A stretch of DNA of 64,000 nt from Pseudomonadota bacterium (GTDB taxonomy: Bacteria > Bdellovibrionota > Bacteriovoracia > Bacteriovoracales > Bacteriovoracaceae). Under the pieces are notes generated by a model that worked only from the letters and a program-made list of their open reading frames with translations, had not been told where the DNA came from and did not search any database. Shown piece by piece: positions 1 to 64,000 of this stretch. The stretch's first letter is position 1; each line of letters begins with the position of its first letter. The stretch lies in NCBI GenBank assembly GCA_027488375.1, contig JAIYBW010000002.1, positions 372,001 to 436,000 of the forward strand, given 5' to 3'. Both the position numbers and the translations under genes were made by a program.

Positions 1-94
1 TGGGCAAGTGATTTTGCATTTTTTTCTTAAAATCAATCAGTTCCCTAATTTTTCCCTCATCCCATTTATCAATTTTTTGTAATCTTAAATTCAT
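1..94 (-). CDS. Partial unknown gene, cut by the left window edge
   Basis: An open frame starts at the ATG complementary to 92-94 and runs off the window with 31 visible codons (MNLRLQKIDKWDEGK...). Its ATG overlaps the stop of the dikinase-like gene upstream in an ATGA arrangement (91-94), so it is very probably the next cistron of the carS-ubiA-dikinase operon and translationally coupled to it. The visible part is basic, with no signal peptide. It is too short to assign to a family. Confidence 0.55.
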   Translation of the reverse strand, partial: MNLRLQKIDKWDEGKIRELIDFKKKMQNHLP

Positions 95-2505
95 AAAACT
101 TCTATTCTACCCGTTCTACCATCAATTCGGATGTGATCACCTGTTTTTAATAATCTGGTAGCCTCCTTAACTCCTACAATGGTTGGAAGCCCTAATTCTC
201 TACCAATGATTGCCGTATGGGATAAAAGTGAGCCTTTTTCCGATACTAAGCCTTGGCTTTGAGACATTATATAAACCCAAGCGGGATCAGTGTTTTTTGT
301 TACAAGTATAAATTTTTTAAAATCATATTTAAAAATATCTTGAGGTGAATCAAGGACAAGGGCAACACCACTTGCCTCCCCCGGAGAAACACCTAGCCCC
401 TTAAATTCACATAAAATATTGACTCCCCAGTTCTGATGAAAAGCTTGGGCTTCAGATTCAACTGTAATGAGAAACTCCGGATAATGAGTTATTTTCGATT
501 TCCAATCTCGAGTTCTCATAAGATGTAGGATTTCATCTTGAGACATTTCGTCCTTCGCAAAAGAAAACCATTCTTCATGGTTAATTGAAAAAAAATCTCT
601 TAGTTCAATATCTTTGAATCCTGAAGACTCACTTTTTAACTGATGGGCCAATTTAATGATCAGTTCTCTGTATAGTTGATAGAATCGACCACGCCAAAGG
701 CGAGAACTTTCCCTATATTCAATACATTCCTTTGTGAATCTGAGAATCCATCTTTCAAAAGAAGAAAAATTTATGTCATAAAGCTCACTTCGAATAACCG
801 TTGATCGATTAAAATGACTTTCAAACTTACGGCTCCATTTCATGAGCTCTTGCAGGATCTTAGGGGCATTTTTAAGGGGCAGACTTTCTAATTTTAATTC
901 TTCAAATGAACGATCACCATATTCGTTTAAAAAACGTTGAACTTTTTTAACTTCTTCCCCGTAGTCTTTTTCATTCAGCTTTAAAAATAGTTCATCATAC
1001 GGATTTAGGCTTTTTGGAACTTCAATTGATATAAAAATGTCAATGAACTCATGACTCAAATCACCGATTAATTTTTGAAACTCCTCAAGTGGCTTGACTG
1101 AATCAACATTCTTATCGGTTTTTAAGATTTCAACTAAGAGATGTTGAGGAAGACTCCTCTTTAATAGAGATTTCTCAAGAACGCTGAGTCCAATCATGAT
1201 GAAAAAGTCATTAATTATGGTTAGACCAAAATTCATTTTTCGATTTAAGAGCTGAGTTAGGTAGAGAATTGTTTGTCTTGAGGAAGCCAGATTGCTTGTC
1301 TCTATTTTGATTTCCTCAATTTTCAATTTAAAAGAAGACATGAGGTCGGGAAAAATTTTGTTTCTTAATGCTGCAATCTTGAAAAAATGGAACGCTGTTA
1401 ATAAATTATCAAAAAAGTTACCTTGCGTTTCATGATAAGGGACATCAATATTCTCTATTTTTCCACCAATCATCTTATGCCAGTTTTTGATATTATTTTC
1501 TCCACCAGGAGAGGCCCTTAGAGCTGCATAATAATGCTCTAAATTATAGTACAGATGAGAATCAATACATGATATGAGACTCTTGGTGTGAGGTTTTAAT
1601 TTCTCTATCCTTTCAGGCCTCATACCCAAATGTTCAGCAGACTCCAAAAAGACATTTTCGTAAGCTTTTTGAACAAATCTTGCAGTTAATGGGCTCACCA
1701 CACCCGGATATGATTCTGAGAGATTAGTGTCGGCATAAAATCCCAAAGCTTCAAAAGGCCTGGTAATTGGCCTGATTTGAAAAATATAAAGTTTATTCTT
1801 ATAAAATCCCCATTCGATATCTGAAGGACAGGCCATTTTAATTTCAAGTTTAAGCCCCTGTTGATAGAGCTGATTTATTTCGGAAGAATCAAGGACTTCG
1901 CCACCCTGCCTCGCTTGAATTTCTCCCATCCGATTTAATATAATATGGTCTATGTCTGCGTGCCCAGAAACGACTCCCTCCCCCATCCCAAAAGCGGCAT
2001 CAATGGCGATAAGAGAGGTTGGTGAAATAGGATTTCGAGTAAAGATCACCCCACTTTTTACAACCTGAATCTCTTTTTGAACGACAACCGCCATCTTTAA
2101 TGAAGTCTTTATCTTCATTTTATCGATGTATCTTAAGACACGTTCAGATTCGACTGATTCATAAATTTTTAAGAGAGCTGCTTCCCAATTAGATACATCT
2201 AGATTGAAAATTGTCTCAAAGAGTCCAGCAAAACTTGCATCCGCCTGATCTTCACCGACCATTGAACTTCTTAAGACAACTTTTCCATTTTTCTTAATGA
2301 AGTTTTCAATCTCAGTTTTTATCTCAAGCGGGATCAGGCCCTCCCTTTTTACTTTTTCAAATATTGAGGTTGAAATAATAACAAAAGGAGCAATATTGAT
2401 TCCCCAACTGTGAAGTTGCTGAAGTTGAAATCCTTTCCCACCTACAATCTCTTTTGCACATAAGCTATAGGCCTCAATAATACCTAACCCCATAATGAAG
2501 ACCAT
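91..2505 (-). CDS. PEP synthase/rifampin-phosphotransferase-like dikinase (ATP-grasp plus phosphohistidine swivel domain)
   Basis: An 804-residue protein with the two end domains of PEP-utilising dikinases. The N-terminal PPDK/ATP-grasp region spans roughly residues 15-250 (VGGKGFQLQQLH, VVLRSSMVGED, GVIFTRNPIS, DIEWGF, QIRPITRP). The C-terminal swivelling domain, about 710-804, carries the phosphohistidine motif SLLSHTAIIGRE. The roughly 450-residue middle is divergent and lacks a recognisable PEP-binding TIM barrel, which resembles rifampin phosphotransferases, where the middle domain binds the acceptor. By family knowledge such enzymes split ATP and move phosphate through His onto a small molecule; the acceptor here is unknown. 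The gene overlaps ubiA by 22 bp (10 bp if it starts at the internal ATG at 2493), so it is in its operon. A second protein of this architecture lies at 8990-11299. Confidence 0.85.
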   Translation of the reverse strand: MVFIMGLGIIEAYSLCAKEIVGGKGFQLQQLHSWGINIAPFVIISTSIFEKVKREGLIPLEIKTEIENFIKKNGKVVLRSSMVGEDQADASFAGLFETIFNLDVSNWEAALLKIYESVESERVLRYIDKMKIKTSLKMAVVVQKEIQVVKSGVIFTRNPISPTSLIAIDAAFGMGEGVVSGHADIDHIILNRMGEIQARQGGEVLDSSEINQLYQQGLKLEIKMACPSDIEWGFYKNKLYIFQIRPITRPFEALGFYADTNLSESYPGVVSPLTARFVQKAYENVFLESAEHLGMRPERIEKLKPHTKSLISCIDSHLYYNLEHYYAALRASPGGENNIKNWHKMIGGKIENIDVPYHETQGNFFDNLLTAFHFFKIAALRNKIFPDLMSSFKLKIEEIKIETSNLASSRQTILYLTQLLNRKMNFGLTIINDFFIMIGLSVLEKSLLKRSLPQHLLVEILKTDKNVDSVKPLEEFQKLIGDLSHEFIDIFISIEVPKSLNPYDELFLKLNEKDYGEEVKKVQRFLNEYGDRSFEELKLESLPLKNAPKILQELMKWSRKFESHFNRSTVIRSELYDINFSSFERWILRFTKECIEYRESSRLWRGRFYQLYRELIIKLAHQLKSESSGFKDIELRDFFSINHEEWFSFAKDEMSQDEILHLMRTRDWKSKITHYPEFLITVESEAQAFHQNWGVNILCEFKGLGVSPGEASGVALVLDSPQDIFKYDFKKFILVTKNTDPAWVYIMSQSQGLVSEKGSLLSHTAIIGRELGLPTIVGVKEATRLLKTGDHIRIDGRTGRIEVL

Positions 2506-3362
2506 ATAAGAGAAAGAACAACGATGAGTATCTGACCTTCAGCGAGTTTTTTCAGTGATATAGATTTGCTTGGATTCCAAGCAAATTTCCAAAACCTTAA
2601 ACTAGAGATCATCATTAAAAGAGTAAAAAGAATTGAAACAATAGACGGACTCTGAATTAATTGAAAAATGTTGAGAACAGTGAGAAAAAGAATCATTTGA
2701 ATGATAAGGCATAAACTTACTGCGACTCGAGGTCCAAATATTTTTGAATAAGTCGTATAGCTTGTTTCATCCTTAGGCGCCCTTATTTTCCTCGAAAATT
2801 CCCAATTGGTGAAGATGAGGGGAATCGGCAAGATATATATTGATTTACTAAAATCAATATGAGGGATTGATTCTGCCATGACGACGAGCAAGTACAAAAT
2901 ATTTATAAACACAATAGGATGGTGAGATACTAAGGCCAGAGGAAGACTCTTTCTCATTTTCTCTTCGATAAAAAACCACTTTAACATCAAAAAAGCATAA
3001 AGAAGCACTAAAAATGATGCGCATAAAATAGTTATAGTTCCTAAGCTCGAAAAAATCATGATTAGAACACAAAGCCCTCCTAAAAATTTTAAATCATTTT
3101 TTAAAACTTTTCCCGAAGGAAGCGGACGCTGAGGAAAATTTTTTAAATCATCATCATAATCCTTAAATTCATCCATCACTCTCAAAAGAAGTGATAATGA
3201 GGCGGTAAAAAGACTCGAAGTTAAAAAACTTGAATGAAACTTAATCACTTGGCCTGAGAGTCGTAAAAAGACGAATTGAATAGAAAGCGCAGTGACTAAT
3301 GTCCCTATGAGTGAGGAAACTGGAAACATTTCAGATAAATAATATTTCAAACGATACAACAT
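2484..3362 (-). CDS. UbiA-family prenyltransferase
   Basis: A 292-residue, strongly hydrophobic protein with about eight membrane segments. Residues near 62-85 carry the UbiA Asp-rich signature in variant form (DEFKDYDDD, then RPLPSGKV), matching the DxxxD Mg-diphosphate loop and the conserved R-P-L-P-S-G that follows it. The second Asp motif is weaker (RAPKDETSYTTYSK, about 192-205). Family members join polyprenyl diphosphates to aromatic or glycerol-phosphate acceptors, including the archaeal lipid step DGGGP synthase. A good ribosome site (AGGA) precedes the ATG inside the end of the carS-like gene, which stops 6 bp upstream. Sitting beside a CarS homologue suggests a lipid acceptor rather than a quinone, but that is inference. 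Confidence 0.8.
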   Translation of the reverse strand: MLYRLKYYLSEMFPVSSLIGTLVTALSIQFVFLRLSGQVIKFHSSFLTSSLFTASLSLLLRVMDEFKDYDDDLKNFPQRPLPSGKVLKNDLKFLGGLCVLIMIFSSLGTITILCASFLVLLYAFLMLKWFFIEEKMRKSLPLALVSHHPIVFINILYLLVVMAESIPHIDFSKSIYILPIPLIFTNWEFSRKIRAPKDETSYTTYSKIFGPRVAVSLCLIIQMILFLTVLNIFQLIQSPSIVSILFTLLMMISSLRFWKFAWNPSKSISLKKLAEGQILIVVLSLIWSSLWG

Positions 3363-3368
3363 AAATTC

Positions 3369-3929
3369 CTAAAAGGGATTTTTCCTTACTTTAAGTCGAA
3401 ACAATAAATAATTAAAAATCAGATGAATGAACGTACCGGCAAACATTGTTCCCAGGAAGGTATTCCCATCAAGTGGAATCAAAAGTGCGTAGGCCATTAG
3501 ACATCCAAGTACTGAATCAGCTTGGTCGAATATAATAAAAAAAAGCGTAAATTTTTGGGAAGTTTGCCCCTCTTTGACCCCCAACCTTCTTTTGAGAAAT
3601 GAATTGGGAAGTTCTGCTAAGCAGTAAGCAAAACCAAGGCATAATGAAATGAAAATTGTAGAGTGAAGATGAAATACTGGAGCAGAAATATCCAATACAT
3701 CCTCAAATGTTCTTGCAGCTAAAACACCCGGCCAGCACGCCAGCGGCATGATAAAAAATCCTCGCCAAGTCTTGTTAAGGCCAAACCATCTTTGATGTAG
3801 CGGCTTCTTGAGGTAAGATAGGATATCCCATTTCACTGCAAGCATGTGGAGGATACCTCCAAAGATGAGCGGTAGAGCGAGGAGTATTATTCGAAAAATA
3901 TTTTCGACTGATAACCAATTTAAAATCAT
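3369..3929 (-). CDS. CDP-archaeol synthase-like (CarS/DUF46) membrane cytidylyltransferase
   Basis: A 186-residue protein with about five membrane segments. It carries landmarks of the CarS/DUF46 branch of the CDP-alcohol cytidylyltransferase superfamily: LNKTWRGF near residue 51, AYCLAELPNSFLKRRLGVK near 101-119 (the conserved E-L-P-N-S-F-x-K-R loop), and FDQADSVLG near 134-142 (the D-x-x-D-S metal/nucleotide motif). In archaea CarS activates unsaturated archaetidic acid with CTP, one step after a UbiA-type DGGGP synthase, which matches the neighbour downstream. It is first in its operon and only 11 bp from the divergent permease gene, with no Shine-Dalgarno. On its strand TATAAT (3941-3936) lies just before the ATG, so transcription may start at the start codon. 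Family assignment is firm; substrate is not known. Confidence 0.82.
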   Translation of the reverse strand: MILNWLSVENIFRIILLALPLIFGGILHMLAVKWDILSYLKKPLHQRWFGLNKTWRGFFIMPLACWPGVLAARTFEDVLDISAPVFHLHSTIFISLCLGFAYCLAELPNSFLKRRLGVKEGQTSQKFTLFFIIFDQADSVLGCLMAYALLIPLDGNTFLGTMFAGTFIHLIFNYLLFRLKVRKNPF

Positions 3930-3940
3930 AAGTAGATTAT

Positions 3941-5176
3941 ATGCTTAATCATGAAAATTCCTATCTTTTCAAATTTGCCTGGAAAAGTATTAGGAGAAAC
4001 GCTGGACGAAGTTTTTTTATTGGTTTTTCAGTCTCTTTAGCAGTTTTTATTGCTGTTTGGGTCGTTGCTTTTTTTGATGGCCTAAATTACCAAATAGAAA
4101 AAGCTGTTGTGAACACTAATATTGGGTATTTTCAATTACAAGAACCAACTTTTTCGAGATCAACTGATTCTACGACTCCCCTTGCCTTTAGTTCATACTC
4201 TCATTTGTTGAAGCAAAACTTTATTCAAGGCTATTCACCAGAATTAGTTTTAGATGGAAATATTTCAACTCCTGAGGGAGCTGCTGGTCTGGCAGTCATT
4301 GGCATAGATCCTGAATTACATCGCACTTTTCTTCCTTTATTCAGAAAAATAAAAAAAGGAAGATTTGTTGAACATCAAGACCAAGACGGAATTGTTATTG
4401 GCGAGGAACTGGCAAAAATCTTTAAATTTGCAGTAGAAGATCAGCTTGTCCTTAACTATCAAGATATCAATGGTGAACTAAGATCTGAGATCCTTAAAAT
4501 AAAAGGTATTTATCGTTTTAATGGAAAAGCATTTGAAAAAAGATTTGTTTATATTAATCAAAAAACTTGGCAACGAATTTTCCTGAATAAAGAAATGAAA
4601 GAAGTTCTCTTCAATAGAATTCCAATCATGACAAAAAATTTATCTGAACAAAAAAAATTAGAAAAAATAATTTCTCAAGAAAAAATTGAACTCAAGACAT
4701 GGAAAAATCTTAATCCCGAAATGGCGGTTGTTCTTGAATTTCATGATGGAATGATACAGTTTTTCTTTATTATTATTGCATTAACAATCATCATGACAAT
4801 TCTCACTCCTGTACAAATGTTATGGCAAGAAAGGCTTAAGGAACTAAGAATGCTTAACATTCTGGGCGTTAGTTCAGAAAAATTCTGGAAGATAGGCTTA
4901 TTTGAGGTCATCCAAATGATTATTTGCTCCACAATAGCTTCAAGTTTTTTACTTGTCGTGATCATTGGAATTCAATCAAAAACGGGGATTGATTTTCGTT
5001 TCTTAAATGATGGAGTCACTTTAGAGCGCGCAGGAATTAAACTCCCCAACATTATCTATCCTCATTTGGCCATTAATCAATTGGTTGTGACCTTTATTTT
5101 CGTTTTAATCATCCTTAGCATCAGCTATTTTTGGTCAATTCATAGAACACTAAAAAAGCTCGAGGTCGCTCCATGA
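3941..5176 (+). CDS. FtsX/LolC-type ABC exporter permease
   Basis: A 411-residue protein with the MacB/LolC topology. One membrane helix lies near residues 21-45, followed by a large periplasmic domain of about 220 residues, then three C-terminal helices (about 272-295, 320-345, 375-400) forming the FtsX domain. It opens a five-gene plus-strand run: two permeases, ATPase, LolA-like carrier, barrel. Its stop overlaps the next start by 4 bp (ATGA). By family knowledge such mechanotransmission transporters pass lipoproteins, lipids or other envelope molecules to periplasmic carriers without cytoplasmic substrate uptake. The start is only 11 bp from the divergent carS-like gene, with no clear ribosome site. 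Confidence 0.85.
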   Translation: MLNHENSYLFKFAWKSIRRNAGRSFFIGFSVSLAVFIAVWVVAFFDGLNYQIEKAVVNTNIGYFQLQEPTFSRSTDSTTPLAFSSYSHLLKQNFIQGYSPELVLDGNISTPEGAAGLAVIGIDPELHRTFLPLFRKIKKGRFVEHQDQDGIVIGEELAKIFKFAVEDQLVLNYQDINGELRSEILKIKGIYRFNGKAFEKRFVYINQKTWQRIFLNKEMKEVLFNRIPIMTKNLSEQKKLEKIISQEKIELKTWKNLNPEMAVVLEFHDGMIQFFFIIIALTIIMTILTPVQMLWQERLKELRMLNILGVSSEKFWKIGLFEVIQMIICSTIASSFLLVVIIGIQSKTGIDFRFLNDGVTLERAGIKLPNIIYPHLAINQLVVTFIFVLIILSISYFWSIHRTLKKLEVAP

Positions 5177-6381
5177 ATGCATTTATGTATTTGATCAAAT
5201 TCAGTTACCGAAATCTTTTTCGTGCTCCGAAAAGAACTTTGATCATGATTATAAGTCTGAGTCTCGGTTGTGGTTTCATCATTTGGGACTTAAATTTTGC
5301 GAACTCTGGATCAAGAGAAATCATGAAGGATTTCCTTAAACAGTATGCTGGCGTTTATCACATCACTCATGCCGAATATTACGATAGTAAAAACAAGAAA
5401 GAGTTTAACACCTACAGAACGATGACTGATGATGAACTTGAAAAGAAAGAACTTATCGAACAATCCACTCGTCGTGCTGTCGCTCCAGTTTTTATTTCAG
5501 GCGAGAAGAAGACTTTAGGAGTTCTCTTAACTGGACTTGAAGTTGAAAAAGAAAAAAAGCTTTCGACTCTTTACAAGGCAATCAAGTCAGGTGATTTTTT
5601 AAATAGCACTGGTTCAAAAGAAATAATCCTTGGAAAAAAATTTGCACAAAGGATTGAAGCCAAATTAGGAGATGAGGTTGCCGTTGTGGGACAAGCCTTA
5701 GATGGGTCTGTGGCCAATGATCTTTTTAAAGTTGTCGGCTTCCTTGATTTCGGAGGTGGAGATCTAGAAGAGTCTCTTGCATTCACTCAACTCTCATCAG
5801 CTCAAGAGTTTTTAAGCTTACCACCAGATCGATTCCATCAAAGGGTAAGTTTTGATGTCGAAACTGAGGGTCTACCAAAACTTAAACAATTGGGCGTCAC
5901 GAGTTGGTTTGATCTTATTCCAGAGATAGGATACTCCGTTCAATTTATCGATAACATTACTTGGTTTGCTTGCATCATCATTGTGATGGTTGTGAGTTTG
6001 GGTTTATCAAACACACTCATGATTACTTTTTTTGAAAGAGAACAAGAGTTTAATAGTCTTAATATTATAGGTGCAAAAACTAAGTGGATCACTTTCTCGC
6101 TGATGATTGAAGTTTTTATCATGGGCACAGTTGCGATCTTACTTGGAGTGCTCATGGGGTATCTCGCGGTCAAATACTTCTATTACCATCCCATAAATAT
6201 TGAACTTTTTACTGGTGGCAAACCCATTATTATGGGTGGTATGACAATTGTACCTCTGGTGCGTTTTTATGCTCTCCCTCAATATTTTTGGCAAGTACCT
6301 CTCATGATCTATTTCTTTTTATCACTCACGATGATTTATCCACTCATTCGAGTCATCCGCAGGAGCAAAAATGCAATTTGA
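5173..6381 (+). CDS. FtsX/LolE-type ABC exporter permease, second subunit
   Basis: A 402-residue partner of the preceding permease with the same layout. An N-terminal helix covers about 18-38, a periplasmic domain runs to about residue 255, and three helices follow (about 258-280, 310-335, 370-392). The conserved cytoplasmic stretch after the second helix reads TFFEREQEFNSLNIIGAK, the coupling-helix region of FtsX permeases. It overlaps its upstream neighbour by 4 bp and the ATPase by 11 bp. Two different permeases plus one ATPase mirrors LolC-LolE-LolD rather than homodimeric MacB. Confidence 0.85.
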   Translation: MNAFMYLIKFSYRNLFRAPKRTLIMIISLSLGCGFIIWDLNFANSGSREIMKDFLKQYAGVYHITHAEYYDSKNKKEFNTYRTMTDDELEKKELIEQSTRRAVAPVFISGEKKTLGVLLTGLEVEKEKKLSTLYKAIKSGDFLNSTGSKEIILGKKFAQRIEAKLGDEVAVVGQALDGSVANDLFKVVGFLDFGGGDLEESLAFTQLSSAQEFLSLPPDRFHQRVSFDVETEGLPKLKQLGVTSWFDLIPEIGYSVQFIDNITWFACIIIVMVVSLGLSNTLMITFFEREQEFNSLNIIGAKTKWITFSLMIEVFIMGTVAILLGVLMGYLAVKYFYYHPINIELFTGGKPIIMGGMTIVPLVRFYALPQYFWQVPLMIYFFLSLTMIYPLIRVIRRSKNAI

Positions 6382-7060
6382 ACTCAGTCATGTTGAAAAA
6401 ATTTACACTAGCTCTGAAGAAAATAAAGTTTTTGGTGCCAGAGATGTCTCGATAAATATTCATGAGGGTGACTTCCTTGCTCTCGTCGGCCCCTCTGGAT
6501 CCGGTAAAACGACGATACTCAATTTAATTGCAGGTCTCATTTTGCCCTCGTCAGGCTCATTGAAACACGGTGGAAAAGATATAACCTCTCTGACACTTGA
6601 AGAAAGAACTAAACACCGCTTGGATTATATGGGATTTGTTTTCCAGGATTATCAACTCCTCCCCATTTTAACGGCTTGGGAAAACATAGAGTTTCCTCTC
6701 CAGCTCAAGGGATTTAGTAAAACTGAGATTAAAGAGAGAGTTGATTGGGCGCTAAATCAGGTTGGTCTCAATAAAATGGGTAATAGATTCCCTAAACAGC
6801 TCTCTGGCGGACAACAGCAGAGGGTTTCTATTGCTCGGGCGATTGCCGGTCGGCCCCAGCTCATTCTGGCCGATGAACCAACGGCCAATTTAGATTCAAA
6901 AACGGCCCAAGAAATCATTGAACTTTTTTTAAAGCTTAATAAAGATTTTAATCTCACTTTTATTTTTTCAACTCACGATCAGCGCCTTATTGATCAAGTA
7001 AGGACTGTATTATATGTAAAAGACGGACAAATTTCAGAAGCAAGGACTCATCATGTTTAG
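6371..7060 (+). CDS. LolD/MacB-family ABC transporter ATPase
   Basis: A 229-residue ABC ATPase with all hallmark motifs: Walker A GPSGSGKTT near residue 39, Q-loop VFQDYQLLP, signature LSGGQQQRVSIARA, Walker B LILADEPTANLDS, and H-loop STHD. The D-E-P-T-A-N-L-D sequence is typical of the LolD/MacB/FtsE branch. It overlaps the second permease by 11 bp and the LolA-like gene by 8 bp, so all parts of the exporter are translationally linked. It should energise the two FtsX permeases at the inner membrane. Confidence 0.92.
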   Translation: MQFELSHVEKIYTSSEENKVFGARDVSINIHEGDFLALVGPSGSGKTTILNLIAGLILPSSGSLKHGGKDITSLTLEERTKHRLDYMGFVFQDYQLLPILTAWENIEFPLQLKGFSKTEIKERVDWALNQVGLNKMGNRFPKQLSGGQQQRVSIARAIAGRPQLILADEPTANLDSKTAQEIIELFLKLNKDFNLTFIFSTHDQRLIDQVRTVLYVKDGQISEARTHHV

Positions 7061-7796
7061 AAATTTTAAATTAAAAAATGTTGTATTTTGTGTCGCCATT
7101 GGGGCCAATGCTCAAAATGCTGATGAGTGGTCAAAATATGCAGAAAAACAAATGAGAGGCGATAGATCTCAATCTCAAATTGAAATGATGATCAAAACCC
7201 CTAATTGGGAAAGGACTCTGGAAATTGAGTCGGATATAGAAGGAAAAAACCTGGCCTTAAGTACGATCACTGCACCGGCCAAGGAAAAAGGAATCAGAAC
7301 TCTACGCATTGACAATAACATGTGGAACTATTTTCCAAAACTGAAAAGGAAAGTAGCAGTTTCCTCTTCTATGCTCCTTGCAAGCTGGATGGGCTCTGAC
7401 TTTACTAATGATGATATTTTAAAAGCCTCATCGATGGCTGAAGATTACCAGCATAAATTCCTGCCAGATCAAAAAATTGCCGGTAAAAAGTATAGAGTTA
7501 TTGAAAATAAAGCAAAATCAAATGCGAAAGTTATGTGGCCTAAAATTGTGACTTATGCCTCACCTATCGACTGCCTTCCACGTCAGTACCATTATTTTGA
7601 TAAAGAAAATAAACTTAAAAGAGTTTTAACCATGGATGATGTCAAAACATTTGATGGACATAAGGTACCCACTCTTTGGACCATGCAACCACAAGATGAT
7701 CTAAAAAAGAAAACAACCATTCGATATAAAACGATGACTTTCAAATCTAAATTTGGACCTAAACATTTTACCCAACAAAACCTTACGGACTTTTAA
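7053..7796 (+). CDS. LolA-like outer-membrane lipoprotein-sorting/carrier protein (PF17131 type)
   Basis: A 247-residue secreted protein; an N-terminal signal sequence ends near ANAQ (residue 21). The following sequence matches the LolA-like family often annotated as outer membrane lipoprotein-sorting protein, including PAKEKGIRTLRIDNNMW, YFPKLKRK, SSMLLASWMGSDFTNDD and MDDVKTFDGHKVPT. Family members adopt the open beta-barrel fold of LolA/LolB and usually sit beside RND or FtsX exporters. Placed between the ATPase and an outer-membrane barrel, it probably ferries the exported hydrophobic substrate across the periplasm. Its stop codon (TAA) overlaps the start of the barrel gene by one base (TAATG). 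Substrate unknown. Confidence 0.85.
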   Translation: MFRNFKLKNVVFCVAIGANAQNADEWSKYAEKQMRGDRSQSQIEMMIKTPNWERTLEIESDIEGKNLALSTITAPAKEKGIRTLRIDNNMWNYFPKLKRKVAVSSSMLLASWMGSDFTNDDILKASSMAEDYQHKFLPDQKIAGKKYRVIENKAKSNAKVMWPKIVTYASPIDCLPRQYHYFDKENKLKRVLTMDDVKTFDGHKVPTLWTMQPQDDLKKKTTIRYKTMTFKSKFGPKHFTQQNLTDF

Positions 7797-9007
7797 TGAA
7801 AAGATTATTATTTATTTTTTGCGTATTCAGTACGACGACAGCTTTTTCACAAATTAAAACAGAATTCTCTGGTAATCTTGAAGTTCAATCAAGAAATAGT
7901 TGGAATGGTGATGAAGCAAAGTCACTCAACTTAATCAATGACCAAATTCCAACTCAAGATTGGGATAGTGAGAATTTCAGTCTCATTTATGGAAATCTAA
8001 ACGCTAAAGTTGACTTTAGTAATTCTCGTCTTGAGTCCAATTTTTTTGCAAGACACTCAAAATCAGATCTTTATAAAAATAATTATATTGCCCCCCTCAT
8101 TTTCAATTTTCCAAATAAACTTGTGGCCCGCGAAGTCTTTAAATTACAAAATGATCAAGATGGAACTGATAATAAAACGGAATATATTCTTAATAAGTTT
8201 TATTATGAGTGGACTTATGGAGAGCATCGATTTGTTGCGGGAAGAATATATGTTAATTATGGAATCGGAGAAATTTTTAACCCGATTAATCCCTTTAATC
8301 AACCGACTGGTCTAACTTCAATATCTCAAGTAGCGCAAGGTAACGATGGTTTAAATTTTACTTTTTATAAAGATGATAAACACACTATTGATTTCTATTT
8401 TTTAGGAGATAAAAGCCTTCAGGGTTATGAAGGCCAAATCGATAAAACAATGTGGGCCCATGGCGAATATCAATGGTCAAATAATCTTCAACTTGATTAC
8501 GTCATTGGAGAAGATCAAAAACGCCACAAAGTAGGCGGACAATTCCGCTATAATTTTGAAGAATCGATGATCTTTCTTCAGACGCTTTATCAAACTCGCT
8601 ATACTGACGATATCGATGGCGACCAATCCCATCATCTTTGGGATGTGATGCTTGGATTTGATCAACAAGTGACGAATAAGTGGCATGTCAGAGTTGAGGG
8701 TGGACATCAAAAAAAGAATGAGTTTGTTACATCACTTTTTAATGATCGTTTTTTACCATCAGAGTATTTTATTGCTCTCATGAATCAATATGAAATTCAT
8801 CCACTTGTGAAACTCGGTGGGACAATCATCAATGATGTTAAAACCGGTTTTACCTATTTCATCACAAGGAACACTTATAGCTTTGCAAAAAGCTCAGAAG
8901 TTGAACTCTTTGCTTACCTGCCAATGGCCAAAGGTAGTGATATAGAAAACAAAGCTCAGAAACTTGTGACAACGGATGTAGGAGTTGCTTTAAGGACCTT
9001 CTTCTAG
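7796..9007 (+). CDS. Predicted outer-membrane beta-barrel protein
   Basis: A 403-residue protein with an N-terminal signal peptide (cleavage near TTAFSQ, residue 19), alternating polar/hydrophobic strands throughout, many aromatic residues and a terminal Phe-Phe. All of these are typical of a barrel recognised by the Bam machinery. It is the last gene of the exporter run and starts at the stop of the LolA-like gene. Barrels in this position accompany LolA-like/exporter modules in other proteobacteria. Its 3' end overlaps the convergent second dikinase by 18 bp. Specific family not recognised. Confidence 0.7.
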   Translation: MKRLLFIFCVFSTTTAFSQIKTEFSGNLEVQSRNSWNGDEAKSLNLINDQIPTQDWDSENFSLIYGNLNAKVDFSNSRLESNFFARHSKSDLYKNNYIAPLIFNFPNKLVAREVFKLQNDQDGTDNKTEYILNKFYYEWTYGEHRFVAGRIYVNYGIGEIFNPINPFNQPTGLTSISQVAQGNDGLNFTFYKDDKHTIDFYFLGDKSLQGYEGQIDKTMWAHGEYQWSNNLQLDYVIGEDQKRHKVGGQFRYNFEESMIFLQTLYQTRYTDDIDGDQSHHLWDVMLGFDQQVTNKWHVRVEGGHQKKNEFVTSLFNDRFLPSEYFIALMNQYEIHPLVKLGGTIINDVKTGFTYFITRNTYSFAKSSEVELFAYLPMAKGSDIENKAQKLVTTDVGVALRTFF

Positions 9008-11299
9008 GATTTCAACCGTTCCAATTTTACCATTTATTTTTATTAAACTGCCATCCTGAATCAATTGAGTGGCCTTGGTAAGGTTCAGGATCGCAGGAAT
9101 TCCATATTCACGTCCAATAACTGCAGCATGTGAAAGTAGTCCCCCTACTTCTGTTATGACTCCGCCTACTTTCGCCAAGACTGGAGTCCAACCGGGGTCT
9201 GTAAATAAGGTCACAAGAATATCGTCTTTCGTCAGATGATGAGTTTGATGAATATCTATAATGATTCTTGCTCTTCCGACTTTTTCTCCAGCACTGCAAC
9301 CTAGTCCTCTCAGGCCACTTGTTGCTTGATGATCAATTTGTTGAAGGATTTGACCACCAAATTCATTGGGAGATTGGAAATATCGATACCCCTGATATTG
9401 TAAAATCCTATCTTCAATTGACGGCAAATCTTTAATTTTCCCCATCGAAAATTCAAGAATCTCATTTAAATCAAACATGAAAATGTCTAAATCATTTAGC
9501 CCATTCCTGCGGCCAAAATCAAGTAGACCTAACCTCAATAAATAATAAGCTCGCGTTGAAAATGAGCGCATTTCTTCACGCATTTTTAAAAAATTTCTCG
9601 ATCTTCCCAACATTTTTAAAAAGTTGTGCTTATTAAAGAAATTAAGTCCGTGAATAAGTCTGCTTTTCGTTTTTTCAAACTCTAGAGAGGATTGTTTTGT
9701 TGATTTTTGGAATGATCTCACGAGATCATCAACCCAATCTTTGCGCTCTCCCCATCTTGCCACAGTCAGATCAAGTTCCGCTGGGCCATGGTGATAATGC
9801 TTTTTAAGAAATTTCTCTCTCGTTTCATAATAGGTTTGAGAATTTACCCCGTAAAAATCTGAGATGATCGCTAATTCTCCCAGATCCTCCTGCACATTTA
9901 GATGAGATACTCCGTCCAAAGAGGACATGAGTTCTATCTCATCACCCTGCTGATAGTTTTTTAGCTTTTTTAATTTTGTTTTAAACTCAGTTTGAAAATT
10001 AGAATTATTATAGATGGTACGAAAATAATTCCTTTCAGTTGTCAGTTGAAATTGAATCACCTCACTCAGCCATGCATAGAAATCAGGATCATTAAGGCGA
10101 GCTAAATCTTTCATCTTATCTTTGAGAAAAAAATCTCTTTGATTGAACGAATCCCTGAACTGATCAATCATAATCTCACAATCACGAAACTCTCCATAAA
10201 GCCCAATCATGATGGGTATGGCCTGTGAAAGAGAAGCTAAATTAAAGGGAGTCCTAACGGGGCCATTTAAACCGTAATCTTTTTGAATACCAAGATCCCG
10301 GTCAAAATCATTTTCATTAAAACCAGGTATTGATTTAAGACCTTCTTTGACTGCTCCCGCATTCCAATAGGCCTTTCCATAAAAAAAATAAATCCACTTA
10401 ATATCTTCCGCATTTTTTATCAAATTTATTCTTTTAAAATAATCTGCCATAGAAAACTGCAAAGCATTTCGATAAGCAGAAAACATTAAAGGTGTGCAAA
10501 CACGGGCCGAAATGCCTCCGTCTTTTAAATCTGCATTCGTTAGTTCCGGTACATCATTTCTAAAATGGACCGTCGTAATTGGCCTAGACTGAAGAATGTG
10601 TAGATTGCCATTTTTATCAATGGCCCATTCAATATCTTGAGGAGATCCAAAAAAAGCTTGGATCTTTTTCGCCTGCTCTATCAACTCGACAAGAAGTTCC
10701 TCAGGAAGAATAGTTTTTTCTTTATTTATCGTGGTTTCGATTATTTTGTGCGTCTTAATATTAAATGTCGTAGATGAAGGCGTGATCATTCCTGAGACGA
10801 GTCTTTCTCCAACGCCTTCACAGAATTCTAAATAAAACTCTTCTTCAAATCCATTCTTTGGGTTGAGAGTAAAAAGAACACCTGCAACAAGGGGATCAAT
10901 CATCTTTTGGACTAGTACTGACATTTTAAGATCGGCTGAAGAGGCTTTAATCCCTTTTACTTTTAAATAATCATGAACACGTTCAGCATCTTTAGACCTA
11001 AAACATTCGCCTATTTTTTTCTTGAGATCCTCTTCACTATTTATATTGAGAAAGGTCTCATAGAGCCCAGCAAAGCTGGCCCCCTTCATATCTTCTAATG
11101 AACAACTAGAGCGAACTGCAACGGGAAAGCCTCCAATTCCTTGGATGGCTTCACCAAGAACATATTCAGTCGTAATGATAAAAGCTGCAGGAACAGAGAA
11201 TCCCGCTTTTTTCAAAAGGTGCAAGTTTCTCGCTTTTCCCCCTATTGAATTGAGCTCATTTTGAGAAAGATCTTTGGTTCCAAGATAGGTAATTGTCAT
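8990..11299 (-). CDS. Second PEP synthase/rifampin-phosphotransferase-like dikinase
   Basis: A 769-residue protein laid out like the one at 91-2505. The N-terminal ATP-grasp domain (about 5-250) shows IGGKARNLHLLKKAGFSVP, PVAVRSSCSLEDMKGASFAG, GVLFTLNPK, DIEWAIDKNG and LQSRPITT. A long divergent middle follows. The C-terminal swivel domain, about 685-769, has the phosphohistidine motif GGLLSHAAVIGREYGIPAIL. No PEP-binding barrel is evident. It converges on the exporter run (18 bp overlap). Two such enzymes bracketing a lipid/exporter locus suggests two phosphotransfer steps on the same pathway or alternative substrates; this is inference. Confidence 0.85.
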   Translation of the reverse strand: MTITYLGTKDLSQNELNSIGGKARNLHLLKKAGFSVPAAFIITTEYVLGEAIQGIGGFPVAVRSSCSLEDMKGASFAGLYETFLNINSEEDLKKKIGECFRSKDAERVHDYLKVKGIKASSADLKMSVLVQKMIDPLVAGVLFTLNPKNGFEEEFYLEFCEGVGERLVSGMITPSSTTFNIKTHKIIETTINKEKTILPEELLVELIEQAKKIQAFFGSPQDIEWAIDKNGNLHILQSRPITTVHFRNDVPELTNADLKDGGISARVCTPLMFSAYRNALQFSMADYFKRINLIKNAEDIKWIYFFYGKAYWNAGAVKEGLKSIPGFNENDFDRDLGIQKDYGLNGPVRTPFNLASLSQAIPIMIGLYGEFRDCEIMIDQFRDSFNQRDFFLKDKMKDLARLNDPDFYAWLSEVIQFQLTTERNYFRTIYNNSNFQTEFKTKLKKLKNYQQGDEIELMSSLDGVSHLNVQEDLGELAIISDFYGVNSQTYYETREKFLKKHYHHGPAELDLTVARWGERKDWVDDLVRSFQKSTKQSSLEFEKTKSRLIHGLNFFNKHNFLKMLGRSRNFLKMREEMRSFSTRAYYLLRLGLLDFGRRNGLNDLDIFMFDLNEILEFSMGKIKDLPSIEDRILQYQGYRYFQSPNEFGGQILQQIDHQATSGLRGLGCSAGEKVGRARIIIDIHQTHHLTKDDILVTLFTDPGWTPVLAKVGGVITEVGGLLSHAAVIGREYGIPAILNLTKATQLIQDGSLIKINGKIGTVEILEEGP

Positions 11300-11447
11300 A
11301 CTTTATTCTAACGAGTTTTGGGCCTGACCCGTCCCAAAGCTTTAAATTATTTCAATTCCTTGGCCAAAACTTAGTTCCCTAACTCAGCTATTTTAGTCGG
11401 ACACAAAAAATAACGCACCCCGCACTCTAAGCTTAAGAGTAAAAAAA

Positions 11448-11476
11448 TTGACATTTTCACCTTATCACCTTAAAAC
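11448..11476 (+). promoter_or_regulatory. Candidate sigma-70-type promoter for rplU-rpmA
   Basis: TTGACA at 11448-11453 is followed 17 bp later by TAAAAC at 11471-11476. A start near 11483 would give a leader of about 75 nt that includes a short AGGG/CCCT hairpin possibility before the AAGGAG ribosome site at 11547-11552. The -35 is perfect; the -10 is weak. Confidence 0.5.
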
Positions 11477-11557
11477 TTACCTCTCAAATTAACTCACCTA
11501 GGGCCAAAAGAAGGGATAAAACCCTCCCCGCCAGGTGGTATTGTCTAAGGAGTTCTC

Positions 11558-11905
11558 ATGTACAGTGTTGTGGAAATCAAAGGTCACCAGTACAAGCTTA
11601 AAGCTGGCGACATGATTGACGTTGAAAAAATTGAAGCTGAAGAGGGTAAAACTCTTGAGTTCGCTTCAGTATTAATGATTGGTGGAACAAAAACTCTTGT
11701 TGGAGCCCCAACTGTTAACGGTGCTAAAGTTACAGCGAAAGTTGTAAGACAAGGTCGCGGTCGTAAATTTTTCGTTCTTAAGCGCAAGCCAGGTGCTTAC
11801 CGTAAGAAAAACGGTCACCGTCAAGCTTATACAGCTCTTCTTATCACTGAGATCGCTGACGGTCAGGGTGGAGTAAGCAAAGCTGAAGCAAAAGCTAAGA
11901 AGTAA
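11558..11905 (+). CDS. rplU: Ribosomal protein bL21
   Basis: A 115-residue protein with bL21 landmarks: Y-S-V-V-E-I-K-G-H-Q-Y-K at the N-terminus, VGAPTVNGAKVTAKVV in the middle and KRKPGAYRKKNGHRQAYT near residue 76. The C-terminus is extended with an Ala/Lys-rich tail. A strong ribosome site, AAGGAG, sits five bases before the ATG. bL21 binds 23S rRNA in the large subunit. It is first in the classic rplU-rpmA-obg order, 33 bp before rpmA. Confidence 0.98.
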   Translation: MYSVVEIKGHQYKLKAGDMIDVEKIEAEEGKTLEFASVLMIGGTKTLVGAPTVNGAKVTAKVVRQGRGRKFFVLKRKPGAYRKKNGHRQAYTALLITEIADGQGGVSKAEAKAKK

Positions 11906-11938
11906 TAACAAGAATTTAATTTTTAGGAGATACGATAT

Positions 11939-12193
11939 ATGGCACATAAGAAATCGGGTGGTAGTACATCTAACGGACGTGACTCGAACCCAAAAATGCG
12001 TGGTGTAAAGAAATTCGGTGGTGAGCTTGTTGAAACAGGTATGATCATCGTTCGTCAAAAAGGAACAAAATTTCACCCGGGAACAAACGTAAAAATGGGT
12101 CGTGATTTCACGATCTATGCTATGTGCCCAGGTAAAGTTAAGTTCGGTTGGTACAATAAGAGCACAAAAATCATATCTATTGTTCCAGCTTAA
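11939..12193 (+). CDS. rpmA: Ribosomal protein bL27
   Basis: An 84-residue protein, normal length for bL27, starting [19 protein letters not shown], with the conserved [18 protein letters not shown]-type core. It begins directly with the mature A-H-K-K N-terminus that reaches the peptidyl-transferase centre, so no Firmicutes-type cleaved extension is present. A ribosome site (TTTAGGAGATACGAT) precedes it. A strong intrinsic terminator follows at 12219-12253. Confidence 0.98.
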
Positions 12194-12218
12194 TTGATCT
12201 TTAAAGTTAGTTAGGATA

Positions 12219-12253
12219 AGAGGGAGCCTTAAAACAGCTCCCTCTTTTTTTTT
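12219..12253 (+). terminator. Intrinsic terminator after rpmA, abutting the obgE start
   Basis: A perfect 9-bp stem, AGAGGGAGC (12219-12227) with GCTCCCTCT (12237-12245), has a 9-nt loop and is followed by a run of T to 12253. The obgE ATG is at 12257, three bases after the T-run, so the hairpin occupies the place of the obgE ribosome site. Confidence 0.9.
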
Positions 12254-12256
12254 ATT

Positions 12257-13282
12257 ATGAAGTTTATAGACGAAGTCGATATTGAGATAGTTTCCGGCGA
12301 TGGCGGTAAAGGCTTTGTAGGCTACCGTAGGGAGAAGTATGTCCCTTTGGGTGGACCTGACGGAGGTGACGGCGGAAACGGCGGTAACATCTACTTTCAA
12401 GGTGATGAAGGCCTTAACACTCTCCTTCACTTTAGAGGTCTCAAAACATTCAAAGCAGCCCCTGGCGATAAAGGTGCTGGTGGAAATATGACTGGGGCCA
12501 ATGGACCAGATCTTGTTCTTAAAGTTCCGGTAGGCACTTTAATTTATGATAAAGAGTCAGGAAATCTCATTTGCGATATTACTGAGCATGGCCAAATGTT
12601 TTTGGCTTCTGAAGGTGGACGTGGTGGAAAAGGGAATGCCTTTTTTAAATCTTCGACTAATCAGGCTCCACGATTTGCTCAAAATGGTGAAGATGGGAAA
12701 AGCCTCTCTATCCATTTAGAACTTAAACTCCTCGCTGACATCGCCCTTATAGGTCTTCCTAATGCGGGAAAATCAACTCTTATAAGTGCTATCAGTGCAG
12801 CTCGACCAAAAATTGCTGATTATCCTTTCACCACCTTAGAACCTAATCTTGGAGTTGTTCAGCTGGGTGAAAAAACAATAGTTGTGACTGACATCCCAGG
12901 GCTCATTGAGGGTGCAGCTGAAGGTAAAGGACTCGGAGTTAAATTTCTGAAGCATATTGAGAGAACTTCAGCTCTGGTACACCTTGTGGATTGCTCCATG
13001 TTCTTAGAGGAATATGAAGCCATAGAAGCTTATATGACGGTTCGGGAGGAGCTTGAGAAGTTCAACCCTGATCTGTTGAATAAAAAAGAAATTGTTTGTT
13101 TAACTAAAATCGATGCGATGACGGAAGAAGAGATTGAAAAATTTCGCTCAAGCATGGAATTACAACTTGATAGAAGAGTTTTACCTATATCAGGGGTCTC
13201 TGGACGAAATATTGATCTCCTGAAGCAACTCATGCTAAAAACCAAAGAAATGATCGAAGAAGAAAGGACTAAAGAGGCATAA
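12257..13282 (+). CDS. obgE: Obg-family GTPase (ribosome assembly/stress)
   Basis: A 341-residue protein with an N-terminal Gly-rich Obg fold (1-158; GDGGKGFVGYRREKYVPLGG) and a G domain: G1 GLPNAGKST near residue 166, G3 DIPGLIEGAAEGKGLG, G4 TKID, G5 SGVSG. The acidic C-terminal extension of some Obg proteins is short here. It assists late 50S assembly, matching its bL21/bL27 neighbours. The start is fixed by the family N-terminus (MKFIDEV). Remarkably there is no Shine-Dalgarno: the U-run of the upstream terminator ends three bases before the ATG. rsfS follows after 2 bp. Confidence 0.96.
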   Translation: MKFIDEVDIEIVSGDGGKGFVGYRREKYVPLGGPDGGDGGNGGNIYFQGDEGLNTLLHFRGLKTFKAAPGDKGAGGNMTGANGPDLVLKVPVGTLIYDKESGNLICDITEHGQMFLASEGGRGGKGNAFFKSSTNQAPRFAQNGEDGKSLSIHLELKLLADIALIGLPNAGKSTLISAISAARPKIADYPFTTLEPNLGVVQLGEKTIVVTDIPGLIEGAAEGKGLGVKFLKHIERTSALVHLVDCSMFLEEYEAIEAYMTVREELEKFNPDLLNKKEIVCLTKIDAMTEEEIEKFRSSMELQLDRRVLPISGVSGRNIDLLKQLMLKTKEMIEEERTKEA

Positions 13283-13284
13283 TT

Positions 13285-13752
13285 ATGGCCATGAATGAAT
13301 ACGTACAAAATGAAGTTAATAAAATTATCTCAAACAATAGTTTTGAGTTCCCTTTAAATCATGCAATGGCTTCTGCCTGGGTCATGGCCAACTATAAAGG
13401 TGATAATCTTAAAATCTTTGATCTAAAAAAATCGAGTGCCCTTTGTGATTATTCCATTATTGCGACTGCTCAAAATACAACTCAGGCCCGCGCGATGGTT
13501 GATGAAATCTCAATGAACCTCAAGAATCATGGGGCTTCAATTGTGAGCTATGAGGGTTATGAATCCGCAGACTGGATCCTCCTAGATACTGGCGATATTA
13601 TTGTGCATATTTTTAATGGCCCAGCGAGAGATGTCTATGATCTCGACCTGATTCTTGCAAAAAACCCTCAAGTTAAAATACCTGAAGAATATTATTTTGG
13701 TAAACCAACCACTGTTTCTTCTGAGAAAGCTGACCTCAAAGGTTATTTCTAA
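13285..13752 (+). CDS. rsfS: Ribosome silencing factor RsfS
   Basis: A 155-residue RsfS/Iojap protein with an extended N-terminus of about 30 residues. The core shows LKIFDLKKSSALCDYSIIAT, a Q-A-R-A-M-V-D-E-I helix, YEGYESADWILLDTGDIIVH and the terminal acidic YDLDLILA. RsfS binds bL14 and blocks subunit joining when nutrients are short. It lies between obgE and rlmH with 2-3 bp gaps, so it is in one ribosome-biogenesis operon. A second in-frame ATG two codons in (13291) could also serve as start. Confidence 0.94.
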   Translation: MAMNEYVQNEVNKIISNNSFEFPLNHAMASAWVMANYKGDNLKIFDLKKSSALCDYSIIATAQNTTQARAMVDEISMNLKNHGASIVSYEGYESADWILLDTGDIIVHIFNGPARDVYDLDLILAKNPQVKIPEEYYFGKPTTVSSEKADLKGYF

Positions 13753-13755
13753 ATT

Positions 13756-14208
13756 ATGGCCCGCCAGATTCACCTAATCGTGGTGGGCAAATTAAAAGAC
13801 TCTCATCTTGAAGCTATAGAAGCAGATTATCTTAAAAGAATCACCAATCCAGACCTGATTATTCATGAAGTTAAGGCCAGCGCTGAGAATAAAGAAGCTG
13901 AAGGCGATGCTATCATAAAAAAAGTCAAAGAAATCGGCGGGGGCCATCTGATTGCTCTCAGTGAATGGGGAAAGAAGTATACTTCAGTCGCTTTTTCAGA
14001 ATGGTTTTCTGGAATTCTCGAGCGATCGCCTCGAGTTATTCTCATGATCGCTGGAGCAGAAGGATTTTCGAGTGAAGTTCTCAAACTTTGCCAAGAGCGT
14101 CTTTCCCTTTCTGAGCTGACTTTCCCTCATAAATTGGCGAGAATTATTCTGGTTGAACAACTTTATAGGGCCCAAACCATTCGCACAGGGCACCCCTATC
14201 ATAACTAG
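13756..14208 (+). CDS. rlmH: 23S rRNA pseudouridine-1915 N3-methyltransferase RlmH
   Basis: A 150-residue SPOUT methyltransferase of normal length. It starts RQIHLIVVGKLKD and has ALSEWGKKYTSVAFSEW, the SAM-binding knot MIAGAEGFSSEVL, and the family C-terminus LYRAQTIRTGHPYHN. RlmH methylates m3-psi-1915 in helix 69 of mature 70S ribosomes. rsfS-rlmH order is common in bacteria. Three bases separate it from rsfS and nine from gpmI. Confidence 0.95.
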   Translation: MARQIHLIVVGKLKDSHLEAIEADYLKRITNPDLIIHEVKASAENKEAEGDAIIKKVKEIGGGHLIALSEWGKKYTSVAFSEWFSGILERSPRVILMIAGAEGFSSEVLKLCQERLSLSELTFPHKLARIILVEQLYRAQTIRTGHPYHN

Positions 14209-14217
14209 GAAAAGTCT

Positions 14218-15762
14218 ATGTATTCCATACAAGGTTTAAGTCCTCGAGTTCTCCTCGTCATCATGGATGGCTTTGGAGAAAACCCAAAAGACCTCAAGAA
14301 TGCAATTAAGGCCGCTCATAAACCAAATCTGAATGACATCTTTGCTCATTACCCCTTAACGACGATTCAGCCGGGTGGTGAAGCCGTCGGTCTTCCCAAG
14401 GGTGTGGCCGGGAACTCTGAGGTTGGTCACATTAATTTAGGCGCTGGAAGACCTGTACGCCAAGATCTCGTCAGGATCAATGAAGCTATTGAAAAAAATA
14501 CTTTAAAAGATATGCCAAAACTTAAAGAGCTGATTGATCATGCTTTAAAAGGGACGAAGAGACTTCACCTCATGGGACTTCTCTCGGATGGGGGCGTTCA
14601 TTCTCATATCAATCATCTCAAAGAAATTTTAAAAATACTCTCCCCTTACAGTGACTTAAAAATTTATCTTCATGCTTTCATGGATGGCCGAGACACCGCT
14701 AAGGATAGAGGCGTTCAGTATGTAAAAGAAATTTTACAAACTCCAGGCTTCATTTTTGCCAGCATGCAAGGCCGCTCTATCGGAATGGATCGAGATCGTC
14801 GCTGGGAAAAAATTCAGCAGGCCTACAAGATGATGACGGGCCAGGGTGAAAAAACCAGTCTTAAACCAGAAGCCTATGTGTTAAATGAATATAAAAATGG
14901 TCTATTTGATGAATTCATCACTCCTGCGCTTTTTAATCAGGATGGAGCGATAAAGCAGGATGATAGTATTTTCTTTTTTAATTTTAGACCTGATAGAGCG
15001 CGCCAGATCAGTCTCGCCTTTAATGAGAAAAACTTTTCTGAATTTCCGGTCTTTGTAAGACCCGGATTTTATCTTTGTATGTCTCCTTATATACAAGATG
15101 AGTGCCCGGAAGTTCCTATTCTTTTTGATAAAGAAAAAGTTAAAGGGACACTTTCAGACTATTTATCTCGCTTAGGGAAAAAACAATTCAAGATCGCTGA
15201 AACTGAAAAATACGCTCATGTGACTTATTTTTTTAATGGAGGCGAAGAAGTTCCTTTTGCGGGAGAGGATCGCTGCCTTGTCCCTTCTCCTCGAGAAGTG
15301 AAGACATATGATCAAAAACCAGAAATGAGTGCCTTTGAAGTTGCTGATAAATTGGTCGAAGCTTTAAGTAATAAGGCTTATACTTTTTATCTCGTCAATT
15401 TCGCCAATGCAGATATGGTCGGGCATACGGGAAATTTTTCTGCAGCCGTTAAGGCGATTGAAAGCCTTGATTCCTGCATCCATAAATTAAAAGAAAAATG
15501 TGAACTCGAAAATATTACGATGATTCTAACAGCTGATCATGGGAATGCTGATCAAATGGAGTATGAAGATCATCAAATGCATACGTCTCACTCTGATGCT
15601 GATGTTCCCTTCTGTATCGTGCACCCAAAACTTAGAGACGTAAATATCATGATTCACAAAGAAGCTCAGATCAAAGCATTAAAAGATGTGGCCCCAACTG
15701 TTTTAAAGATATTAAATTTACCAAAGCCTCAAGAATTTACAGGTGAGACAATTTTCGTCTAA
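14218..15762 (+). CDS. gpmI: 2,3-bisphosphoglycerate-independent phosphoglycerate mutase
   Basis: A 514-residue metalloenzyme of the alkaline phosphatase superfamily and normal length for GpmI. Motifs are LLVIMDGFGENP (metal Asp), GVAGNSEVGHINLGAGR with the catalytic Ser near residue 67, FMDGRDTA, FFNFRPDRARQ, and the second metal site DMVGHTG plus TADHGNADQM. It interconverts 3- and 2-phosphoglycerate with two Mn ions. An AGGAAA ribosome site precedes it, and pfkA follows after 9 bp, giving a small glycolysis pair attached to the ribosome-biogenesis run. Confidence 0.96.
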   Translation: MYSIQGLSPRVLLVIMDGFGENPKDLKNAIKAAHKPNLNDIFAHYPLTTIQPGGEAVGLPKGVAGNSEVGHINLGAGRPVRQDLVRINEAIEKNTLKDMPKLKELIDHALKGTKRLHLMGLLSDGGVHSHINHLKEILKILSPYSDLKIYLHAFMDGRDTAKDRGVQYVKEILQTPGFIFASMQGRSIGMDRDRRWEKIQQAYKMMTGQGEKTSLKPEAYVLNEYKNGLFDEFITPALFNQDGAIKQDDSIFFFNFRPDRARQISLAFNEKNFSEFPVFVRPGFYLCMSPYIQDECPEVPILFDKEKVKGTLSDYLSRLGKKQFKIAETEKYAHVTYFFNGGEEVPFAGEDRCLVPSPREVKTYDQKPEMSAFEVADKLVEALSNKAYTFYLVNFANADMVGHTGNFSAAVKAIESLDSCIHKLKEKCELENITMILTADHGNADQMEYEDHQMHTSHSDADVPFCIVHPKLRDVNIMIHKEAQIKALKDVAPTVLKILNLPKPQEFTGETIFV

Positions 15763-15771
15763 GGAATGATT

Positions 15772-16746
15772 ATGAGTTTTAGTCATATTGGATTGTTGTG
15801 TTCTGGTGGAGATGCTCCCGGCATGAACTGTGCTATTAGGGCCGTGGTGAGGACTGCCATTTATCATGGCATGAAAGTCACTGGGATTAAACGCGGATAC
15901 GCAGGACTTCTTCGTGGCGAATTTACACCAATGAATCTTTCGAGTGTGGGAAACATCATTCAAAGAGGTGGAACCATTCTTCAGACTTCTCGATGTCCTG
16001 AATGGATGAAAAAAGAATTCAGAGCTAAGGCCGTTGATATTATGAAACATCAAGGTATTGAAGCTCTGATTGTGATTGGAGGAGATGGATCTTTTAATGG
16101 AGCGAAGGCCCTATGGGATGAACATCAATTTCCTGTGGTCGGGATACCAGGTACAATTGATAATGATATTTCTGGAACTGAATACACCATCGGTTTTGAT
16201 ACGGCCGTTCAAACGGCGATTGAAGCCATCGATAGAATTCGTGATACCGCTCATTCTCATGCTCGGACTTTTCTTGTTGAAGTGATGGGAAGAAATTCTG
16301 CGGCCATCGCTCTTAAAGTGGGAGTCTGTACTGGGGCGGAAAATATTCTTCTCCCCCATGAAAAAGTGAACCACCAGAAACTTTCTGATGATATCCAACG
16401 TGGGATGGCCCGAGGCAAAGACTCCTCTATTATCGTCGTGGCCGAGGGCCCAGTGGCCGGTCGCAGTTATGATATTCAGCATGTTCTCAAAGATATGTTT
16501 CATCTTGAGGCCCACGTGGCCATTCTAGGCCATATTCAGCGTGGAGGCTCACCTACGGCCAATGACCGCTTTATTGCCTCTCAAATGGGCAATATGGCCG
16601 TTCAATCCCTGATTGATAATAAATTTCCAATGGTCACTGTTGTAAGAGCAGGAAAAGTTCTGATGGCGCCACTCGAAGAGTGCATCACCAAAGCGGATCA
16701 TAATTTTCTAGAATTCCAAAAACTGGCCGAAACCTTATCTATTTAA
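15772..16746 (+). CDS. pfkA: ATP-dependent 6-phosphofructokinase
   Basis: A 324-residue PfkA-family kinase with LCSGGDAPGMNCAIRAVVR (nucleotide loop), IGGDGSFNGA, GIPGTIDNDISGTEYTIGFDTA (catalytic T-I-D-N-D) and EVMGRNSAAIA (substrate site). The G-G-D-G motif suggests ATP rather than PPi as donor. I placed the start at 15772 because the AGGA ribosome site at 15762-15765 is six bases away; an ATG at 15766 is too close. The last 8 bp overlap the convergent ribbon-helix-helix gene. Confidence 0.94.
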   Translation: MSFSHIGLLCSGGDAPGMNCAIRAVVRTAIYHGMKVTGIKRGYAGLLRGEFTPMNLSSVGNIIQRGGTILQTSRCPEWMKKEFRAKAVDIMKHQGIEALIVIGGDGSFNGAKALWDEHQFPVVGIPGTIDNDISGTEYTIGFDTAVQTAIEAIDRIRDTAHSHARTFLVEVMGRNSAAIALKVGVCTGAENILLPHEKVNHQKLSDDIQRGMARGKDSSIIVVAEGPVAGRSYDIQHVLKDMFHLEAHVAILGHIQRGGSPTANDRFIASQMGNMAVQSLIDNKFPMVTVVRAGKVLMAPLEECITKADHNFLEFQKLAETLSI

Positions 16747-17011
16747 CACCCAAGGCGATTTTAATCGCCTTGATGTCACTCTCATTAACTTCTTTTAATA
16801 CAGCGGCCCGAAGATATTTATTTAAAAGTGTCTGATATTTTTGTCCCGTTCTTTCTGCTTCGTCATTGAGGGCTTCATAAATGTCATAATCAATAAATGT
16901 ATTGATACGAACTTTAACATCCCTATCAGATGCCTCAAGGGCCCTATCTATCTCTCGGGATAATTCCTCATCTGAAATACGCTTTCCAAGCTTTTTTGAA
17001 CTTTTCTTCAT
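16739..17011 (-). CDS. BrnA-like ribbon-helix-helix protein, probable antitoxin/repressor
   Basis: A 90-residue protein with an acidic/basic N-terminal linker and a ribbon-helix-helix core at about 34-70 (VRINTFIDYDIYEALNDEA, then RTGQKYQTLLNKYLRAAV). This is the pattern of BrnA/CopG-type DNA-binding antitoxins. Its start lies inside the 3' end of the broken DUF4160 gene (44 bp overlap), a toxin-antitoxin-like arrangement. A perfect inverted repeat (16752-16760 with 16763-16771) falls in its last codons and overlaps the pfkA end but has no T-run. Antitoxin role is inferred from fold and context. Confidence 0.7.
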   Translation of the reverse strand: MKKSSKKLGKRISDEELSREIDRALEASDRDVKVRINTFIDYDIYEALNDEAERTGQKYQTLLNKYLRAAVLKEVNESDIKAIKIALGVK

Positions 17012-17198
17012 TTTTTCTCACCAGTCTTTTGATTTTAAAAAGATCATGCTCAGGGAACCCGTTATTACTGGCAAATTCCATTGTATCAAGCCAGATTTTT
17101 GCTCTTCTATGATGCTGTTGAATATGTATGTGCATACGACTTTCTTCATTTGAATAAAAATAAAATCAAAAGCCATAAATCATAAACACCGTGGGCAT
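16968..17198 (-). pseudogene. DUF4160-family gene broken by an in-frame TGA at codon 11
   Basis: Reading the minus strand from the ATG at 17198 gives MPTVFMIYGF, then TGA at 17168-17166, then 65 further sense codons in the same frame to a stop at 16968. The sequence after the stop begins FYFYSNEE, continues through MHIHIQQHHRRAKIWLD and ends KAWKAYF. DUF4160 proteins have the same order: MPT..., GFRF-F-YSN, H-V-H, A-K-x-W-L, closing W-x-x-Y/F. Arg is usual at the interrupted position, so CGA to TGA is the simplest cause. A GGGGAG ribosome site precedes the first ATG. Restart at the ATG at 17135 would lose the first strands. Overlap with the downstream ribbon-helix-helix gene suggests the two were a pair. 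Confidence 0.75.
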
Positions 17199-17210
17199 AA
17201 CCCAACTCCC

Positions 17211-17239
17211 CATATTATACACACATTATACACATTATC
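17211..17239 (-). promoter_or_regulatory. Repeated TATAAT boxes upstream of the DUF4160/RHH pair
   Basis: On the minus strand this stretch contains three near-tandem copies of ATAATGTG/TATAAT at a spacing of about 10-12 bp, directly before the GGGGAG ribosome site. It fits a -10 element embedded in an operator of direct repeats, as ribbon-helix-helix repressors often use. Assignment is inferred. Confidence 0.4.
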
Positions 17240-17242
17240 AAT

Positions 17243-17749
17243 TTAAGCACTCATAAAGCGAAGTTCGGTGATAGATCCAAAGAGGTCTTTTCCATCAATA
17301 ACTCCATTTGGAGAATCAATATTTTTTGAAGCGATAAGATGCAATCCGTGCTCATCACAAAGATTAATTACAGTTGAATCAATGGGCTCTAGAACTTCTC
17401 CACTAGGAGTAAGTGAGCCAATCGCCATACAATTATCAAGTTTTGAAATAGGCAGAAGTCCGGCCAGATACCAGTAATGAAGGAGAAGTGGGTACTCAAG
17501 CCATTTTACGGATGCACTTTCGAGATCTCCTAATTCATCCGTGAGTTCAACATTGAGGACAAAGCGCTTTAGAGGAATCTGAAGCTGACGAGTTCGAGTC
17601 ACAAAAACAATTTTTTCTTTAATCTGTTTGCCGTATTTCCCAAGACCATTGATTTCAAGTCCTGGAACACTTTTTGTTGCGTAACCGAAGAGAGTCACTA
17701 GGGCCGGGCCTTTCTTAGTGAAGTAACAAGTCTGTAATTGAGTTTCCAT
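17243..17749 (-). CDS. Stand-alone ComM/YifB N-terminal-type (ChlI/Lon-S16-like fold) domain
   Basis: A 168-residue protein similar in order to the first domain of ComM/YifB Mg-chelatase-like proteins: GPALVTLFGYATKSVPGLEINGLG (PGL...I/V-G-L), KIVFVTRTRQLQIPLKRFVLNV, a leucine-rich helix where ComM has D-L-P-I-A-L-G-I-L, and MAIGSLTPSGEVLEP (G-E-L-x-L-x-G). The AAA+ part is absent. GGAGGT lies just before the ATG at 17749; a TTG twelve bases upstream would overlap that site, so I took the ATG. Function unknown; the resemblance is moderate. Confidence 0.55.
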   Translation of the reverse strand: METQLQTCYFTKKGPALVTLFGYATKSVPGLEINGLGKYGKQIKEKIVFVTRTRQLQIPLKRFVLNVELTDELGDLESASVKWLEYPLLLHYWYLAGLLPISKLDNCMAIGSLTPSGEVLEPIDSTVINLCDEHGLHLIASKNIDSPNGVIDGKDLFGSITELRFMSA

Positions 17750-17816
17750 AGATACCTCCAATAAGGTCTCTACAGAAAGGGGGCCAGATTATCTTTTATT
17801 TAAATGACTGAATTAA

Positions 17817-17839
17817 AAAGCAAAGTAACTCTCTGCTTT
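17817..17839 (-). terminator. Weak possible bidirectional terminator
   Basis: AAAGCA (17817-17822) can pair with TGCTTT (17834-17839). A-rich DNA precedes the left arm and a long T-run follows the right arm, so it could act in either direction. It lies just past the stop of the secreted Cys-rich gene on the minus strand. The stem is only 6 bp. Confidence 0.3.
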
Positions 17840-17846
17840 ATTTTTT

Positions 17847-18323
17847 TTACTGGAAAGTTTGAGATTCAAAATAGCAATTGAGTTCTTTGATGCCTTTTTC
17901 ATTTTTTGTTACGGATGCATGAACAATGCCTAATCTTTTAGCCATTTTATTTTTGATTTCTCCGCAACTTAACTTAGGATCTTGTTCGCAATATTTTTTA
18001 TCAGTGAGTTTTACACATTGATACTTAAAAATAACTTTCTTTCCACTGTGACAAATGACTTTTTTTAAATTCTGATCAACATAGGCCCTCAGATAATAGG
18101 GATCAGCAGATCTTTCTTTTTCACAAAAATCTGTTACGGCAATTTTCTTCCCCATACAATCTAATTCATTCGCGGAAATCACCTCAATCAGAGGAGACTC
18201 ATGAGAAACCATTTTTGAACAAACTGCTTTAAAGGAATAAGAAATTTTATCCGTCGTCGTCACTTCATTTAGAGTGACATTTGAAAATGAAAGAAGAGGA
18301 TAGAGGAGAAAAAAAATAGGCAT
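17847..18323 (-). CDS. Secreted Cys-rich hypothetical protein
   Basis: A 158-residue protein with a short hydrophobic N-terminus (IFFLLYPLLSFS) consistent with export, and nine cysteines afterward, suggesting disulfides. No family is recognised. The only usable start is the ATG at 18323, which immediately follows the T-run of the glutamate dehydrogenase terminator, leaving no room for a ribosome site. It is therefore expressed from read-through, a leaderless message, or an unseen internal promoter. The same geometry occurs at obgE. Confidence 0.6.
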   Translation of the reverse strand: MPIFFLLYPLLSFSNVTLNEVTTTDKISYSFKAVCSKMVSHESPLIEVISANELDCMGKKIAVTDFCEKERSADPYYLRAYVDQNLKKVICHSGKKVIFKYQCVKLTDKKYCEQDPKLSCGEIKNKMAKRLGIVHASVTKNEKGIKELNCYFESQTFQ

Positions 18324-18348
18324 AAAAAAAGGGTGCCCGAAGGCACCC
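18324..18348 (-). terminator. Intrinsic terminator after glutamate dehydrogenase
   Basis: On the minus strand GGGTGCC-TTCG-GGCACCC is a 7-bp stem with a UUCG tetraloop, followed by seven T (18330-18324) and then directly by the ATG of the next gene. Confidence 0.9.
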
Positions 18349-18368
18349 TGAAAATCAACTTTTAACTA

Positions 18369-19628
18369 TTAACCTGGCCACATTCCACGAAGTCTCATGG
18401 CACCTTGGAGACGATCAAGTGACGCAATAAAAGCGGCTTGCTTCATATTCACTTGGTATTTCTCTTTACAGGCCCAAACTTTATCAAAAGAGAGCTTCAT
18501 AATGTCGTGAAGCTTTGTATTTACTGTTTCTAGGTCCCAGAAGAACATTTGCATACCTTGAACCCATTCAAAGTAAGACACAATCACACCACCAGCATTA
18601 CAAAGAATATCTGGAATAATAAGTCCGCCGCGATCTGTGATGATATCAACTGCTTCATGAGTAAGAGGACCGTTGGCCCCTTCAGCAATAATCTTTGCTT
18701 TTACTTTGTGAGCGTTTTCTTTCGTCACAACACCATCAATCGCAGCAGGAATTAAAATATCAACATCAAGCTCTAAAAGTTGCTCATTAGAGATATGCTC
18801 AACACCCGGAAGATCACGGAGAAGCTTGCGCTCTTTGATCCATTTTACGCATTCTTTAACATTCAAACCTTTTGGATTGTAAATCGCTCCTGAAACATCA
18901 GAGATCGCTACAATTTTTGCTCCTTGTGCATCAAGGTCTTCAGCTGCTGGAACACCAACTTTACCAAAACCATGGATCGCAACTGTCGTTGAATTTGAAA
19001 TCTTTTTATTCAATTTTTCGTAGGCAAAATTGATACAGAAAACAACACCTTTACCAGTTGATTCAGCTCTTCCTAGAGATCCACCAATTGCAATTGGTTT
19101 ACCCGTTACAACTCCAGGAACGGCATAACCATTAAGTTGTGAATAGGTATCCATCAACCACGCCATTGTCTGTCCATCAGTCCCAATATCTGGAGCTGGT
19201 ACATCTTTATCTGGTCCAATAATCATGGCAATTTCAGTTGTATAACGACGAGTCATCGCCTGAAGTTCTGCACGAGAAAGATCATTCGGATCAACTTTAA
19301 TACCACCCTTGGCGCCACCAAGTGGAAGACCAACAAGAGCACATTTAAAAGTCATGAGCATCGCAAGTGCAGCTGTTTCAGAAAGACTCACATGAGGATG
19401 AAAACGAATTCCCCCTTTACCTGGGCCCAACGTCATATTGTGCTGAACACGGTAACCTTCAAAAACTTTAACTGTTCCGTCATCTAAACGAACAGGAACA
19501 GAAACTTGAAGTGCGCGCTTAGGATATTTCAAACGTTCAAGAACGTTTGGATCCATGTTCATTTTTGTCCCAGCAGACTCAAGCTGGGAGTAAGCATCTT
19601 GGAAAAATGGACTCTCGAAGAGACTCAT
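18369..19628 (-). CDS. Glutamate dehydrogenase (Glu/Leu/Phe/Val family)
   Basis: A 419-residue hexameric-type dehydrogenase. GYRVQHNMTLGPGKGGIRFH contains the substrate region, PLGGAKGGIKVDP the catalytic Lys loop, PAPDIGTDGQTMAWLMD the dicarboxylate site, and VAIHGFGKVGVPAAEDL the Rossmann G-x-G-x-x-G. Length and sequence fit RocG/GudB-type enzymes that oxidise glutamate to 2-oxoglutarate and ammonia, useful for growth on amino acids. A GGAG ribosome site precedes the ATG. It is monocistronic, with a strong terminator downstream. A possible promoter (CTGAAA, 16 bp, TATAAG) lies upstream. NAD versus NADP preference cannot be read with certainty. Confidence 0.94.
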   Translation of the reverse strand: MSLFESPFFQDAYSQLESAGTKMNMDPNVLERLKYPKRALQVSVPVRLDDGTVKVFEGYRVQHNMTLGPGKGGIRFHPHVSLSETAALAMLMTFKCALVGLPLGGAKGGIKVDPNDLSRAELQAMTRRYTTEIAMIIGPDKDVPAPDIGTDGQTMAWLMDTYSQLNGYAVPGVVTGKPIAIGGSLGRAESTGKGVVFCINFAYEKLNKKISNSTTVAIHGFGKVGVPAAEDLDAQGAKIVAISDVSGAIYNPKGLNVKECVKWIKERKLLRDLPGVEHISNEQLLELDVDILIPAAIDGVVTKENAHKVKAKIIAEGANGPLTHEAVDIITDRGGLIIPDILCNAGGVIVSYFEWVQGMQMFFWDLETVNTKLHDIMKLSFDKVWACKEKYQVNMKQAAFIASLDRLQGAMRLRGMWPG

Positions 19629-19708
19629 GAAAACTCCAATGTAGAAGTGAAAATTTTGGGCTTATACTACTCTTAGAGGAATTTTCAGGCTAGGAAAAAG
19701 GCAGAAAA

Positions 19709-20557
19709 TTAGAACTGTTTGCCATAAAGCAGCATGATCGTATCATCTTGAATATTTGAGTCAGGGCGGTAATTTCTGGTATAGCGCGCGTAAACATTAT
19801 CAATGATTCGTTGGTCAACAGAGGTGAAGTACTCACCACTATCAGCATAATAGTTAAACATGGCCCTCAATCCAATCGATTTATAGTCTTGCTGAACGTT
19901 GACCTCAGTTCTTCCATTCACACCAACCCAGGCCCGCGCATAGGCAAATGGGGTTCTAAAACCAACAATGACTAACCCTTGATCTACTCGTGGTTGAAAT
20001 ATAAAAGTGGTTTTTTTCCACACGCTCACTTCTTTGGCCTGTAATGAATCTGGTAAAACATTGCCTGTTGAAGATTTCTTATTTGTGCTTTTAAAACGAG
20101 CTTCCATTTCATCAATGGTATCAATTTCGTTCGAAGCTCTATATTCTTGATACCAAGTTTGTGGCATCTGCTGAACAGGTCTCTCACCTTTTTGCCTCAA
20201 GTATCTAAGATATTTATCATTAAAATATTCCCACTTTTGCTCAGGTGTGGGCACAAATGAAGATGAACCAGCGAGATCAGTGCTTAGGCCATATTGATCA
20301 GCAAAAACTTGATTATCATTCCAGACTTTAATTTGGTTTCTCGCCCTTACAACATCAACACTCTCATCAGATGAAATGTACTGCTGATAAAGTGAAATTT
20401 GATTATCGACTGGAGTCACAATAACGTCATCATCAGGCACATAACTCGCAGGATGACGAAAAGGCTGAGCACTGGCCAGACTCGATATAAACGCCAAAGA
20501 TAGACAAAGATGTCTAATCATTTGATAGTGATTAATTTTTAACCAAAATTCGTTCAT
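19709..20557 (-). CDS. Exported hypothetical protein
   Basis: A 282-residue protein; starting at the internal Met 13 (20521) it would have a textbook signal peptide ending LASA before QPF, so either start gives export. The mature part is rich in Tyr, Gln and Asp, and the C-terminal third alternates hydrophobic/polar residues and ends in Gln-Phe, which hints at a small outer-membrane or surface beta protein. No family recognised. It stands alone between glutamate dehydrogenase and parB. Confidence 0.6.
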   Translation of the reverse strand: MNEFWLKINHYQMIRHLCLSLAFISSLASAQPFRHPASYVPDDDVIVTPVDNQISLYQQYISSDESVDVVRARNQIKVWNDNQVFADQYGLSTDLAGSSSFVPTPEQKWEYFNDKYLRYLRQKGERPVQQMPQTWYQEYRASNEIDTIDEMEARFKSTNKKSSTGNVLPDSLQAKEVSVWKKTTFIFQPRVDQGLVIVGFRTPFAYARAWVGVNGRTEVNVQQDYKSIGLRAMFNYYADSGEYFTSVDQRIIDNVYARYTRNYRPDSNIQDDTIMLLYGKQF

Positions 20558-20666
20558 AACTTGGCCCAGAGAACCGACTTAAGTCATTGTTTTTTAACAA
20601 CTTAAAGAAGACCTCTTCTCCCCTCTTTCCTCTTACTGAGCAAGGGGGATGCCAATTCGCCAAAAT

Positions 20667-20689
20667 AAAAAAGCCCTCTTTCGAGGGCT
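20667..20689 (-). terminator. Intrinsic terminator after parB
   Basis: AGCCCTC (20672-20678) pairs with GAGGGCT (20683-20689); on the minus strand the stem is followed by TTTTTT (complement of the A-run ending at 20672). It lies 5 bp past the parB stop. Confidence 0.85.
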
Positions 20690-20693
20690 CTTT

Positions 20694-21536
20694 CTAGTGA
20701 ATCCGTTCACCTACTAATTCCTTCATCATTTCCCTGGCTCGCGCCTGAAGTTTGGGATCCTTCATTTGGGTCTTTAAAACCTTCATGAGTTTCTCAACTG
20801 AATCTTCTCTTTTCTTTTTAGGTTTTTCAATTTTTAGCTGAGAAATAATTCTCTTCAATTGAAGTCTTTTTGTAATATCGCCAGCAAGAATCTTTTCTTT
20901 TATCTCATCTTTGAATTCATTCTTCGGTAATTCATCCCATTCTAACAGAACATACTTTTCAGTATTGAATATCTTAGCGGCTTCCTTGATATCTTTTGGA
21001 AGTTTAGCAATCATTAAGCAACGATGAACTTCTGATTTAGAAATACCAAGAGCAGCTGTAATTTTTCTTTCTGAAGTTCCTGTTAATTTCTGGTATCCGT
21101 AAATTGAATCGGCTTGATCAATATAGTGAAGATCCTCTCTCGCTTGGTTCTCAGAGAACTGGATGGCCATGAGCTCTTCTTTAGTCTTATTTTCTAAAAT
21201 AAAACATGGAGCTTCAGGCAGTTCAATTAAACTCATTGCTCTAAAACGTCTTTCACCACAAATCAGGACAAATTTATCGCCTTCGCGATGAAGAACAAGA
21301 GGTTGAATCAATCCATTGACTTTAATATTTTCAGCTAACTCACGAAGTGAATCATCGTTAAACTTTGTTCGAACTTGTTCTCTAACTACAATATCTTTCA
21401 GTTGGATATTAGCGAGCTGAGCTCCTCGCAAAAGTTTTTGATCATTCGCGAGTAAAATCTTTTCATCAATTCCAGTTGTAATGTCAGTCACTCGACGTTC
21501 ACGCTTAGAAATCCTTGCAGTAAATTCCTTGGCCAT
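20694..21536 (-). CDS. parB: ParB-family partition/nucleoid protein
   Basis: A 280-residue ParB-like protein. The N-terminal CTP-binding ParB/Srx domain (about 44-140) includes NGLIQPLVLH, box II LICGERRFRA and SENQAREDLHYID. An HTH follows near 152-175 (TSERKITAALGISKSEVHRCL). The C-terminus is Lys-rich and lacks a clear ParB dimerisation domain. AGGAG precedes the ATG. The gene is 36 bp downstream of parA. No gidA/rnpA-type origin genes are nearby, so this may be an additional pair rather than the main origin ParABS. Confidence 0.85.
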   Translation of the reverse strand: MAKEFTARISKRERRVTDITTGIDEKILLANDQKLLRGAQLANIQLKDIVVREQVRTKFNDDSLRELAENIKVNGLIQPLVLHREGDKFVLICGERRFRAMSLIELPEAPCFILENKTKEELMAIQFSENQAREDLHYIDQADSIYGYQKLTGTSERKITAALGISKSEVHRCLMIAKLPKDIKEAAKIFNTEKYVLLEWDELPKNEFKDEIKEKILAGDITKRLQLKRIISQLKIEKPKKKREDSVEKLMKVLKTQMKDPKLQARAREMMKELVGERIH

Positions 21537-21572
21537 AGCCTCTCCTTAAAATACTAAACTTAAAAATTAAAT

Positions 21573-22349
21573 TTAATTTAAACCTAATGAACTCCAAAGT
21601 GCCTGATAATCATTCTTGCCTTTAGACTGATTTCCAAACATGAAAACCGGTTTTTTCATCGCAACTGATTCTTGCATATCAACGAGATTGCGGATCGTTG
21701 GAGTCACATTGAACGACTGAGAGAGCTCTTCTAAGCGTTGACGCTCTATTTTTCTACGAGGATTAACCATAGAAGGAATAATTGAAAACTCGAGTGATGG
21801 ATTTTCTGTTTCTTTGATGATTTCAAATGTATCCATAAGCTCTTCAAGACCATCGATTGAGTAATCTTGAGCTTGAGTTGGAATAAGAATCAGATGAGAG
21901 GCTACGAGAGACATAATAAGCTCATCGCCAAGCATTGGAGGAGTATCGATCACAACGTAATCAAACTGCTCTTCTACTTCTTTCAAACGAAGCTTCATGA
22001 GTCTTTCTTTACGGCCAGCATTTTTTCTGACTTCAGACTCAGAAAGAATAAGAAGCTTAGCAAGATTGGCCATGTGTCGACTTGAAGCAATCAGTTTTAT
22101 GTTTTTATAAAAATCATAATCACCAACAGCATCAACCATGATCTCATCAATTTTTACATCTCCGATGAGCCACTCTGGAATAAGAGTACGTTGAATGTTC
22201 ACTCCTAGAGTTGAACTTAAATTAGCTTGAGAATCGAGATCAATCGCAAGTACCTTGTGACCTAGATTGGCCAAATGACAGACGAGTTGAAAGCACTGCA
22301 TGGTTTTACCCACGCCACCTTTGTTATTACCGATCGTGATAATTTTCAT
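21573..22349 (-). CDS. parA: ParA-family partition ATPase
   Basis: A 258-residue deviant-Walker ATPase: NNKGGVGKTMQCFQL (signature Lys and P-loop) at residue 9, DLDSQANLSSTLG (Walker A' region), and DYVVIDTPPMLG (Walker B). The ATG at 22349 is preceded by AGAAGGGA and starts exactly at the conserved MKIITIGNNKGG; a 25-codon in-frame extension upstream is not family-like and was dropped. It works with ParB to move or position DNA by an ATP-dependent gradient. Divergent from nadA. Confidence 0.88.
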   Translation of the reverse strand: MKIITIGNNKGGVGKTMQCFQLVCHLANLGHKVLAIDLDSQANLSSTLGVNIQRTLIPEWLIGDVKIDEIMVDAVGDYDFYKNIKLIASSRHMANLAKLLILSESEVRKNAGRKERLMKLRLKEVEEQFDYVVIDTPPMLGDELIMSLVASHLILIPTQAQDYSIDGLEELMDTFEIIKETENPSLEFSIIPSMVNPRRKIERQRLEELSQSFNVTPTIRNLVDMQESVAMKKPVFMFGNQSKGKNDYQALWSSLGLN

Positions 22350-22369
22350 TCCCTTCTCCCATGAAGAGT

Positions 22370-22430
22370 GGTTCGTTAATGGTCCTACTAAGAAAAGTCT
22401 AAGGAATGAGTCACGGTTCGTCAAAGGGCC
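22370..22430. repeat. Two direct repeats upstream of parA, possible operator
   Basis: GGTTCGTTAATGGTCC at 22370-22385 and GGTTCGTCAAAGGGCC at 22415-22430 match at 13 of 16 positions and are 45 bp apart, about four helical turns. They sit just upstream of parA on its strand, where ParA or ParB autoregulatory sites are common. A canonical GTTCCACGTGAAAC-like parS was not seen. Confidence 0.4.
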
Positions 22431-22542
22431 AAGTGATTAAAAATAAAAAGATTTGTGCTGCGTGGCCCAAAAACTTCTATTTGGCCCGACGCGTATCAAT
22501 AAAATGCCCCTTTTCTTGCCCCTTTCTCCTAGGAGGAGTACA

Positions 22543-23682
22543 GTGAGCACAAATTTTTTGGGGATTTTTATGATCGATATTTATGATGATTTGAAAACAT
22601 CTGACCATCTACCGCAAATACCAGAAAGCGAACTGAATGATGAAAAAGTTCTTGAAGAACTTTCTTTAATTAAAAAACGCCTAGGAGATAAGGTCGTCGT
22701 CCTGGGACATCACTACCAACAAAATGACGTTATCTCTTTTGCTGATATCACCGGCGACTCCCTGGAACTTGCCAAAAAAGCGGCAGAGATAAAAACGGCA
22801 GAACATATTATTTTTTGTGGTGTGCACTTCATGGCAGAAACAGCTGACATGTTAACTTCTGATCAACAAAAAGTTATACTTCCAGATTTGCGGGCCGGAT
22901 GCTCAATGGCCGATATGGCCAACAGAAGAGAGATAGACGTTGCTTGGGACTATATCACTTCATGCACTCAAGAAAAGATTATACCAATCACTTATATCAA
23001 TTGTTCAGCGGCACTCAAAAGCTTTGTTGGGGAGCATGATGGCTCCATATGCACGTCTTCAAATGCTGAAAAAATTATTTCCTGGGGTCTAAACCAAGGA
23101 GAGAAGCTTCTCTTTTTTCCCGATCAACACCTCGGACGAAACACTTGTTTTAAACTAGGTATAAAACTTGAGGAGATGGTTGTTTATGACCCTCGACTCA
23201 GATTTGGCGGATTAACTCCAGAGAAAATCCAAAAAGCCAAAATTATCTTGTGGTATGGATTCTGTTCAGTCCATCAGGGTTTTACAGCAGAACATATTAA
23301 GATGTGGCGAGAAAAAGAACCAGATCGAATTCTTATTGTTCATCCTGAATGTAATTTTGAAGTTGTCCAAGGAGCTGATCTCGCAGGCTCAACATCATTC
23401 ATTATTAATAAGATTAAAGAGGCAAAACCAGGGACTAAGTTTGCCGTCGGAACAGAGATCAATCTCGTAAATCGCTTATCAGAGAAATATCCGCATTTAA
23501 ATATTACATCCCTTTCGCCCTACCAATGCCTTTGTACAACAATGTATAGAGTGAGGCCGAGATGGCTTCTTGAAAGTTTTCGTGCCATTGAAAGGGGTCA
23601 GCCTATAAATCAAATTAAGGTTGATGAAAAAACAAAAAAATTCGCACTCAAAGCTTTAGATCAAATGCTTTCAATATCCTAG
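22543..23682 (+). CDS. nadA: Quinolinate synthase NadA
   Basis: A 379-residue [4Fe-4S] enzyme that condenses iminoaspartate with dihydroxyacetone phosphate for NAD synthesis. It shows VVLGHHYQQNDVISFADITGD, GVHFMAETADML, DLRAGCSMADMA (Fe-S Cys), WYGFCSVHQGF (Cys) and YQCLCTTM (Cys). I placed the start at GTG 22543, which is in frame and preceded at the right distance by AGGAGG (22531-22536). The later ATG at 22570 has only GGGGAT, and the far upstream ATG adds a non-homologous segment. A cysteine desulfurase follows 10 bp downstream, a logical source of sulfur for the cluster. Confidence 0.93.
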   Translation: MSTNFLGIFMIDIYDDLKTSDHLPQIPESELNDEKVLEELSLIKKRLGDKVVVLGHHYQQNDVISFADITGDSLELAKKAAEIKTAEHIIFCGVHFMAETADMLTSDQQKVILPDLRAGCSMADMANRREIDVAWDYITSCTQEKIIPITYINCSAALKSFVGEHDGSICTSSNAEKIISWGLNQGEKLLFFPDQHLGRNTCFKLGIKLEEMVVYDPRLRFGGLTPEKIQKAKIILWYGFCSVHQGFTAEHIKMWREKEPDRILIVHPECNFEVVQGADLAGSTSFIINKIKEAKPGTKFAVGTEINLVNRLSEKYPHLNITSLSPYQCLCTTMYRVRPRWLLESFRAIERGQPINQIKVDEKTKKFALKALDQMLSIS

Positions 23683-23692
23683 GAATGAGATC

Positions 23693-24850
23693 ATGATATA
23701 CGCTGACTACAACGGCTCTGCTCCCCTCCTCCCTTGTGTAAAGGATTATTTGAAAAGAAGATTGGAAACTGATCTTTTTGCAAATCCAAATGCTATTCAC
23801 TCAATGGGACAAAAAATTTATTCAGGGATTGAAAAATGCAGAGAAGTCATTTCAAAGTCAGTGGGTTGCTACCCTGATCAAATTTTTTTTAATTCAGGAT
23901 CATCTGAGGGCATTTCACACATACTCTTTTCTTGCCTAGAATATGCTCCAAAGAATAAAAAAATCATCATAGCCTCGGGGATCGAGCATGCTGTCATCCC
24001 CTCTGCTTTAAAATATTATGAAGAGCGCAGAGGATTTGAAATTAAAAAAGTGGATGTGAATCAGGATGGTGTCATAGAGCTTGAATCCCTTTATAAATTA
24101 ATTCATGAATTCAATTCCTCTATTGCTCTCGTTACAATCATGGCGGCCAATAATGAAACCGGAGCTCTTCAGCCGATCAGGGATATATCTCAATTGTGCC
24201 AAGAAAATAATATTCTTTTTTTCTCCGACACAACTCAACTTATTGGAAAAGGTGACTTCCATTTTGAAGATTCGGGTATAGATTTTGCTGTTTGCTCTGG
24301 TCACAAAGTAGGGGCCTTAACAGGTAGTGGATTTATTCTGGCCAAAAACCCAACCTTATTAAGGTCCTATATATTTGGGAGTCATCAAGAGAGAGGCTTG
24401 AGAGGAGGCACTCAGAACTACATGGCGATTGAAACATTGGCCGTTGCCCTCGATGATTTCATGAAGAATAAAAATAAACTTCCTCTTTTAGAGGAGGCCA
24501 GAAAGAAATTTGAAGCTGAGCTAAAAAAAGATTTTCTCGATTGCCGTATTATCGGTGAAAACGCTCAGAGGCTCGCCGGAACAAGTCTCATCAGTTATCC
24601 AGGCATTCATGGACAGGCAATTCAGATAGAACTTGAATCTCATAATATTTTTGTCACAACATCAGCTGCTTGCTCGGACAATCAACCTGAGACTTCACAT
24701 GTTCTGAAAGAAATGAAAATCGAAGATGATATTGGCCGCGGAGTCATTCGCCTTTCACTAAGTTATCACCAAAATCAAAATGATTATGAAATGATATTAA
24801 AAGCGCTTGCTCAAGCTTTTAATAAATTAAAGAAAATTAAGGCTTATTGA
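23693..24850 (+). CDS. Cysteine desulfurase, NifS/IscS family
   Basis: A 385-residue PLP enzyme of aminotransferase class V: YADYNGSAPLLP start, NPNAIHSMGQ, FNSGSSEG, ANNETGALQP, the PLP lysine in CSGHKVGALTGSG, RGGTQN, and the persulfide Cys in TTSAACSDNQPETSHV. It moves sulfur from cysteine to Fe-S assembly. Co-transcription with nadA suggests it supplies the NadA cluster, as reported for nifS-like genes in NAD operons of other bacteria. No iscU is visible. It overlaps the convergent SDR gene by 14 bp. Confidence 0.92.
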   Translation: MIYADYNGSAPLLPCVKDYLKRRLETDLFANPNAIHSMGQKIYSGIEKCREVISKSVGCYPDQIFFNSGSSEGISHILFSCLEYAPKNKKIIIASGIEHAVIPSALKYYEERRGFEIKKVDVNQDGVIELESLYKLIHEFNSSIALVTIMAANNETGALQPIRDISQLCQENNILFFSDTTQLIGKGDFHFEDSGIDFAVCSGHKVGALTGSGFILAKNPTLLRSYIFGSHQERGLRGGTQNYMAIETLAVALDDFMKNKNKLPLLEEARKKFEAELKKDFLDCRIIGENAQRLAGTSLISYPGIHGQAIQIELESHNIFVTTSAACSDNQPETSHVLKEMKIEDDIGRGVIRLSLSYHQNQNDYEMILKALAQAFNKLKKIKAY

Positions 24851-25679
24851 AGAATTTATTTATAATTTTCTCAAAGAAAATAAAATAGAGAGACTCCGGT
24901 ACAAAAGTCTTTAATAAATAACTAAACTTTCCATCCTGGCCAAAAACCTTGCGCATAGGAATTCTTTTAAGTTTTGATAATTTCAAAACGCCATTCGCAA
25001 CTTCAAGGGGATGTTGCTTCTTTTTTGCGGCAAAATAGTCATGAAGATTCTGATAATTTCTTAAAGATCGATCATAGATCGAATGTTCATTTTTAAAATT
25101 CCAAATGAGGTTTTTCCCAAAATCTGTTCTAAATCCGCCTGGTTGAATGAGACAAATCTGCACACCAAATGAAGAAAGTTCTAGTCTTAATGATTCGCTC
25201 AATCCTTCTACGGCAAATTTAGAGGCACAGTACAGACTCGTTAAAGGAAATCCCATGAAACCGAAGACTGAAGAAAAATTAAAAATTTTACCCTGTTTTT
25301 TTCTTAAAAGCGGAAGAAAAGACCTCGTCATAAGGACGGTTCCATAGAAATTAACATCCATTTGCTCTTTTATTTGCTCGTTTGAAAAATCCTCCAAGGC
25401 ACCAAAGAGACCGTAGCCCGCATTATTAATAAGAATATCTAATGAACTGAACTTTTCTTCAATAATATTGGCTACTTCTAAAACTTGATGCTCATTTCTC
25501 ACATCTAGGTCAAATTCGACTAAGCGGTCCCCAAACTTTTCACGCTCTTCCTCAAAGATTTCTCTACGTTGTTTTAAATTTCTACCAGTTGCTACAACTA
25601 AATCTCCATGGGCAAGAAAGGTTTGAGTCATTAACTTACCAAAACCTGATGTTGCCCCAGTGATTAAAACAATTCTCAA
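24837..25679 (-). CDS. Short-chain dehydrogenase/reductase
   Basis: A 280-residue classical SDR: ITGATSGFGKLM (T-G-x-x-x-G-x-G), ILINNAGYGLFG (N-N-A-G), FSSVFGFMGFPLTSLYCASK (Ser, Tyr-x-x-x-Lys), and PGGFRTDFG. It starts at TTG 25679, preceded by GGGAG. The C-terminus carries aromatic, hydrophobic stretches typical of SDRs acting on lipids or retinol-like compounds. The substrate cannot be assigned. Confidence 0.85.
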   Translation of the reverse strand: MRIVLITGATSGFGKLMTQTFLAHGDLVVATGRNLKQRREIFEEEREKFGDRLVEFDLDVRNEHQVLEVANIIEEKFSSLDILINNAGYGLFGALEDFSNEQIKEQMDVNFYGTVLMTRSFLPLLRKKQGKIFNFSSVFGFMGFPLTSLYCASKFAVEGLSESLRLELSSFGVQICLIQPGGFRTDFGKNLIWNFKNEHSIYDRSLRNYQNLHDYFAAKKKQHPLEVANGVLKLSKLKRIPMRKVFGQDGKFSYLLKTFVPESLYFIFFEKIINKFFNKP

Positions 25680-25756
25680 GATAACTCCCTTGTAAATATT
25701 TCATTAATCAAATGAAAAATTCACCGCTTTGACCATTAAATCCCTATAATTCTAGC

Positions 25757-27400
25757 ATGAATTTTAAATACTTATTATTACTGATTGTGCTTTCCGCCTG
25801 TTCTTTTAAAAAAGATCAATTTGATAATCAGGTCACCCAAGGCCACTCAGAACTTTACTCTCACCCAGGGAAACCAATTTCTTTTGATGAAAAAAAATAT
25901 AAAAGAATTGTTATTGCAGCAACTAATGACCTCCAAGGTTTTTATCATTCAACTCTTTTAGAAATTAAAGACAAGCATAATGAATCTCCAAAAAAAATCA
26001 ATCTTGGCGGAGCAGATTATATAAGTTCCTATTTTAAAACGCTTAAAAAAAAATATCGTGATGTCATCCTGCTCGATTCAGGTAATATTCTTCCCTTAGA
26101 TAGTAAAAATCTTGATCAAACAAAAATTTTCTACGAGCACATGAATTATGATGCTCTGACGATTGGCCTAGATGATTTTAATTTCAAATTTCCAAAAAAC
26201 TTTAAAAATTTTCCTGACTTCATTCAAAACTATATCAAAAAAAATAAAATTCCAGTTCTCATCAATAACATTTGGGATATTAAAACGGCCCAACCAGTTA
26301 ATTGGCCGGGTACATCCCCTTCTCTGATTAAAGAAGTGAATGGGATTAAAATTGGAATTATTGGCATTATCCCAGATGATATCTCTTCTCTAACCTCTGT
26401 TGATGGCCGGCTAGGGCTTTTTATTGAAGATATGACCCAATCAACCTTACGATCGGCCCGCTTGCTAAGATCTCAAGGCGCGGAACTTGTTGTCGTTATG
26501 ACAAACCAAAATATCATCTGTGGTGAAGAGCTCTCTCAAAAACTTAATCTTCCGCTACCTAAAGTAAATTTTGAACCTAGGAAGGCCGATAGATGTAACC
26601 TGACAAATCCAACGGGAGAATGGCTTAAAAGACTTCCTCCTCAACTGGTTGACCTTGTGATCACTGGCAGAACTGAGCATAAAACGGTCAATTATGTCGG
26701 TGAAACTCTCATTTTGAATGGTCTCAGCCAAGGCAGAGGCTTTGCCTTCGCAGAATTCTTTTTTGATAAAAAAACCGGAAAATTAAAAAAAGATCAAACG
26801 CTTGTTCACCAGCCCATATTATTCTGTCAAAAATTCTTCAAGGAAACGAATGATTGCTACTCAGCAGACCAGTCTGTTGATCACCATGAATTAATTGAGG
26901 CGCGTTTTTTAGGGGAATTAATTAAGCCTGACTCTACTATCCCATCTGAACTCAAAAATTCTTCACCTCAAGCGAATCATGAAGCGCCTTCTATCATCCC
27001 TTTTGTGAGGATGAATCTTGATTCAAAACAAGGAGATCTATCCTTTGTTTCAGGTCGTCATACTGAATCAAAATTATTGGCCCTAGAGTTTAGTGGAAAA
27101 GAGCTCATGCAAATTCTTGAAAAAGATTTTAATCATAAAACAAGAATGAAGCGATGGTTTCCAAATCCTTTTTTACTCAGAGGTGATAAAATTGAACTCC
27201 TCATCAAGGGTCTTCCCATTAGGCCAGATGAGAAATATAGAATATTGGCAAATATTAAAGATGTCATAAATCATCCCGACTTAAGATCTCATGTCACGAA
27301 GAGTACGACAGTTTCATATAATCATATGAGTTGGCCGGATCAAACAAATGAAAGTGATGAGATCTCTAGTTCGATGTCTGCTTTAGAGACAGTACGCTAG
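25757..27400 (+). CDS. UshA/5'-nucleotidase-like lipoprotein with degenerate metal-binding motifs
   Basis: A 547-residue lipoprotein (lipobox LSAC, Cys 15) with the two-domain plan of periplasmic 5'-nucleotidases: metallophosphoesterase fold, then a C-terminal domain from about 370 (ISTELE-like GDLSFVSGRH and LEFSGKELMQILE). The metal motifs are altered. N-D-x-H is NDLQG, the G-D of the second motif is SGN, the catalytic N-H-E-F-D is LDDFN, and the G-H-T-H motif is GRTEH. These are the usual Asp/His ligands, so classical nucleotidase activity is doubtful. It probably keeps the fold for binding, or uses a different site. Its 3' end overlaps the convergent Cys-rich gene by 18 bp. Confidence 0.75.
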   Translation: MNFKYLLLLIVLSACSFKKDQFDNQVTQGHSELYSHPGKPISFDEKKYKRIVIAATNDLQGFYHSTLLEIKDKHNESPKKINLGGADYISSYFKTLKKKYRDVILLDSGNILPLDSKNLDQTKIFYEHMNYDALTIGLDDFNFKFPKNFKNFPDFIQNYIKKNKIPVLINNIWDIKTAQPVNWPGTSPSLIKEVNGIKIGIIGIIPDDISSLTSVDGRLGLFIEDMTQSTLRSARLLRSQGAELVVVMTNQNIICGEELSQKLNLPLPKVNFEPRKADRCNLTNPTGEWLKRLPPQLVDLVITGRTEHKTVNYVGETLILNGLSQGRGFAFAEFFFDKKTGKLKKDQTLVHQPILFCQKFFKETNDCYSADQSVDHHELIEARFLGELIKPDSTIPSELKNSSPQANHEAPSIIPFVRMNLDSKQGDLSFVSGRHTESKLLALEFSGKELMQILEKDFNHKTRMKRWFPNPFLLRGDKIELLIKGLPIRPDEKYRILANIKDVINHPDLRSHVTKSTTVSYNHMSWPDQTNESDEISSSMSALETVR

Positions 27401-28201
27401 ATTTCCCTGGCATTGAACTTTTAAACCTTTTTGACAATAAACAAAGCTCTGATCACCCCGGCATCCAAAATCGAGTCTCTTTTTTTGATAGATCATTCCT
27501 CGACGACAGGCCGGTTGATGTTTTCCACCGCAAAGATGGAGTCCACAAAATTTTGGTGACTCCTTACATCCATTTGGAATTTCATACCATCCACTCTCGC
27601 AAGATGAACAATTTGATGGCGCAACTTCTTTGCAATTTTCGTCCACCCGGTGGCAAATATCCCCATTTTTTAAGGACGTTAAAGATAACGATCCCAATGT
27701 GACATCTCGTCCTTGAAAACCTTGAATAACGACAGCACCAGATCGATATTCGGCAGAAGACATAAATAATTTGGGGATGGGGTTTTTATAAGTACTGAGC
27801 AGGGAAACTTGCCATTTTTCAATTGAGAAATCTTTGAGCGTGAAGAGAAGGGTTAAACTATTATATTCAAATGAATATTGAAGTGATTTTAAATCTGTCC
27901 ATTCGATATCACCAGATTCAAATATGAATTGATCACACTTAAGCTCTAGAGATACTTTTTTGATTTTTAAGGCACCAGGATTAACACCAGGAACATAGTA
28001 ATAAACACAGTCTTTGACTTCTTTTAAGAAAGAATCTTTATAGACAATACCAAAGAGAACCTGCCACGAATCTCGAGGTTTCACTATGGCCTCATTATTT
28101 ACATAAAATTCATGCTTTTCCACAATCCTGAGGCTGTTATTCCACTGCTCTGGCATTTGGGCCCAAACGATCTGAAAAAAAAGAATAAAAATGGCTATCA
28201 T
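27383..28201 (-). CDS. Secreted protein with Cys-rich C-terminus
   Basis: A 272-residue protein with a signal peptide (IFILFFQIVWA-Q). The first 170 residues look beta-rich. The last 90 hold 16 cysteines at short spacing (SNCSSCESGWYEIPNGC, FCGLHLCGGKH), like small disulfide-knotted modules. Its ATG overlaps the stop of the FGE-like gene by ATGA (28198-28201), so the two are co-translated. No family recognised; a surface or extracellular role is inferred. Confidence 0.65.
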   Translation of the reverse strand: MIAIFILFFQIVWAQMPEQWNNSLRIVEKHEFYVNNEAIVKPRDSWQVLFGIVYKDSFLKEVKDCVYYYVPGVNPGALKIKKVSLELKCDQFIFESGDIEWTDLKSLQYSFEYNSLTLLFTLKDFSIEKWQVSLLSTYKNPIPKLFMSSAEYRSGAVVIQGFQGRDVTLGSLSLTSLKNGDICHRVDENCKEVAPSNCSSCESGWYEIPNGCKESPKFCGLHLCGGKHQPACRRGMIYQKKRLDFGCRGDQSFVYCQKGLKVQCQGNLAYCL

Positions 28202-29430
28202 AAAGAAACCTCTTCATAACAGCGAAAAGCAACAGGTAATTCACTTGAAGAATTTTCTTGCCACTGAGTAAGATAACCTAATTCATGGACTTCTGACTCT
28301 GCAGATCTAAATCGTGAGGATAGTTTTAGATTATTTTTTGGTTCAAGATTATTTTTTAAAACCTCCGGATAGAAACCCAGCGAATAATTCATCCCCATCC
28401 AAGAAACTGAATCTGTAGCATAGAATTTTTCGTTACATCCCTCTACTTGGGCCAACTGACAATCAAGTGGTGTTAATTGATAATCTGGATTAATTCTCGC
28501 CATACCAAGAAAAGTTTTACTTAAATCTCTTTGCCACGGAGTCTGGGGTATGTTTGTCCAAGAGTTTAATGGATCTTTTAAATCAATAGGAGTCATTGAG
28601 GCAGCATGAAAGAGCTCTGCCTCTAAAACTCTTTTACCCCAAAAGGAGCAATAAGCAACTTGTTCCCTTCGTGAAATAATCGCCGGCAATGGCCACTTCA
28701 ATCGATCTGCAATAATTTTTTCTTTTTCACCAATTTGTAATCGCCAATCATTAACCATTTGATTAGAAACATAGAACTTATCAATAAAAATCTTACGATT
28801 AACGTTATCCCATAAAAATACTCGTTCTTGAGATTTTTTTTCTTGCAAGACATGAGCATATATATTTTCAGGAAGGAAAGTATCACGGCAAGTATCTGTT
28901 AAAATCAGGGACAATGTTTTATCGGGAAACTCATCAAAAAAAACATCGACCATCAGTCCATAATGAAAATTCATGCCCTTTAATGGCCCCTTCACGATCT
29001 TATAAAATCTGGGAGAATCCGAGTAACTTTGAATTTTGGGAAAATTTGAACGAGCTCTCAGGTGATAAACTTCACCATGCATTTCAATTTTTAAAAAATT
29101 ATCTTTTTGAACTCCACCTTCCCAGAAGCATTGCCAAAAATGTGGCTGGCACTGGAAGTAACTTCGACCAACTTTCTTGTCAAAAATAATTTCCTGAGGA
29201 CAGGAAAGCCCATCTTTTTTGATAAACTTATCTCCCTCCTCCCAAAGATGCTGAATTTTGGGAAGAGCGGCCTCAAGGAGATGAGAAATAACGATTTGAG
29301 TCTCAGCCGATTTTTTAATTCGGGGTTTTAGATCAGATTTAGGCCTAAAAAAAAGATAAATGATTGAGCCAATACTCAAAATACACATCGAGAAAATTAA
29401 CTTTGGTAATACTTTGGATTTTCTATTCAA
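28198..29430 (-). CDS. Membrane-anchored formylglycine-generating-enzyme (SUMF1)-like protein
   Basis: A 410-residue protein with an N-terminal membrane anchor (residues 12-28) and a C-terminal FGE/sulfatase-modifying-factor domain from about 210. IFIDKFYVSNQMVNDW matches the E-V-T-N region, AYCSFWGKRVLEAELFHAAS matches Y-C-x-W-x-G-K-R-L-P-T-E-A-E-W-E-x-A-A, followed by DSVSWMGMNYSLGFYPEV and the closing VAFRCYEE (G-F-R-C). The substrate-binding pair of Cys of true FGE is not evident, so a non-catalytic or divergent role is possible. It starts at TTG 29430, with AAGG upstream. Confidence 0.7.
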   Translation of the reverse strand: MNRKSKVLPKLIFSMCILSIGSIIYLFFRPKSDLKPRIKKSAETQIVISHLLEAALPKIQHLWEEGDKFIKKDGLSCPQEIIFDKKVGRSYFQCQPHFWQCFWEGGVQKDNFLKIEMHGEVYHLRARSNFPKIQSYSDSPRFYKIVKGPLKGMNFHYGLMVDVFFDEFPDKTLSLILTDTCRDTFLPENIYAHVLQEKKSQERVFLWDNVNRKIFIDKFYVSNQMVNDWRLQIGEKEKIIADRLKWPLPAIISRREQVAYCSFWGKRVLEAELFHAASMTPIDLKDPLNSWTNIPQTPWQRDLSKTFLGMARINPDYQLTPLDCQLAQVEGCNEKFYATDSVSWMGMNYSLGFYPEVLKNNLEPKNNLKLSSRFRSAESEVHELGYLTQWQENSSSELPVAFRCYEEVSL

Positions 29431-29588
29431 CTTAAAGACACCTTAAAAAATTTGAACCTCTCCATTTTATACCCCCTTGAATCAATTTGACCAAAGTAAA
29501 CATGGAGCAGTTGATTAAAAGACTTGCATGTTTATTTTGAACGCACCATTTCTGCCTAGAAAAGCGTCTGCTCTCATCAATGAACTTC

Positions 29589-29599
29589 TTTGGTATAAT
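29589..29599 (+). promoter_or_regulatory. Extended -10 promoter upstream of prkA
   Basis: A perfect TATAAT at 29594-29599 is preceded by TTTGG (TG-type extended -10), 32 bp before the prkA ATG. No good -35 is seen at 17 bp. In the same 200-bp divergent gap, a minus-strand TATAAA (29471-29466) with TTGGTC 17 bp away may serve the FGE-like gene. Confidence 0.45.
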
Positions 29600-29630
29600 C
29601 AAGATGTTATAACTTTTCCTAGGAAAACAT

Positions 29631-31826
29631 ATGAAATGGCTTGAAGAAGTGAGCAAAGAAGAGGGTCGATATATAAATTTACTTTCTTTTGATGATTACA
29701 TGAATCTCTTTGAAAAAAATCCTCAAAAAGAACTCAGACCAACAAATATATACCTGAAAGAGATGTTTGATTATTTTGGCAAAGATGAGGATGGGAAATT
29801 TAAATTATTTAAAAAAGAGCATGCTGATGCTCCTCCAGTTCATGGCCAAGTCAGAACTCAAAAGAAAATTTATCAATACCTTCAAAATTTTATGGAAGAA
29901 GGGTTTAATAATAAATTTATTTTACTCATAGGCCCAAACGGATCGTCGAAATCGAGCCTCATCAAGAAAATCATGCTTGCGACAGAAGATTATGCTGCAA
30001 CTGATGAAGGATCACTTTTTTCATTTAGCTGGATTTTCCCCATCGATCAATTTGTAAAGGGTTCCCTAGGACTCTCTGGTGGCTATTCAGATCGAAACCT
30101 CAACTCCTATGCCTTTCTTGAGGATAAAGACATCAGCGCCATTATGACATCAGAACTCAAGGATCACCCTCTGTTATTGATCCCTAAAAAAACTCGTCAA
30201 AAACTGATTGAAGAAGCTTTTAAAAAAGATTCTCAACGACTTGAAGAAATCAAAAAATCTTATCTCTATAATGGAGACCTTTCTCAGCGAAACAAGCTTA
30301 TTTTTGATGCCCTCCTTAAGAGTTACAAGGGTGATTTCAAGGAAGTTTATAAGCACATCAGAATCGAGCGTCTCTTCATTAACAGACGTTATTCCATTGG
30401 CGCCACAACCATTGAGCCACAGCTCCATGTAGATGCTCACCTTCAACAAATTACGATGGATAGAAGGCTCGCATCACTTCCTCCAAGTCTCCAGTCATTA
30501 AACTTATTCTCACTTTCTGGTGAGGTCGTCCTTGCGAATAGGGGTATTTTAGAGTTTTCAGACCTCCTGAAGCGCCCCCTGGATACCTTTAAGTATCTCC
30601 TTATGACGATGGAATCTAAAACTATTAATCTCCAAGGGATACTAACTGAGCTCGATATCTTCTTTATCGGCTCTTCTAATGAAATTCATTTTTCTGCTTT
30701 TAAACAACATCCCGACTATAACTCATTTAAGGGAAGATTTAATTTTCTTAAGGTTCCCTACCTGATGAGCTACAGGGATGAAGCAAAAATTTATCAAGAA
30801 CAGATCAGTAAAATTAAAGAACAAGCGAATTTTGAACCCCATAGTCTCAGCGCCCTCTGCCTTTGGTCTATTATGACTCGAATGAGGTCGCCAAACGCAA
30901 AAAACTTTAGGGATGCCAAACTAGGTGTTATTGCAGAAGCGCTATCGCCTCTTGAAAAATGTCTTTTCTATGCTGATAAGTTAACACCCGATGTTTTAGA
31001 TTCTGAATCAAGACAAATCCTTAAAGGTGGATATGACGAAGTTTTTAATGAATATGAAAATGACTCCATGTACGAGGGGAAGTTCGGTATATCCCCCAGA
31101 GAGGTCAAGCAAATCATTTATGATCTCGCCTACGCCCATAAGAATATCTCTTTTGTTGAAGTTATTGATTACTTAAAAATTCTTAATGATAAAAAATCTG
31201 AATATGATTTCCTAAATATTACACCTCATAATGATTATCACCATCCCACTCGTTTTTTAGAAATGATAGAAGAATACTGTCTGAATCTTTTAGACACAGA
31301 GGTAAGAGAATCTCTCGGATTGGTTGATGAGCGATCATACGAGGATTATATCGCTAAATATATTCTGAGCATAAATGCTGTCATTAAGGGTGAAAAAGTT
31401 AAAAACGCTGTCACAGGAAAATTTGAAACTCCGGATTCATTTTTTATCAAAGAGTTTGAGTCAAATGTCCATATCAACGAAGCTCCGGAAAAATTCAGAT
31501 CTAATTTAATTGCCCGTCTTGGTGCCTACGCTCTAGATAATCCAGGGAAGCAAATACTTTACTCTAAAGTCTTCGAAGACTTAGTGGACCTACTCCAAGA
31601 GTCTTTTAGAAAAGAACAAAAAAAGATTATTGATCGTATAGCGACAAATTTAGTACTTTTTCTTGCTGAGAAAAAAGAAGCGACTCCTCAAGGGCTTGAA
31701 TCAAATATTCGTGATTTAATCTCAGGCATTATTCAGACTATGCAGAAAAAATATCATTATTCTGAGGACGGAGCGATTTCTAGTCTTCAGTATTTACTTA
31801 AAATGCGCTATGAAACTCAAAAATGA
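29631..31826 (+). CDS. prkA: PrkA-family serine protein kinase (AAA+)
   Basis: A 731-residue PrkA protein, longer than the roughly 640 typical of enterobacteria. The N-terminal AAA part has the P-loop GPNGSSKSSL at residue 101 and the PrkA-specific RNRGILEFSDLLK-like stretch (here ANRGILEFSDLLKRP), followed by the C-terminal kinase-like domain. PrkA links nutrient or stress state to gene expression in other bacteria, usually beside yeaH and spoVR. Neither partner is present here; instead it overlaps a pseudouridine synthase by 4 bp (ATGA). Confidence 0.9.
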   Translation: MKWLEEVSKEEGRYINLLSFDDYMNLFEKNPQKELRPTNIYLKEMFDYFGKDEDGKFKLFKKEHADAPPVHGQVRTQKKIYQYLQNFMEEGFNNKFILLIGPNGSSKSSLIKKIMLATEDYAATDEGSLFSFSWIFPIDQFVKGSLGLSGGYSDRNLNSYAFLEDKDISAIMTSELKDHPLLLIPKKTRQKLIEEAFKKDSQRLEEIKKSYLYNGDLSQRNKLIFDALLKSYKGDFKEVYKHIRIERLFINRRYSIGATTIEPQLHVDAHLQQITMDRRLASLPPSLQSLNLFSLSGEVVLANRGILEFSDLLKRPLDTFKYLLMTMESKTINLQGILTELDIFFIGSSNEIHFSAFKQHPDYNSFKGRFNFLKVPYLMSYRDEAKIYQEQISKIKEQANFEPHSLSALCLWSIMTRMRSPNAKNFRDAKLGVIAEALSPLEKCLFYADKLTPDVLDSESRQILKGGYDEVFNEYENDSMYEGKFGISPREVKQIIYDLAYAHKNISFVEVIDYLKILNDKKSEYDFLNITPHNDYHHPTRFLEMIEEYCLNLLDTEVRESLGLVDERSYEDYIAKYILSINAVIKGEKVKNAVTGKFETPDSFFIKEFESNVHINEAPEKFRSNLIARLGAYALDNPGKQILYSKVFEDLVDLLQESFRKEQKKIIDRIATNLVLFLAEKKEATPQGLESNIRDLISGIIQTMQKKYHYSEDGAISSLQYLLKMRYETQK

Positions 31827-32893
31827 GCGAAATAGAGAAATCTTTTAGTACAGAAAAATATGTTGTCACCCATCCTGTTCAACAAGAGCAGGATGGGTGG
31901 CGCCTCGATCAATTTGTCCATAAATGCATGCCCACCCTTTCACGAGAATACTTAAAGAAAAAAATAGAAAAAGGTGAAGTAGAAATTCATGGCAGAAAAC
32001 CTCCACACAAACCAAGTGTTAAAGTTCATTATGGTGAAAAAGTGACTATTACGACCCATAATGATGGCATGATTGAAGATGAGTATTGGCATGGAGTCCC
32101 AGTCCCTAGAGATCAGAAACCGGGAATTGTTTTTGAAGATGAAGAACTACTCGTTATTAATAAACCTCCGTTCATGATTACCCATCCTGCGGGAAAAAAT
32201 CTCTTTTACTGTGCGACCGTTTTTTTTGAAACTATTTATAAAAAAACTATCCACTCCATCCATCGCATTGACCGGGAAACATCAGGGCTTTTACTCCTTG
32301 GAAAAAATCCCAAAGTTTCACAAAGAGTCTCCCTCCTTTTTGAAGAGGATAAAGTTCGCAAATGTTATTTTTTTATCGCTCATAAAAAGCCTGGAGCACT
32401 TCACTTTCCCTTTACGGCCAAACAGCGCATGGATCGCGAAGAAGGAAAAATCCCTCGCGGCATGATGTCCGTGTGGTCAGAAGATTCTGAGTTCGGCAAA
32501 GAATCAGAAACTTATTTTGAATTACTTTTAGAAAAAGATAATTACGTTCTGGCGATGGCCTTTCCTTTAACTGGGAGGCAGCATCAGATCCGAGTTCATG
32601 CTTCGGAAAATGGGTACCCCCTGCTTGGTGAAAAGCTTTACAACGGAGATCCAGGAGTCTTTATGAGATTCAAAGATCATCTGGCGACACCAGAGGATCA
32701 TGACCTATTAGAAATTCCCAGACACGCTCTCCACGCCACGGCCCTCAGACTAACTTACCCCAAAGACAAGATGACCAATTTCATTGCACCACTTCCCGAG
32801 GACTTAGCTCTTTGGCTCAAGGCAAAACTGAATCTTGAGAGGGAAGAAGTTGAGTCTCTCATCAAGGCCAAGGTCGAGCAATTTCTTGCCTAA
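31823..32893 (+). CDS. RluA-family RNA pseudouridine synthase
   Basis: A 356-residue protein with an N-terminal S4 RNA-binding domain (about 22-80; RLDQFVHKCMPTLSREYLKK) and the RluA catalytic core. HRIDRETSGLLLLGKN carries the catalytic Asp near residue 152, FPLTGRQHQIRVH is the second conserved loop, and RHALHATALRL the third. It isomerises uridine in rRNA or tRNA; the exact target (RluC/RluD-like) cannot be set. It overlaps prkA and precedes the SDR-like gene by 28 bp. Confidence 0.9.
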   Translation: MSEIEKSFSTEKYVVTHPVQQEQDGWRLDQFVHKCMPTLSREYLKKKIEKGEVEIHGRKPPHKPSVKVHYGEKVTITTHNDGMIEDEYWHGVPVPRDQKPGIVFEDEELLVINKPPFMITHPAGKNLFYCATVFFETIYKKTIHSIHRIDRETSGLLLLGKNPKVSQRVSLLFEEDKVRKCYFFIAHKKPGALHFPFTAKQRMDREEGKIPRGMMSVWSEDSEFGKESETYFELLLEKDNYVLAMAFPLTGRQHQIRVHASENGYPLLGEKLYNGDPGVFMRFKDHLATPEDHDLLEIPRHALHATALRLTYPKDKMTNFIAPLPEDLALWLKAKLNLEREEVESLIKAKVEQFLA

Positions 32894-32921
32894 ATCTAAC
32901 CCACAATGTTAGATACTCGCC

Positions 32922-34469
32922 ATGAATGATAATGACGATTTGATTAAAACCGAATTCTCGAATGAAGAAATCGAGGCAGCCTTAAAACTTATACAAAGTT
33001 TTGCAGAAAAAAGTGAACAGCTCACTCTCCTGACTCATGATCAAAGAATCACGATGTTTAAGGCCTGCGGAGCTATCTCACGCCCTGATCGTGAAGAGGC
33101 GAGAAAAAGAGACAAGGACGTAAAAAAGCTCAGGAAGCAAAGAGAAAAAGAGGCCAATCGAGCGGCCAGAAAAATAACAGGTATTCGCAGTGCTCGCGAA
33201 GTGAATGTTTTCTCCGCACCTGAACAGATAGGTTGGGATGAGCAACTCGAGCGTGAAGAAACCAACGAATATGCCACTCCCCACGATTGTTATGTTTGTA
33301 GAGCAAAGTTCACCAAGGTTCATCACTTCTACGATACGATGTGTCCGACTTGTGCAGATCTTAACTACACCAAGAGATTTCAGACCGCAGACCTCACTGG
33401 TCAAGTTGCCCTCATCACAGGTTCACGTTTAAAAATTGGTTACCACACAACTCTCATGATGCTTCGTGCAGGGGCCACTGTTATTGCGACCACGCGCTTT
33501 CCGGTAGATTCAGCTCTTCGTTATAGTAAAGAAAAAGACTACTCGGATTGGAAAGATCGCTTAAGAATTTACGGACTTGATCTACGTCACACTCCAAGTG
33601 TTGAAATCTTTTGCCGCTACATCGAACAGAAATATAAGCGACTCGATATTCTGATCAATAATGCCGCACAAACAGTTCGACGGCCTGCTGGCTTCTACAC
33701 TCATTTGATGGAGAATGAATTGAAATCAATTGAAGAACTTCCAAAAGAAGCGGCCATGCTTTTAGGTGAATACCAACAGTGCGTAAATAGACTTCAGGGT
33801 GTAGACTTGGGTTACAATAAAAACGTTCCTGTGGCCTGGAATGATAGGGCCCCAGGAATTGGACTGAGGGCCTCCGCACAACTCTCTCAAATTCCTTATA
33901 GTTTTGATAACTCACTTGTGACTGAGGAAGTCTTTCCTGTTGGGCAACTTGATGCAGATCTTCAACAAGTTGATTTGAGAAAAACGAATAGCTGGCGTCA
34001 CCGCATGGGTGAAGTCCACACCGTGGAGATGCTCGAAGTTCAGCTTGTTAACGCTGTCGCCCCCTTTGTTTTAATTAATGAACTCATTCATTTAATGCGA
34101 CGAGATTACACCGGTAAAAAACACATCGTGAATGTTTCTGCCATGGAGGGTAAATTCCATCGCTTCTATAAAGAAGACAGACACCCTCATACTAATATGG
34201 CCAAAGCTGCTCTAAATATGATGACTCACACAGCAGCAACTGATTTTGCTAAAGATGGTATTTATATTAATGCTGTTGACACAGGATGGGTCACAGATGA
34301 AGATCCAGCTGAGCTTTCAGAGAAGAAGCAAAAGCTCCATGACTTTCAACCACCTCTCGATATTGTTGATGGAGCGGCCAGGGTGATTGACCCGGTCTTT
34401 GATGGCATCAATACTGGCAAACACTGGTGCGGAAAGTTTCTAAAAGATTATTTTCCAATAGACTGGTAA
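32922..34469 (+). CDS. SDR-family oxidoreductase with N-terminal extension and zinc-knuckle
   Basis: A 515-residue protein. The first 110 residues are helical and highly charged. Then comes a Cys4 knuckle, [10 protein letters not shown]...[10 protein letters not shown] (about 122-145). The SDR core follows: [16 protein letters not shown] (T-G-x-x-x-x-G), [16 protein letters not shown] (N-N-A), NVSAMEGKF (Ser) and [10 protein letters not shown]. At the usual Tyr-x-x-x-Lys the Tyr position is Thr, although Lys remains, so catalysis may rely on another group. Similar SDRs with this T-N-M-A-K pattern form a widespread subfamily without known substrate. Confidence 0.78.
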
Positions 34470-34497
34470 TTATTTTCTATTTCATTTGGAATAAATC

Positions 34498-35229
34498 ATG
34501 AAAATCCTAAGACCACTCTGGTTTATCTTTCTCTTATTATCTTGTAGAGAAAAAATCATTCATCCTAATCAGGGAGATGTCATCGAGGCCGTCTACGGTT
34601 TAGGCATCATTAAATCGGAAAATCATTATGAGGCGAAGGCTGCAATATTATCATCGGTGAAAGAATTTTATGTTTCAGAAGGTGAGGATGTAAAAAAGGG
34701 TGCGAAGCTCTTTCTTACCGATCAAGGATCTATTTACTACTCACCCTTTGCAGGCAAGATTACAGACATTCCTGTCCCTATTTCACAGAATCTTTTTCCT
34801 CAAACAACTATTTTAAGCCTCACTGACTTAAATCATCTTTATCTTGAAGTTTCACTTGAGCAACAAGGGGCCATGAAATTACGTACAGGTTTAAAAGCAG
34901 AAATTAGCTTTGAATTTTTTAGGAACAAAAAAATATGGGGAGAAATATCAACCATCTATCCAAAAAATGATCAATTCATTGCAAAAGTTCTAGTGCCTGA
35001 ATGGCCGAAAGGTATTTTACCTGGAATGTCAGCAGACGTGGCCTTTGAAGTGGCCCGAAAAAAATCTGTGACTCTCGTTCCACTTAAGGCCATTGCCAAT
35101 GGTCATCTCCTTATTAAACGTGATGGTAAAAAGAGTAAATTAAAAGTAGAGCTGGGCCTCCTCGATCAAGAAAAAGCTGAAATCCTCTCACCTCCTCTCC
35201 TTTCATCTGATGAGATTATTTTGCCATGA
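34498..35229 (+). CDS. MacA/HlyD-type periplasmic adaptor lipoprotein
   Basis: A 243-residue lipoprotein (lipobox LLSC, Cys 16) with the barrel-sandwich hybrid (biotinyl-lipoyl-like) halves of membrane-fusion proteins (SVKEFYVSEGEDVKKGAKLF and SPFAGKITDIPV), followed by a beta-barrel (LKAEISFEF, GMSADVAFEV) and a membrane-proximal end. The long coiled-coil hairpin of MacA is missing, so it is a minimal adaptor. It overlaps the permease gene by 4 bp. Confidence 0.8.
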   Translation: MKILRPLWFIFLLLSCREKIIHPNQGDVIEAVYGLGIIKSENHYEAKAAILSSVKEFYVSEGEDVKKGAKLFLTDQGSIYYSPFAGKITDIPVPISQNLFPQTTILSLTDLNHLYLEVSLEQQGAMKLRTGLKAEISFEFFRNKKIWGEISTIYPKNDQFIAKVLVPEWPKGILPGMSADVAFEVARKKSVTLVPLKAIANGHLLIKRDGKKSKLKVELGLLDQEKAEILSPPLLSSDEIILP

Positions 35230-36473
35230 TGTTTTTAAGCTTACGCCACTTACTCGCCAGGAAGAAACAAAGCTTTCTTATCTTATTAGGCATAACGATT
35301 GGGACAGCTGCTTATGTTTCAATCTCGGGCATGATGCTGGGATTTCAGAATTTTATCCTAGAACAACTAGTGAATAACGAAGCCCATATTAGAGTTTCAG
35401 CTAGAGAAGAACTACTCACGAAGGATAGTTTAAAAGCTTTTCCAGGAGTGATGCACGTTTTTTGGAGCCTTCCCCCATCTGGCAGAAAAGACTCGTCAAA
35501 AATTGAGTACCCGATGGGCTGGTTTGCGATGCTTGATCAGGATCAAGAGGTTGCAGCCTATTCTCCGCAAGTCGTTTCTCAAGTCATTTTCACTCAATCG
35601 AAAGTCACTCGAACAGGACGAATTATTGGTTCTCAGTTTGAGCGTCAGATGAAAGTCACGAATATCGAAAATTATATGAAGATTGGTTCATTTAGAGATC
35701 TTGGTAATTCTGGAAACAGGCTTATTATTGGATCAAAACTGATGGAGCAACTTGGCACTCGTTTGTCAGAAACTCTTCTTATCTCGACAGGAAATACAGC
35801 TCCCCAGCCTTTTAAAATAGTGGGCGTTTTTGAAACGGGAATTAAAGGGATTGATGAGACTACGGCTTTTAGTTCTCTCGTTGATGCTCAAAAATTAAGA
35901 GGAAGACCAAGTGAGATAACAGATATAGCGATAAAGCTTTTTAATCCAAATGAGGCCCAAATCAAGGCCGAAGCTTGGAAATTATCCTCCACTGATAAAA
36001 TACTTCCTTGGCAAGAATCATCGGCCTCTATTCTCTCTGTGTTTAAGACTCAAGATATCGTAAGAAACTCCATGACAATCGCTATCATCATTGTCGCTGG
36101 TTTTGGGATCTATAATATTTTAAGTATTCTTGTGAACCAAAAGAAACGCGACATTGCGATCTTACGATCCATGGGATTTTCTCCGTCTGATATTATTAAA
36201 CTTTTTTTTAATCAAGGTATTCTCTTAGGAATTTTGGGGGGCATTGTCGGTCTTTTTATCGGAAATATCATTTGCCATATCATGGGCCAAATTGAAGTTG
36301 TACCGGGCCGAATGAGTGGACCTGGAAATAAAATGATCATCTCATTTGATTATATCATTTACATAAAAGCTTTTAGTATTGCAGTCCTTTCCGCTATCTT
36401 TTCCTCCATTATACCAGCAAGACAAGCTGGAAAACTTGAGCCAATGGAAATTATCCGTTCCGGAGGGCAGTGA
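35226..36473 (+). CDS. FtsX/MacB-type ABC exporter permease
   Basis: A 415-residue permease with an N-terminal helix (about 15-38), a periplasmic MacB-PCD domain to about 275, and three C-terminal helices (about 280-305, 330-355, 380-400). The loop VNQKKRDIAILRSMGFSPSDI is the classical FtsX coupling region, and the end reads ARQAGKLEPMEIIRSG. It overlaps the adaptor and ATPase genes by 4 bp each. One permease plus adaptor plus ATPase resembles a split MacAB exporter, distinct from the two-permease set at 3.9-7 kb. Confidence 0.88.
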   Translation: MMFLSLRHLLARKKQSFLILLGITIGTAAYVSISGMMLGFQNFILEQLVNNEAHIRVSAREELLTKDSLKAFPGVMHVFWSLPPSGRKDSSKIEYPMGWFAMLDQDQEVAAYSPQVVSQVIFTQSKVTRTGRIIGSQFERQMKVTNIENYMKIGSFRDLGNSGNRLIIGSKLMEQLGTRLSETLLISTGNTAPQPFKIVGVFETGIKGIDETTAFSSLVDAQKLRGRPSEITDIAIKLFNPNEAQIKAEAWKLSSTDKILPWQESSASILSVFKTQDIVRNSMTIAIIIVAGFGIYNILSILVNQKKRDIAILRSMGFSPSDIIKLFFNQGILLGILGGIVGLFIGNIICHIMGQIEVVPGRMSGPGNKMIISFDYIIYIKAFSIAVLSAIFSSIIPARQAGKLEPMEIIRSGGQ

Positions 36474-37126
36474 TGATCAAGACTCATAATCTGACCAAGA
36501 TATTTCCTCGCTCCACTGTTCCTGCACTCAAAGAAATTAATCTTGAAATACAAGATGGAGAATTTGTCTCTCTCGTTGGGAGATCAGGATCTGGCAAAAG
36601 CACACTTCTCTATCTACTTTCAACCTTGGATACTCCCTCTGAGGGAGATGTTTTTTATGACGACATTAATGTAAAAATGATCCCTCAAGAAGAGATCTTT
36701 AAGTTACGAAATAAAAAGATTGGATTTGTTTTTCAATTTCATTATCTCCTGCAAGAACTAACAGCAATCGAAAATGTTCTCTTACCGGCCCGTAAAGCCA
36801 AAGAATTATCACAGCGAAGAGAATTATCTTTGAGGCTTCTCGATGAAGTTGGTCTCAAGGGATTTGAAAATCGCTACCCTTCTGAGTTGTCTGGTGGTGA
36901 GCAACAAAGAGTGGCGATAGCAAGAGCACTGATTATGGAGCCCACTTATCTTTTTGCCGATGAACCCACAGGAAATCTTGATTCACAAAACGGTCAGATG
37001 ATTATTGATCTCTTTGATAAAATAAATCGTGAAAAAGGCACCACAATAATATATGTGACTCATGACAAAGAGTTTGCGGCTAGAGCAAGACGACAGATTA
37101 GCTTAGCTGATGGTGCCCTTTTGTAA
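36470..37126 (+). CDS. LolD/MacB-family ABC transporter ATPase
   Basis: A 218-residue ATPase: Walker A GRSGSGKST near residue 37, Q-loop VFQFHYLLQE, signature LSGGEQQRVAIARAL, Walker B YLFADEPTGNLDS, and H-loop VTHD. It follows the permease with an ATGA overlap and energises it. It overlaps the convergent HAD phosphatase by 24 bp. Confidence 0.92.
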   Translation: MMIKTHNLTKIFPRSTVPALKEINLEIQDGEFVSLVGRSGSGKSTLLYLLSTLDTPSEGDVFYDDINVKMIPQEEIFKLRNKKIGFVFQFHYLLQELTAIENVLLPARKAKELSQRRELSLRLLDEVGLKGFENRYPSELSGGEQQRVAIARALIMEPTYLFADEPTGNLDSQNGQMIIDLFDKINREKGTTIIYVTHDKEFAARARRQISLADGALL

Positions 37127-37834
37127 TTTTCGGATTGAATTCAGTACACCTTTTGGCCCAATATTTTCATCACCTTCAAGAATGATTCTTGGTTTATGCT
37201 CTAAGCGATGCAAACAATGTTTAATGTTGCTCACACCAATTGAATTATGAAATGACTCAAACATACTTTGGTCATTAGGAGCATCTCCAAAGAACCAACA
37301 ATCTGTTTCTTTCAAATCAGGAAAAAATTTATCTAAAAACTTTTTCACTCCTAAATACTTTGAAATTTCTCCGGCCCAAAAATTAATATGAACATTTGAT
37401 TTGGAGTAATTAATTTTGTGCTTATCCATAAAATCGAGGGCCTCTCTGATCCACTCCGCATCCATCAGATGAAACTCAATAGCACGATCCGTGAGTCTTC
37501 CAAAGCTATCGACAGACATTGGAACACGAGGAAAATGATGTTCAAAGTTTGTTGTAAACTTGGCCAATCGATCAATTTCTTTTTGATCAATGAGGGGTTC
37601 CTGGCAAACCTCACCTCTTTCATCCAGATAGAGCATCACGCCACCACCCTCCATAATGCAATATTTTAAAGGGAAATGAGTTAAGAAGAAGTGGCCCCAA
37701 GAGACAGAGCGCCCAGATACAATGATAAGTTCATCACCGTTTTGTTTCAGAAGATCTAAGATATCAAAAAACTCTCGAGTTAATTCGCGTTTTTCTAAAG
37801 TTAGTGTTCCATCAAAGTCAGAAAAAAATATCAT
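37103..37834 (-). CDS. HAD-superfamily hydrolase (Cof/SPP-like)
   Basis: A 243-residue HAD protein: motif I FFSDFDGTLT, motif II VSGRS, motif III Lys in the GVKKFLDKFF region, and motif IV WFFGDAPNDQSMFE. The alpha/beta cap between motifs II and III places it in the type IIB group that includes sugar phosphatases such as sucrose-phosphate and trehalose-phosphate phosphatases. Substrate unknown. It converges on the exporter operon. Confidence 0.82.
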   Translation of the reverse strand: MIFFSDFDGTLTLEKRELTREFFDILDLLKQNGDELIIVSGRSVSWGHFFLTHFPLKYCIMEGGGVMLYLDERGEVCQEPLIDQKEIDRLAKFTTNFEHHFPRVPMSVDSFGRLTDRAIEFHLMDAEWIREALDFMDKHKINYSKSNVHINFWAGEISKYLGVKKFLDKFFPDLKETDCWFFGDAPNDQSMFESFHNSIGVSNIKHCLHRLEHKPRIILEGDENIGPKGVLNSIRKLQKGTIS

Positions 37835-37954
37835 AAGATCTCCAAACCTAAGTTCTCATAAATTCAATTATCTACACCTCCTTTAAAAAGAGCAAACATG
37901 ATAAATAACTAGTTTCTTGCGCATCGAGTAATAAAGTCTATGGAAAGGATTTCA

Positions 37955-37982
37955 TTGACTTTGGGACCTCAGGAACTATAAA
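37955..37982 (+). promoter_or_regulatory. Promoter for tRNA-His
   Basis: TTGACT (37955-37960), a 16-bp spacer and TATAAA (37977-37982). A start near 37989 would lie about 11 nt before the mature tRNA. Confidence 0.6.
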
Positions 37983-38000
37983 TTACATGCCTGTTCAATG

Positions 38001-38076
38001 GTGACCGTAGTTCAGTCGGTAGAGCGCCAGATTGTGGTTCTGGTTGTCGTGGGTTCGATCCCCATCGGTCACCCCA
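38001..38076 (+). tRNA. tRNA-His (GTG anticodon)
   Basis: A complete cloverleaf with acceptor GTGACCG/CGGTCAC, D-arm with AGTCGGTAGAG, anticodon GTG in ATTGTGGTT, T-loop GTTCGATCC, and an encoded CCA (38074-38076). The base at 38000 is G and can pair with the discriminator C73, matching the extra G-1 that histidyl-tRNA synthetase requires. The 3' end is partly duplicated at 39934-39968. Confidence 0.97.
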
Positions 38077-38099
38077 TTTTTAATTCAGTTTTGATCTTC
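38065..38099 (+). repeat. att-like repeat, copy 1 (tRNA-His 3' end and downstream)
   Basis: The last bases of tRNA-His and 23 downstream bases recur at 39934-39968 with 33 of 35 positions identical. Duplication of a tRNA 3' end at both sides of a short block is the classic footprint of site-specific integration. Confidence 0.7.
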
Positions 38100-38120
38100 G
38101 TAAGAAGTGAAAGATACTAA

Positions 38121-38149
38121 AGCCCTGTTTAACCCACAGGGCTTTTTTT
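38121..38149 (+). terminator. Intrinsic terminator after tRNA-His
   Basis: AGCCCTGT (38121-38128) pairs with ACAGGGCT (38136-38143), 8 bp with a 7-nt loop, followed by seven T. A diverged copy of this sequence occurs at 39079-39131. Confidence 0.88.
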
Positions 38150-38158
38150 ATTTAAGAC

Positions 38159-38362
38159 TTATTTCTCATTCGACACATCAAACATAGTATTACCGTTGGC
38201 AGTCTTCTCAGGCACAGACTGAACAACATCGAAATGTTCGACAATTTTTCCATTCTCTAATCTAAAGATATCAACCACAGCTAGACCGAGGTCTTTTTTG
38301 GTTGATTTGCTATGAAGAAGCACAACCAGATCCCCATAAGCAATAGCTCGCTTAATCAACAT
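38159..38362 (-). pseudogene. C-terminal fragment of a SnoaL-like (NTF2-fold) protein
   Basis: A 67-codon frame resembling only the last half of SnoaL-like proteins: AIAYGDLVVLLHSK, AVVDIFRLENGKIVEHFDVVQ, then a short tail. Intact members are about 130 residues or more, so the N-terminal half is missing. It starts 3 bp after the stop of the DUF938 gene, which suggests that a deletion or cassette joining removed the front. It may still be translated by coupling, but a half NTF2 fold is unlikely to be active. Confidence 0.65.
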
Positions 38363-38365
38363 CTA

Positions 38366-38977
38366 TCAAGACTTCTGAAACTTAAGCCTCTGATAGACCA
38401 GAGTTCTATTGTTGGCCGGCATCTCGTAATCATCAATAAGCTCAAAACCATTCTTGATCATATTATTATTAACATCCTCAAATGAACGAATGCCACTTAA
38501 GGGATCTTTCGCCTTTAGGCTTAGATCAAACTCGGCGTTACTAGGTGATGTAAATTCTCCCTGGTATTTAAAGGGCCCATAAAAAATGGCCCTTGAGCCT
38601 TCCCTCAGACGATGGCCTAAGAGTTTCATAAAGGATTTGCAGTCTTTCCAGTGCATGATGTGAAGAGTATTGGCGGTGAAAACCACATCAAATTTGAGTT
38701 TAGGAAAATCATCCTTGCTTACATCAAGTCTTGTTGGTTTTTGAATTGTCGCAATACGGGCCTCTTTAAACCATAGATTCATACCAGAAAGATTTGAGGA
38801 TAAATCAGTTGGGTACCATTCGAGTTGTGGAAATTTGGGGGCGAAGTAAACAGCATGCTGACCTGTCCCGGAACCAATTTCAAGCAAGCGTCTATCGGAG
38901 GGTAGAATCGTTCTATAAAGCACTTCCAGTATAGGTGCTTTGTTACTATCGCAAGAGGCTGAATAGGGCTTTTCCAT
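38366..38977 (-). CDS. DUF938-family SAM-dependent methyltransferase
   Basis: A 203-residue class I methyltransferase-like protein. It shows KPYSASCDSNKAPILEVL, motif I LLEIGSGTGQHAVYFA near residue 37, WYPTDLS (acidic loop), FDVVFTANTLHIMHW (motif IV region), and YGPFKYQGEFTSPSNAEFD, a stretch diagnostic for DUF938. Target unknown. It belongs to the accessory patch beside tRNA-His. Confidence 0.85.
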   Translation of the reverse strand: MEKPYSASCDSNKAPILEVLYRTILPSDRRLLEIGSGTGQHAVYFAPKFPQLEWYPTDLSSNLSGMNLWFKEARIATIQKPTRLDVSKDDFPKLKFDVVFTANTLHIMHWKDCKSFMKLLGHRLREGSRAIFYGPFKYQGEFTSPSNAEFDLSLKAKDPLSGIRSFEDVNNNMIKNGFELIDDYEMPANNRTLVYQRLKFQKS

Positions 38978-39004
38978 TTTGTCCTTGTGAGATAAATCTT
39001 AAAT

Positions 39005-39031
39005 TCTTATCAGTCTTGATGTCACAGATTG
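39005..39031 (-). repeat. Gene-upstream repeat, copy 1 (before DUF938 gene)
   Basis: 27 bp just upstream of the DUF938 start match 39642-39668, upstream of the ORF6N start, at 24 of 27 positions. A further matching stretch lies on the far side (about 39035-39056 with 39699-39721). It marks the two genes as sharing one duplicated leader. Confidence 0.6.
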
Positions 39032-39078
39032 TGATTTCAAGGTTCGAATTTGAATAACTCTAGGCTAACAGAATCATC

Positions 39079-39131
39079 CTAAGAAGTAGAAGATAATAAG
39101 CCCAGTTTAACCCGCTAGGCTTTTTTTATTT
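39079..39131 (+). repeat. Diverged copy of the tRNA-His downstream/terminator sequence
   Basis: This stretch follows the pattern of 38101-38154: TAAGAAGT, then an AAGATA...TAA stretch, then AGCCC, GTTTAACCC, GGCTTTTTTTATTT. The hairpin is imperfect here. It lies between the DUF938 and ORF6N genes and overlaps the 3' end of ORF6N, so the block appears to contain two joined units. Confidence 0.6.
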
Positions 39132-39635
39132 CGCCTTTAGCCCAATCTTTCGTCGCTTCTGAGAAAGCGCAGGTCTTTCAGATTCTAAATCATCAAGACG
39201 CTCAAACACGACCTTAAATATTTTATTGGTATCACTTTTCATTTCACCTATCTGACTTGCTATATTTTTTTCGAGCATATGAAAGCTTCGTAATCTAGTG
39301 AAAATTCTAATTATCGATATGTTTACTCTAATAGCTTGCTTGCTATTTAAAACGCTAGATAGCATAGCTACACCGTTCTCTGTGAAAACTAATGGCAACT
39401 TTTGTTTTCCGCCGCTCCCTAGTTTTGAAGTCGCAATTTGCGACTTCAAAAATTCATATTCTTGAGTGGTCAACTGAAACATAAAGTCCTTAGGAAACCG
39501 GTCTATATTTCTTCGAACCTGCTCATTGAGTCTTTTGGTTTCAACTCCATATAGATTTGCCAAATCAGAATCGATCAATACTCTTTGACCGCGAATCAAA
39601 TAAATAATCTCACTAATTTCATCTAGTTTTGCCAT
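39126..39635 (-). CDS. ORF6N-domain (phage antirepressor-type) protein
   Basis: A 169-residue protein with an N-terminal ORF6N domain: IYLIRGQRVLIDSDLANLYG, VRRNIDRFPKDFMFQLT and LPLVFTENGVAMLSSVLNS, then a helical tail. ORF6N proteins are typical of phages and mobile islands. The start is the ATG at 39635, preceded by AGGAG; the longer frame upstream is not homologous. Together with the duplicated tRNA end it marks this block as acquired. Confidence 0.85.
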   Translation of the reverse strand: MAKLDEISEIIYLIRGQRVLIDSDLANLYGVETKRLNEQVRRNIDRFPKDFMFQLTTQEYEFLKSQIATSKLGSGGKQKLPLVFTENGVAMLSSVLNSKQAIRVNISIIRIFTRLRSFHMLEKNIASQIGEMKSDTNKIFKVVFERLDDLESERPALSQKRRKIGLKAK

Positions 39636-39641
39636 ACACAC

Positions 39642-39668
39642 TCCTATCAATCTTGATGTCATAGATTG
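39642..39668 (-). repeat. Gene-upstream repeat, copy 2 (before ORF6N gene)
   Basis: This copy matches 39005-39031 at 24 of 27 positions (TATCAATCTTGATGTCA core). A weaker third resemblance, TCCTTATCAATCTTCATCAT, occurs near 40031-40050. Confidence 0.6.
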
Positions 39669-39933
39669 AACAAGGAGCCTACTTAAAATAACAAATTGCA
39701 ACTTCAAGTTTCAATTTTGAAATTAGACCGTAAATCTACAATGATTTTTGAGGCATGTTCTTTAAAAGAAAGTCACAATTGCTCTTTTCTTCCAGACTCG
39801 ATGAAATGCTAATGGCCGGAAAAACTTCCACTGGTATCAATTGCCGTGCTTTTACTTGGGATAAAAAATTTGAGAGTCAGAGCTGCCAACTAGTGAGGAA
39901 GAGCCTTAATATCAATATTTTAGACTTTTCCCC

Positions 39934-39968
39934 TCGGTTACCCCATTTTTAACTCAGTTTTGATCTTC
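39934..39968 (+). repeat. att-like repeat, copy 2 (duplicated tRNA-His 3' end)
   Basis: TCGGTTACCCCATTTTTAAC and the next 15 bases match the tRNA-His 3' end and flank at 38065-38099 with two differences. Only the acceptor end is present, not a whole tRNA. The two copies are 1,869 bp apart and enclose the SnoaL fragment, DUF938 and ORF6N genes. Confidence 0.7.
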
Positions 39969-40093
39969 AATTTTTCCGGCCTAAGAATTTCATGTCAAAA
40001 CTTTAGACATCTCATTCAATTTACGTCACATCCTTATCAATCTTCATCATAACTCTAAGCACTTGGACGATATGAAGACCCTGCTTTTATGGC

Positions 40094-40131
40094 CGTCCTC
40101 TTGCTTATAAATCCTTATAAAAAAGAGGGCG
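40094..40131 (+). promoter_or_regulatory. Possible hairpin masking the ribosome site of the 40136 gene
   Basis: CGTCCTCTT (40094-40102) can pair with AAGAGGGCG (40123-40131), nine pairs including one G-U. The right arm contains the GAGGG ribosome site of the gene starting at 40136. Confidence 0.3.
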
Positions 40132-40135
40132 ACAG

Positions 40136-40762
40136 ATGAAAATTACATTTCTCCTTATTGCTTTATGCCTTAGCCTGGGCGCCTTGGCTCAAGAAGTTGA
40201 AATGGTTGTATCAAATTCAAAAGAACTTAAAGTCGATGGGAAAGACTTTATTCTCTTAAATCTCTCCCCATTACATTCACCAGATCTAAAAATGAATCAA
40301 TCTTGCCTTAAAGCTGGAGAAGATTTTAGTTCACTTTCAAATAATCTTATATCCACGGCTAACGTAGCGACTGGTAGTCTTTTATTTGCGGCCAACGTAG
40401 CGGCTAATGGACTTGCGGCTTATAATCTGTTTAAATCTGACTACGATAAGACGAAACATTTTATGGCGGGATACATCATCTCAAGCACCACAGCAGGGAC
40501 TTTCCAATTACTTCTCCCTAAAACCATTAAGCATAGAAAACTTATTTCCGCAGCACTTGGATTTGGAGCATCAGTCCTCATTGGAACGGCCAAAGAAGTT
40601 TACGATGCTCAACATCCTCTCAAGCATACAGCTGATAAATATGATGCTTATGCGACCTTTGCCGGGGGTGCAGTGGGAACAGTCGCCATTAGCTTGACTG
40701 ATGTGAAGAAGGTGTTTATAAGAAAACAATCTAGAAGTAAGCCGTTAATGTCAGGTATTTAA
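40136..40762 (+). CDS. Exported YfiM/DUF2279-like protein
   Basis: A 208-residue protein with a clear signal peptide (cleavage near ALAQ, residue 19). The C-terminal half has two or three hydrophobic helices with DKTKHFMAGYIISSTTAG, LIGTAKEVYDAQHP and KYDAYATFAGGAVGTVA. This order (D-K-x-x-H, G-x-x-K-E-x-x-D, D-x-x-x-x-x-x-G) resembles the YfiM/DUF2279 group of envelope proteins of unknown function. It stands alone just outside the tRNA-His block. Confidence 0.6.
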   Translation: MKITFLLIALCLSLGALAQEVEMVVSNSKELKVDGKDFILLNLSPLHSPDLKMNQSCLKAGEDFSSLSNNLISTANVATGSLLFAANVAANGLAAYNLFKSDYDKTKHFMAGYIISSTTAGTFQLLLPKTIKHRKLISAALGFGASVLIGTAKEVYDAQHPLKHTADKYDAYATFAGGAVGTVAISLTDVKKVFIRKQSRSKPLMSGI

Positions 40763-40855
40763 CGTCTCTCAATTTCACGCTTTCTATAAAAAACCGCATT
40801 TCTTGAAAACTCTGGTAAAATACTTAAACTGATTACATCTTTTGAGTTTAAGTCT

Positions 40856-42658
40856 ATGAGCGAGTCAAAAAATAAATCTATTTCCGAGAAGCTAGAAAAG
40901 ATAGCCCCTTCATTCTGTGCTGCCAAATGGTCACAGGTCTTACTTAATTTACAAGTTGGGGAACGGCATAATTGTTGTCTGGCACCTTCTCAAAAAATTG
41001 ATGCTCAATTGATCCAACAGAATCCTCAAGCTTTTTTTAATGACTCAACTTTAAAAGAAGAAAGAGAAGCCATGCTTAAGGGTGAGAAAATTTCAGCCTG
41101 TCACGTTTGCTGGAAAGCCGAAGAAAGTGGACACCTTTCTGATCGTCATCATAAATCGGCTGCAACTTGGTCCTCCAAATTTCTCGAAAAAGAAAATTTA
41201 AAAACGGAAGGAGTGATCCCTTCTTATGTTGAAGTGAGCTTTGGCAATAAATGCCAACTAATGTGTACTTACTGTAACCCTCATAATTCTTCCTCCTTAG
41301 CGAAAGAGAGTAAAAAATATGGTCCTTACTTGCTCTCTCAAGACCATAACTGGCTTGATAAGGAAAATGAGGAATTATTCCTTGATGAAAATGAAAATCA
41401 TCCCTACGCCACTGCCTTTTGGAATTGGTTTATTCAAAACAACAAAAACTTTGAGGTCCTGCGATTCACCGGTGGTGAGCCACTGATCAGTAAGTGGATT
41501 CATCGTTTCTTAGATTGGTTAAAAGACAATAGTATGGAACACGCTGAAATTGGCTTCAATTCCAATCTTGCTGTCCCAGTTGAGCTACTTGATTCATTTA
41601 TATCAAAGCTAAAAAAGATTCCAACCAGTCACTATAAGAAAATTAATTTTTATACCAGCGTAGACGGATGGGGCAAGGGTGCTGAGCTTGCACGATATGG
41701 TCTTAAGTTAGACTTATTTGAAAAGAATTTTAATCGTTTGATGACTGAGTTTCCAGCTTCGACGTTTAGAATTACATCGACTCTCAATGTGATCGCCTTC
41801 CCAGACACTCTTGAGCTTTTTAAAAAAGTTTTAGAATTTAAAAATAAATCAAATTTTAAAGATCAAGTGGCAATTGTTTGTTACCCCATCCATTATCCTC
41901 GTTTTTTATCTCTCAACTGGACAAAGGATTTCTACAAAAAACATTTTGAAGAGATCCTCCATTTTATAGAAAAAAATATAAATGAAGATGAACATCAGAT
42001 TGGTTTTTATGAATTTGAAAGAGACTTCTTTAAAAAAGCAGTGAACTTTGATGATACCATCAATCCTCAGGAAGGTATTATTGATATTTTCCTGTATTTT
42101 TCACAGTTTAAAATGAGAAAAGGAATTGAACTTATTGATCTCCCCATTGAAATCAAATCAATTGTAAAATTAGGACAGGAGAGACTTCTTCAAGCGAAAA
42201 TTGAGGACATTTCAATTAATACTTGGGTCCGAGCTGAACCATGGATCAGTGATGAATCTAAAAGAAAATTAATTAGAGAGTATATTCTTAGCAAGCTCGT
42301 TTCCGGGGAGCATAATATTTGGGATGCGCTTAAAGTCCTACTTATTAGTGTGAATCAACAATTTTCTTATGAGTGGATCCCATTACTCATGACTCATTAT
42401 AAAACTCGTCTGGGTGCTTTTGAGCTTCTTTATCGTAAATGTATTGAAAACAAAGACAAATACCAATTAGATATGCGCCATTATGTGATCGAACATATTA
42501 ATCATTTTGATGACTATAATGCGAAAGAAATTATTCAATACTGCAGGAAGCTTGATCTCAAATGGATCCGTGAAGACAAAGAAAATATCTTGGCGAAACT
42601 AGAAGAGCTAAAACATCCCCACCAGATTGAACTATTTCATCTCATCAAATCGAGCTAA
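40856..42658 (+). CDS. Radical SAM protein of the twitch-domain type
   Basis: A 600-residue protein. The radical SAM cluster motif is CQLMCTYC (C-x3-C-x2-C) near residue 131, preceded by VEVSFGNK and followed by FTGGEPLISKW. An N-terminal segment carries CC and C-H-V-C (NCCLAP; SACHVCWKAEE), possibly an auxiliary cluster, as in twitch/SPASM enzymes. The last 200 residues are helical and unassigned. Such enzymes modify peptides or small molecules; the substrate is unknown. It overlaps the convergent nucleotidyltransferase-like gene by 27 bp. Confidence 0.85.
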   Translation: MSESKNKSISEKLEKIAPSFCAAKWSQVLLNLQVGERHNCCLAPSQKIDAQLIQQNPQAFFNDSTLKEEREAMLKGEKISACHVCWKAEESGHLSDRHHKSAATWSSKFLEKENLKTEGVIPSYVEVSFGNKCQLMCTYCNPHNSSSLAKESKKYGPYLLSQDHNWLDKENEELFLDENENHPYATAFWNWFIQNNKNFEVLRFTGGEPLISKWIHRFLDWLKDNSMEHAEIGFNSNLAVPVELLDSFISKLKKIPTSHYKKINFYTSVDGWGKGAELARYGLKLDLFEKNFNRLMTEFPASTFRITSTLNVIAFPDTLELFKKVLEFKNKSNFKDQVAIVCYPIHYPRFLSLNWTKDFYKKHFEEILHFIEKNINEDEHQIGFYEFERDFFKKAVNFDDTINPQEGIIDIFLYFSQFKMRKGIELIDLPIEIKSIVKLGQERLLQAKIEDISINTWVRAEPWISDESKRKLIREYILSKLVSGEHNIWDALKVLLISVNQQFSYEWIPLLMTHYKTRLGAFELLYRKCIENKDKYQLDMRHYVIEHINHFDDYNAKEIIQYCRKLDLKWIREDKENILAKLEELKHPHQIELFHLIKSS

Positions 42659-43624
42659 TATTTCATCTATCTTTTTTATATTTTGCTCATGACATCCGGC
42701 CAGAGAAAGGACTTTTTTCATCCGACTGAGGTGGATCTTAAAGTTTTCCGTTCCATGAAAATAATATAATTGAGTATAGAGCCCCCAAATCTCCCAATTG
42801 GCCTGGGATATCAGAACATTTTTGTCTGACTTGTCTAATCTTTGGATAAATTTTTCATCATCCTCTCCACGTTCAAACCATAAATAATGCTGGGGAAAAA
42901 AAGTTTTTTGTTCCTCAAAAATCAAATCCCAGAGGATATCTGGAGAATTTTTTATGAGTCCATGAAACTTTATGGAAAATTGAGGGATTTTTTTCTGAAG
43001 AGGAGTGATAAGTAACTCCCCTAAGTTTATTGAAAGAGTTGATTCGACTGTTTCCCTTTTTTGAAAAAGTAATCCACACAATTCAAAGTAAGTTTTAAAC
43101 TTTTTTTCTTTCATCATTTCAATTGGCCAGTTTGACATATTCGTCATGATTGACCTCAATAAAAAAGAAAGTTTATCAGCGTGATTTTCTTTAAATTTAA
43201 AACTCGCAATAAATGGATCTCTTTGAGCTTCGATCGAATTGATGAAGGGGGAAACAAGACTTAATTCATCTTCGCAATATAAATTAATTTCACCCCAAAA
43301 AGGAAAGATCTTCTTAAAATAAAGATAAGTGGTATGAAATTCTATCCAAATTGATGAGGGGACTCTCCTCTTCAAGACGATGCCAAAATCTAAATCACTG
43401 AGTCCAAAGGTAAAATAGTCTAAGTAAAAACTATTTCTCAGGTAGGTACAACTTAAATGCTGCTTAAAATGAATGTTCGCCAGAGCTTTAAAAATATACC
43501 AACTTGGGTAATAAATCATCACCACAAACCATCTCGGTAATAACCTATCTAGAAAGATACATAATTTTTGCGAGACAGTATTTTTCATATTGAAGATAAT
43601 AATCTTTTTCTGGTCAAATTTCAT
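42632..43624 (-). CDS. Nucleotidyltransferase-like protein of unknown function
   Basis: A 330-residue protein. FGLSDLDFGIVLKR near residue 73 matches the G-S-x-x-D-x-D core of the polymerase-beta nucleotidyltransferase fold, with WGEINLYCED as a possible third acidic strand. The remainder is helical and aromatic-rich. No close family recognised. It is divergent from the DUF2490 gene by 27 bp and convergent on the radical SAM gene, so it may act in the same context. Confidence 0.5.
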   Translation of the reverse strand: MKFDQKKIIIFNMKNTVSQKLCIFLDRLLPRWFVVMIYYPSWYIFKALANIHFKQHLSCTYLRNSFYLDYFTFGLSDLDFGIVLKRRVPSSIWIEFHTTYLYFKKIFPFWGEINLYCEDELSLVSPFINSIEAQRDPFIASFKFKENHADKLSFLLRSIMTNMSNWPIEMMKEKKFKTYFELCGLLFQKRETVESTLSINLGELLITPLQKKIPQFSIKFHGLIKNSPDILWDLIFEEQKTFFPQHYLWFERGEDDEKFIQRLDKSDKNVLISQANWEIWGLYTQLYYFHGTENFKIHLSRMKKVLSLAGCHEQNIKKIDEILARFDEMK

Positions 43625-43651
43625 AACTTATTCTTTAATTAGAATAATTCT

Positions 43652-44290
43652 ATGAAAAAATTATTATTATTTTTTTCTTTAATCATTATCCATTCACCAT
43701 GTTTTGCAGATATGAGAAACGAGCAAAGAACATGGCTTGGTCTTTTTGCGCAAAAGAAGATAAATTCGAATTTAAATCTTTGGGCAGAAACTCAACTCCG
43801 GCATGATGAAACTCATCAAACCATGAATCAAGTTCTTAACAGATTTGGATTATTAAGACCTCTAAACTCCAATCATGAACTCGGCCTGCTCTTTGCTTAT
43901 GTTCAATCCAGTACAATAAAAGAATATCGCCCAACTCTTCAACATACCTATCGGTCTCAAATAAGTCTTAATTCTTTTGCTGTCAGAAATAGACTTGAGT
44001 TCAGAGAACTTGAAGAGCAAGAAGCTAGATCTATGCGATGGCGTACCCTTTTGAGATGGTCCCAAACATTAAATGATGATTCTGATTTTATTGTTTGGGA
44101 TGAACCATTTTTGACAATCACTCATGAAGATTGGACTGGAAATAGATTTATTGAAAGAAATAGATTTTTTATAGGCTCAAAAATTAAATGGCGTGAATTC
44201 TTTATTGAAGTAGGTTATCTCAACCAATTCATTCCCCGTGAGAATAAATCAGTTCAAGAGCATGCCCTTGTGACGTATATCTTTTTCTAA
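43652..44290 (+). CDS. DUF2490-family outer-membrane barrel protein
   Basis: A 212-residue protein with a signal peptide (cleavage near CFAD, residue 20), repeated short beta strands (NLNLWAETQLRHDE, LLRPLNSNHELGLLFAYV, FAVRNRLEFRELE) and a terminal FF. The strand order and the R-x-R-L-E-x-R-E element fit DUF2490 barrels. Function unknown. Confidence 0.75.
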   Translation: MKKLLLFFSLIIIHSPCFADMRNEQRTWLGLFAQKKINSNLNLWAETQLRHDETHQTMNQVLNRFGLLRPLNSNHELGLLFAYVQSSTIKEYRPTLQHTYRSQISLNSFAVRNRLEFRELEEQEARSMRWRTLLRWSQTLNDDSDFIVWDEPFLTITHEDWTGNRFIERNRFFIGSKIKWREFFIEVGYLNQFIPRENKSVQEHALVTYIFF

Positions 44291-44404
44291 AAGCCAGGGT
44301 GTCAAAAGATTTGACGGCCCCCCTTCATCTTTACAGGCCTCATTTTAGACCAGCTCCTTTTGTGACAGAATCCATTCAATTCATTTTAACCAACAGGAGC
44401 CATT

Positions 44405-44860
44405 ATGAAATTTATCACACTTTTTCTCGCAGCCTCTTTTTCTTTCAGCGCTTTATCTTCAACAGTTGACCCTAACTATAATGAAAACTGCGCAAAACGC
44501 TATATTAGAGCCTCTCAAGATTTAGCTGTGATTGCTGAAGTATTTAATAACGGAGATATTGGTAAAGCTGAATATGCTGGTCGAGTTGCAGCAGTTGACA
44601 GCACAGTTCTGGCGCTAAGAACATATTGTATCAACGAAAATAGTGAAGCTCAGGCCTGTGTTTCTCAAACAAAAGAAGCCTTCACAATTATGCGTGAGAA
44701 GATGGATGTAAGAGAAGTTTTAAAAGGCAACATCTCAAGAGTGCCAGTATCAGTCTTAGATTTACGTCGCCTAATCAAAGGTTCTGTACGCGGATTTATT
44801 CGTGGTCTGAGAAATGGAAATGATAACATCTGTAATCTTGATGAATCATTCTTGAACTAA
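44405..44860 (+). CDS. Exported small helical protein
   Basis: A 151-residue protein with a signal peptide (cleavage near ALSST, residue 19) and a mature helical domain with four cysteines (NENCAKR, RTYCIN, QACVS, DNICN) that could form two disulfides. No family recognised. It is monocistronic: AGGAG precedes the ATG and a strong terminator follows. Confidence 0.65.
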   Translation: MKFITLFLAASFSFSALSSTVDPNYNENCAKRYIRASQDLAVIAEVFNNGDIGKAEYAGRVAAVDSTVLALRTYCINENSEAQACVSQTKEAFTIMREKMDVREVLKGNISRVPVSVLDLRRLIKGSVRGFIRGLRNGNDNICNLDESFLN

Positions 44861-44874
44861 GCTAACCTTGAATT

Positions 44875-44906
44875 GGGGAGGAGCTTGTTTCCTCCCCGTA
44901 TTTTTT
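44875..44906 (+). terminator. Intrinsic terminator after the 44405 gene
   Basis: GGGGAGGA (44875-44882) pairs with TCCTCCCC (44890-44897), 8 bp, followed by GTA and six T. It ends at the stop codon of the convergent DCC-family gene. Confidence 0.88.
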
Positions 44907-45285
44907 ACTTTCGCGGACATTCGTTACAATCTTCAGAATTCTTCTTTGATAACTCTCTCAACTCTTCCACTTTTTGATAAAAATAGTCTTTAATCTTCTG
45001 CCCTTGATCAGTCTCTAGGAGCCAAGCAAGTTTTGAAACCCCAGGCAAACGACCGGCCAGATAATCAACCACCTCAGGACCTTTCAAAATCTTATGGTCT
45101 TCTGTAATGAGGTGAACTTTTTCTAAACAATCCTGCCTCGATAACTCTGGAAACGCAGAATAAATTTCCTCTTCTCGGGCCGAAATAAAGTTCAATTTCT
45201 TATCTAAAAACTCAAGTCCTTGCTTAAATCTTAAACAAAGCGGGCACTCAGGATCATAAAGAACGACGGGTAAATGGTATTTCAT
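44905..45285 (-). CDS. DCC-family (DUF393) thiol-disulfide oxidoreductase-like protein
   Basis: A 126-residue protein with LYDPECPLCLRFKQ near the N-terminus, the D-x-x-C-x-x-C motif of DUF393, and the thioredoxin-like continuation (FISAREEE, KILKGPEVVDYL). It is cytoplasmic, with no signal. A C-terminal C-N-E-C pair is an addition. It is 16 bp from the divergent phoX gene. Confidence 0.8.
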   Translation of the reverse strand: MKYHLPVVLYDPECPLCLRFKQGLEFLDKKLNFISAREEEIYSAFPELSRQDCLEKVHLITEDHKILKGPEVVDYLAGRLPGVSKLAWLLETDQGQKIKDYFYQKVEELRELSKKNSEDCNECPRK

Positions 45286-45301
45286 AGGTCTTTATTATAT
45301 C

Positions 45302-46891
45302 ATGGAAAGAGAACAATTATCCCAGAGGTCGAATTTGCAACGGCGTGATTTTTTACAGTTTTTAGGAATTTCAGGACTAGGCTTTTCGGCAAGTCATGAT
45401 GTTTTGGCCAAGATTCCAGAAACTAAACCTTTTAAACTCCCCTCACTTCCTCCCAGTCATCAAGATGAAGTCAGGCTTGTTGATGGATTAAAGTTTGAAA
45501 TCTTGATTCGCTGGGGTGAAAAGATAAATGCCAAGGAAAAGTTTGGTTTTAATAATGATTTTATTGCCTTTCATAGCTTAGAAAAGGATAGAGCACTTCT
45601 TTGGGTAAACCATGAATCAGTAAACTCACTTTTTATCAATGGGACTAAGAGAACAAAAGAGAATATTGATCTTGAAAGACTAGAAGTGGGTGGCTCAATC
45701 CTTGAAATTAAAAAAACAAATTCTCGTTGGGAATTTGTTAAAGACTCTCCATTCAATCGTCGCCTTGATGCTACAACGAAAATTCCATTTGCCTGGCCCG
45801 AGAAAATTATGGACGCTGATACGGCCATTGGGACGATGGCCGGCTGTGCAGGCGGATATACTCCCTGGGGAACTTTTCTATCATGTGAAGAAAACTACGA
45901 TATGTTTTGGGGGGAAAGAGACCGCAAAGGCAATACCAAAACTCAAGCTTGGATGCGTTGGAATGAAGTGTATCCACTTCCACCTGAACACTATGGTTGG
46001 GTGGTGGAAATTAATCCCAAATCAGGTGATGCCAAAAAACTTGTGTCCCTCGGTCGCATGGCCCATGAGTGTGCGGCAGTGACAAAAGCCAAGAACGGCA
46101 AAGTTGTTGCCTACACAGGCGACGATACCATTAATGAACACCTCTATAAGTTTATTTCAAACTCGAATGATTCTCTTGAATCTGGAAAAATATACGTGGC
46201 GAACCTTGAAAAGGGAGAATGGATCTCTCTCAATCTTGTAGACCAACCACTTCTCCAAAAACATTTTAAAACACAAACTGAAGTTCAAATTTGGATGAGA
46301 GAAGCAGCCAAAATTGTGGGAGCAACTCCATTAGATAGACCAGAGGATATTGAATTTGATCCACTCACCGGGAATGTTCTTATCACTCTCACAAATAATA
46401 AAGTGAATAAGAATTTTTATGGCTCCATTCTTAAAATTTCTGAAAAAGATAATGATCCTGGAAGTCTGACTTTTAATCACGACACTTTTATTTCTGGGGG
46501 TAAAGAAACAGGATTTGCCTGCCCTGATAATATGGTCTTTGATCCCCAAGGAAACCTTTGGTTCACAACAGATATTGCCGGAGATGCCATTGGTAATGGA
46601 CCTTATGAAGGTTTTGGCAATAACTCTCTTTTTGTCTTTTTGAGATCAGGTCCATCCAAAGGTCGACTGATTAGAGTCGCCACAGCTCCTAATGATGCTG
46701 AATTTACGGGGCCCTGTTTTTCACCAGATTACAAAACTCTTTTTCTCTCGGTCCAACATCCAGGAGAAGAAAGCTCTTCATTAAAAAATTTAACTAGCCA
46801 CTGGCCTGATGGTGGAACAAGTATTCCCCAACCTTGTGTCATCACTATACAAGGTCCTCTCCTTAATCAAATTACTTTAGGAAAATTATGA
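45302..46891 (+). CDS. phoX: PhoX-family alkaline phosphatase (DUF839), Tat-exported
   Basis: A 529-residue protein with a twin-Arg signal (QRRDFLQFLGISG). Core motifs of PhoX follow: LLWVNHES, TMAGCAGGYTPWGTFLSCEEN (metal-binding Cys-Glu-Glu), WVVEINPKSG, GRMAHECAAV, YTGDD, RPEDIEFDP, ACPDNMVFDPQGNLWFTTD and GPCFSPD. PhoX uses Ca and Fe and acts in the periplasm to release phosphate. It overlaps the ferredoxin gene by ATGA (46888-46891). Confidence 0.9.
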   Translation: MEREQLSQRSNLQRRDFLQFLGISGLGFSASHDVLAKIPETKPFKLPSLPPSHQDEVRLVDGLKFEILIRWGEKINAKEKFGFNNDFIAFHSLEKDRALLWVNHESVNSLFINGTKRTKENIDLERLEVGGSILEIKKTNSRWEFVKDSPFNRRLDATTKIPFAWPEKIMDADTAIGTMAGCAGGYTPWGTFLSCEENYDMFWGERDRKGNTKTQAWMRWNEVYPLPPEHYGWVVEINPKSGDAKKLVSLGRMAHECAAVTKAKNGKVVAYTGDDTINEHLYKFISNSNDSLESGKIYVANLEKGEWISLNLVDQPLLQKHFKTQTEVQIWMREAAKIVGATPLDRPEDIEFDPLTGNVLITLTNNKVNKNFYGSILKISEKDNDPGSLTFNHDTFISGGKETGFACPDNMVFDPQGNLWFTTDIAGDAIGNGPYEGFGNNSLFVFLRSGPSKGRLIRVATAPNDAEFTGPCFSPDYKTLFLSVQHPGEESSSLKNLTSHWPDGGTSIPQPCVITIQGPLLNQITLGKL

Positions 46892-47187
46892 AAAATGAAA
46901 AAATGCACTCTAAATTAGAAATCTATATCTGTAATTATGATAGACCCGGCGAAGATAGTTGTTATGCCAAAGGTTCTAAAGAACTCACAGATGATTTAAA
47001 GAAATGGGCGAAAGATGAATCTCAAAAAGGGCTTAAAGTCGTTCGCGGAGGATGTCTGGGCAAATGCTCTGAAGGCATTGCGATTGCTTGTTATCCAAAA
47101 AAAGAATTCATTCTTGAGGCAAAAAAAGAAGATATCGTAGAAATAAAAAAGGGCCTCAAAGAGGCCCTTGATCAACTTAAAAGCTAA
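46888..47187 (+). CDS. Thioredoxin-like [2Fe-2S] ferredoxin
   Basis: A 99-residue protein of the Shethna type: IYICNYDRPGEDSCYAKG (first two Cys) and VVRGGCLGKCSEGIAIACYP (last two). These ferredoxins carry electrons in the cytoplasm. It is coupled to phoX by a 4-bp overlap. The end of its frame contains the hairpin terminator of the convergent carboxypeptidase. Confidence 0.88.
   Translation: MKNEKMHSKLEIYICNYDRPGEDSCYAKGSKELTDDLKKWAKDESQKGLKVVRGGCLGKCSEGIAIACYPKKEFILEAKKEDIVEIKKGLKEALDQLKS
47145..47167 (-). terminator. Carboxypeptidase terminator embedded in the ferredoxin gene
   Basis: GGGCCTC (47151-47157) pairs with GAGGCCC (47161-47167) with an AAA loop. On the minus strand the stem is followed by TTTTTTATTT. 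It lies 10 bp past the M14 gene stop and inside the last codons of the opposite gene. Confidence 0.85.
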
Positions 47188-48523
47188 CGCTTACTTTTTG
47201 AGAGATATCGACATTTGAGAGTTTTTTGACTTTTAATCCTTCGAAAGAAAAATCATAGACTCCTGTTTTGAGGATAACAAAGAAACTTCCGTCAGGATTA
47301 ATTTTATAAGTCTGAAGAAGCTCAGAAGTTCCTGTTTTGAAAATTTTGATTGTTTGATAATCCTTAGAATCAACCACACCATTTAAGCTTGGACCATTTA
47401 ATCGGTTTAAAAGGTGCATCCAACCTGGACGGTTTCTTAAAACAGTTTTATTTCTCCATTGAGCATAACTCGGATGAAAACCTTGCATAGAGCTATTGAC
47501 TTCAATAACGTAAGGAATAACTTGGTGCTCAGAATACATCCAATCTATATCTCCCCCATCAGCATTATAGAGAAGCTCCCAAGCTGTGCCGGGTTTATAA
47601 TCAATTTTCTTTCCAATTTCAGCACCAATTTGTTCTACGGCTTCAGCGGTAGGCGTTTTCTTCGGACGACATCCAAAAGGATAAATCACAATCTCAGAAT
47701 AAGAGTGATAAGAAATATTAAAAACAGGTTTAATCGAAGCCACAAGATTCATCATCGCTTGTGTCTCAGGTTCTGAAGCTGGGGAAGTTCCACGATAGTC
47801 CTGAGCACTTTGATATGCACTTGATCCATTACAAGAGTTCCAACCCGTTGGATAATTTCGGTTAATATCAACACCATAACCACCACGAGTATTTTTTCTC
47901 CACATGGAGTTTTCAAGCCACATTTTATTATTCCCATCTACGTTAAACATAGGAACAACCCAAATCTCAGTGCTATCAACCCACTTCGTCACTTCTGCAT
48001 TTGTTCCATATTGTGAAGTTAGATAATCCACCATATCTGTTGTCACTTCTGGAGTCATCACTTCTCTAGCGTGGTGCATGGCATTTACAAGCACAGTTGG
48101 TTCAACTTCATCTTCCGAAGCATTATCAGAAATTTTAATCGCCAAAATTTCTCTTCCTTCCAGAGATTTACCAATCACTTTAATGGACGTGATATCAGGA
48201 TATTTAGCATGAATATCATTCACAAAATCTGTAATTTCATCAGGATTTTTATAATCCTCATCTGGAGCGGCCGAAAGATTTTGAGGAAATGAAAATTTAA
48301 TGACCGCTGATTTTTGTGATGAAAGATTCGCAAATTCTTCATCTGTAAGAAGTGCTTCTATTTCATTTGTTTTATAGTTAACACCTGTGACATCAAATTG
48401 ATTAGCACGAAGAAATGATTTCATTCCTTCATTTAGATCAAAGCGAACAATGTGAGCATTCTGGGCCATAACTGATGCTGGTAACATGACCAGGGCCAGA
48501 AGGCATCCTTTCCAATTTAACAT
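47177..48523 (-). CDS. Secreted M14 zinc carboxypeptidase
   Basis: A 448-residue protein with a signal peptide (cleavage near VMAQ, residue 20), a short prodomain, then the M14 domain. HHAREVMTPE is the H-x-x-E zinc site, WRKNTRGGYGVDINRNYPTGWN the substrate region, SEPETQAM a conserved helix, FNISYHSYSEIVIYPFG the second zinc His, and VIPYVIEVNSS the catalytic Glu. A beta-sandwich tail follows. It cleaves C-terminal residues from peptides, useful for a proteolytic or predatory life. AAGGAG precedes the ATG. Confidence 0.92.
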   Translation of the reverse strand: MLNWKGCLLALVMLPASVMAQNAHIVRFDLNEGMKSFLRANQFDVTGVNYKTNEIEALLTDEEFANLSSQKSAVIKFSFPQNLSAAPDEDYKNPDEITDFVNDIHAKYPDITSIKVIGKSLEGREILAIKISDNASEDEVEPTVLVNAMHHAREVMTPEVTTDMVDYLTSQYGTNAEVTKWVDSTEIWVVPMFNVDGNNKMWLENSMWRKNTRGGYGVDINRNYPTGWNSCNGSSAYQSAQDYRGTSPASEPETQAMMNLVASIKPVFNISYHSYSEIVIYPFGCRPKKTPTAEAVEQIGAEIGKKIDYKPGTAWELLYNADGGDIDWMYSEHQVIPYVIEVNSSMQGFHPSYAQWRNKTVLRNRPGWMHLLNRLNGPSLNGVVDSKDYQTIKIFKTGTSELLQTYKINPDGSFFVILKTGVYDFSFEGLKVKKLSNVDISQKVSVSF

Positions 48524-48646
48524 ATCCTACTCCTTAGATTTGTATGACCTAAGCAGATCAAAAGAGGAGAGAATAGTAAAACAAAGAACGCCTAAGGTAA
48601 GAAAAAGTATGGCGATACCCGACAAAAACAGACCACTAAGAAATAA

Positions 48647-50917
48647 TTAATAGCCTTTAGCTGCTTTCATGAAAACATTTATATTCTTTTGGCGCGACTG
48701 ATAGAGCCTCATAAAGGATCCAAAAACAGTGTCATAGTCTTGAGATATTTCAACTGTAATGAATTGCATTCCCTCATCATCAGTTTCAAGGGTAGTGACC
48801 TTGCCATCTAATTTTAATATGGTGTCTTTGCTCATGTAGTTGAAATTAAGATTTAATTTCACTGGTCGATCAACGAGAAGCCCTAGTTGCGTGGATTTAA
48901 AAATGATATTGCAATCAAAGTAATCATCAAGTTTACATTCAACTTTAACGAGGTCTTGTACTAGATAAGAAACTACTTTGGCAGACTGGATTGCCTCTTC
49001 AAGATCTTTTGGAAGCTCATCATCAAGTTCTAATTTGGTATTTTTATCAAAAGGAAGCACATTATCAGGTAACTCTTCATTTTCGACCTGTGCTCCTGCC
49101 TGATTCGCCAATTTCTTATTTGCTTTTAAAGCATCAGGACTTGCTCCAGATGAGGCCTCCTCATCCGCGAATCTCCCTCCATCATCTCTTTTTCTAAGGG
49201 CTTGTGGCAAAGATCCTTTTGGATCATTTTGTTGATTATCAGATTCATTTTTCTCTGGTTGAGGCTTACTATTTTTTTCTAATGATGGAGAAGAAAGATG
49301 TCCATTTAACTGATCAGTCTTGCTTTTCCCTGCATAGGCAGAAGGAGACTTAGCCTCTCTCTCTTTTTCTGCTTTATTCAGCTCAGGATTTTTTAAATGA
49401 CTTTTCAGACTATCTGTTGATCCTTCACCACCTAAATCTCCACCTTGATCTTGATCCCTAAATTGAGGATCAATTTTTCCAGCAAGATTACCAGAAACAC
49501 CATCTTTTTTAATCGAATGACCTAAATCATCCTTAGCATCATATTGCTCAGCTGCGTTATGGTTCTTATAATAGGTACTGACCTTACCTTTATTATCAAG
49601 CCCTAGTTCTTGACCTTCATTAAAAGCTTCAGGTGCTGGCCCATTCCAAGGATCATCAACACTATCACCACCTTGGCCTTTCGTTTCTTCATCCCAAAAA
49701 GATGGTCCTGAATTTTTTGTCGTTTTTTGTGATAATGGATCACTGCTAAGATCATTGTCACCCGGATTTAGATCCATTGAAAGTGGAGCACCACCTAATT
49801 GAGCTGTTTTAGCCTTGCCAGACAAAGGATCAATATTAAGATTGGAAGTTTTCCCTTTTCCAGACAAAGGGCCATAATCTAAAGTGCTCGTTTTTCCTTT
49901 ACCTGAAAGTGGATCATAGTCCAGGGTATCAGTTTTACCTTTACCAGATAAATTTTTATATAAATCAGTTTCATTTTCAATGGACTCATCTTCACCATCC
50001 GATTGAATGTCATTTCTGAACACAAGTTCTTTATTAAAGCTCTCAATAATTTTTTGTAATTTTGTTTTAGCGAAATCAGAATTTTTACAAATAGTTAATG
50101 CACGATCTTTTAACTTTAAGCGATGATGAATAACCTCAGATTCTTTATAAAAGAGCTCGAAACTACTGCCTGCAAAGAGCCAATTATTTTCACTCCAAAT
50201 GAACTCAGGCTTCTGATCACCTCTAAAAAACCAGGATCCCTGACCAAAAATAAAAACTCTGTTGTCTTCTTTAAAATCAAATCTCCAAACCCCTGGAGTT
50301 CCGGAGTCAACCCACTGAGCGACATAAGGACTTGGTCCCATAAATTTTACGAGCCATTTAGCCAAAACCTTTTTACAGTCATTATCATTTCGAAGAATCC
50401 AAATATCGTCTTCACACTCAAGGGCTTGGGCCCAATTAGGAATAGCATCAGATATTTTTTTATCTGAACTTTTTACCTCATCCCTTGAAGATGATTGTGA
50501 ACTCAGACTAGATGATAAATTTTGTTTGGTTGATACAGCAAGTGAACGCATCAAAAAATCAATTTTAAAGCGAAGACCTTTTGCATTGATAGAGGGTTCA
50601 ACAATATCAGTAATACCTAACCGCAAAATAGCTTTTTCAAATTGTTTATCACCTGAAAAATTCACGATTAAAATCTTTGCAGGGCAAATCTTTGAATTTT
50701 TTTTGGCATTTTTAAGGAAAGTGGCCAGCTCAATAAGATCAGTCTTTTCTTTTAAGGCACAGATGATGAGTCCAGAAGTTGATGATCCGAGAGACTTAAT
50801 CAATTCATCAGAATTTTCACAGGCCTGTATTGGAATTGTCGTTTTTATCAGCAAAGATTCATTAAGAGTTTTAAATTCAGATCTAAAAAGAAATTTAAAA
50901 ACGGACTGCTGTTCCAT
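48647..50917 (-). CDS. Large regulator-like protein: REC-like N-terminus, repeat/linker, PilZ-like C-terminus
   Basis: A 756-residue protein in three parts. Residues 1-130 resemble a response-regulator receiver fold (KILIVNFSGD, AILRLGITDIVEP) without a clear phospho-acceptor. Residues about 158-300 form a second globular part (WRFDFKEDNRVFIFGQGSWF). Residues 310-640 are low complexity, rich in D, K, S, G and N, with four tandem 14-residue repeats (S-G-K-G-K-T-x-x-L) and later echoes. Residues 645-756 look like a PilZ-type beta barrel (VDRPVKLNLNFNY). A cyclic-di-GMP-linked role is possible but not shown. Confidence 0.6.
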   Translation of the reverse strand: MEQQSVFKFLFRSEFKTLNESLLIKTTIPIQACENSDELIKSLGSSTSGLIICALKEKTDLIELATFLKNAKKNSKICPAKILIVNFSGDKQFEKAILRLGITDIVEPSINAKGLRFKIDFLMRSLAVSTKQNLSSSLSSQSSSRDEVKSSDKKISDAIPNWAQALECEDDIWILRNDNDCKKVLAKWLVKFMGPSPYVAQWVDSGTPGVWRFDFKEDNRVFIFGQGSWFFRGDQKPEFIWSENNWLFAGSSFELFYKESEVIHHRLKLKDRALTICKNSDFAKTKLQKIIESFNKELVFRNDIQSDGEDESIENETDLYKNLSGKGKTDTLDYDPLSGKGKTSTLDYGPLSGKGKTSNLNIDPLSGKAKTAQLGGAPLSMDLNPGDNDLSSDPLSQKTTKNSGPSFWDEETKGQGGDSVDDPWNGPAPEAFNEGQELGLDNKGKVSTYYKNHNAAEQYDAKDDLGHSIKKDGVSGNLAGKIDPQFRDQDQGGDLGGEGSTDSLKSHLKNPELNKAEKEREAKSPSAYAGKSKTDQLNGHLSSPSLEKNSKPQPEKNESDNQQNDPKGSLPQALRKRDDGGRFADEEASSGASPDALKANKKLANQAGAQVENEELPDNVLPFDKNTKLELDDELPKDLEEAIQSAKVVSYLVQDLVKVECKLDDYFDCNIIFKSTQLGLLVDRPVKLNLNFNYMSKDTILKLDGKVTTLETDDEGMQFITVEISQDYDTVFGSFMRLYQSRQKNINVFMKAAKGY
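49784..49951 (-). repeat. Four tandem 42-bp (14-residue) coding repeats
   Basis: The encoded units are LSGKGKTDTLDYDP, LSGKGKTSTLDYGP, LSGKGKTSNLNIDP and LSGKAKTAQLGGAP (residues 323-378). The same core recurs singly at about 530-541 (GKSKTDQLNGHL). Third-position differences show they are not recent copies. Confidence 0.85.
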
Positions 50918-51077
50918 AAAACACCCTTATCATTAAGAACTACAGTTTCTTATCGTCATAGAGAGGAGATTCTTTATAAAAAAGCCTTGCTCATTATCTT
51001 TAAACTATGGATAACAAGGGTATTAAAGTAAGATAGAGAGATAACTCTTGAACATTTTATTAGTAGACCTTTTAAGT

Positions 51078-52484
51078 ATGGCAAACGAACTTGACACAGA
51101 AAATTTAGAGCCAGAGAATCAGGAACTCCTCCAGGATTTATCCGAACAGGGGAAAACAGCTGAACTCGTCGAAATGTTTGAAGAACTTCCGACCATGGAT
51201 GTGGCGGAGTTCATGGAAGAAAAGCCCATTGAGGAAGTCATCGATTACCTAAAAAAATTAGACCCAGAAGATCAGGGACGAATTTTTTCAGATTTTTCAC
51301 AAATTCTCCAAATAAAATTATTTCATCATTTAGATCGAAGAACATTTGCAAAAATTTTTGCTCAAATGTTTTCGGATATTCGCGCCGATCTTTATCAAGA
51401 ACTTTCAAAAGATCAACAAATTGAACTGCTCCCTTATCTTGATAAAAAAGTAAGAGAGGACGTTATTATTCTCTCCGCCTACCCTCCAGAGACGGCCGGC
51501 GGGATTATGACGACTGATTTTGCGACGATATTTGCTGATATGACAGCTGCTGAAGCTCTGGCGAAAATTCGTAAAGACGCCCCATCAAAAGATAATATCT
51601 ACTACATCTATGTTGTAGATCACTCAATGGTGATGAAAGGTTATGTCACGCTTAAAGACCTCGTTATGCATGAACCACAGGATAAAGTGAATGAAATGCT
51701 TAATGAATTTTTTGTCTATGCAGAAGTAAATGAAGATAGAGAATCTGTGGCACAAAAAATTGAAAAATATGATATCGTCGCGATCCCCGTTTTAAATTCA
51801 CTTAGTCAGCTCGTTGGGATTGTCTCTCACGAAGAAGCTATTGATATTATCCGAGCTGAGCAAGCAGAAGATTTTGAAAAATTTGGGGGGATTATGACCA
51901 CTCCAAATGATGATGAATATCTTCAAACATCATCATTTCACCATTTCAAAAAACGAGTAGTATGGCTTGTTTCGCTTGCAGCGATTGGAATTATTTCTGG
52001 GATGATTATTAATGCTTACCAAGGTGTTCTTGAGAGCTTTATCATCCTGGCCATGTATATGCCTATGATGGCGGCCACTGGTGGCAATACCGGCTCTCAA
52101 GCAGCGACAGTTGTTATTAGATCTCTCTCTCTTGGAGAAATTCATGATGAGGACTGGCCAAAAATTGTCTTCAAAGAAGCTAAAATTTCTTTCATGCTTT
52201 CTTTATCAGTGGCCTTACTCACTTATTTAAAAATTGCCTTTCTCTCTTTTCACTCTGTGCTGCCAACTGGATTCAGTATGGGCTATGTAGCCTTTACAAT
52301 TTCGCTCGCTATCGCGATCCAAGTTGTTTCTTCTGCTGTTATCGGGGCCGGTCTTCCACTGATTGTTAGACGGCTTGGTGGGGATCCTGCTGTTGTGGCA
52401 AGTCCTGCAATTTCTACGATCGTTGATATCACAGGCTTACTTATTTACTTCACAGTCGCTTCAATTAGCTTAGGTATTTCTTAG
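51078..52484 (+). CDS. mgtE: MgtE-family magnesium transporter
   Basis: A 468-residue protein with the MgtE plan: N-terminal superhelical domain (about 20-130), tandem CBS domains (about 135-250; PPETAGGIMTTDF, VGIVSHEEA), and five C-terminal membrane helices with ATGGNTGSQAATVVIRSLSLGEI, the pore signature. The cytosolic domain closes the channel when Mg is abundant. I used the ATG at 51078; a TTG 30 bases upstream (51048) is possible, and neither has a strong ribosome site. manC follows after 11 bp. Confidence 0.92.
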   Translation: MANELDTENLEPENQELLQDLSEQGKTAELVEMFEELPTMDVAEFMEEKPIEEVIDYLKKLDPEDQGRIFSDFSQILQIKLFHHLDRRTFAKIFAQMFSDIRADLYQELSKDQQIELLPYLDKKVREDVIILSAYPPETAGGIMTTDFATIFADMTAAEALAKIRKDAPSKDNIYYIYVVDHSMVMKGYVTLKDLVMHEPQDKVNEMLNEFFVYAEVNEDRESVAQKIEKYDIVAIPVLNSLSQLVGIVSHEEAIDIIRAEQAEDFEKFGGIMTTPNDDEYLQTSSFHHFKKRVVWLVSLAAIGIISGMIINAYQGVLESFIILAMYMPMMAATGGNTGSQAATVVIRSLSLGEIHDEDWPKIVFKEAKISFMLSLSVALLTYLKIAFLSFHSVLPTGFSMGYVAFTISLAIAIQVVSSAVIGAGLPLIVRRLGGDPAVVASPAISTIVDITGLLIYFTVASISLGIS

Positions 52485-52495
52485 GGAGTCCATCC

Positions 52496-53869
52496 ATGCA
52501 TGTCATTATCTTATGTGGAGGATCTGGAACAAGGCTTTGGCCTATATCTCGAACTCTATTCCCCAAACAGTTTTGCCAACTTTTTGGCAATGAATCTCTT
52601 TTTCAAAAAACAATAAATCGCAATCTCATTCATGCTAAGTCTTTCAAGGTTGTTATCAATCAAGAGCAATATTTTATGGGCCTTGATCAACTAGAAGATC
52701 TAAAATGCTCTCTTCCTTCTCAGTTTATTTTAGAGCCTATAGGACGAAATACTGCGCCGGCCATCGCTCTCGCAGCCCTTAGTATGGAGCCCAATGAGCT
52801 CATGCTCATCGTTCCATCTGATCACCTGATTGATAATCAAAATGCTTATAATAGTGTCGTAGAAAAAGCTAAGGGCCTAGCTGAAGAAAATAATCTTGTA
52901 ACTTTCGGTATTAAACCCTCTTATCCAGAAACTGGTTATGGTTATATTGAATCAAATGGTTATGAAGTCACTTCATTTAAAGAAAAACCTGATGCAAAAA
53001 CAGCGGAGTCTTATTTAAAAGCTGGGAATTACTTTTGGAATAGTGGCATGTTTTGCTTTAAAGCAGGGCTATTTTTAGAAGAACTCAAAAAATATGCTCC
53101 GGATATTTATCAAGATTCATTAAAAGCCTATGAGACCAGTAGAAGAGAAAATCAAATTCGCATCAATCTTGAAGATATGAAAGCCATAAGATCTGAGAGT
53201 ATCGATTACGCAGTGATGGAAAAATCTCAGCTGGTAAAAGTTGTTCCGGCCGACATGGGTTGGAGTGATCTTGGATCATTCGATGCTCTCTACGAAGCTC
53301 TCCCAAAAGATAGTTCAGGAAATACTCTTCATGAACAGTCTATACACTTAGGTTCTAAAAATAATCTTGTGATTGGTGGTAAGAGACTTATTTCGACTAT
53401 TGATATTGAAGATCTCATGATTGTGGATACCACTGATGCTCTCGTTATAGCTAAAAAAGGATCCACTCAAAAAGTTAAAGACTTGGTTGCAGAAGTAAAA
53501 AAAATAAACTTTCCCATGACCAACATCCATACAACGGCCCATCGCCCTTGGGGTACATTAACACTCTTAGAAGAGAGTCCTCACTATAGAGTAAATCAAA
53601 TGACAGTGAGACCTGGCGCAAAACTATCATTACAGTATCATCAACATCGATCTGAGCATTGGATTGTGGTGCAAGGAACGGCTACAGTCACCATCAATGA
53701 TAAAACATTTGATCTCTTCGAAGGACAATCAACATTTATTCCCAAAGAGGCTAAACACCGTATTGCCAATAAAGGACAATCAGTCCTCGTACTGATTGAA
53801 GCCCAGGTCGGAAATTATATTGGGGATGATGACATTGTGCGCATACAAGATGATTATCAACGTAACTAA
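52496..53869 (+). CDS. manC: Mannose-1-phosphate guanylyltransferase (with C-terminal cupin)
   Basis: A 457-residue protein: nucleotidyltransferase domain 1-340 with ILCGGSGTRLWPISRTLFPKQF (nucleotide loop), EPIGRNTAPAIALAA, VPSDHLI and FKEKPD, then a cupin/isomerase-type domain (about 345-455; HRPWGTLTLLEESPHYRVNQ, LSLQYHQHRSEHW). This is the bifunctional ManC/AlgA plan, although the isomerase activity cannot be certain. It makes GDP-mannose for surface polysaccharide. GGGAG precedes the ATG. Confidence 0.92.
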   Translation: MHVIILCGGSGTRLWPISRTLFPKQFCQLFGNESLFQKTINRNLIHAKSFKVVINQEQYFMGLDQLEDLKCSLPSQFILEPIGRNTAPAIALAALSMEPNELMLIVPSDHLIDNQNAYNSVVEKAKGLAEENNLVTFGIKPSYPETGYGYIESNGYEVTSFKEKPDAKTAESYLKAGNYFWNSGMFCFKAGLFLEELKKYAPDIYQDSLKAYETSRRENQIRINLEDMKAIRSESIDYAVMEKSQLVKVVPADMGWSDLGSFDALYEALPKDSSGNTLHEQSIHLGSKNNLVIGGKRLISTIDIEDLMIVDTTDALVIAKKGSTQKVKDLVAEVKKINFPMTNIHTTAHRPWGTLTLLEESPHYRVNQMTVRPGAKLSLQYHQHRSEHWIVVQGTATVTINDKTFDLFEGQSTFIPKEAKHRIANKGQSVLVLIEAQVGNYIGDDDIVRIQDDYQRN

Positions 53870-53968
53870 TTGAAAATTTAATCCCTCCAGAAAGCTCTGG
53901 ACTCCCCTCTAGACGACTCTTTATAGGTATTGCTAGATTCAAGTTAAGTTATCTATTGAAGGGGTTTT

Positions 53969-54034
53969 ATGGTTAGGTCAGTCTTGATCCTTATAGCGTT
54001 TTGTTACATGGTAACAGCGCTTACTCGTTTCTAA
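53969..54034 (+). CDS. 21-codon hydrophobic microORF coupled to the PIG-L gene
   Basis: ATG at 53969 is preceded by GAAGGGG at good spacing and encodes MVRSVLILIAFCYMVTALTR and a final Phe, a single short membrane-helix-like peptide. Its TAA (54032-54034) overlaps the ATG of the PIG-L gene (TAATG). It is either a leader that lets ribosomes reach the deacetylase start, which has no ribosome site of its own, or a real microprotein. Confidence 0.5.
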   Translation: MVRSVLILIAFCYMVTALTRF

Positions 54035-54861
54035 TGAAGGTCGGTGAAATGGAGTTCACCTCATACCTCAATAACCTCGATAAGTTTTTTCCTTCTCAAT
54101 CTATTATTCCCAAGCCCTCTCTTCCTTTTGTTATCATGTTGATCTCACCTCATCCTGATGATGAATGTATAACAAGCTCAATGGCCCTTAGGCTAATGCA
54201 TGAAAATAATGCCCACGTTATTAATGTGGCCGTGACTCTTGGATCGAATAAAGCCCGCCAAAAAAGTCGGCTTAAAGAATTAAGTGAGGCCTGTGAAGAA
54301 CTCCAATTCGACCTCGATGTTCTCAATGAAGACTGGAAAATAAAATTAAAAGAACTTCGCAGTTTATTAGGTAAGTATAGGCCTCAACTGATCCTCGTTC
54401 CTCATTTAAAAGACCATCACCCGACTCATATTAAGACAGGAAAAATCCTTCAGAATGCCTTAAAAGGATCTGGACTTAATTCAATTGTCGCTTGGACAGA
54501 ATTTTGGTCTCCAATAGAAAAACCAAATTGTTTGATCGAAGTTCCTAAAGAGATTCTCTTACTTCAGATGCATGGATTAACTAAGCATGCAGGAGAGATT
54601 GAAAGAAATCCCTATCATTTAAGACTTGCTGCCTGGATGATGGATAACATTCGTCGAGGTGGAGAAATCATTAACCACGTAGGTTCAAAAGTTCCTGATG
54701 CACCTTATGGCGTGCTCTACCATTTAGAACTTTTCAAAAATAATCGCTTCGCCAAATTAAAGCTTGAAACAAATTATTTATCTTCCTTTGCAGATATTGG
54801 TCAGATATTTAATGAAATTTTACTTGCAGCCTCTGGATCAAGAACTAAAGTAAAACGCTGA
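54034..54861 (+). CDS. PIG-L/LmbE-family deacetylase
   Basis: A 275-residue protein with VIMLISPHPDDECITSSMAL (zinc motif P-H-P-D-D-E) near residue 33, VTLGSNKARQKSRLKEL and VPHLKDHHPTH (third zinc His). These enzymes remove acetyl groups from N-acetylglucosamine-type substrates. I set the start at ATG 54034 because it overlaps the stop of a well-initiated microORF; ATG 54049 is an alternative. It overlaps the convergent nagB by 61 bp, and both proteins act on amino sugars. Confidence 0.88.
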   Translation: MKVGEMEFTSYLNNLDKFFPSQSIIPKPSLPFVIMLISPHPDDECITSSMALRLMHENNAHVINVAVTLGSNKARQKSRLKELSEACEELQFDLDVLNEDWKIKLKELRSLLGKYRPQLILVPHLKDHHPTHIKTGKILQNALKGSGLNSIVAWTEFWSPIEKPNCLIEVPKEILLLQMHGLTKHAGEIERNPYHLRLAAWMMDNIRRGGEIINHVGSKVPDAPYGVLYHLELFKNNRFAKLKLETNYLSSFADIGQIFNEILLAASGSRTKVKR

Positions 54862-55535
54862 TGAGTTTTTAAAAAAGTTGCCGGACATGATTCATCGTCG
54901 TGATGATTAAATAAATATTTAATGGCATCAGCTTTAGAAGTCCCCGTTGCTAGCATCAATAGTTCCCTGGCTTCCATGATCGAAGCAACCCCCATACTCA
55001 GAGCTTCTTCTGGAACTGATTCTGAAGCAAACTGTGCTTTATTGGCCTGCCTTGTCTCTTCTGTAAGCCTAACCACTCTCGTTCTTGAATTTAATGAGGA
55101 ACCTGGTTCATTAAATCCTATATGTCCATTGCTCCCAATGCCTAAAAGTTGTAAATCAATTCCACCGGCCTGTTTTATTTTTTTTTCATATTCCTCCCCA
55201 GCATCATCGATGGCAAATGTGCCCGCAGAGGGAAGAGAGAATTGAATGGAATGAAGATGCAGAGGATTTCTAAAGTGCTGATTGATATAGGATTTAAAAC
55301 TTGAAGGATGATCTTCCGGGATTCCAATATATTCATCTAGCATAAAAAATGAATGCTGCTCAATGTTCAAATGACCGTGATTGATCTTTTCAACCAGGCT
55401 TTTATAAACTGGTTCCATGGTCTTACCAGTTGCAAGACCAAGGACCTGATTTTCTTTATTTTCTAATTTATCCAAGAGCATTCCAGAAACTATATCTATG
55501 GCCTCAGTCGTTGATTTTGTTATGATGATACGCAT
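54801..55535 (-). CDS. nagB: Glucosamine-6-phosphate deaminase
   Basis: A 244-residue protein of normal NagB length with LGLATGKTMEPVYKSL, FFMLDEYIGIPEDHPSSFKSY (catalytic Asp), LGIGSNGHIGFNEPGSS (catalytic His and Glu) and ALSMGVASIMEAREL. It converts glucosamine-6-phosphate to fructose-6-phosphate and ammonia, feeding the glycolysis genes seen elsewhere in the window. GAGGG precedes the ATG. A perfect palindrome lies 25 bp upstream. No nagA is seen; the PIG-L deacetylase might substitute, which is inference. Confidence 0.93.
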   Translation of the reverse strand: MRIIITKSTTEAIDIVSGMLLDKLENKENQVLGLATGKTMEPVYKSLVEKINHGHLNIEQHSFFMLDEYIGIPEDHPSSFKSYINQHFRNPLHLHSIQFSLPSAGTFAIDDAGEEYEKKIKQAGGIDLQLLGIGSNGHIGFNEPGSSLNSRTRVVRLTEETRQANKAQFASESVPEEALSMGVASIMEARELLMLATGTSKADAIKYLFNHHDDESCPATFLKTHQRFTLVLDPEAASKISLNI

Positions 55536-55559
55536 TTGCCCTCATGGATAATGTAAAAA

Positions 55560-55574
55560 ATTCGGATTCCGAAT
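55560..55574. promoter_or_regulatory. Perfect 15-bp palindrome between nagB and the sigma-54 regulator
   Basis: ATTCGGA-T-TCCGAAT is a perfect 7+7 inverted repeat, 25 bp from the nagB start and 46 bp from the regulator start. The position suits an operator for either divergent gene. Confidence 0.5.
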
Positions 55575-55619
55575 ATGGTATTTGAAATCAGAATATTTCT
55601 AGATTAATCCTACTCATCT

Positions 55620-56945
55620 ATGAAATCAAAGATTAGTATGCTGATAATTGAGGATGATAAATACACTCGTCTTAACTTACGAGAATTATTAAATCCTTAT
55701 GGTGTGCTTGATGAGGCTTCTAACTCTGAAGAGGCCAAAGAAAAGCTTAAAAAGATCACTTACGACATAGTTCTTACGGATATTGAAATTAAAGAAGAGA
55801 CTGGTTTAGACCTTATTCCACTGATTGTGAGAAAAGGCTCACATTGTATCGTCGTGAGCTCATTTGAAAGTGATGAAATCATAGAAAAAGCTTACCAACT
55901 TGGCGCCTCACATTACCTTTCTAAATTTGACCTCAAAAAACAACTTCCAGTCTACATTCAGAAGTTTTTACTCCATAAAAATGCAAGGTTAGATAAATTT
56001 CTTGAAGAAGATTTCATCACAAAAGACCCTGATTCACTTTATGCCTTAAAAGAGCTTCTTCAATTTAATTTAAAAAATCAGTGTTTATTTATTACTGGTC
56101 CAAGTGGGACTGGAAAAAGTCTGCTAGGAAAACTCATCCATGAAATCACTCATCCTGAATCTCCTCTGATACACCTCAATTGTTCAGAGGTCAGTGAATC
56201 TCTTCTTGAATCAGAACTTTTTGGGCACGAAAAGGGGGCATTCACAGGTGCCGACTATAAAAAAGAGGGTAAACTTAAGCAGGCCAATGGTGGAACACTC
56301 TTTTTAGATGAAGTGGCGACCATGCCACTGTCGATGCAACAAAAACTTTTAAAAGCCCTGGATGAAAAAACTTTTTATCCTGTAGGATCAACAACTCCGA
56401 TAAAATCAGAATTCACTCTTATTTCAGCAACTTGTGAAGATATAAAAGATAAAATAGGAAAACGTCTTTTCAGAGAAGATCTCTATTACAGATTAAATGG
56501 ATTCAATTTTTATCTTAAACCAATATCTCAAAGAATTGAAGATATTGAACCACTAATCAAATACTTTCAAAGGAAAGCATCTCGAAGGTTTGTAATAAGA
56601 CCTGAAGCTTTAGATGAGCTAAAAAGATACTCATGGCCCGGTAATATTAGAGAATTGAGAAAGATTTGTGATCAATTCTCTCAAGTGCCAGGAGGGATCA
56701 TTGATTTAAATGCTTTAAATAAACTAATTCCCCTGGAATTTCGTTCGCAGGATTCAAATCTAGAAACCTGGAGCGACCAAGTAAAAGAAAAAGGATTAAA
56801 ATTACTGATCCAAGAAATAGAAAGAAGAGCCGTTGAAGATTCCATGAAAAGAAATAATGGAAAAGTTACTGCCTGTATCAAGGAGCTTAAAATCTCAAGC
56901 TCTGCTTTTTATCGAATATTACAAGAAAATAAGCTGAACTTTTAA
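55620..56945 (+). CDS. NtrC-type sigma-54-dependent response regulator
   Basis: A 441-residue activator. The receiver domain (1-120) has IIEDD acidic residues, phospho-acceptor Asp in VLTDIEI and Lys in LSKFD. The AAA+ domain (about 135-365) has Walker A GPSGTGKS, the sigma-54-contacting GAFTGA, Walker B GGTLFLDEVA and an arginine-finger region. The C-terminal Fis-type HTH covers about 400-438 (NNGKVTACIKELKISSSAFYRIL). A near-consensus sigma-54 promoter starts just after its stop and drives the next genes, a strong sign that they are its targets. No partner kinase is seen in the window. Confidence 0.93.
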   Translation: MKSKISMLIIEDDKYTRLNLRELLNPYGVLDEASNSEEAKEKLKKITYDIVLTDIEIKEETGLDLIPLIVRKGSHCIVVSSFESDEIIEKAYQLGASHYLSKFDLKKQLPVYIQKFLLHKNARLDKFLEEDFITKDPDSLYALKELLQFNLKNQCLFITGPSGTGKSLLGKLIHEITHPESPLIHLNCSEVSESLLESELFGHEKGAFTGADYKKEGKLKQANGGTLFLDEVATMPLSMQQKLLKALDEKTFYPVGSTTPIKSEFTLISATCEDIKDKIGKRLFREDLYYRLNGFNFYLKPISQRIEDIEPLIKYFQRKASRRFVIRPEALDELKRYSWPGNIRELRKICDQFSQVPGGIIDLNALNKLIPLEFRSQDSNLETWSDQVKEKGLKLLIQEIERRAVEDSMKRNNGKVTACIKELKISSSAFYRILQENKLNF

Positions 56946-56947
56946 GT

Positions 56948-56963
56948 TGGCACAGTCCTTGCT
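56948..56963 (+). promoter_or_regulatory. Sigma-54 (-24/-12) promoter
   Basis: TGGCAC (56948-56953), five bases, then TTGCT (56959-56963), which matches the consensus TGGCAC-N5-TTGCW exactly. It lies 2 bp past the regulator stop codon and about 40 bp before the ATG at 57004, with an AAGGAG ribosome site between. Confidence 0.88.
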
Positions 56964-57003
56964 CAAGAGCGTTGGAAAAGAAACAACTGCTAAGGAGTAA
57001 AGA

Positions 57004-57351
57004 ATGAACAAACAACAAAACATTATTCAGCGATACCGCCAACTCTTCCCCCAAGAAACACTTCGCGAAACCTCAATTCGCACCAACATCCAAATCACTC
57101 GAGTTTTTAGACTCTTCAATGGGAAACCTATGAAAGTTAAGGAATTCGAAGTCTTTGAAAACATCATCCAAAAAAAAGTCGCTGAAAAACCAGAAATGGC
57201 AAGGCTGAATTCTCTTATGGAGGAAGCCTTTGCCATTCTTTCACAATATGAATTGAAGAAGATTTATGAATATATTGCGAGGAAAAATTATCTCAAGAAA
57301 AATGAGTTTTTATGTGCTCCCTTGAATGAACAAGAAATGATGCAGGCATAA
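57004..57351 (+). CDS. Small HTH-like protein, first gene of the sigma-54 operon
   Basis: A 115-residue protein. Residues 17-55 (LRETSIRTNIQITRVFRLFN, then KEFEVFENII) fit a lambda-repressor-like helix-turn-helix by spacing and hydrophobicity; this is a pattern judgement. The rest is helical. It is preceded by AAGGAG, and the next gene begins 10 bp after its stop. No named family recognised. Confidence 0.6.
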   Translation: MNKQQNIIQRYRQLFPQETLRETSIRTNIQITRVFRLFNGKPMKVKEFEVFENIIQKKVAEKPEMARLNSLMEEAFAILSQYELKKIYEYIARKNYLKKNEFLCAPLNEQEMMQA

Positions 57352-57361
57352 GAGGTATATA

Positions 57362-57847
57362 ATGAAAGGTTTATCAACATTAGAAAGAATTATTCTTGAA
57401 TCTATTGATACTCAAGAATTAACTCATCAGCAAATTTTATCTGTATCTGGCCTACATCCTAATGTATGCACCAATCTCCTACAAGCCCTTGTGATGAGAG
57501 GTTTTCTTAGGACTAATGGACTGACTTATCATATCAACAAGGCAATCCCTGAATCATTAAAAGATGAAGTTAACTGTAAGGAATCTAAGCATGCTGAAAG
57601 TTTGGAAATGATTGAAGCAACAATCGACCTTGAGAAGGAACGATTGTTCAGACTACAAAAAATTGCACTTGATGAAAAGGATCTTAAAATATTCCACGCC
57701 ATGCTTATTAACCTTGACTCCTTTCTTAAAGAAGCTCACAAAAAATCTCAAAAAGATATCCCTTTGAAAAAGAGGCAAGTGATCTTCTGGGGTTACTCAG
57801 AAGTTGAAAATTTAATGAATCAACTCATCATGGGAGGTGAAAGATGA
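57362..57847 (+). CDS. Predicted winged-helix protein, second gene of the sigma-54 operon
   Basis: A 161-residue protein. Residues 1-60 look like a winged helix (STLERIILESI, THQQILSVSGLHPNVCTNLL, VMRGFLRTNGLTYHI), followed by an amphipathic helical region. Its stop overlaps the lipoprotein start by 4 bp (ATGA at 57844-57847), so the two are co-translated. It may regulate the same set. Family not recognised. Confidence 0.6.
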   Translation: MKGLSTLERIILESIDTQELTHQQILSVSGLHPNVCTNLLQALVMRGFLRTNGLTYHINKAIPESLKDEVNCKESKHAESLEMIEATIDLEKERLFRLQKIALDEKDLKIFHAMLINLDSFLKEAHKKSQKDIPLKKRQVIFWGYSEVENLMNQLIMGGER

Positions 57848-59190
57848 AATATTTTATTTTTATCCTTTTTTTAGTGAGTCTTATCGGTTGTGGCAAAGAT
57901 GCGAGTATTGATACTAAAGACTACCGAGACGAAGATGGGGATCAAATAGTCGACAGAGATGAACTTTCAAAAAGAGATCAACTCATCGCAAACCTGATTT
58001 CAATGGAGACAATTCAAGGTGAGATCATTTTTTATGAGGGTATATCCGGCATAAGAAAGCATAGATTAACATTTAGTAATGAAATCAACTTAGAAAAATA
58101 TGCTCTTAATCTTTTGATGAAAAACAGAAAAGGACTTGAGAAAGGCTATCATTTCTCAGAATTTACTCACCTGAGAATTAATTCAGACATTCCCCAAAAT
58201 ATATTTGACCAAAAAGAATATCAAGTTCATCTCAAATTCAAACCCATCAAATCGAAACCAAAAAGAATTTATTTCGTTTCCCATGATGAGAAGACAACTC
58301 ATTTTTCTTGGCAACAGGAATTGACTATAAAGATATCAAAAGAAAATTTTCGTCTTTTACTAAGTGGTCAGGCATTTTTTGCAGTTGATTATCTCGAGGA
58401 CAAATCCCCTTCATTTTCACAGGACCGTTTTGCAACGATCAGGGCTAAAACTTACAGGACAATTATTTACGACGGTCAAAGAACTCAAGTCCTTTACGTC
58501 TCAAAAAAACTTAAATTTGAAGAGATCCTAAAATCACTTGATATTAATGAAGCAAATCATATTGAAGATATAAATCTATTTGACATGGAAGAGAATAGTC
58601 ATACCTCTAAGTGGTGGTTCCGAATCATAAGTGAGGATGATATTGTTCTTGTGAAAGAAAACGAAGCGAACTTGAAACATCATTTTATAGAATTATTCAA
58701 TCACAAAAAACAAATCCTTCAGAGGAAGAATGGAGTTTCAAAAGGAGAGATAAAATGGAGTAAGCCCCAGCATTCTCGCATGATTCTAAAGCTAAAAGGC
58801 TTTAAAACAGAATTAACCTTTAAAATTGAAAAGGATGAGGAGTTCAGAGGGGGAGGAAGAGATGGTGATAAGTGTGAATATGTTTACAGTCACATTGATA
58901 AAACAAGAAAAATTGAATTAAAGACAAAGGACCTAGAAGATTCAATTGTTATCTTAACAGATGGTTCAGAATCTCATCATCAAATCATCTTAAAAGAGCT
59001 CATTAATGAGTGGGAGATTCAAGTACCAGAAGGGATTGAAGACATTTCAATAAATATAAAAGATCTGGAAAAATCGATGTTTCGAACAACGGGTCTCATA
59101 CAGGCCTCATGTGGAGGTGTGAAAACATCGCAAACGGCTGTAGAAGGAGAATTTAGTCTAGACATTACAAGCTATATTGAGAAGATTTGA
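57844..59190 (+). CDS. Lipoprotein with a Ca-binding-type loop, third gene of the sigma-54 operon
   Basis: A 448-residue lipoprotein (lipobox LIGC, Cys 16). Directly after the anchor DEDGDQIVDRDEL matches the D-x-D-x-D-x-x-x-D-x-x-E calcium loop of EF-hand/dockerin/thrombospondin-3 types. The rest is beta-rich with a C-terminal pair of cysteines and no recognised domain. It is the only exported product of the sigma-54 operon, so it is the likely effector, with surface or periplasmic localisation. Confidence 0.7.
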   Translation: MKYFIFILFLVSLIGCGKDASIDTKDYRDEDGDQIVDRDELSKRDQLIANLISMETIQGEIIFYEGISGIRKHRLTFSNEINLEKYALNLLMKNRKGLEKGYHFSEFTHLRINSDIPQNIFDQKEYQVHLKFKPIKSKPKRIYFVSHDEKTTHFSWQQELTIKISKENFRLLLSGQAFFAVDYLEDKSPSFSQDRFATIRAKTYRTIIYDGQRTQVLYVSKKLKFEEILKSLDINEANHIEDINLFDMEENSHTSKWWFRIISEDDIVLVKENEANLKHHFIELFNHKKQILQRKNGVSKGEIKWSKPQHSRMILKLKGFKTELTFKIEKDEEFRGGGRDGDKCEYVYSHIDKTRKIELKTKDLEDSIVILTDGSESHHQIILKELINEWEIQVPEGIEDISINIKDLEKSMFRTTGLIQASCGGVKTSQTAVEGEFSLDITSYIEKI

Positions 59191-59212
59191 TAATGAGTCT
59201 ATAATAAGGGTC

Positions 59213-59986
59213 ATGGAACTGACCCTTATTACATGTAATATTCGCTTTGATAATCCTGATGATGGGGCCAATTCCTGGGCCCATAGACGAAATTTCCTTA
59301 CTCAGACATTACTGGCCCATACTCCTTCTATTATCGCAACCCAGGAGGGCAGATTCAATCAACTGACTGAATTGAATTCTTCTCTTCCAATTCATAAAAT
59401 TATTGATCACCATCGTTCATGGATTGCAGAACGAATGTATCCTACATTATTTATGAATAACTCACTTTTTGAATTCTTGGGAAGTGGTGATCTATGGCTG
59501 TCTGAGACTCCAGAGATTGCCGGTAGTTTTTCTTTTGAATCCTCTTTCCCAAGGCTAATGACTTGGTCACATCTTCAAATAAAAGATTCGACACATAGAT
59601 TATTTATTGTGAACACTCACCTTGATCATGTGAAACAGGAAACACGTCTTAAACAAACTGAAGTGATGATTAATCAAATAAATAAATATTGGGATCAAAA
59701 AAGCTTTCTCATTATTATGGGTGATTTTAATGACCATCCCAATAGTCCAGTAAGAAAAATAATTGAAAATGAGTATCCGTTTTTAACAGACTCATGGAAA
59801 TCATTTAATTCAATTGAAGAAAGTTCTCATCATGGTTTTAAAGGTGTGGAAGAGCATGGTTCTAGAATCGACTGGATTTTAACCCCGAAAGATCTCAAGG
59901 TTACTCTTTGTAAGTTAGATAAATCTCATCAACAGGGAAAATTTCCTTCAGATCATTTCCCTGTTGTCTGTAAAATTAAGCTTTAA
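59213..59986 (+). CDS. Endonuclease/exonuclease/phosphatase-family protein
   Basis: A 257-residue protein with the EEP order: LTLITCNIRFDNPDDGANSW (Asn), IIATQEGRFNQL (metal Glu), FIVNTHLDHVKQETR (His), IIMGDFNDHPNSP (Asp-Asn), SRIDWILT, and SDHFPVVCKI (Asp-His). Start ATG 59213, preceded by AAGGG; an upstream TTG would overlap the lipoprotein gene. It has no signal peptide, so it is a cytoplasmic hydrolase. Substrate unknown. It overlaps the convergent psd gene by 11 bp. Confidence 0.85.
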   Translation: MELTLITCNIRFDNPDDGANSWAHRRNFLTQTLLAHTPSIIATQEGRFNQLTELNSSLPIHKIIDHHRSWIAERMYPTLFMNNSLFEFLGSGDLWLSETPEIAGSFSFESSFPRLMTWSHLQIKDSTHRLFIVNTHLDHVKQETRLKQTEVMINQINKYWDQKSFLIIMGDFNDHPNSPVRKIIENEYPFLTDSWKSFNSIEESSHHGFKGVEEHGSRIDWILTPKDLKVTLCKLDKSHQQGKFPSDHFPVVCKIKL

Positions 59987-60905
59987 CTCCGACTTCTTGA
60001 CCAAGGTGCAAGTAAGTCTCGATCCCATTTTTTGTATTCTCAGTAATGTCACGAGAAGGTTTCCAAAGACCTTTTTCTCCGAGAACAATTACAGTTGAGC
60101 CTCCAAAAAGAAAATAGCCCTTCTCTTCGCCACGCAGGAATGGCTTTGTCCAACGATGACTTTGAACAATTTTTCCTACACAAATGGCACCCACTTCAAT
60201 ATAGGCAAGGCGACCAAAATTTTCTGTTTGAAGAATAGAAACATATCTTTCATTTTGGATAAAAATTTGATTTTTAAATTGCAAAGCAAAAGGATTCACT
60301 GAATCGTATGCTCCAGGAACAGCAAAATGTTCTAGCACTTTCCCATTATCTGGATAGTGATAACGGTGATAATCAACTGGACAAAGTCGAGCGATCAAAA
60401 GAGGTCCGCCATCAAAAATTTTTGCCATTTGATCATTTCCAACTAGATCTTTAGCGAGAAGATAATTTCCTTTAACTGGATACTTTGATTGTTCATCTAC
60501 GGCATCAAATCCTACATATCGAGCCTCTGCAAAAGCAGCCATTTTATTTTGGTCGGTCACGAATGAACGTTTGCCACGTTTAAATTTTCTAATGAAGAAC
60601 TCATTGAAGGTGCGATAAGAATCTCTCACATCTAATGATGGTCGAGTTCCAGATTCATAATCATCGATTGGGATATTAAATTTTTCAATAAAAGGTCTCA
60701 CCTTTCTATGACTAGAAGGGAGATCCTGAAACGCCCCATAAGCCTTAGAAAAATACTTATTCGTGAAGGCCATCCCAATTTTCTTGCCCGGAGCGGAGCG
60801 ATAGAGAAATTTGATAAACTTATCACCATAGACTTTTTCAACCTCAGTTTTACCCGTCATACGATTGAAGTATTTAATTTCTGGTGGATTGCCGGCCATT
60901 GTCAT
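59976..60905 (-). CDS. psd: Phosphatidylserine decarboxylase
   Basis: A 309-residue Psd: TFNEFFIRKFKRGKR, ARLCPVDYHRYHYPDNG (catalytic His), VGAICVGKI and FLFGGSTVIV, where G-G-S-T is the self-cleavage site that makes the pyruvoyl group (G-S-T motif). It forms phosphatidylethanolamine at the inner membrane. The variant G-G-S-T and length place it with the larger, eukaryote-like or Clostridium-type forms. No pssA is nearby. Confidence 0.92.
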   Translation of the reverse strand: MTMAGNPPEIKYFNRMTGKTEVEKVYGDKFIKFLYRSAPGKKIGMAFTNKYFSKAYGAFQDLPSSHRKVRPFIEKFNIPIDDYESGTRPSLDVRDSYRTFNEFFIRKFKRGKRSFVTDQNKMAAFAEARYVGFDAVDEQSKYPVKGNYLLAKDLVGNDQMAKIFDGGPLLIARLCPVDYHRYHYPDNGKVLEHFAVPGAYDSVNPFALQFKNQIFIQNERYVSILQTENFGRLAYIEVGAICVGKIVQSHRWTKPFLRGEEKGYFLFGGSTVIVLGEKGLWKPSRDITENTKNGIETYLHLGQEVGVKA

Positions 60906-60980
60906 AGGGTTTCCTCTTGGGTGATTAAGCTAAAAAGATTATACTTGGCACGCTAAATTCAGTCAAAGTTAGGAGTTATC

Positions 60981-62012
60981 ATGAAACCGATTTTTTTGAT
61001 GATCTTGATACTATTTTCTAGGGCCGTCTTGAGTGCAGAACTTCTCCCCGTAGAATCAAAGACAATTGAAATCTATCGTAAAGTCGTCCCCTCTACAGTG
61101 AACGTCTCCAACATCAAACTGGCGAGAAATTTTTATTATGGTGAAGTTGAAATACCCCAAGGACAAGGTTCTGGTTTTGTCTGGGATAATGAAGGTCACA
61201 TTGTAACTAATTTTCATGTCGTGCAAGGAGGTAACTCTTTTGTGGTTACTTTTCACAATGATCCAAAACAGTATAAGGCATCAATTGTAGGCGCAACTCC
61301 GGAAAAAGATATTGCTGTTTTAAAGCTTGAAGAAAAACCCACCAAACTCTTACCTATCAGTGTTGGATCTTCCAAAAATCTTCAAGTTGGACAATACTCC
61401 TTCGCGATTGGCTCACCTTTTGGCCTTGATTATACACTCACAACTGGTGTTGTAAGTGCCCTTGGAAGAAAGATTGAAGGTATAGGTGGGGTGAAGATTT
61501 CAGATATGATTCAAACCGATGCGGCTATCAACATGGGTAACTCTGGAGGACCACTTCTTAACTCATCCTCTGAGTTGATCGGTATGAATACGGTTATTTT
61601 TTCAACGAGTGGATCCAGCGCAGGACTTGGTTTTGCGGTCCCCGCTGACACTATTAGTAGAATCGTTCCACAACTTATTAAACACGGTAAAGTTATTCGC
61701 CCTGGACTTGGCATTTCGATTGTCCCAGATGGAATGAAGAATTCTCGTCTTAATATTAAAAAAGGGATTGTTATCTCACATGTGGACGAACGTGGAAGTG
61801 CTGCCAGCGCTGGGCTTCAAGGAATGACTCAGGATCAATTTGGTCGTTACTATCTTGGTGACATAATATTGAGTGTCGATGGACAAGAAGTTAACAATCT
61901 AGACGATATTTACCAAGTTTTGGATAAGAAAAATATCGGCGATATGGTTGAAATTAAATATCGCCGAGATGGTAAAGATTTAAAGGTTAAAATAAAACTA
62001 AAGGCGATTTAA
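60981..62012 (+). CDS. HtrA/DegP-type trypsin-like serine protease with one PDZ domain
   Basis: A 343-residue exported protease (signal peptide to about VLSA, residue 19) with the catalytic triad His in VTNFHVV, Asp in KDIAVLKLE, Ser in NMGNSGGPLLN, and a single C-terminal PDZ (about 245-340; GSAASAGLQGM, GDIILSVDGQEV). The single PDZ makes it DegS-like in length, but it lacks a membrane anchor after the signal region. It degrades or senses misfolded envelope proteins. AGGAGT precedes the ATG. Confidence 0.9.
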   Translation: MKPIFLMILILFSRAVLSAELLPVESKTIEIYRKVVPSTVNVSNIKLARNFYYGEVEIPQGQGSGFVWDNEGHIVTNFHVVQGGNSFVVTFHNDPKQYKASIVGATPEKDIAVLKLEEKPTKLLPISVGSSKNLQVGQYSFAIGSPFGLDYTLTTGVVSALGRKIEGIGGVKISDMIQTDAAINMGNSGGPLLNSSSELIGMNTVIFSTSGSSAGLGFAVPADTISRIVPQLIKHGKVIRPGLGISIVPDGMKNSRLNIKKGIVISHVDERGSAASAGLQGMTQDQFGRYYLGDIILSVDGQEVNNLDDIYQVLDKKNIGDMVEIKYRRDGKDLKVKIKLKAI

Positions 62013-63149
62013 ATTCTGAACCGCACTTTTTATCGTTTCATCTTTTTTAGCAAAACAAAATCTTAAAAACTTTTCTCCTTCAGTGGACTTTAAATAGAAA
62101 GCTGAAGGAGGAACAGTAGCGACTTTATATTCCTTAATTAGTTTCATGGCAAAATCAACATCATTTAATGATGTATGTTTTGAAATAGGAACCATCATGA
62201 AATAGGTTCCTTTAGGAATTGAAAATTCAAATCCTAACTTTTTTAACTCCCCATAAAACTGGTCTCTTTTGCCTTTATAAAGTTCGACAAAGCCTGGAAG
62301 ATAATCCGGAAGACGTTTAAGGCCCTCAGCGACAGCCTCTTGCATCGGTGTAGAAACAGCAAAAGTCACATACTGGTGCACGAGACGACAGGCCCGGGTC
62401 ACAGAAGGATTGGCACAGATCCAGCCAATTTTCCATCCGGTTAGACCAAAGGTTTTTCCGGCACTCGAAACAGTAATGGTTCTCTCTCTCATCCCATCAA
62501 GTGTTGCTGTGGGGATATGCTTGGCCCCATCAAAGACAAGAAACTCATAAACTTCATCTGAAAGGAGATAAAGATCATTTTTCATCACGAGTTGAGACAC
62601 GCCCATAAGTTCTGACTTATCCCAAACTTTACCAGTCGGATTGTGCGGATTATTGAGGATGAGAAGTTTTGTTCTTGGTGTAATAGCCGCTTCTAATTCC
62701 TTAAGATCGATGGTGAAGTCAGGAGCATGCATCGTGACAGGAACAGGAATTCCTCCCGCCATTTTGATGGAGGCGACATAAGAATCATAAAATGGTTCTA
62801 GTACAACAACTTCATCACCTGGATTAATGAGACCAGTAATCACAAGATAAATGGCTTCAGTTGCACCAACAGTTACAGTAACTTCTGTTTCTGGGTCATA
62901 ATTTAAAGCATAAAAATTTTTATAGTAATGAGAGATTTCTTGTCTCAGGTTCTGAGTTCCATGAAAAGGAGCATACTGATTATGGCCTTCTTGCATTTTT
63001 TTATAGGCGACTTCTTTAAGCCAGTCAGGACCATCAAAATCCGGGAAGCCCTGTCCTAAATTGACAGCTTGATGCTCTCGCGCCAGGCGTGAGATCACTC
63101 CAAAAATAGAATCTTTAAAATCCGCAACTCTTAGTGCCGTATCCTTCAT
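61998..63149 (-). CDS. PLP-dependent aminotransferase, class I/II (methionine/kynurenine type)
   Basis: A 383-residue aminotransferase: VNLGQGFPDFDGPDWL, TVGATEAIYLVITGLINPGD, LILNNPHNPTGKVW (Asn), DEVYEFLVFDG, VSSAGKTFGLTGWKIGW (PLP Lys), and the C-terminal RFCFAKKDETI (substrate Arg). The order and the N-L-G-Q-G-F-P-D start fit the YbdL/kynurenine aminotransferase subgroup, which often prefers methionine or aromatic amino acids. It overlaps the convergent HtrA gene by 15 bp. Confidence 0.9.
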   Translation of the reverse strand: MKDTALRVADFKDSIFGVISRLAREHQAVNLGQGFPDFDGPDWLKEVAYKKMQEGHNQYAPFHGTQNLRQEISHYYKNFYALNYDPETEVTVTVGATEAIYLVITGLINPGDEVVVLEPFYDSYVASIKMAGGIPVPVTMHAPDFTIDLKELEAAITPRTKLLILNNPHNPTGKVWDKSELMGVSQLVMKNDLYLLSDEVYEFLVFDGAKHIPTATLDGMRERTITVSSAGKTFGLTGWKIGWICANPSVTRACRLVHQYVTFAVSTPMQEAVAEGLKRLPDYLPGFVELYKGKRDQFYGELKKLGFEFSIPKGTYFMMVPISKHTSLNDVDFAMKLIKEYKVATVPPSAFYLKSTEGEKFLRFCFAKKDETIKSAVQNLNRL

Positions 63150-63190
63150 ATTTATTCCTTGATGCCACTTTTATAGCACTCTAGAAAGGA

Positions 63191-64000
63191 CTATTCAATT
63201 TTTTGAGAAATTTCTATGTAACTCATATTTTTTTTGAGTTTTTGGACATAGGTATTAAAATCAGCATTGGCCGGATCACTGCTTGACTCTAGTGCCCCAC
63301 GCCGACCTTGATAAATATAACCTAAATAATCAACCAAGTTTTCTTTTGAAATTTTAACTTTCCTAGGGTCTTTTTCATTTTGGTTCGCAATATTTTTTAA
63401 AACTTTAACAGCGTCAACGAGATAGGCCATAGTGGCCACAGCAGAGTTTTTAGGATCGCCTAACGAAGATTTATTAATTTGAGGATAAGATTTTTTCCAA
63501 TCTCCATTAGGAAGATCTTTAATTTGAGTGAAGCCACGGGATGTATTGAGGACCGACTTATCAAATGGATTTTGACCATTCAAAAGTCTTTTTGCCGCCT
63601 TTGCAAGGATCACATCGCCCTGATCATATTCCTTAATCCAATATTTAGTGCTGCGACCAAAATCAGATTCATTGCCCATAATTCCATAGGCAACAGAAGC
63701 AAGGTCATTGTAATCATCATTTGAAAGATTGAAAATATTCATTAGCTTAGACTTTTCTGTCTCGAGGGCCTTAACAAATGATTGAGAATGAGTTGTTTTT
63801 CCATTCTCATTAACAATTTTTATATCAATAGAATGAAAATTATTTTTTGATTGAGTGTAATTATAGAGATGAGCATCGGCCACCGATGTCTTTGAGATAA
63901 ATCTCAATTCACCATCTTTTACAATAAATTTATTATTTTCTTCTTCAGGTAAAACATAAACATGACAAGTCGGTTTTATCCAGTTTCCTAGCTTTAAAAA
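63191..64000 (-). CDS. Lysozyme/transglycosylase-like protein, cut by the right window edge
   Basis: The frame is open from 63191 to the last base, with at least 269 residues and no stop, so the TTG at 63907 is not the real start. The visible region has VAYGIMGNESDFGRS and, 40 residues later, NTSRGFTQIKDLP, which follow the catalytic Glu-Ser and G-x-x-Q-I pattern of SLT/lysozyme-like folds, followed by AVATMAYLVDAVKVL and YIYQGRRGAL. It probably cuts peptidoglycan glycan strands, but the match is by pattern only. Confidence 0.6.
   Translation of the reverse strand, partial: FLKLGNWIKPTCHVYVLPEEENNKFIVKDGELRFISKTSVADAHLYNYTQSKNNFHSIDIKIVNENGKTTHSQSFVKALETEKSKLMNIFNLSNDDYNDLASVAYGIMGNESDFGRSTKYWIKEYDQGDVILAKAAKRLLNGQNPFDKSVLNTSRGFTQIKDLPNGDWKKSYPQINKSSLGDPKNSAVATMAYLVDAVKVLKNIANQNEKDPRKVKISKENLVDYLGYIYQGRRGALESSSDPANADFNTYVQKLKKNMSYIEISQKIE

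Follow-up and report, generated by a model that had tools for sequence, protein, structure and literature searches.

At one end of the window (the whole 64,000-nucleotide stretch of DNA analysed here, from a member of the Bdellovibrionota) lies an operon coding for a CarS-type protein, a UbiA-type enzyme, a dikinase-like protein and a further coupled gene, as an initial annotation had proposed (Table 1). We reproduced its reading frames exactly, together with the 6 bp gap between the CarS-like and UbiA genes and the 22 bp overlap of the dikinase gene with the UbiA gene; the fourth gene, whose frame starts at position 94 on the reverse strand, shares 4 bp with the dikinase gene and codes for 372 aa in the genome. 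The cluster is wider than the annotated end at 3929, reaching 11299 within the window and running past base 1 on the other side, and includes divergent export-type genes spanning 3941-9007 and a second dikinase gene. A convergent gene of 974 aa, coding for a class III transaminase followed by an AAR-like reductase (the order found in TamH), also belongs to the cluster of this organism.

Table 1. Genes of the cluster within the window, with the evidence for each assignment.
Feature	Position	Strand	Evidence and remarks
CarS-like CTP transferase (leading gene of the operon)	3369..3929	-	186 aa; reading frame, Pfam, profile, fold
UbiA-superfamily membrane transferase of a distinct subfamily	2484..3362	-	292 aa; reading frame, Pfam, NCBIfam, alignment
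Group B dikinase (UbiA-adjacent type)	91..2505	-	804 aa; Pfam, NCBIfam, tree
Tandem-GNAT acyltransferase-like gene, 5' end	1..94	-	rest beyond window; fold from relative
MacB/FtsX-type (LolCE-like) permease	3941..5176	+	divergent from operon
MacB/FtsX-type permease, second copy	5173..6381	+	family match
ABC transporter ATPase	6371..7060	+	family match
LolA_like periplasmic carrier, PF17131	7053..7796	+	family match
Exported protein, probably outer membrane	7796..9007	+	inferred from signal-like start and conserved position; no Pfam match
Group A dikinase	8990..11299	-	domains, tree; motif EVGGLLSHAAVIGRE at residue 717

The homology of the first gene product to CarS is borne out by three kinds of comparison. 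The protein scores 36.8 bits against PF01864 (Pfam gathering cut-off 22, E 5e-9, above chance), a profile built from 47 CarS-like relatives has CarS (5guf, E 6e-8) as its sole match among solved structures at E up to 1, and the predicted model (pLDDT 94) has 5guf as its best Foldseek match (prob 1.00, TM 0.59/0.68, E 7e-3). CdsA, which the initial annotation had considered as a possible better-scoring family, was rejected: it appeared neither in the Pfam and NCBIfam scans nor in the profile search of structures, and was absent from the best 50 of the 95 Foldseek matches. Residues G50, K53-T54, E106-L-P-N-S110, K113-R114, D135 and D138-S139 are invariant. The score against the NCBIfam CDP-archaeol synthase equivalog (NF003114) is 53.6 bits, so far below the cut-off of 148 that the 'archaeal' family name is not transferable.

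The adjoining protein was confirmed as UbiA-like and, from alignment and model scores, belongs to a distinct subfamily. Its score against PF01040 (32.0 bits, E 1e-7, Pfam) is slightly below the cut-off of 34.2 and above chance; the best NCBIfam model, NF010118/PRK13592, gives 142 bits, itself below that model's cut-off of 443, and the model for GGGP geranylgeranyltransferase (DGGGP synthase, DGGGPS) gives 14.7 bits against a cut-off of 296. Residues D64, D68 and D72, and E188, R191, K192 and E199, are invariant in all 40 aligned sequences. Among solved structures, the UbiA profile matches DGGGP synthase 6m31 best (29.2 bits), with chlorophyll synthase nearly equal (27.9). Motif 1 of DGGGP synthase (D66-x3-D70) is present as D68 and D72 (40/40). 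At the places of motif 2 (Y-x5-K) the window protein carries Y122 and K128, but Y occurs in 24 and K in 27 of the 40 aligned sequences, a partial conservation. The acids of motif 3, given as D180, D183 and D187 in part of the published description (PMC9385802), are absent; in a weak alignment K192, A195 and E199 stand in their place, the K and the E invariant in 40/40.

The initial annotation had likened this pair to the archaeal enzymes of ether-lipid synthesis; on that reading the UbiA protein would be a bacterial DGGGP synthase and the CarS-like protein a bacterial CDP-archaeol synthase. The match to 6m31 (with chlorophyll synthase nearly as close), the intact aspartates of motif 1 and the exclusive match of the CarS profile to solved CarS are in agreement with that idea, but the separate UbiA subfamily with its replaced motif 3 acids, and scores far below cut-off for the NCBIfam models of both archaeal enzymes argue against it. 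GGGP synthase was above cut-off in none of the 129 genomes of the order, with one weak match (genome G127); the same search gave matches in 7 of 14 control genomes, including all four archaea. On the strength of the order-wide search and the UbiA motifs, we rejected this reading as highly improbable.

The cluster in the window represents a family of bacterial gene clusters of wide occurrence, found in at least seven phyla. Its carriers include a Streptococcus, an Enterococcus, Photorhabdus, Marinobacter, Flavobacteria and Bdellovibrionota; the conservation of the neighbourhood, raised as a check in the initial annotation, was confirmed. Among the best 80 of the 541 CarS-like loci found, a dikinase lies near the CarS-like gene in 66, UbiA in 52, GNAT in 49, a CDP-alcohol phosphotransferase in 40 (43 counting a second family) and phosphatidylserine decarboxylase (PSD) in 23, the latter two together or singly in 51, in counts made with profiles trained on the same loci, in a sample that includes near relatives (e.g. 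five Photorhabdus) and many loci that end at contig ends. As a control, 20 stretches of 20 kb, all from the window organism's own genome, contained a dikinase in 1/20 and UbiA, GNAT, CDP-alcohol transferase and PSD in 0/20. UbiA is missing from the stretch covered in 28/80 loci, including loci of the HMGR-CarS-dikinase type, and the core is therefore not identical everywhere. Four loci have no core partner (L080, L081, L115 and L144); L115 begins at a contig end, and L080 retains the export genes and the TamH-like gene. The UbiA neighbourhoods described in part of the lipocone paper (PMC12419801) are other than the present cluster.

Eight of the relatives' proteins are fusions of a CDP-alcohol transferase with CarS, and the consensus of the relatives' transferase family contains the motif D..DG..AR. 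At the cluster site in Streptococcus cristatus, an Enterococcus and a Desemzia lies the only PSD match of the genome; Streptococcus and Enterococcus are not known to make phosphatidylethanolamine (PE). The proposal of a CDP-activated lipid gains support from the fusions in relatives; the organism's own cluster has neither a CDP-alcohol transferase nor PSD. CDP-alcohol transferase and PSD are likewise absent from all nine near-relative loci (L072-L080), and in the 19 Bdellovibrionota rows the transferase occurs in none and PSD in 6. Two CDP-alcohol transferases and one PSD are encoded in the window organism's genome, all outside the cluster, and the head-group step is therefore weak for this organism.

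The UbiA, CDP-alcohol transferase and PSD families also have housekeeping members, and the grouping could be the incidental one of an ordinary quinone or phospholipid operon. We consider this scarcely credible, since the genome's other two UbiA members, encoded elsewhere, score far higher (176 and 122 bits, Pfam), its PSD and CDP-alcohol transferases lie outside the cluster, and the same combination of genes is met with in different phyla, some of its members fused. Phytol and dolichol kinases are CTP-dependent alcohol kinases of the same superfamily as CarS, and the CarS-like protein might similarly phosphorylate an alcohol and pass the activated chain to the neighbouring UbiA. The adjacency of the two genes in the window, and the occurrence of the pair in 52/80 loci, is consistent with such a role; it is nevertheless unlikely in view of the fusions with CDP-alcohol transferase and the presence of that family in 43/80 loci, of the 28 CarS-like loci without UbiA, and of the first rank of CarS in the fold comparison.

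The dikinase of the operon has PPDK_N (1.8e-39) and PEP-utilizers (4.4e-23) matches above chance (Pfam) and a conserved histidine, in accordance with the phosphohistidine enzyme initially proposed; it consists of an ATP-grasp, a middle domain and a phosphohistidine swivel domain, with the motif EKGSLLSHTAIIGRE at residue 756. The catalytic His is kept in both window dikinases and in 31/31 group A rows. A dikinase tree with 98 rows places the genes beside UbiA in group B and those beside CarS in groups A and C (SH-aLRT 99-100 for all), and the window has one dikinase in group A and the other in group B; group A dikinases adjoin CarS in Bacillota and other Bdellovibrionota. An HMG-CoA reductase (HMGR)-kinase fusion occurs in 31 loci, none of which has a group A dikinase, while 31 other loci do, as if the kinase fused to HMGR replaced the group A enzyme; on the CarS tree this exclusion reflects few evolutionary events, with 2 changes per label. 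A mevalonate role for HMGR is disfavoured: HMG-CoA synthase was sought in nine genomes, eight of the HMGR type and one from Bacillota that lacks an HMGR cluster, and among the eight it was above cut-off in 1 and weak in 1. As the synthase is mostly missing from these genomes, a thioester substrate other than HMG-CoA is favoured, although unproven, for the HMGR-like enzyme. The fourth gene of the operon, whose protein in the window organism has zero Pfam matches, belongs to the GNAT family, judging by its relatives and by the predicted tandem GNAT fold of one of them. Several kinds of relative lie near that fold (clavulanate-pathway, mycothiol synthase, N-myristoyltransferase and amino-acid-transferase), and donor and acceptor are for this reason not nameable.

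The 974-aa gene raises the possibility of a secreted prodigiosin- or tambjamine-like natural product, in which a fatty amine made by the TamH-like enzyme would be condensed with another part by a PigC-like dikinase. Its domain order is that of TamH in part of the published description (PMC9594044), the PigC model (NF052631) gives 175 and 260 bits with the two window dikinases, and the window's genus has no head-group genes in the cluster. We nonetheless think this improbable: the curated PigC cut-off is 1300, far above these scores, those of the neighbours that were scanned included no evident pyrrole-making gene, and the TamH-like gene is found in 15/80 loci, compared with the 51/80 that have CDP-alcohol transferase or PSD.

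That the cluster family uses a CDP-alcohol route to make a phospholipid-like compound has, in our view, about an even chance; the product is probably an undescribed phospholipid-like molecule and not an archaeal lipid. The sequence shows which families the genes belong to, that catalytic residues are conserved, how the genes are ordered and which are fused, and from these we infer the pathway steps. UbiA, the group B dikinase and the tandem GNAT would build a hydrophobic core alcohol, modified in this organism by the TamH-like aminotransferase-reductase and in several relatives by a P450. The group A dikinase would phosphorylate a hydroxyl of the core via phosphohistidine, converting ATP to AMP and phosphate, and the CarS-like enzyme would couple CTP to the lipid phosphate to give a CDP-lipid and pyrophosphate. 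A CDP-alcohol phosphotransferase would then exchange CMP for an alcohol, probably serine, which PSD would convert to ethanolamine; in the window's genus, this part would depend on chromosomal enzymes encoded outside the cluster. Finally, the LolCDE-like set of FtsX, ABC, LolA-like and exported proteins may carry the product to the outer membrane. Somewhat more tentatively, we propose that bacteria have here a third way of making CDP-activated lipids, with a core assembled by UbiA and a dikinase instead of on glycerol 3-phosphate, phosphorylation by a second dikinase or by the kinase fused to HMGR (in this case as an HMGR-like thioester reductase), and CarS-like activation. We found no description of the cluster in the titles and abstract openings of the open-licence PMC papers matched by our literature searches. 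If the proposal is true, several phyla hold a dedicated pathway for a lipid apparently unnamed so far, and bacterial matches to the CDP-archaeol synthase family have a role that has nothing to do with archaeal lipids, which would correct a misleading label in arguments on the lipid divide; it would also provide a substrate class for a large dikinase group matching 'phosphoenolpyruvate synthase' models and explain PSD in a Streptococcus and an Enterococcus.

The CarS-like protein shares with CDP-archaeol synthase (PF01864; 5guf) the CTP-transferase fold and the KT..G, KRR and DQ.D motifs, but the GDMAGS of 5guf is ELPNS in 47/47 of the set here, the loop preceding DQxDS is longer, the archaeal equivalog cut-off is far off and the order is without an above-cut-off GGGP synthase. 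The UbiA-like protein resembles DGGGP synthase 6m31, its best solved match, in the motif 1 aspartates and partly in Y-x5-K, but has an E..RK......E motif in place of the motif 3 acids, and its best NCBIfam model is another. Small-molecule dikinases with the domains found here phosphorylate hydroxyls with AMP as chief product, according to part of the published account (PMC12167813); the window proteins share with members of the rifampin phosphotransferase (RPH) type (RPH, HpeHI) the order of ATP-grasp and swivel domains and the conserved His (PMC12167813, in part), but score 170 and 256 bits with the RPH model (NF041857), far below its cut-off of 999, and fall in groups linked to lipid genes. 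The 974-aa gene has the fused transaminase and AAR-like reductase of tambjamine biosynthesis, but stands beside lipid-type enzymes. The route to PE through CDP-diacylglycerol, PS synthase and PS decarboxylase is paralleled in Bacillota clusters, where a CDP-lipid synthase-like enzyme, a CDP-alcohol transferase and PSD occur together; the present family differs in having a dikinase instead of glycerol-phosphate chemistry, a CarS-like enzyme rather than CdsA, and UbiA and GNAT in addition, and the window's own form differs further in that its cluster lacks the two head-group enzymes.

Our analysis showed that the CarS-like, UbiA and dikinase genes reported in the initial annotation are real, their coordinates agreeing exactly with the reading frames in the window, and that the CarS-like protein belongs to the CDP-archaeol synthase (CarS) family, in a bacterial subfamily distinct from the archaeal equivalog. 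Up to E 1, a profile of 47 CarS-like members matched a single solved structure, that of CarS 5guf (E 6e-8), which was also the best Foldseek match of the predicted model (pLDDT 94; prob 1.00, TM 0.59 and 0.68, E 7e-3). The score against the archaeal equivalog model was 53.6 bits, for a cut-off of 148. G50, K53, T54, E106-S110, K113, R114, G121, D135, D138 and S139 are invariant in 47/47 members, and where 5guf has GDMAGS the CarS-like protein has ELPNS. The spacing within the minus-strand operon (a 6 bp gap followed by 22 bp and 4 bp overlaps) points to a probable single transcript extending to the GNAT-like gene.

Features of the window cluster and of related loci
Feature	Location	Strand	Remark
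CarS-like	3369-3929	-	first in transcription order
UbiA	2484-3362	-	second in transcription order
Dikinase	91-2505	-	third in transcription order; tree group B
GNAT-like gene, first codons	94-1	-	fourth; body beyond window edge
974-aa gene	past GNAT-like gene		convergent; class III aminotransferase domain and acyl-ACP-reductase-like part
Two MacB/FtsX permeases, ATPase, LolA-like protein, exported protein			divergent from operon
Second dikinase	8990-11299	-	after divergent export-type genes; tree group A
PSD match	59994-60608	-	sole match in genome, far from cluster
Second related cluster	L155:4314-17770		own genome, contig C6, outside window
HMGR-like and EcKL/APH-type kinase domains	L104:933-3746	+	kinase C-terminal
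HMGR-like and EcKL/APH-type kinase domains	L111:7647-9977	+	kinase C-terminal
Hydrophobic-looking protein	L111:12873-13454	+	adjoins CarS-dikinase
Hydrophobic-looking protein	L126:12905-13660	+	adjoins CarS-dikinase

We see an even chance that this cluster encodes a pathway in which the CarS-like enzyme would make a CDP-lipid from a core phosphorylated by a dikinase, a head group would then be attached and the product exported. Its direction, its substrates and the role of export are what we infer from observed families, residues, neighbourhoods, fusions and tree groups. A scan of GTDB contigs for CarS-like relatives gave at least 541, of which the best 80 served as loci (CarS thus being present in 80/80 by construction). 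Profile searches of these 80 found a dikinase in 66, UbiA in 52, GNAT in 49, a CDP-alcohol phosphotransferase in 40 (43 with a second such family), an AMP-ligase in 31, an HMG-CoA reductase (HMGR)-kinase fusion in 31 and phosphatidylserine decarboxylase (PSD) in 23, together with TamH-like (15), FtsX (12), LolA-like (11), exported (10) and MMPL (10) proteins. Of these best 80 loci, 54 had three or more of the seven core families and 4 had none; 51 had a CDP-alcohol transferase or PSD. As controls, 20 segments of 20 kb were drawn from two contigs of the own genome; a dikinase turned up in one of them, an MMPL protein in one, and the other partner families in none. Since the profiles were trained on the same loci, near relatives are included and the controls come from one genome, these counts show association and carry no calibrated probability. 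Of the CarS tree rows, 62 have a phylum label (taken from record titles, some of them broad). Across these, seven phyla show one or more partner genes in the locus, and the Spirochaetota locus L136 adds an eighth; the single Chloroflexota row has none.

Within the Bacteriovoracales, the CarS-like protein occurs in 35/129 genomes, 15 of them in the genus (own genome included). BLAST clustering of stretches around the gene from the 34 other genomes, several of which stop at contig ends, found a homologous dikinase in 25 and UbiA in 17. The full block from the TamH-like gene through the second dikinase retains its order in 8/14 genus relatives (the LolA-like gene being uncalled in one of these), and in 8/14 a P450 separates dikinase and GNAT. 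Elsewhere in the order, UbiA and a dikinase form a two-gene pair without CarS at three loci (L156, L157, L160).

The dikinases fall into three groups in a 98-row tree (quick method, SH-aLRT support, midpoint root): members of group A neighbour CarS or export genes, those of group B neighbour UbiA or HMGR, and most of those of group C neighbour CarS in loci of the HMGR-CarS type. All 31 group A rows retain the His motif, a Cys preceding the His in 12 Bacillota rows; in group B it is present by pattern in 46/49 rows, with two more by alignment and one gapped at the site. Group A dikinases (31 loci) and HMGR fusions (31 loci) never occur together among the best 80 of at least 541, an exclusion that represents few events because each label needs only two changes on the CarS tree. 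The HMGR fusions, seen only in relatives, carry a C-terminal EcKL/APH-type kinase domain at L104, L111 and the other loci with this family, and the consensus of their HMGR part retains several class I HMG-CoA reductase motifs. This part plausibly acts on a thioester other than HMG-CoA, since HMG-CoA synthase was over cut-off in only 1/8 HMGR-type genomes, with a weak match in one other (the ninth genome searched lacks the HMGR cluster). The GNAT relative from L076, a near-relative locus, is a tandem GNAT according to its predicted model (pLDDT 92), which 2wpw and 7q3a match best at E of about 1e-12 to 1e-11.

The cluster takes different forms in different lineages. The Bacillota type (e.g. Streptococcus cristatus, Enterococcus sp., Pseudobacteroides, Lachnospiraceae) consists of CarS, dikinase, CDP-alcohol transferase, PSD, UbiA, dikinase and GNAT; the Gammaproteobacteria type (Photorhabdus, Marinobacter, Thalassolituus) of UbiA, HMGR-kinase, dikinase, GNAT, AMP-ligase, CDP-alcohol transferase and CarS; and that of some Bacteroidota, Bdellovibrionota and a planctomycete of HMGR-kinase, CarS, dikinase, a protein of unknown family and a methyltransferase, often with an acyltransferase and desaturase. 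There is one PSD match each in S. cristatus, Enterococcus and Desemzia and two in Pseudobacteroides and a Lachnospiraceae genome, one match in all five lying at the cluster's PSD position (contig ranges against gene positions). L139 and L103 (S. cristatus and an Enterococcus) have the seven-gene form with the genome's only PSD match. The Gemmatimonadota locus L085 combines a TamH-like match, two dikinases, MMPL, CDP-alcohol transferase, CarS, UbiA, PSD, LolA-like, P450 and GNAT. A CDP-alcohol transferase was found in 0/9 near-relative loci (L072-L080) and 0/19 Bdellovibrionota rows in the stretches examined, and PSD in 6/19; the two CDP-alcohol transferases and the single PSD of the own genome all lie outside the cluster. 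The lack of a linked head-group transferase in the window's lineage is the main weakness of the proposed CDP-lipid pathway for this organism. Beside CarS-dikinase in Bacteroidota and others (L111, L126) are proteins of about 195-250 aa that look hydrophobic and have no Pfam match; they may substitute for the CDP-alcohol transferase.

Among the best 80 loci, eight encode CDP-alcohol transferase-CarS-like fusions (L090, L091, L104, L107, L112, L123, L136, L142) and one an AMP-ligase-CDP-alcohol transferase fusion (L116). At the second own-genome cluster, an AMP-ligase is fused to the same kind of UbiA beside a dikinase and GNAT, and L162 has a similar fusion. These fusions connect CarS with head-group transfer, and UbiA with the activation of an acid. 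The second cluster also encodes a DUF3419 protein (the BtaA betaine-lipid family), a P450, a metallo-beta-lactamase-fold protein, two reductase-like proteins and a diacylglycerol-kinase-like protein. Its relatives L158, L162 and L164 retain DUF3419, reductases and kinase near AMP-ligase, UbiA and dikinase. This pairing suggests that UbiA and the group B dikinase build a core open to different head groups.

The initial annotation had called the CarS/UbiA pair archaeal-lipid-like and suggested that the operon could make an unusual prenylated or CDP-activated lipid; the archaeal-lipid part of this is not supported. It is very improbable that the cluster makes archaeal lipids, as GGGP synthase was over cut-off in 0/129 genomes of the order (one weak match in G127, a genome of the order), whereas all four control archaea were positive. 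The UbiA scored 14.7 bits against the DGGGP synthase (DGGGPS) model (cut-off 296) and 142 bits against its best curated model, PRK13592/NF010118 (cut-off 443). At E 1e-15, the same UbiA subfamily occurs in 92/129 genomes of the order; the 25 top-scoring matches all come from genomes carrying the CarS-like protein.

Compared with known systems, a 40-member UbiA profile gave 29.2 bits with DGGGPS 6m31 and 27.9 bits with chlorophyll synthase. DGGGPS motif 1 is retained in the subfamily, whereas the three acids of motif 3, as given in PMC9385802, correspond to K192, A195 and E199 in the window's UbiA, where alignment confidence is low. Further sources are PMC7852524, PMC12419801 and PMC12167813. 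The 974-aa convergent gene has the same domain order as TamH, in which a class III aminotransferase precedes an acyl-ACP-reductase-like part (PMC9594044).
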